Source of the DNA: Bacteroidota bacterium
GTDB taxonomy: Bacteria > Bacteroidota > Bacteroidia > Bacteroidales > VadinHA17
Direction of reading: 5' to 3'
Assembly: GCA_006227095.1 (NCBI GenBank)
Contig: SBFZ01000226.1
Location: forward strand, 1-11,500
Length of the DNA stretch: 11,500 nucleotides
In this document: one piece after another, positions 1 to 11,500 of the stretch
How the letters are laid out: each line of letters begins with the position of its first letter
How positions within the stretch are numbered: position 1 is the first letter of the stretch
Made by a program: the position numbers and the translations under genes
The notes under the pieces: model-generated
Told to the model about the DNA's origin: nothing
Database searches by the model: none
The model's input: only the letters and a program-made list of their open reading frames with translations

Positions 1-5
1 TACAC

Positions 6-34
6 TTGTTTTTTTAAAATAATGGTTATTTTTG
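6..34 (+). promoter_or_regulatory. Putative Bacteroidota-type promoter of the ilv-leu operon
   Basis: TATTTTTG at 27-34 matches the Bacteroidetes -7 consensus TAnnTTTG exactly. A TTG at 6-8, 18 bases upstream, could be a reduced -33 element (consensus TTTG). Transcription would then start near 39-43, leaving only 10 to 14 bases before the leader peptide ATG at 53. The position, just ahead of a leader peptide and attenuator, supports the call. The -33 box is weak and sits at the window edge, so the assignment is inference from a short motif. Confidence 0.5.
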
Positions 35-52
35 CCAGCCACAGATAAGAAC

Positions 53-112
53 ATGAACCATACTTCACTCCTTATTATTGCCCTGTTTATTCTCATCGCT
101 ATTAGCGGATGA
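53..112 (+). CDS. Branched-chain amino acid operon leader peptide (attenuation)
   Basis: ATG at 53 opens a 19-codon frame ending in TGA at 110-112, with product MNHTSLLIIALFILIAISG. Residues 6, 7, 11 and 14 are Leu and residues 8, 9, 13, 15 and 17 are Ile, so nine of nineteen are branched-chain residues; Val is absent. Most of these codons are CTC, CTT and ATT. The peptide probably has no function of its own: its translation would sense charged leucyl- and isoleucyl-tRNA. The stop codon abuts the sequence that can form the antiterminator (113-120), so a ribosome reaching the stop would mask it. No strong Shine-Dalgarno is visible, only purine-rich AGATAAGAA just before the ATG. The frame was chosen on codon content and its geometry relative to the terminator. 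A hydrophobic micropeptide with another role is less likely. Confidence 0.8.
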   Translation: MNHTSLLIIALFILIAISG

Positions 113-160
113 CCGGGGAGTAATATATAGTGAGTATAAACAGATATAGAAGCTTCCCGG
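113..160 (+). promoter_or_regulatory. Antiterminator helix of the ilv-leu attenuator
   Basis: CCGGGGAG at 113-120 can pair over all eight bases with CTTCCCGG at 153-160, with one G-U pair. That second segment is also the 5' arm of the terminator, so the two structures exclude each other. Position 113 follows directly after the leader stop codon. A ribosome stalled on the Leu/Ile codons at 68-97 would leave 113-120 free to pair and let transcription into ilvD. A ribosome at the stop would cover it and allow termination. The pairing is seen in the sequence; the mechanism follows the classical attenuation model and is inference here. Confidence 0.75.
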
Positions 161-180
161 AAAACCGGGGAGCTTTTTTT
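150..180 (+). terminator. Intrinsic terminator (attenuator) ahead of ilvD
   Basis: An 11-base-pair stem pairs 150-160 (AAGCTTCCCGG) with 165-175 (CCGGGGAGCTT) across an AAAA loop, with a single G-U pair. It is followed by a run of seven T at 174-180. This is a strong Rho-independent terminator. It ends only 17 bases before the ilvD ATG and lies downstream of a Leu/Ile-rich leader frame. It therefore serves as a regulated attenuator of the operon and is unlikely to be the end of an upstream gene. Confidence 0.88.
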
Positions 181-198
181 ATGCAAATACGCCAGTGA
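181..198 (+). other. Possible five-codon minicistron overlapping the ilvD start
   Basis: ATG at 181, directly after the terminator T run, begins MQIRQ and stops at TGA 196-198, sharing one base with the ilvD ATG (TGATG). GGGGAG at 167-172, in the 3' arm of the terminator, sits eight bases before this ATG like a Shine-Dalgarno. This could deliver ribosomes to ilvD only when the terminator hairpin is not formed. The overlap is seen; function is speculative, since this phylum seldom uses Shine-Dalgarno pairing. Confidence 0.25.
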
Positions 199-2024
199 TG
201 ATAAGGGAACCCAGAAGCAAGCGTACAATGACCGGCAGGACTATGGCCGGAGCCAGGAGCCTCTGGCGGGCAAACGGCATGAAGGAAGAGCAGTTCGGCA
301 AACCGGTAATAGCCGTGGTTAACTCATTCTCGCAGTTCGTTCCGGGGCATGTGCATCTGCAGCAGGCAGGGCGCGTGATCAGGGAAGAGCTTGAACGACG
401 GGGACTGTTTGCAGCAGAATTCAATACCATAGCCATCGATGACGGAATAGCAATGGGGCACGGGGGAATGCTCTATTCACTCCCCTCACGTGACCTTATT
501 GCTGACAGCGTGGAGTATGTATGCAATGCACACTGTGCCGATGCGATGATATGCATCAGCAACTGCGACAAGATTACCCCCGGCATGCTGATGGCTGCCA
601 TGCGCCTCAATATTCCGGCACTGTTCGTTTCAGGCGGACCGATGGAAGCAGGTCTGTCAGCCGGCAGGGCAGTGGATCTGATTGACACGATGGTGGCGGC
701 AGCGGATGAATCAGTCTCCGGTGAAAGGCTCCTGGAACTCGAAAGATCTTCATGCCCCTCTTGCGGATCCTGTTCAGGAATGTTTACAGCCAACTCCATG
801 AACTGCCTTGCGGAGGCACTGGGACTGGCACTGCCCGGAAACGGGACAGTACTCGCAACTCATTCTGACAGGATGAAGATGTTCCGCAGGGGGGCTCAGC
901 TGATAGCTGATATGGCAGAAAAATATTACGGTGAGGGTGATGATTCCGTACTGCCACGCTCGATCGCCACCAGGGAGGCATTCATGAATGCAATGACCGT
1001 AGACATTGCCATGGGAGGGTCAACAAACACGGTACTCCATCTCCTGGCCATCGCCCATGAAGCAGGAGTTGACTTCACCATGAAGGATATTGACGCCCTT
1101 TCACGCCGTATTCCCAACGTTTGTAAGGTCTCCCCTGCCTCTTCATACCACGTTGAGGATGTCAACCGCGCGGGAGGGGTCTTTGCAATAATGGGAGAAC
1201 TCAGCAGGGCACAGTTGCTTGATACATCTGTTAACAGGGTTGACTATAAATCCCTCGGGGCAGCACTGTCTGACTGGGATATTATGAGTCCGGCGGTTCT
1301 GCCGGAGGCACTTGACCTCTTTCTCAGCGCCCCCGGGAGGTCAGCAAGGCCTGAGCCCTTTGCATCTGAAGCCAGGTATGTCTCACATGACACTGACAGG
1401 TCCGGGGGGGCAATAAGAGATACAGGCCACGCATACAGCAACGACGGGGGTCTGGCAGTACTGTACGGAAACCTGGCCACCGGAGGATGCATTGTGAAGA
1501 CGGCAGCAATTGACAGCACAATGATGAGATTCAGCGGGCCGGCTGTCGTATTCGAATCGCAGGAAGATGCAGTTGAGGGTATCCTGGGCGGCATGGTCAA
1601 AGAGGGTGATGTGGTGGTGATAAGATACGAGGGGCCCCGCGGCGGCCCGGGGATGCAGGAGATGCTGTATCCTACCTCATACCTCAAATCCAGGGGGCTT
1701 GACCGACGGTGCGCCCTTGTCACTGACGGCCGCTTCTCCGGGGGTTCGGCTGGCCTGTCGGCGGGGCATATATCCCCCGAGGCCGCCGCGGGCGGAACAA
1801 TAGCCCTGGTGCATAACGGCGACAGGATAATGATTGACATACCTGCACGCACCATAAGCCTGGCAGTCGATGACACAGTCCTGGAGTTAAGACGCATGTC
1901 GCAGGAAGCCAGGGGCACAGCAGCCTTTACCCCTGACAAAAGAACCAGGGCAGTATCAGGTTCACTGAAGGTTTATGCAGCTCATGTCAGCTCCGCAGAC
2001 AGGGGCGCTATAAGGGAAATTTAA
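198..2024 (+). CDS. ilvD: Dihydroxy-acid dehydratase
   Basis: This enzyme removes water from 2,3-dihydroxy-isovalerate and 2,3-dihydroxy-3-methylvalerate, giving the 2-oxo acid precursors of valine (and leucine) and isoleucine in the cytoplasm. The protein has 608 residues, close to E. coli IlvD. The N-terminal signature [17 protein letters not shown] is complete. Iron-sulfur cysteines appear in NCDKITPGM (Cys about 123) and [13 protein letters not shown] (Cys about 192). [25 protein letters not shown] active-site sequence lies near the C-terminus. The first motif reads FVPGHVHL, without the extra cysteine (PCNxHL) of the [2Fe-2S] plant and mycobacterial enzymes, so an oxygen-labile [4Fe-4S] cluster like that of E. 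coli is inferred. ATG 198 was preferred; a GTG at 195 in the same frame adds one residue. It is the first structural gene after the attenuator and ends 15 bases before ilvB. Confidence 0.97.
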
Positions 2025-2039
2025 AAAGATATCAGGCGA

Positions 2040-3806
2040 ATGAAAAAGAACAACAACAATACGGTACCCGGCGACGCCGGACCTGTTGCCACGTCAGGAG
2101 TCCGCACTGAGGTCACCGGTGCCGAAGCACTTCTGAAAGCACTTGTTGAAGAGGGTGTTGATACAATCTTTGGTTACCCCGGCGGTGCCATAATGCCCGT
2201 CTATGACAAGCTGCTCGACTACAGCGACAGCCTCAGGCATATACTTACGAGGCATGAGCAGGGGGCAGCACATGCCGCCCAGGCCTATGCCATGGTCACC
2301 GGCAGGCCAGGGGTATGCTTTGCCACCTCCGGTCCGGGAGCCACCAACCTGGTGACAGGAATTGCCAATGCTTTCCTTGACTCGGTACCGGTGGTCTTCA
2401 TCACCGCACAGGTGACGTCATCACTGATAGGCACTGATGCATTCCAGGAGACTGATATCCTGGGTATCTCCATGCCTGTCACCAAATGGAACGCACAGGT
2501 GAAGAATGCCGCAGAGATACCTGAAGTCATTGCCCGTGCATTTTATATTGCCCGTACCGGGAGGCCCGGTCCGGTACTGGTTGACATAGCAAAGGATGCA
2601 CAGTTTGAAAGCATGACCTTCCGTTACAGCAAATGCACCTACATCCGTAGCTATAATCCGGCTAATCCACTCATCGGCAGGGATATTGAATCAGCAGCAG
2701 TCATGATCAACCATGCAGAGAGGCCACTGATACTTGCCGGCCACGGCGTGATCATCTCGGGTGCCGTGGCGGAACTGAAGGCGCTTGCAGAAAAAGGGGG
2801 AATACCCGTTGCTGTAACCCTGCCCGGGATACCGGCTTTCAGCCATGACCACAGGCTCTTCGCAGGGATGCTGGGCATGCACGGCAACTATGCACCCAAC
2901 GTGCTCACCAACAGGGCCGACCTGATCATAGCTGCGGGAATGCGGTTCGATGACCGTGTCACCGGCAACCTCAAGAAATATGCTCCGCAGGCAAGGGTGA
3001 TACATATTGACATAGACAGGGCAGAGATTGACAAGAATGTCAGGGCTGACATCGGAATCAACGGTGATGCGAGGGAGGTCCTGACTGCAATGCTGCCACA
3101 TATCAGGGAAAAAAAGAGGGAGGAATGGATACGGGAATTCCGCATCCTTGACCGGACGGAGAACGAAAAGGTCATTAAGCCGGAAACCGAGCCCGGGAAA
3201 GGAGAACTTAAGATGGGCGAAGTGGTAAAAGTAATCTCGGAGCTCGCCGGAAGAAATACGGTGGTGGTAACCGACGTTGGTCAGCACCAGATGGCTGTGG
3301 CTCGCTATTACCGCTTTACTGACAGCAATACCCTCGTTACCTCCGGAGGTATGGGAACAATGGGATTCGGCCTGCCGGCCGCCATGGGTGCTGCCACCGG
3401 TACCACTGACCGTCCGGTAATAGCCTTCATAGGCGACGGAGGCTTCCAGATGACCGTTCAGGAACTGGGAACAATAATGCAGTACCGCATCCCTGTGAAA
3501 ATAGTTCTTCTGAACAACAGCTTCCTGGGCATGGTGCGCCAGTGGCAGGAAATGTTCTTCAACAGCCGCTATGCCTCCACAGAGATGGTCAACCCCGACT
3601 TTGTAACACTGGCTTCTGCCTATGGCATACCGGCACGAAAGATAAACAGGCGTGAAGAGCTGAAAGAGGCAACCTCTGAGATGCTCGCATCAGAAGGCCC
3701 GTTCATCCTGGTTGCAGAGGTCAGCCGTATAGCAAATATCCTCCCGATGGTTGAACCGGGAGCATCAGTATCCGAAGTTACACTTACATACAGCAGCAAA
3801 TCATGA
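2040..3806 (+). CDS. ilvB: Acetolactate synthase, catalytic (large) subunit
   Basis: This ThDP enzyme condenses two pyruvates to 2-acetolactate (Val/Leu), or pyruvate with 2-oxobutanoate to 2-aceto-2-hydroxybutanoate (Ile). The 588-residue protein shows the usual three-domain order. The N-terminal pyrimidine-binding domain has FGYPGGAIMPVYD (44-56) and the catalytic glutamate Glu73 in RHEQGAAHAAQAYA. A central FAD-binding-type domain follows. The C-terminal pyrophosphate domain carries GDGGF (465-469) and NNSFLGM (492-498), where Asp466 and Asn493 would bind Mg. Presence of the middle domain motifs and a partner IlvN makes this the biosynthetic enzyme and not a catabolic acetolactate synthase. 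A short Asn-rich extension (residues 4-7) precedes the conserved part. Its stop overlaps the ilvN start in ATGA, which suggests translational coupling and balanced subunit levels. Confidence 0.97.
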   Translation: MKKNNNNTVPGDAGPVATSGVRTEVTGAEALLKALVEEGVDTIFGYPGGAIMPVYDKLLDYSDSLRHILTRHEQGAAHAAQAYAMVTGRPGVCFATSGPGATNLVTGIANAFLDSVPVVFITAQVTSSLIGTDAFQETDILGISMPVTKWNAQVKNAAEIPEVIARAFYIARTGRPGPVLVDIAKDAQFESMTFRYSKCTYIRSYNPANPLIGRDIESAAVMINHAERPLILAGHGVIISGAVAELKALAEKGGIPVAVTLPGIPAFSHDHRLFAGMLGMHGNYAPNVLTNRADLIIAAGMRFDDRVTGNLKKYAPQARVIHIDIDRAEIDKNVRADIGINGDAREVLTAMLPHIREKKREEWIREFRILDRTENEKVIKPETEPGKGELKMGEVVKVISELAGRNTVVVTDVGQHQMAVARYYRFTDSNTLVTSGGMGTMGFGLPAAMGAATGTTDRPVIAFIGDGGFQMTVQELGTIMQYRIPVKIVLLNNSFLGMVRQWQEMFFNSRYASTEMVNPDFVTLASAYGIPARKINRREELKEATSEMLASEGPFILVAEVSRIANILPMVEPGASVSEVTLTYSSKS

Positions 3807-4363
3807 AACAGGAATTTACAATAACTCTGTTCAGCGAAAACCATATCGGTATCCTCAGCCGGATAACCCTGATCCTGACACGCAGGCAGATAAATATTGA
3901 AAGTATAACTGCATCTGAATCAGCCGTATCGGGCGTGCACATGCTTACGATGGTAGTGCGCACCACCCCTGAGATGGTACAGAAAATCTCACGGCAGATA
4001 GAAAAGGTGGTTGATGTGCTCAAGGTCTTTGTTCACACATCATCTGAAATAATATGCCAGGAAATGGCTCTCTACAAGGTCACCACCAGGGGCCTGATGT
4101 CAGGAAGCATGATCGGTGACATTGTAAGGAAATACCACGCAACCATACTTGAAGTGACACCCGAGTACATGGTTGTGGAAAAGAGCGGTACCAGGGCAGA
4201 GATTAAGGAACTGCTCTCGTTGCTTGAACCATGCGGGGTGCTGCAGTTTGTCAGCTCGGGCCGGGTGGCAGTCACACGGCAGGTGAAGGAGCTGAATGCC
4301 TATCTCCGTGAGATGGATGAGGCTCACAGAACAAGGAAGGAAGCACTTGAATTTTACAATTGA
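3803..4363 (+). CDS. ilvN: Acetolactate synthase, regulatory (small) subunit
   Basis: This subunit activates IlvB and gives it feedback control. The 186-residue protein starts with an ACT domain (about residues 3-75: ITLFSENHIGILSRITLIL and INIESITASE), followed by a small-subunit C-terminal domain with VTTRGL and VRKYHATILEVTPEYMVVE. Gly16 and Asn31 line up with Gly14 and Asn29 of E. coli IlvH, which are needed for valine inhibition, so valine sensitivity is inferred. The length exceeds the minimal E. coli IlvN (about 96) and resembles IlvH-type long subunits, with a charged C-terminal tail (about 165-186). The ATG overlaps the ilvB stop by four bases. The next gene, ilvC, starts 29 bases after the stop, with no terminator or other gene between. 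Confidence 0.95.
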   Translation: MKQEFTITLFSENHIGILSRITLILTRRQINIESITASESAVSGVHMLTMVVRTTPEMVQKISRQIEKVVDVLKVFVHTSSEIICQEMALYKVTTRGLMSGSMIGDIVRKYHATILEVTPEYMVVEKSGTRAEIKELLSLLEPCGVLQFVSSGRVAVTRQVKELNAYLREMDEAHRTRKEALEFYN

Positions 4364-4392
4364 ATTAAACACTAACCTAACAGATATTCATT

Positions 4393-5442
4393 ATGGCACA
4401 GATTGATTTTGGAGGAGTAGTTGAGAATGTGGTAACCAGGCAGGAATTTCCGCTGTCAAAAGCCCGCGAGGTACTTAAGGATGAGGTTGTTGCAGTTATT
4501 GGTTACGGTGTCCAGGGGCCGGCACAGGCCATGAACATGCGTGACAATGGCATCAACGTGATTGTCGGGCAGGCACCGGAATTCAGGGCAGACTGGGACC
4601 GGGCAGTGGCAGACGGGTTTGTTCCCGGTGTTTCACTCTTCACCGTTGAGGAGGCGGCTGCCCGCGGCACCGTAATACAGTACCTGGTATCAGACGCTGC
4701 CCAGAGGTTGCTCTGGCCGGTGATCAGGCCATTCCTCACCACCGGTAAGGCCCTTTACTTTTCTCATGGCTTCTCGGTGACATACAAACAGCATACCGGC
4801 GTGATACCCCCGCCTGACATTGATGTGATCCTTTGTGCCCCGAAGGGCTCAGGCACCAGCGTCAGGCGCAACTTCCTCGCAGGAGCGGGAATCAATTCAA
4901 GCTTCTCGGTATTTCAGGATCACACAGGCAGGGCCGAAGAGAGGGTGATAGCCCTCGGGATAGCCATCGGTTCAGGATACCTGTTCCCCACCACATTTGA
5001 AAAGGAGGTCTACAGTGATCTTACCGGTGAACGGGGTGTGCTGATGGGAGCCCTCGAAGGGATAATGGAAGCACAGTACGAGGTGCTGCGCGAAAACGGA
5101 CACTCACCTTCCGAGGCATTCAATGAGACGGTTGAGGAGCTGACACAGAGCCTGATCAGGCTTGTTGACGAGAAAGGTATGGACTGGATGTATGCCAACT
5201 GCAGCGCCACGGCACAACGGGGCGCACTCGACTGGAAACCACGGTTCAGGGAGGCTACCCTCCCCGTATTCAGGGATCTGTATGCAAAAGTAAGTTCCGG
5301 CGAAGAGTGCGTCAGGGTGCTCACCTCAACCGGCGCTCCCGGCTACAGGGAACAGCTCAATGCAGAACTGGCAGAGATGGGATCATCCGAGCTCTGGAGA
5401 GCAGGTGCGGCCGTAAGAAAACTGAGACCTGAAAACAAATAA
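4393..5442 (+). CDS. ilvC: Ketol-acid reductoisomerase, class I
   Basis: This enzyme isomerises and reduces 2-acetolactate and 2-aceto-2-hydroxybutanoate to the dihydroxy acids used by IlvD. At 349 residues it fits the short class I form. Seen in order are the Rossmann motif [10 protein letters not shown] (37-46), the cofactor loop at 59-68, SHGF (124-127), [10 protein letters not shown] (149-158), the Mg ligands Asp209 and Glu213 in SDLTGERG, Glu245 and Glu249 in [11 protein letters not shown], and Ser271 in [13 protein letters not shown]. The C-terminal RKLRPENK and the N-terminal MAQIDFGG are those of Bacteroidetes enzymes as I remember them. The loop between Gly59 and Trp68 reads QAPEFRAD. 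It is longer than the common forms, lacks the usual early Arg/Lys and ends in Asp where NADPH enzymes usually have Ser, so use of NADH is possible. leuA follows 16 bases downstream. Confidence 0.96.
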
Positions 5443-5458
5443 CCCCGGAACGGAAATC

Positions 5459-6976
5459 ATGGACAAAGACAGGGTAATAATTTTTGATACCACCCTCCGT
5501 GACGGAGAACAGGTACCGGGCTGTCAGCTCAATACCGTTGAAAAGATCGAAGTGGCAAAGGCACTCGAGGCACTGGGTGTAGATGTAATTGAGGCCGGGT
5601 TTCCGGTCTCCAGCCCGGGCGACTTTCTCTCGGTGGTTGAGATATCGAAGGCTGTAAGGGAACCGGTCATCTGTGCCCTCACCAGGGCCGTGAAGAAAGA
5701 CATTGAAGTGGCTGCCGAAGCCCTGCAGTACGCTGAAAGAAAGCGGATACACACAGGCATCGGAACATCGCCGTGGCATATCCAGTACAAGATCCGGACA
5801 ACCCCGGAGGAGATTATCAAAAGGGCGGTTGATGCAGTCAAATATGCCAGGAAATTCACCGATGACGTGGAATTCTATGCGGAAGATGCAGGCCGCAGTG
5901 AAAATGAGTATCTCGCCAGGGTGACGGAGGCGGTGATCAATGCAGGTGCCACCGTGGTTAACATACCGGATACAACAGGTTACTGCCTGCCTGAAGAATA
6001 TGGCAGGAAGATCAGGTACCTCATGGAGAACGTCCCCAACATTGACCGCGCAATCATTTCAACACATTGCCACAATGATCTCGGCATGGCTACGGCAAAC
6101 ACCATGATGGGACTGATCAACGGTGCACGCCAGGCGGAGGTGACAATCAACGGCATAGGTGAGAGGGCAGGCAACACCTCGCTCGAGGAGGTGGCCATGA
6201 TTATTAAAAGCCACCATGATCTTAATCTCACAACCGGCATCAAACCAAAGCTTATCTTCAGCACCAGCAGGCTGGTCTCCACACTTATGAGCATGCCTGT
6301 CCAGCCCAACAAGGCCATCGTCGGCCGCAATGCCTTTGCACATTCCTCAGGCATACATCAGGACGGAGTGCTGAAGAAGCGTGAAAACTATGAGATAATT
6401 GACCCGAAGGAGGTAGGTGTAAGGGAGTCGTCAATTATCCTTACCGCCAGGAGCGGCAGGGCAGCACTTAATCACAGGCTCGAGTCACTTGGCATTGAGC
6501 TGGGCAAGGAGGAACTCGACGAGATCTATCACCGCTTCCTTATGCTGGCTGACAAAAAGAAAGAGATCAATGATGAAGATATCAGGATACTGTCAGGTGA
6601 GGTCTTCCGGGGAGAAAAGCGTCTCAAGCTGGAGTCGCTGCAGGTTCTGTGCGGCAACTCGGTGACACCTGTAGCCACTGTCCGCATCCGGGTCAACGGC
6701 GAGGTGCATACCTCCACGGCTCCCGGCAACGGGCCCATCGATGCTGCCTTCACCGCCGTGAAGCACCTGATTCATGAGAACGTTCACCTGGAGGAGTTCC
6801 TCATACAGGCCATTACCAGGGGGAGTGATGACATGGGAAAGGTTCACATCCAGGTTGAGCATGCGGGAAACATCTATTACGGCTTCTCGGCAAATACTGA
6901 TATAGTTACTGCATCAGTCGAGGCATTCATCGATGCAATTTCAAAGATAGACAATGAGCGGAAAGACACTCTTTGA
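5459..6976 (+). CDS. leuA: 2-isopropylmalate synthase
   Basis: This enzyme performs the first step of leucine synthesis, joining acetyl-CoA and 2-oxoisovalerate. The 505-residue protein has an N-terminal TIM barrel with [13 protein letters not shown] (Arg14, Asp15), [23 protein letters not shown], the metal-binding HCHND (His203, His205) and [15 protein letters not shown] linker follows ([17 protein letters not shown]), then the leucine-binding regulatory domain from about residue 391 to 500 ([26 protein letters not shown]). It is a full-length feedback-regulated type. It belongs to a different subgroup from the cimA product further down, which lacks [11 protein letters not shown] and NAFAHSSG and has its own motifs. 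The reading frame runs 23 bases into leuC, and the last dozen residues extend beyond the usual end of the family. Confidence 0.95.
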
Positions 6977-8372
6977 CAGGATATGGGATGCCCACGTGGT
7001 AAGGTCAGTCACCGGGGGACCGGATGTTCTGTATATTGACCGTCACTACATCCATGAGGTGACAAGCCCTCAGGCTTTCAGTGGCCTGAGGGAGAGAGGC
7101 ATCAGCGTACTCAGGCCCGGGAGGACCATCGCCACCGCAGACCATAACATCCCCACCTTAAACCAGCATCTCCCCATTGCCGATCCTGTCTCGCGGAACC
7201 AGGTGGAGACCCTTGAGGAAAACTGCCGTACCGGTGGAATAAAATACTTCGGGATGGGTGATCCGGGGAATGGCATCGTTCATGTCACCGGACCGGAGCA
7301 GGGGTATACCCTTCCGGGAATGACAATCGTCTGTGGCGACAGCCATACATCAACCCACGGAGCCTTCGGCACAATAGCCTTTGGCATCGGCACCAGCGAA
7401 GTGGAGATGGTGCTGGCTACACAATGCCTCCTCCAGTCAAGGCCGAAGCAGATGAGGATCACTGTAAAGGGTAAACTGCGGGAAGGAGTCACCTCAAAGG
7501 ATCTGATACTTTACATCATCGCCTCACTTGGTACCGGAGGAGCCACGGGATATTTCGTGGAATATGCAGGTGAGGCTGTCAGGAGACTGAGCATGGAGTC
7601 ACGGATGACTGTTTGCAATATGAGCATCGAGATGGGAGCCCGCGGCGGACTCATTGCCCCTGATGAGGTTACCTTCAACTGGCTGGCACAGATACCTTCC
7701 GTATCTGAAAACCGTGAATTCGCCCGCCTGGTTCATGAGTGGCACTCTCTCAGGAGTGACCGCGGAGCACACTTCGACAGGGAGGTCACTTTTGATGCCT
7801 CTGAGGTACCACCTATGATAACCTACGGCACGAGTCCCGGCATGGGAATGGCTGTTGACGGTACCATCCCAACGCCTGAAGAGTCAGCCTCCTCAGCGCA
7901 ATCTGCCAGCGGTTCATATCTCAAATCTCTTGACTATATGGGATTCAAACCCGGAATGAGACTTCTGGGTCACCCGATCGACTATGTCTTTCTCGGGAGC
8001 TGTACCAACGGCCGCATAGAAGACCTGAGGCTCTTTACAGAAGCTGTTGCAGGAAAGAAAAAAGCTGCCGGAGTCACCGCCCTGATTGTGCCGGGGTCAC
8101 AGCAGGTTGCAAGGCAGGCTGAACGTGAAGGACTGACTGAGACACTCAGGCTGGCCGGATTTGAGATGAGACAACCGGGTTGCTCATCATGCCTGGCAAT
8201 GAATGAAGACAAGATCCCTGCAGGCAAATATGCGGTCTCAACTTCAAACCGAAACTTCGAGGGAAGACAGGGACCGGGGGCGAGAACGTTGCTGGCCGGC
8301 CCGCTTGTAGCAGCAGCAGCGGCAATAACCGGGAGAATAACAGACCCGAGGGAACTGAACTGGCTGCAGTGA
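6954..8372 (+). CDS. leuC: 3-isopropylmalate dehydratase, large subunit
   Basis: With LeuD this aconitase-family protein converts 2-isopropylmalate to 3-isopropylmalate. It probably also converts citramalate to 3-methylmalate, given the neighbouring cimA. The 472-residue length is typical of bacterial LeuC. The start is fixed by the conserved [13 protein letters not shown], which begins at residue 4. [12 protein letters not shown] lies at 128-139. The [4Fe-4S] ligands are Cys350 in [11 protein letters not shown] and Cys410 and Cys413 in GCSSCLAMN, and [17 protein letters not shown] is the bacterial form of that segment. The ATG lies 23 bases upstream of the end of leuA in another frame, which suggests coupled translation. 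A 105-base gap follows before leuD, the largest in the operon. Confidence 0.96.
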
Positions 8373-8477
8373 ATAAGGAAAACCGAAACTCTGAAACCGG
8401 AATGATCAGGAAAAAACCAGAGCATTTGATTATCGGACTTCATAAAAATTTTAAACTCCGGAAAAATCCATTAACTG
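8373..8477 (+). other. leuC-leuD intergenic stretch
   Basis: This is the only sizeable gap in the operon and is richer in A and T than the genes. No terminator hairpin with a T run was found. A TTTG at 8425-8428 and an AT-rich patch at 8443-8455 loosely recall an internal promoter, but the -7 motif is not matched. One frame stays open across the whole gap, from a GTG at 8369 that overlaps the leuC stop to a TGA at 8504-8506 inside leuD (45 codons, Lys-rich). I see no family resemblance in it and do not call it a gene. Confidence 0.4.
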
Positions 8478-9074
8478 ATGAAAAGAGAGGAATTCACCAT
8501 ACTTGAATCAACAGCAGTTCCGCTGCCACTGGCCAATATTGACACTGACCAGATAATTCCTGCACGCTTTCTGAGTGCAACAGTCAGGGAAGGATTCGGT
8601 GAAAAGCTGTTCCGCGACTGGAGATTTGACGGTGAGGGGAAGCCGATACCCGGATTCGTTCTCAACAGGCCTGAATTCAGGGGAGAAATACTCATCACCG
8701 GCAGCAACTTTGGCTGCGGCTCCAGCAGGGAACATGCCGTCTGGGCTATTACCGGCCACGGCTTCAGAGCTGTGGTATCAGACTCATTTGCCGATATTTT
8801 CATGAACAACGCACTGAACAACGGCCTGCTGACGGTGACAGTCACCCCGGAGTTCCTGGCACAGCTGACAGAGCTTGTCGCTGCCAGGCCCGGCACCATG
8901 TTAAGGATAGACCTGCCGGAGCAGGTTATCTCTGTTCCCGGGGCAGGACTGAGCTCAGGATTCCCGGTGAATCCTTTCAGAAAGGAGTGTCTTATCAGGG
9001 GACTCGATAATATTGATTATCTCCTCTCGATGAAAGATGAAATACTGGCATTTGAAAAAAGCAGGCAATCGTGA
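8478..9074 (+). CDS. leuD: 3-isopropylmalate dehydratase, small subunit
   Basis: This is the swivel-domain partner of LeuC. The 198-residue protein has NIDTDQIIPARFL (20-32), FRDWRFD, the substrate-binding loop GSNFGCGSSREHA (75-87) and a VVSDSFADIFMNNALNNGLL segment, all typical of bacterial LeuD of about 200 residues. The ATG at 8478 is well placed for the conserved N-terminus. No Shine-Dalgarno is evident in the AT-rich upstream stretch. The stop codon overlaps the GTG start of cimA by four bases (GTGA). The LeuCD complex is expected to serve both the leucine and the citramalate branch. Confidence 0.96.
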   Translation: MKREEFTILESTAVPLPLANIDTDQIIPARFLSATVREGFGEKLFRDWRFDGEGKPIPGFVLNRPEFRGEILITGSNFGCGSSREHAVWAITGHGFRAVVSDSFADIFMNNALNNGLLTVTVTPEFLAQLTELVAARPGTMLRIDLPEQVISVPGAGLSSGFPVNPFRKECLIRGLDNIDYLLSMKDEILAFEKSRQS

Positions 9075-10633
9075 AAGTTGAAATACTCGATACCACCCTC
9101 AGGGATGGCGAACAGACACAGGGTGTCTCCTACTCGCCTGTCGAGAAGCTGCATATAGCCACCATGCTCCTGCGTGACCTGAAGGCAGACCGCATCGAGG
9201 TGGCCTCCGCAAGGGTCTCTCCGGGAGAACAGGAGGCGGTACGCCTCATAACCTCCTGGGCGGAACAGAACGGAATGTCTGACAGGGTCGAAGTCCTGGG
9301 TTTCGTTGACGGCGCCGGGTCACTGGAATGGATCAGGGAGGCAGGAGGCAGGGTGATCAACCTGCTTTGCAAGGGTTCACTCCGTCACCTGGAAAAACAG
9401 CTGAGAAAGACGCCCGAAGAACATATCCGTGACATACTTGATATCGTGGCAATGGCTGAAACCAATGGCATGATGGTCAACATCTATCTTGAGGACTGGT
9501 CAAACGGCATGCTTTCATCACCGGGGTACGTCGACCAGATGGTCGATGCCCTTGCCGGAAGCGGAATAAAGAGGGTCATGCTCCCTGACACCCTCGGAAT
9601 CCTGAATCCTGACCAGACATGGCATTTCTGTGCGCAGATGACTGCCAGGCATCCGGAGGTCCATTTTGATTTTCATCCGCATAACGACTACGACCTTTCT
9701 GTAGCCAATATCTTTTCAGCGGTGAAGGCAGGTGTTAAAGGGGTACATACCACGGTGAACGGTCTCGGAGAGAGAGCCGGCAATGCGCCGCTATCAAGCG
9801 TTATAGCCCTGATGAGGGATCACCTCGATGCTGAAACGGGTGTAAACGAGTATGAAATTACACGCGTCAGCCGGATGGTGGAGAAATTAAGCGGAATACG
9901 GATACCGGTAAACAAGCCGGTTATCGGGGCTAATGTATTCACCCAGACCTCAGGCGTTCATGCCGACGGTGACCGGAAGGACAATCTCTACTGCAGCAAC
10001 CTTAGCCCCGAAAGATTCGGGAGAAAGAGGGAGTACGCACTCGGCAAGCAATCTGGCAAGGCTACCATACGCAAGAACCTTGAGGAGTTCGGGCTGGAGC
10101 TGAGCCCGGAGCTGCTCGTCAGGGTGACGGAGAGAGTGATTGAGCTGGGCGACAAGAAGGAGAGCGTCACACGTGAAGACCTGCCGTTCATCATTGCCGA
10201 CGTCCTGGGCGATGACCGCTCAGGTTACAGGGTCTTCATCCGGAACTACTCGCTTAATCTCACCTGTGGCCTTAAGCCCTCTGCAAGCGTACAGGTGGAA
10301 ATCGACGGTATCCTTCACCAGGATACAGCCGCAGGCGACGGACAGTATGATGCGTTCATGAAGGCCCTGAGAAAGATATATGAATCGCTCGGCAGCGGGC
10401 TGCCCCTGCTGACCGATTACGAGGTGTCTATACCCCCGGGCGGAAAAACCGATGCCCTTGTGGAAACAGTAATAAAATGGAACCACAATGGAAGGGAGTT
10501 CAGGACAAGGGGGCTTGATGCCGACCAGACCGAGTCAGCCATCAAGGCCACGGAAAAAATGCTGAATATTATCTGCAGCACGGAAGCTAACCAGGAATAC
10601 AACAAACTAATTGAAATAGCAAATGAATTATAA
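9071..10633 (+). CDS. cimA: (R)-citramalate synthase (2-isopropylmalate synthase family)
   Basis: This enzyme probably condenses acetyl-CoA with pyruvate to give (R)-citramalate, the first step of the threonine-independent isoleucine route. The 520-residue protein has [78 protein letters not shown] (His202, His204), NGLGERAGN and TQTSGVHADGD. A C-terminal regulatory domain spans about 385-505 (GDGQYDAFM, PPGGKTDALVET). It aligns without gaps in the barrel with the Leptospira interrogans citramalate synthase as I recall it. Its Arg11, Asp12, Leu76, Leu99, Tyr139 and Glu141 correspond to the Leptospira Arg16, Asp17, Leu81, Leu104, Tyr144 and Glu146, the pyruvate pocket and catalytic residues. 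A GTG start overlaps the leuD stop. Relatives in databases are often named LeuA, so a second isopropylmalate synthase is the main alternative. Confidence 0.85.
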   Translation: MKVEILDTTLRDGEQTQGVSYSPVEKLHIATMLLRDLKADRIEVASARVSPGEQEAVRLITSWAEQNGMSDRVEVLGFVDGAGSLEWIREAGGRVINLLCKGSLRHLEKQLRKTPEEHIRDILDIVAMAETNGMMVNIYLEDWSNGMLSSPGYVDQMVDALAGSGIKRVMLPDTLGILNPDQTWHFCAQMTARHPEVHFDFHPHNDYDLSVANIFSAVKAGVKGVHTTVNGLGERAGNAPLSSVIALMRDHLDAETGVNEYEITRVSRMVEKLSGIRIPVNKPVIGANVFTQTSGVHADGDRKDNLYCSNLSPERFGRKREYALGKQSGKATIRKNLEEFGLELSPELLVRVTERVIELGDKKESVTREDLPFIIADVLGDDRSGYRVFIRNYSLNLTCGLKPSASVQVEIDGILHQDTAAGDGQYDAFMKALRKIYESLGSGLPLLTDYEVSIPPGGKTDALVETVIKWNHNGREFRTRGLDADQTESAIKATEKMLNIICSTEANQEYNKLIEIANEL

Positions 10634-11500
10634 AATAGCCCTTCTTCCCGGAGACGGCATTGGTCCGGAAGTTATTGAACAGGCCGTCAACGTGTTGAAT
10701 GCCACAGGAGAGGTTGCAGGCCACACATTCACCTTCACCGAAGGACTGGTTGGTGCCGTTGCGATAGATCACACCGGCAATCCGTTCCCGGATGAGACCC
10801 TTGACCTGTGCCGCAGGTCGGATGCCATCCTCTTCGGCGCCATCGGCCATCCGAAGTATGACAATGACCCATCCGCAAAGGTACGGCCGGAACAGGGACT
10901 GCTTAGGATGAGAAGTGAGCTGGGACTCTATGCCAATGTCAGGCCCGTTAAAAGCTTCAGGGCGCTGGCCGGTATGTCGCCGCTGAAGGAAGAACTGGTT
11001 GCAGGAACTGATATAGTCATGATCAGGGAGCTGACAGGAGGCATTTACTTTGGCAAACCCCGGGGTCGCTCCGAAGACGGACTGACAGCGTATGACACCT
11101 GTACTTACAGCAGGTATGAGATTGAACGCGTGGTGCGCCTGGGCTGCCAGTATGCAACACAGCGTAAGAAGAAAGTGACAGTGATAGACAAGGCCAATGT
11201 ACTGGCTACATCACGGCTGTGGCGCGAGACGGCAAAGGAAATATCCGCGGAATATCCTGATCTGGAAATGGATTTCATGTTCGTTGACAATGCTGCCATG
11301 CAGCTCATCAGAAACCCGTCAGCATTTGACGTTATTGTAACAGAGAACATGTTCGGAGACATCCTTTCTGACGAGGCCAGCGTGATCACCGGCTCACTCG
11401 GTATGCTTCCCTCGGCCTCAATAGGTCTGACAGCCTCTCTCTATGAACCAATCCACGGCTCCTTCCCCCAGGCGGCAGGAAAAAATATCGCAAACCCCGT
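10623..11500 (+). CDS. leuB: 3-isopropylmalate dehydrogenase (partial, cut by the window end)
   Basis: This is an oxidative decarboxylase of 3-isopropylmalate (leucine) and, with cimA upstream, probably of 3-methylmalate to 2-oxobutanoate. The frame opens at ATG 10623, eleven bases before the end of cimA, and stays open to the edge: 292 complete codons, so roughly the last 60 to 70 residues of a usual 350-360 are missing. Visible are KIALLPGDGIGPEV (4-17), GLLRMRSELGLYANVRP (92-108, Arg95 and Arg97 with Arg107), RELTGGIYFG (135-144, Tyr142), DKANVLATSRLWR (Lys190), the metal-binding Asp222 in VDNAAMQL, and Asp246 and Asp250 in MFGDILSDEAS. EPIHGS of the NAD-binding part is present near the end. 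The TGGIYFG loop fits isopropylmalate dehydrogenase better than isocitrate dehydrogenase. Confidence 0.95.
   Translation, partial: MNYKIALLPGDGIGPEVIEQAVNVLNATGEVAGHTFTFTEGLVGAVAIDHTGNPFPDETLDLCRRSDAILFGAIGHPKYDNDPSAKVRPEQGLLRMRSELGLYANVRPVKSFRALAGMSPLKEELVAGTDIVMIRELTGGIYFGKPRGRSEDGLTAYDTCTYSRYEIERVVRLGCQYATQRKKKVTVIDKANVLATSRLWRETAKEISAEYPDLEMDFMFVDNAAMQLIRNPSAFDVIVTENMFGDILSDEASVITGSLGMLPSASIGLTASLYEPIHGSFPQAAGKNIANP

Follow-up and report, generated by a model that had tools for sequence, protein, structure and literature searches.

The window analysed here is a stretch of 11,500 nucleotides, which constitutes a complete contig of an assembly of 434 contigs (72% complete). It bears nine collinear genes on the forward strand in the order ilvD-ilvB-ilvN-ilvC-leuA-leuC-leuD-cimA-like-leuB, and the positions of all features are collected in Table 1. 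A sequence-only reading had previously proposed a nine-gene ilv-leu-cimA operon, and all nine genes were found in place, with the name cimA resting on a score below the NCBIfam cut-off. Specifically, NF042433 is the best match of this leuA paralogue, yet its 676 bits lie under the curated cut-off of 950 bits; at this family score, the gene suggests a threonine-independent synthesis of isoleucine. The start of ilvD was set at the ATG at 198, which its relatives keep in the alignment, and the GTG at 195 proposed by the ORF caller was dropped for the same reason. The spacer between leuC and leuD (8373-8477) is the sole gap of more than 100 nt inside the operon, and neither a leader nor a terminator was evident when looked for there. 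Among the matches listed for ilvD, the six best named records belong to Bacteroidota, mostly Bacteroidales, and ilvD genes of Desulfobulbaceae, Spirochaetes and Proteobacteria are found at almost equal identity, again among the matches listed. Bacteroidota is the phylum to which this ranking, the type of promoter and the leader point.

Table 1. Features annotated in the window; positions are counted from its first base, and regions 1 to 4 are the segments of the putative attenuator.
Feature	Position	Strand	Basis
Putative promoter, TTG (7-9) and TATTTTTG (27-34, fits TAnnTTTG)	7..34	+	sequence; element conserved in genus alignment
Leader peptide ORF, MNHTSLLIIALFILIAISG and stop, 19 codons	53..112	+	sequence; conserved in genus and order
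Predicted protector hairpin 1:2, full extent	60-91/108-137	+	fold of 53-147
Region 1 core (codons 7-11), pairs with region 2	73..85	+	fold of 53-147
Region 2, CCGGGGAGT, immediately 3′ of the leader stop	113..121	+	
Region 3, GCTTCCCGG, in the terminator 5′ arm; partner of region 2	152..160	+	fold of 104-162
Predicted intrinsic terminator 3:4, core 150-160/165-175, AAAA loop, T run to 180	150..180	+	conserved in genus
ilvD, first gene of the operon	198..2024	+	NF009103, 1003 bits, cut-off 710
ilvB	2040..3806	+	
ilvN	3803..4363	+	
ilvC	4393..5442	+	TIGR00465, 299.9 bits, cut-off 226.15
leuA	5459..6976	+	
leuC	6954..8372	+	
leuD	8478..9074	+	
leuA paralogue, probably citramalate synthase (cimA, Leptospira type)	9071..10633	+	NF042433, 676 bits
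leuB, broken off by the contig end	10623..11498	+	TIGR00169, 427 bits, cut-off 353.2

The region ahead of ilvD is compact. The promoter candidate fits TAnnTTTG, which we take to be the Bacteroidota -7 element. The window shows a single attenuator unit, although the contig begins just 26 bases 5′ of this element. The leader ORF encodes four Leu and five Ile, that is, nine of its 19 codons, together with only one Phe; no GGAGG-like site lies 5′ of it, and its stop codon (110-112) is followed by the ATG of ilvD 85 nt downstream. Regions 2 and 3 can form nine pairs, two of which are G-U, and the resulting antiterminator gains an extra helix between 124-128 and 144-148. The terminator core consists of 11 bp with one G-U, and the seven T at T174-T180 include two that fall inside the stem, while the ATG of ilvD stands 17 bases past T180. 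Within 27-198, every element that the sequence-only reading had named was thus recovered at its coordinates: the promoter-like motif, the 19-codon frame with its nine Leu/Ile codons, the antiterminator, the 11-bp terminator with seven T and the first gene 17 bases on.

This terminator was absent from the output of a generic promoter/terminator scan, its T run being partly absorbed into the stem, and the scan was set aside because its counts were at the level of shuffled sequence (7 vs 8.1 and 9 vs 9.6). Rfam returned zero matches at the gathering score in the whole window (amino-acid leader families, T-box and other riboswitches) and in 20 related loci, and a known Rfam family was accordingly ruled out as the identity of the element. 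Below that threshold, Phe_leader (RF01859) matched positions 52-182 through the overall layout of leader and terminator, with 33.5 bits against a gathering score of 55 (E-value = 0.00063 for 400 bases), to a leader with a single Phe codon.

Positions 40-185 fold at -47.6 kcal/mol (z = -6.4), and none of 200 dinucleotide shuffles folded as well. A composite score for leader, antiterminator and terminator at the window locus (L001) was reached by 0/100 dinucleotide shuffles. A chance coincidence of ORF and terminator was dropped on the basis of these window shuffles and of a shuffle rate of 1.2% in the order-wide set described below. Folded piece by piece, the 1:2 protector hairpin is predicted at -25.5 kcal/mol (RNA 53-147), the 2:3 antiterminator at -19.0 kcal/mol (RNA 104-162, with region 1 out of play) and the 3:4 terminator at -21.0 kcal/mol (RNA 125-180, with region 2 covered); in the latter, 148-160 pairs with 165-177 and is the sole structure left. 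Antiterminator and terminator are mutually exclusive, as both use region 3 (152-160).

Stalling was modelled by a scan in which the downstream edge of the ribosome was assumed to lie 14 nt past the first base of the A-site codon. With RNA up to 165, all nine 2:3 pairs were retained for A-site codons 1-16, seven for codon 17 (Ile) and four for codon 18, and none for codon 19 or the stop; a ribosome at the stop codon leaves the terminator alone. The Leu and Ile codons (6-9, 11, 13-15 and 17) are therefore sited where a stall would free most or all of region 2. With RNA up to 180, the 3:4 terminator was the minimum-energy state at every stall position. Since the terminator wins energetically once region 4 exists, the switch would rely on co-transcriptional timing, with 2:3 formed before region 4 is made. 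Folding order matters for the protector as well, because in RNA up to 162 without a ribosome the 2:3 fold (-25.7 kcal/mol) is about tied with the 1:2 hairpin. The whole leader up to 180 without a ribosome folds as 1:2 plus 3:4 (-46.5 kcal/mol), which corresponds to the terminated state.

Loss of the frame or of the stems in close relatives, which would refute the proposal according to the sequence-only reading, was looked for in the same genus, where 18 of 22 genomes gave an ilvD match, and the result did not refute it. A first script located a leader (seven or more I/L/V in 14 codons) and a terminator in 17/18 of these upstream regions, and the 18th (L015) presents by eye both a terminator and the leader MKTSLFYFIILPLIIGNS. 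An unbroken run of six or more 2:3 pairs is found in 16/18 loci; L014 and L015 fail the wider rule that was applied later, and a single mismatch is seen by eye in the 2:3 pairing of both. Alignment of 15 distinct leader peptides from 17 loci, which left out both leaders of the tandem locus L112, revealed that Ile9, Leu11 and Ile15 are invariant and that length changes comprise whole codons. In the DNA alignment of 16 loci, the invariant columns include those of the -7 element and of both arms of the terminator, as well as some of the leader. Concerning composition, Ile accounts for 28%, Leu for 19% and Val for 2% of the residues of the 17 leaders, with Ala at 12% and Phe at 7%. To judge from these shares, the genus seems to sense Ile and Leu and hardly Val.

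The survey was extended to 97 ilvD loci from 95 genomes of the order, the window included, with part of the genomes drawn evenly at ≥90% completeness. Several loci that have a short T run or a TTG start escaped the first detection scripts; thresholds were altered after these misses had been seen, and the shuffles were rerun under the final rule. This wider rule asks for seven or more I/L/V in 14 codons of the leader, a terminator within 115 nt and five or more 2:3 pairs. It detects the unit in 77/97 loci (1.2% of shuffles pass), compared with at least one unit in 69/97 under a stricter rule. By eye, eleven of the 20 failing loci still show a leader and the other nine (L154, L165, L210, L211, L212, L213, L220, L221 and L223) show none, and one passing locus (L225) looks false by eye. 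A further 80 named records were divided by their titles into Bacteroidota and non-Bacteroidota. Under the wider rule, the unit is present in 30/40 of the former (0.9% of shuffles) and in 0/40 of the latter (1.9% of shuffles pass), a control that is imperfect because ilvD need not open an operon outside Bacteroidota and that includes three loci with less than 200 nt of upstream sequence. Among named relatives, Bacteroides graminisolvens DSM 19988 (L080) has the same unit. A phylum-wide ilvD search outside the order yielded distant forms, matched in pieces at ~31-59% identity among the matches listed, and was not used.

Evidence for the stems across loci was obtained by permuting region 2, taken as the stretch around the leader stop, against terminator arms. 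Paired with its own arm, region 2 reached a summed score of 1316 vs 927 ± 31 for permuted arms (n = 71; 0/5000 permutations), and outside the genus 973 vs 720 ± 26 (n = 54; 0/5000), own pairing being somewhat favoured in these figures since the loci were chosen partly for a region 2 near the leader stop. Own pairing scored above the mean of the other loci in 58/71 cases and not above it in 13/71, and shifting the region 2 window lowered the mean score from 18.5 to 8.0-10.8 (n = 71). By eye, the upstream regions inspected vary widely in the linker that joins regions 2 and 3. This variation bears on the idea that the terminated leader RNA or the leader peptide acts in trans besides attenuation, a role with a precedent in the trp leader peptide peTrpL of Sinorhizobium, as far as it is described in PMC7298713. 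Nothing in the sequence demands such an action and the variable linker argues against it, leaving it a very slim chance. As for the promoter, TAnnTTTG occurs at most 70 nt 5′ of the leader ATG in 61/70 order loci (4.1 expected from shuffles), and in 35 of those 61 it lies 16-20 nt from the ATG.

Leaders outside the genus (52) consist of Leu, Val and Ile at 19%, 18% and 18% of residues, respectively. Their codon usage is skewed, with CTA making up 19% of Leu codons (3% in ilvD) and GTC 43% of Val codons (17% in ilvD); this may reflect a preference for rare codons that make control sensitive, or a choice of codons that suits pairing. A short and hydrophobic peptide, in which Ala (12%) and Phe (7%) are also common within the genus, could be read as a functional small membrane peptide or toxin, with the terminator ending its own small transcript. 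In the 52 leaders outside the genus, however, Ile, Leu and Val add up to 84% of the I/L/V/F/A/M/W/G/C residues, which would exceed the share in a general membrane helix; inside the genus the corresponding share of 69% is less telling. Moreover, region 2 adjoins the stop codon and tracks the terminator, and the His- and Trp-rich leaders found in parallel (see below) are unlike membrane peptides. We therefore give the membrane peptide or toxin next to no probability.

The residues of the leader were further compared with the pathway by looking for hisG and trpE in 40 relatives. The gene hisG was found in 25/40, and the search of the window's own genome, which is 72% complete, did not find it. 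By eye, 22 of the 24 hisG loci read (L228-L251) display a His-rich leader with four to seven His (e.g., MNTYTIHHHHHHHTCSQAR) and a terminator; one of the other two is without a His leader, and the second reads as a run of N at that place. Many hisG leaders of the same genus end in SQAR, the codons of which resemble region 2 by eye. In six same-genus genomes (G001, G005, G009, G010, G018 and G020), hisG has the same orientation as ilvD and starts ~11-13 kb 3′ of its start; there, the ilv-leu operon seems to be succeeded by a his operon that has a leader of its own. All trpE hits lie below the curated cut-off of the family and are hence termed trpE-like. Trp-rich leaders (three to five Trp) are present in 7/12 of these loci and one more has two Trp, while the remaining four comprise two that are seemingly intra-operon, one that is truncated and one without a leader. 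The loci upstream of trpE-like genes in which a run of Trp was seen by eye ahead of a terminator are L253, L254, L256-L260 and L262. Leader composition thus appears to track the pathway in related genomes (I/L/V for ilv, H for his, W for trp), and this match is the strongest argument for a leader that senses its amino acid.

The same match weighs against keeping the anatomy and replacing the signal, that is, a protein or small molecule rather than charged tRNA and a stalled ribosome shifting 2:3 against 3:4, or a leader that mainly aids re-initiation at ilvD. Such readings are not without precedent. In Streptomyces coelicolor, changing the candidate control codons before ilvB had no effect, so that anatomy alone failed to predict behavior in the case described in PMC1262725, and leader stops near genes can raise translation via re-initiation, according to the account in PMC4833913. 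On the other side, no Rfam family was matched in the window or in the 20 related loci, and the 85 nt between leader stop and ilvD are long for close re-initiation. Taken together, another signal or a re-initiation role appears quite improbable.

We conclude that positions 27-198 very probably represent a ribosome-mediated transcription attenuator of the trp/ilv/leu type. This is also how the sequence-only reading had interpreted them, and the reading gains support from the order-wide units with matching stems and from the His- and Trp-rich leaders of relatives. The promoter motif and the collinear genes would be in keeping with a common transcript for leader, terminator and operon. Transcription would start ~10-13 nt 5′ of the leader ATG, and a ribosome would translate the leader behind RNA polymerase. 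When charged tRNA-Ile and tRNA-Leu are ample, the ribosome would reach the stop codon and cover region 2; region 3 would then pair with region 4 and transcription would end near 175-180. If either of the two runs low, the ribosome would pause on the Leu or Ile codons in the body of the leader and leave region 2 free; this would then pair with region 3 while region 4 is still to be made, and the polymerase would enter the nine-gene ilv-leu operon. If the leader is not translated, the 1:2 hairpin would form first, probably resulting in termination.

Two units in series 5′ of ilvD were also encountered. The two-unit script detected them in L051 (Marinifilum), in L112, which is genome G007 of the window's own genus, and in L163, whose first unit is weak; by eye they were recognized in L040 and L041 (Marinifilaceae, Labilibaculum), L120, L160 and L226. 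Within 600 bases upstream of ilvD, the arrangement was thus seen in 5/97 order loci and in 3/80 named loci. In 8/8 tandem loci, no TAnnTTTG occurs in the 19-24 nt that separate the second leader from the terminator of the first unit, as expected if both units share one transcript, and one or two such sites occur in the 200 bases searched 5′ of the first terminator, likewise in 8/8. Lying on one transcript, the two terminators would work as serial gates. The paired leaders can differ in how much Leu they contain: the first leader of L226 contains eight Ile and one Val with zero Leu, and the second leader in Marinifilaceae (counted for L040 and L051) has one Leu vs 14-15 Ile and Val.

The trp, ilv and leu attenuators of E. 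coli and other Proteobacteria combine a leader peptide rich in the residues of the pathway, the alternative hairpins 1:2, 2:3 and 3:4, and a terminator before the first gene. The element of the window resembles them in its leader, its three hairpins and its intrinsic terminator (for context, PMC3766115 and PMC2965389). It differs in phylum, in its TAnnTTTG promoter, in the lack of a GGAGG-like site before the leader, in the absence of an Rfam match at the gathering score and in that one attenuator serves a combined ilv-leu-cimA operon. Actinobacterial ilvB genes are likewise preceded by short ORFs with Ile/Val/Leu runs and by terminators, but there, as described in PMC1262725, terminator hairpins and ORFs overlap and how regulation works is called unclear, whereas the leader presented here ends at region 2, before the terminator. 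The ilvD motif WRC-18-2 of Veillonella and the ilvB motif of Leptospira are also structured RNAs before ilvD or ilvB, some with a terminator; they belong to other phyla and are weak riboswitch candidates, and their description in PMC8632094 includes no branched-chain leader peptide.

Within Bacteroidota, the closest parallel comes from Flavobacterium psychrophilum, for which strong clues for leader-peptide attenuation before amino-acid operons have been presented; in Flavobacteriaceae, hisG and pheA are also preceded by structured 5′ elements (PMC9723704). These candidates share the phylum and the proposed mechanism with our element, but come from another group of the phylum, and the section of that paper on attenuation names no ilv leader, co-variation or tandem arrangement. 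In Bacteroides thetaiotaomicron, long 5′ UTRs with short ORFs reminiscent of leader peptides have been described, ilv being unmentioned in the main text (PMC7366714). In 2010, demonstrated leader-peptide systems were said to be confined to Proteobacteria and Actinobacteria, to which Firmicutes were added in the same paper (PMC2965389), and amino-acid attenuators were thought perhaps to have arisen in gamma-proteobacteria (PMC3766115). The earlier suggestion that the element may be undescribed stands in part: no description of an ilv/leu attenuator in Bacteroidales was found in the literature searched, but a 2010 survey by Lopatovskaya and colleagues may hold predictions for the phylum, and attenuation had already been called likely in F. 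psychrophilum (PMC9723704). As coverage of the literature is incomplete, the lack of an earlier description is weak evidence of novelty. On its sequence, the element is of the classical attenuator type, with an already-known mechanism, in an under-documented phylum.

The interest of the element lies in the order-wide system to which it belongs, in its bearing on transcription-translation coupling and in the tandem forms, which are a more unusual by-product. It is possible, with a likelihood somewhat short of even, that ribosome-mediated attenuation is a general and old control of ilv-leu, his and trp operons in this Bacteroidota order, that the first ribosome keeps pace with the polymerase, and that two ilvD units in series on one transcript form a two-gate switch in several lineages. 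If this is true, transcription and translation would be coupled in this order, and the first ribosome, starting without a Shine-Dalgarno sequence on a 5′ end of ~10-13 nt, would have to match the pace of RNA polymerase. Attenuation works only with ribosomes close behind RNA polymerase, which makes coupling in these bacteria directly testable. The tandem versions would then be natural two-input switches, in which a shortage at both leaders would be needed to open both gates. Leader-peptide attenuation is little documented in Bacteroidota within the literature searched, and the element would provide a concrete point at which the synthesis of branched-chain amino acids is controlled in this major phylum, whose members live in the gut and in the environment.
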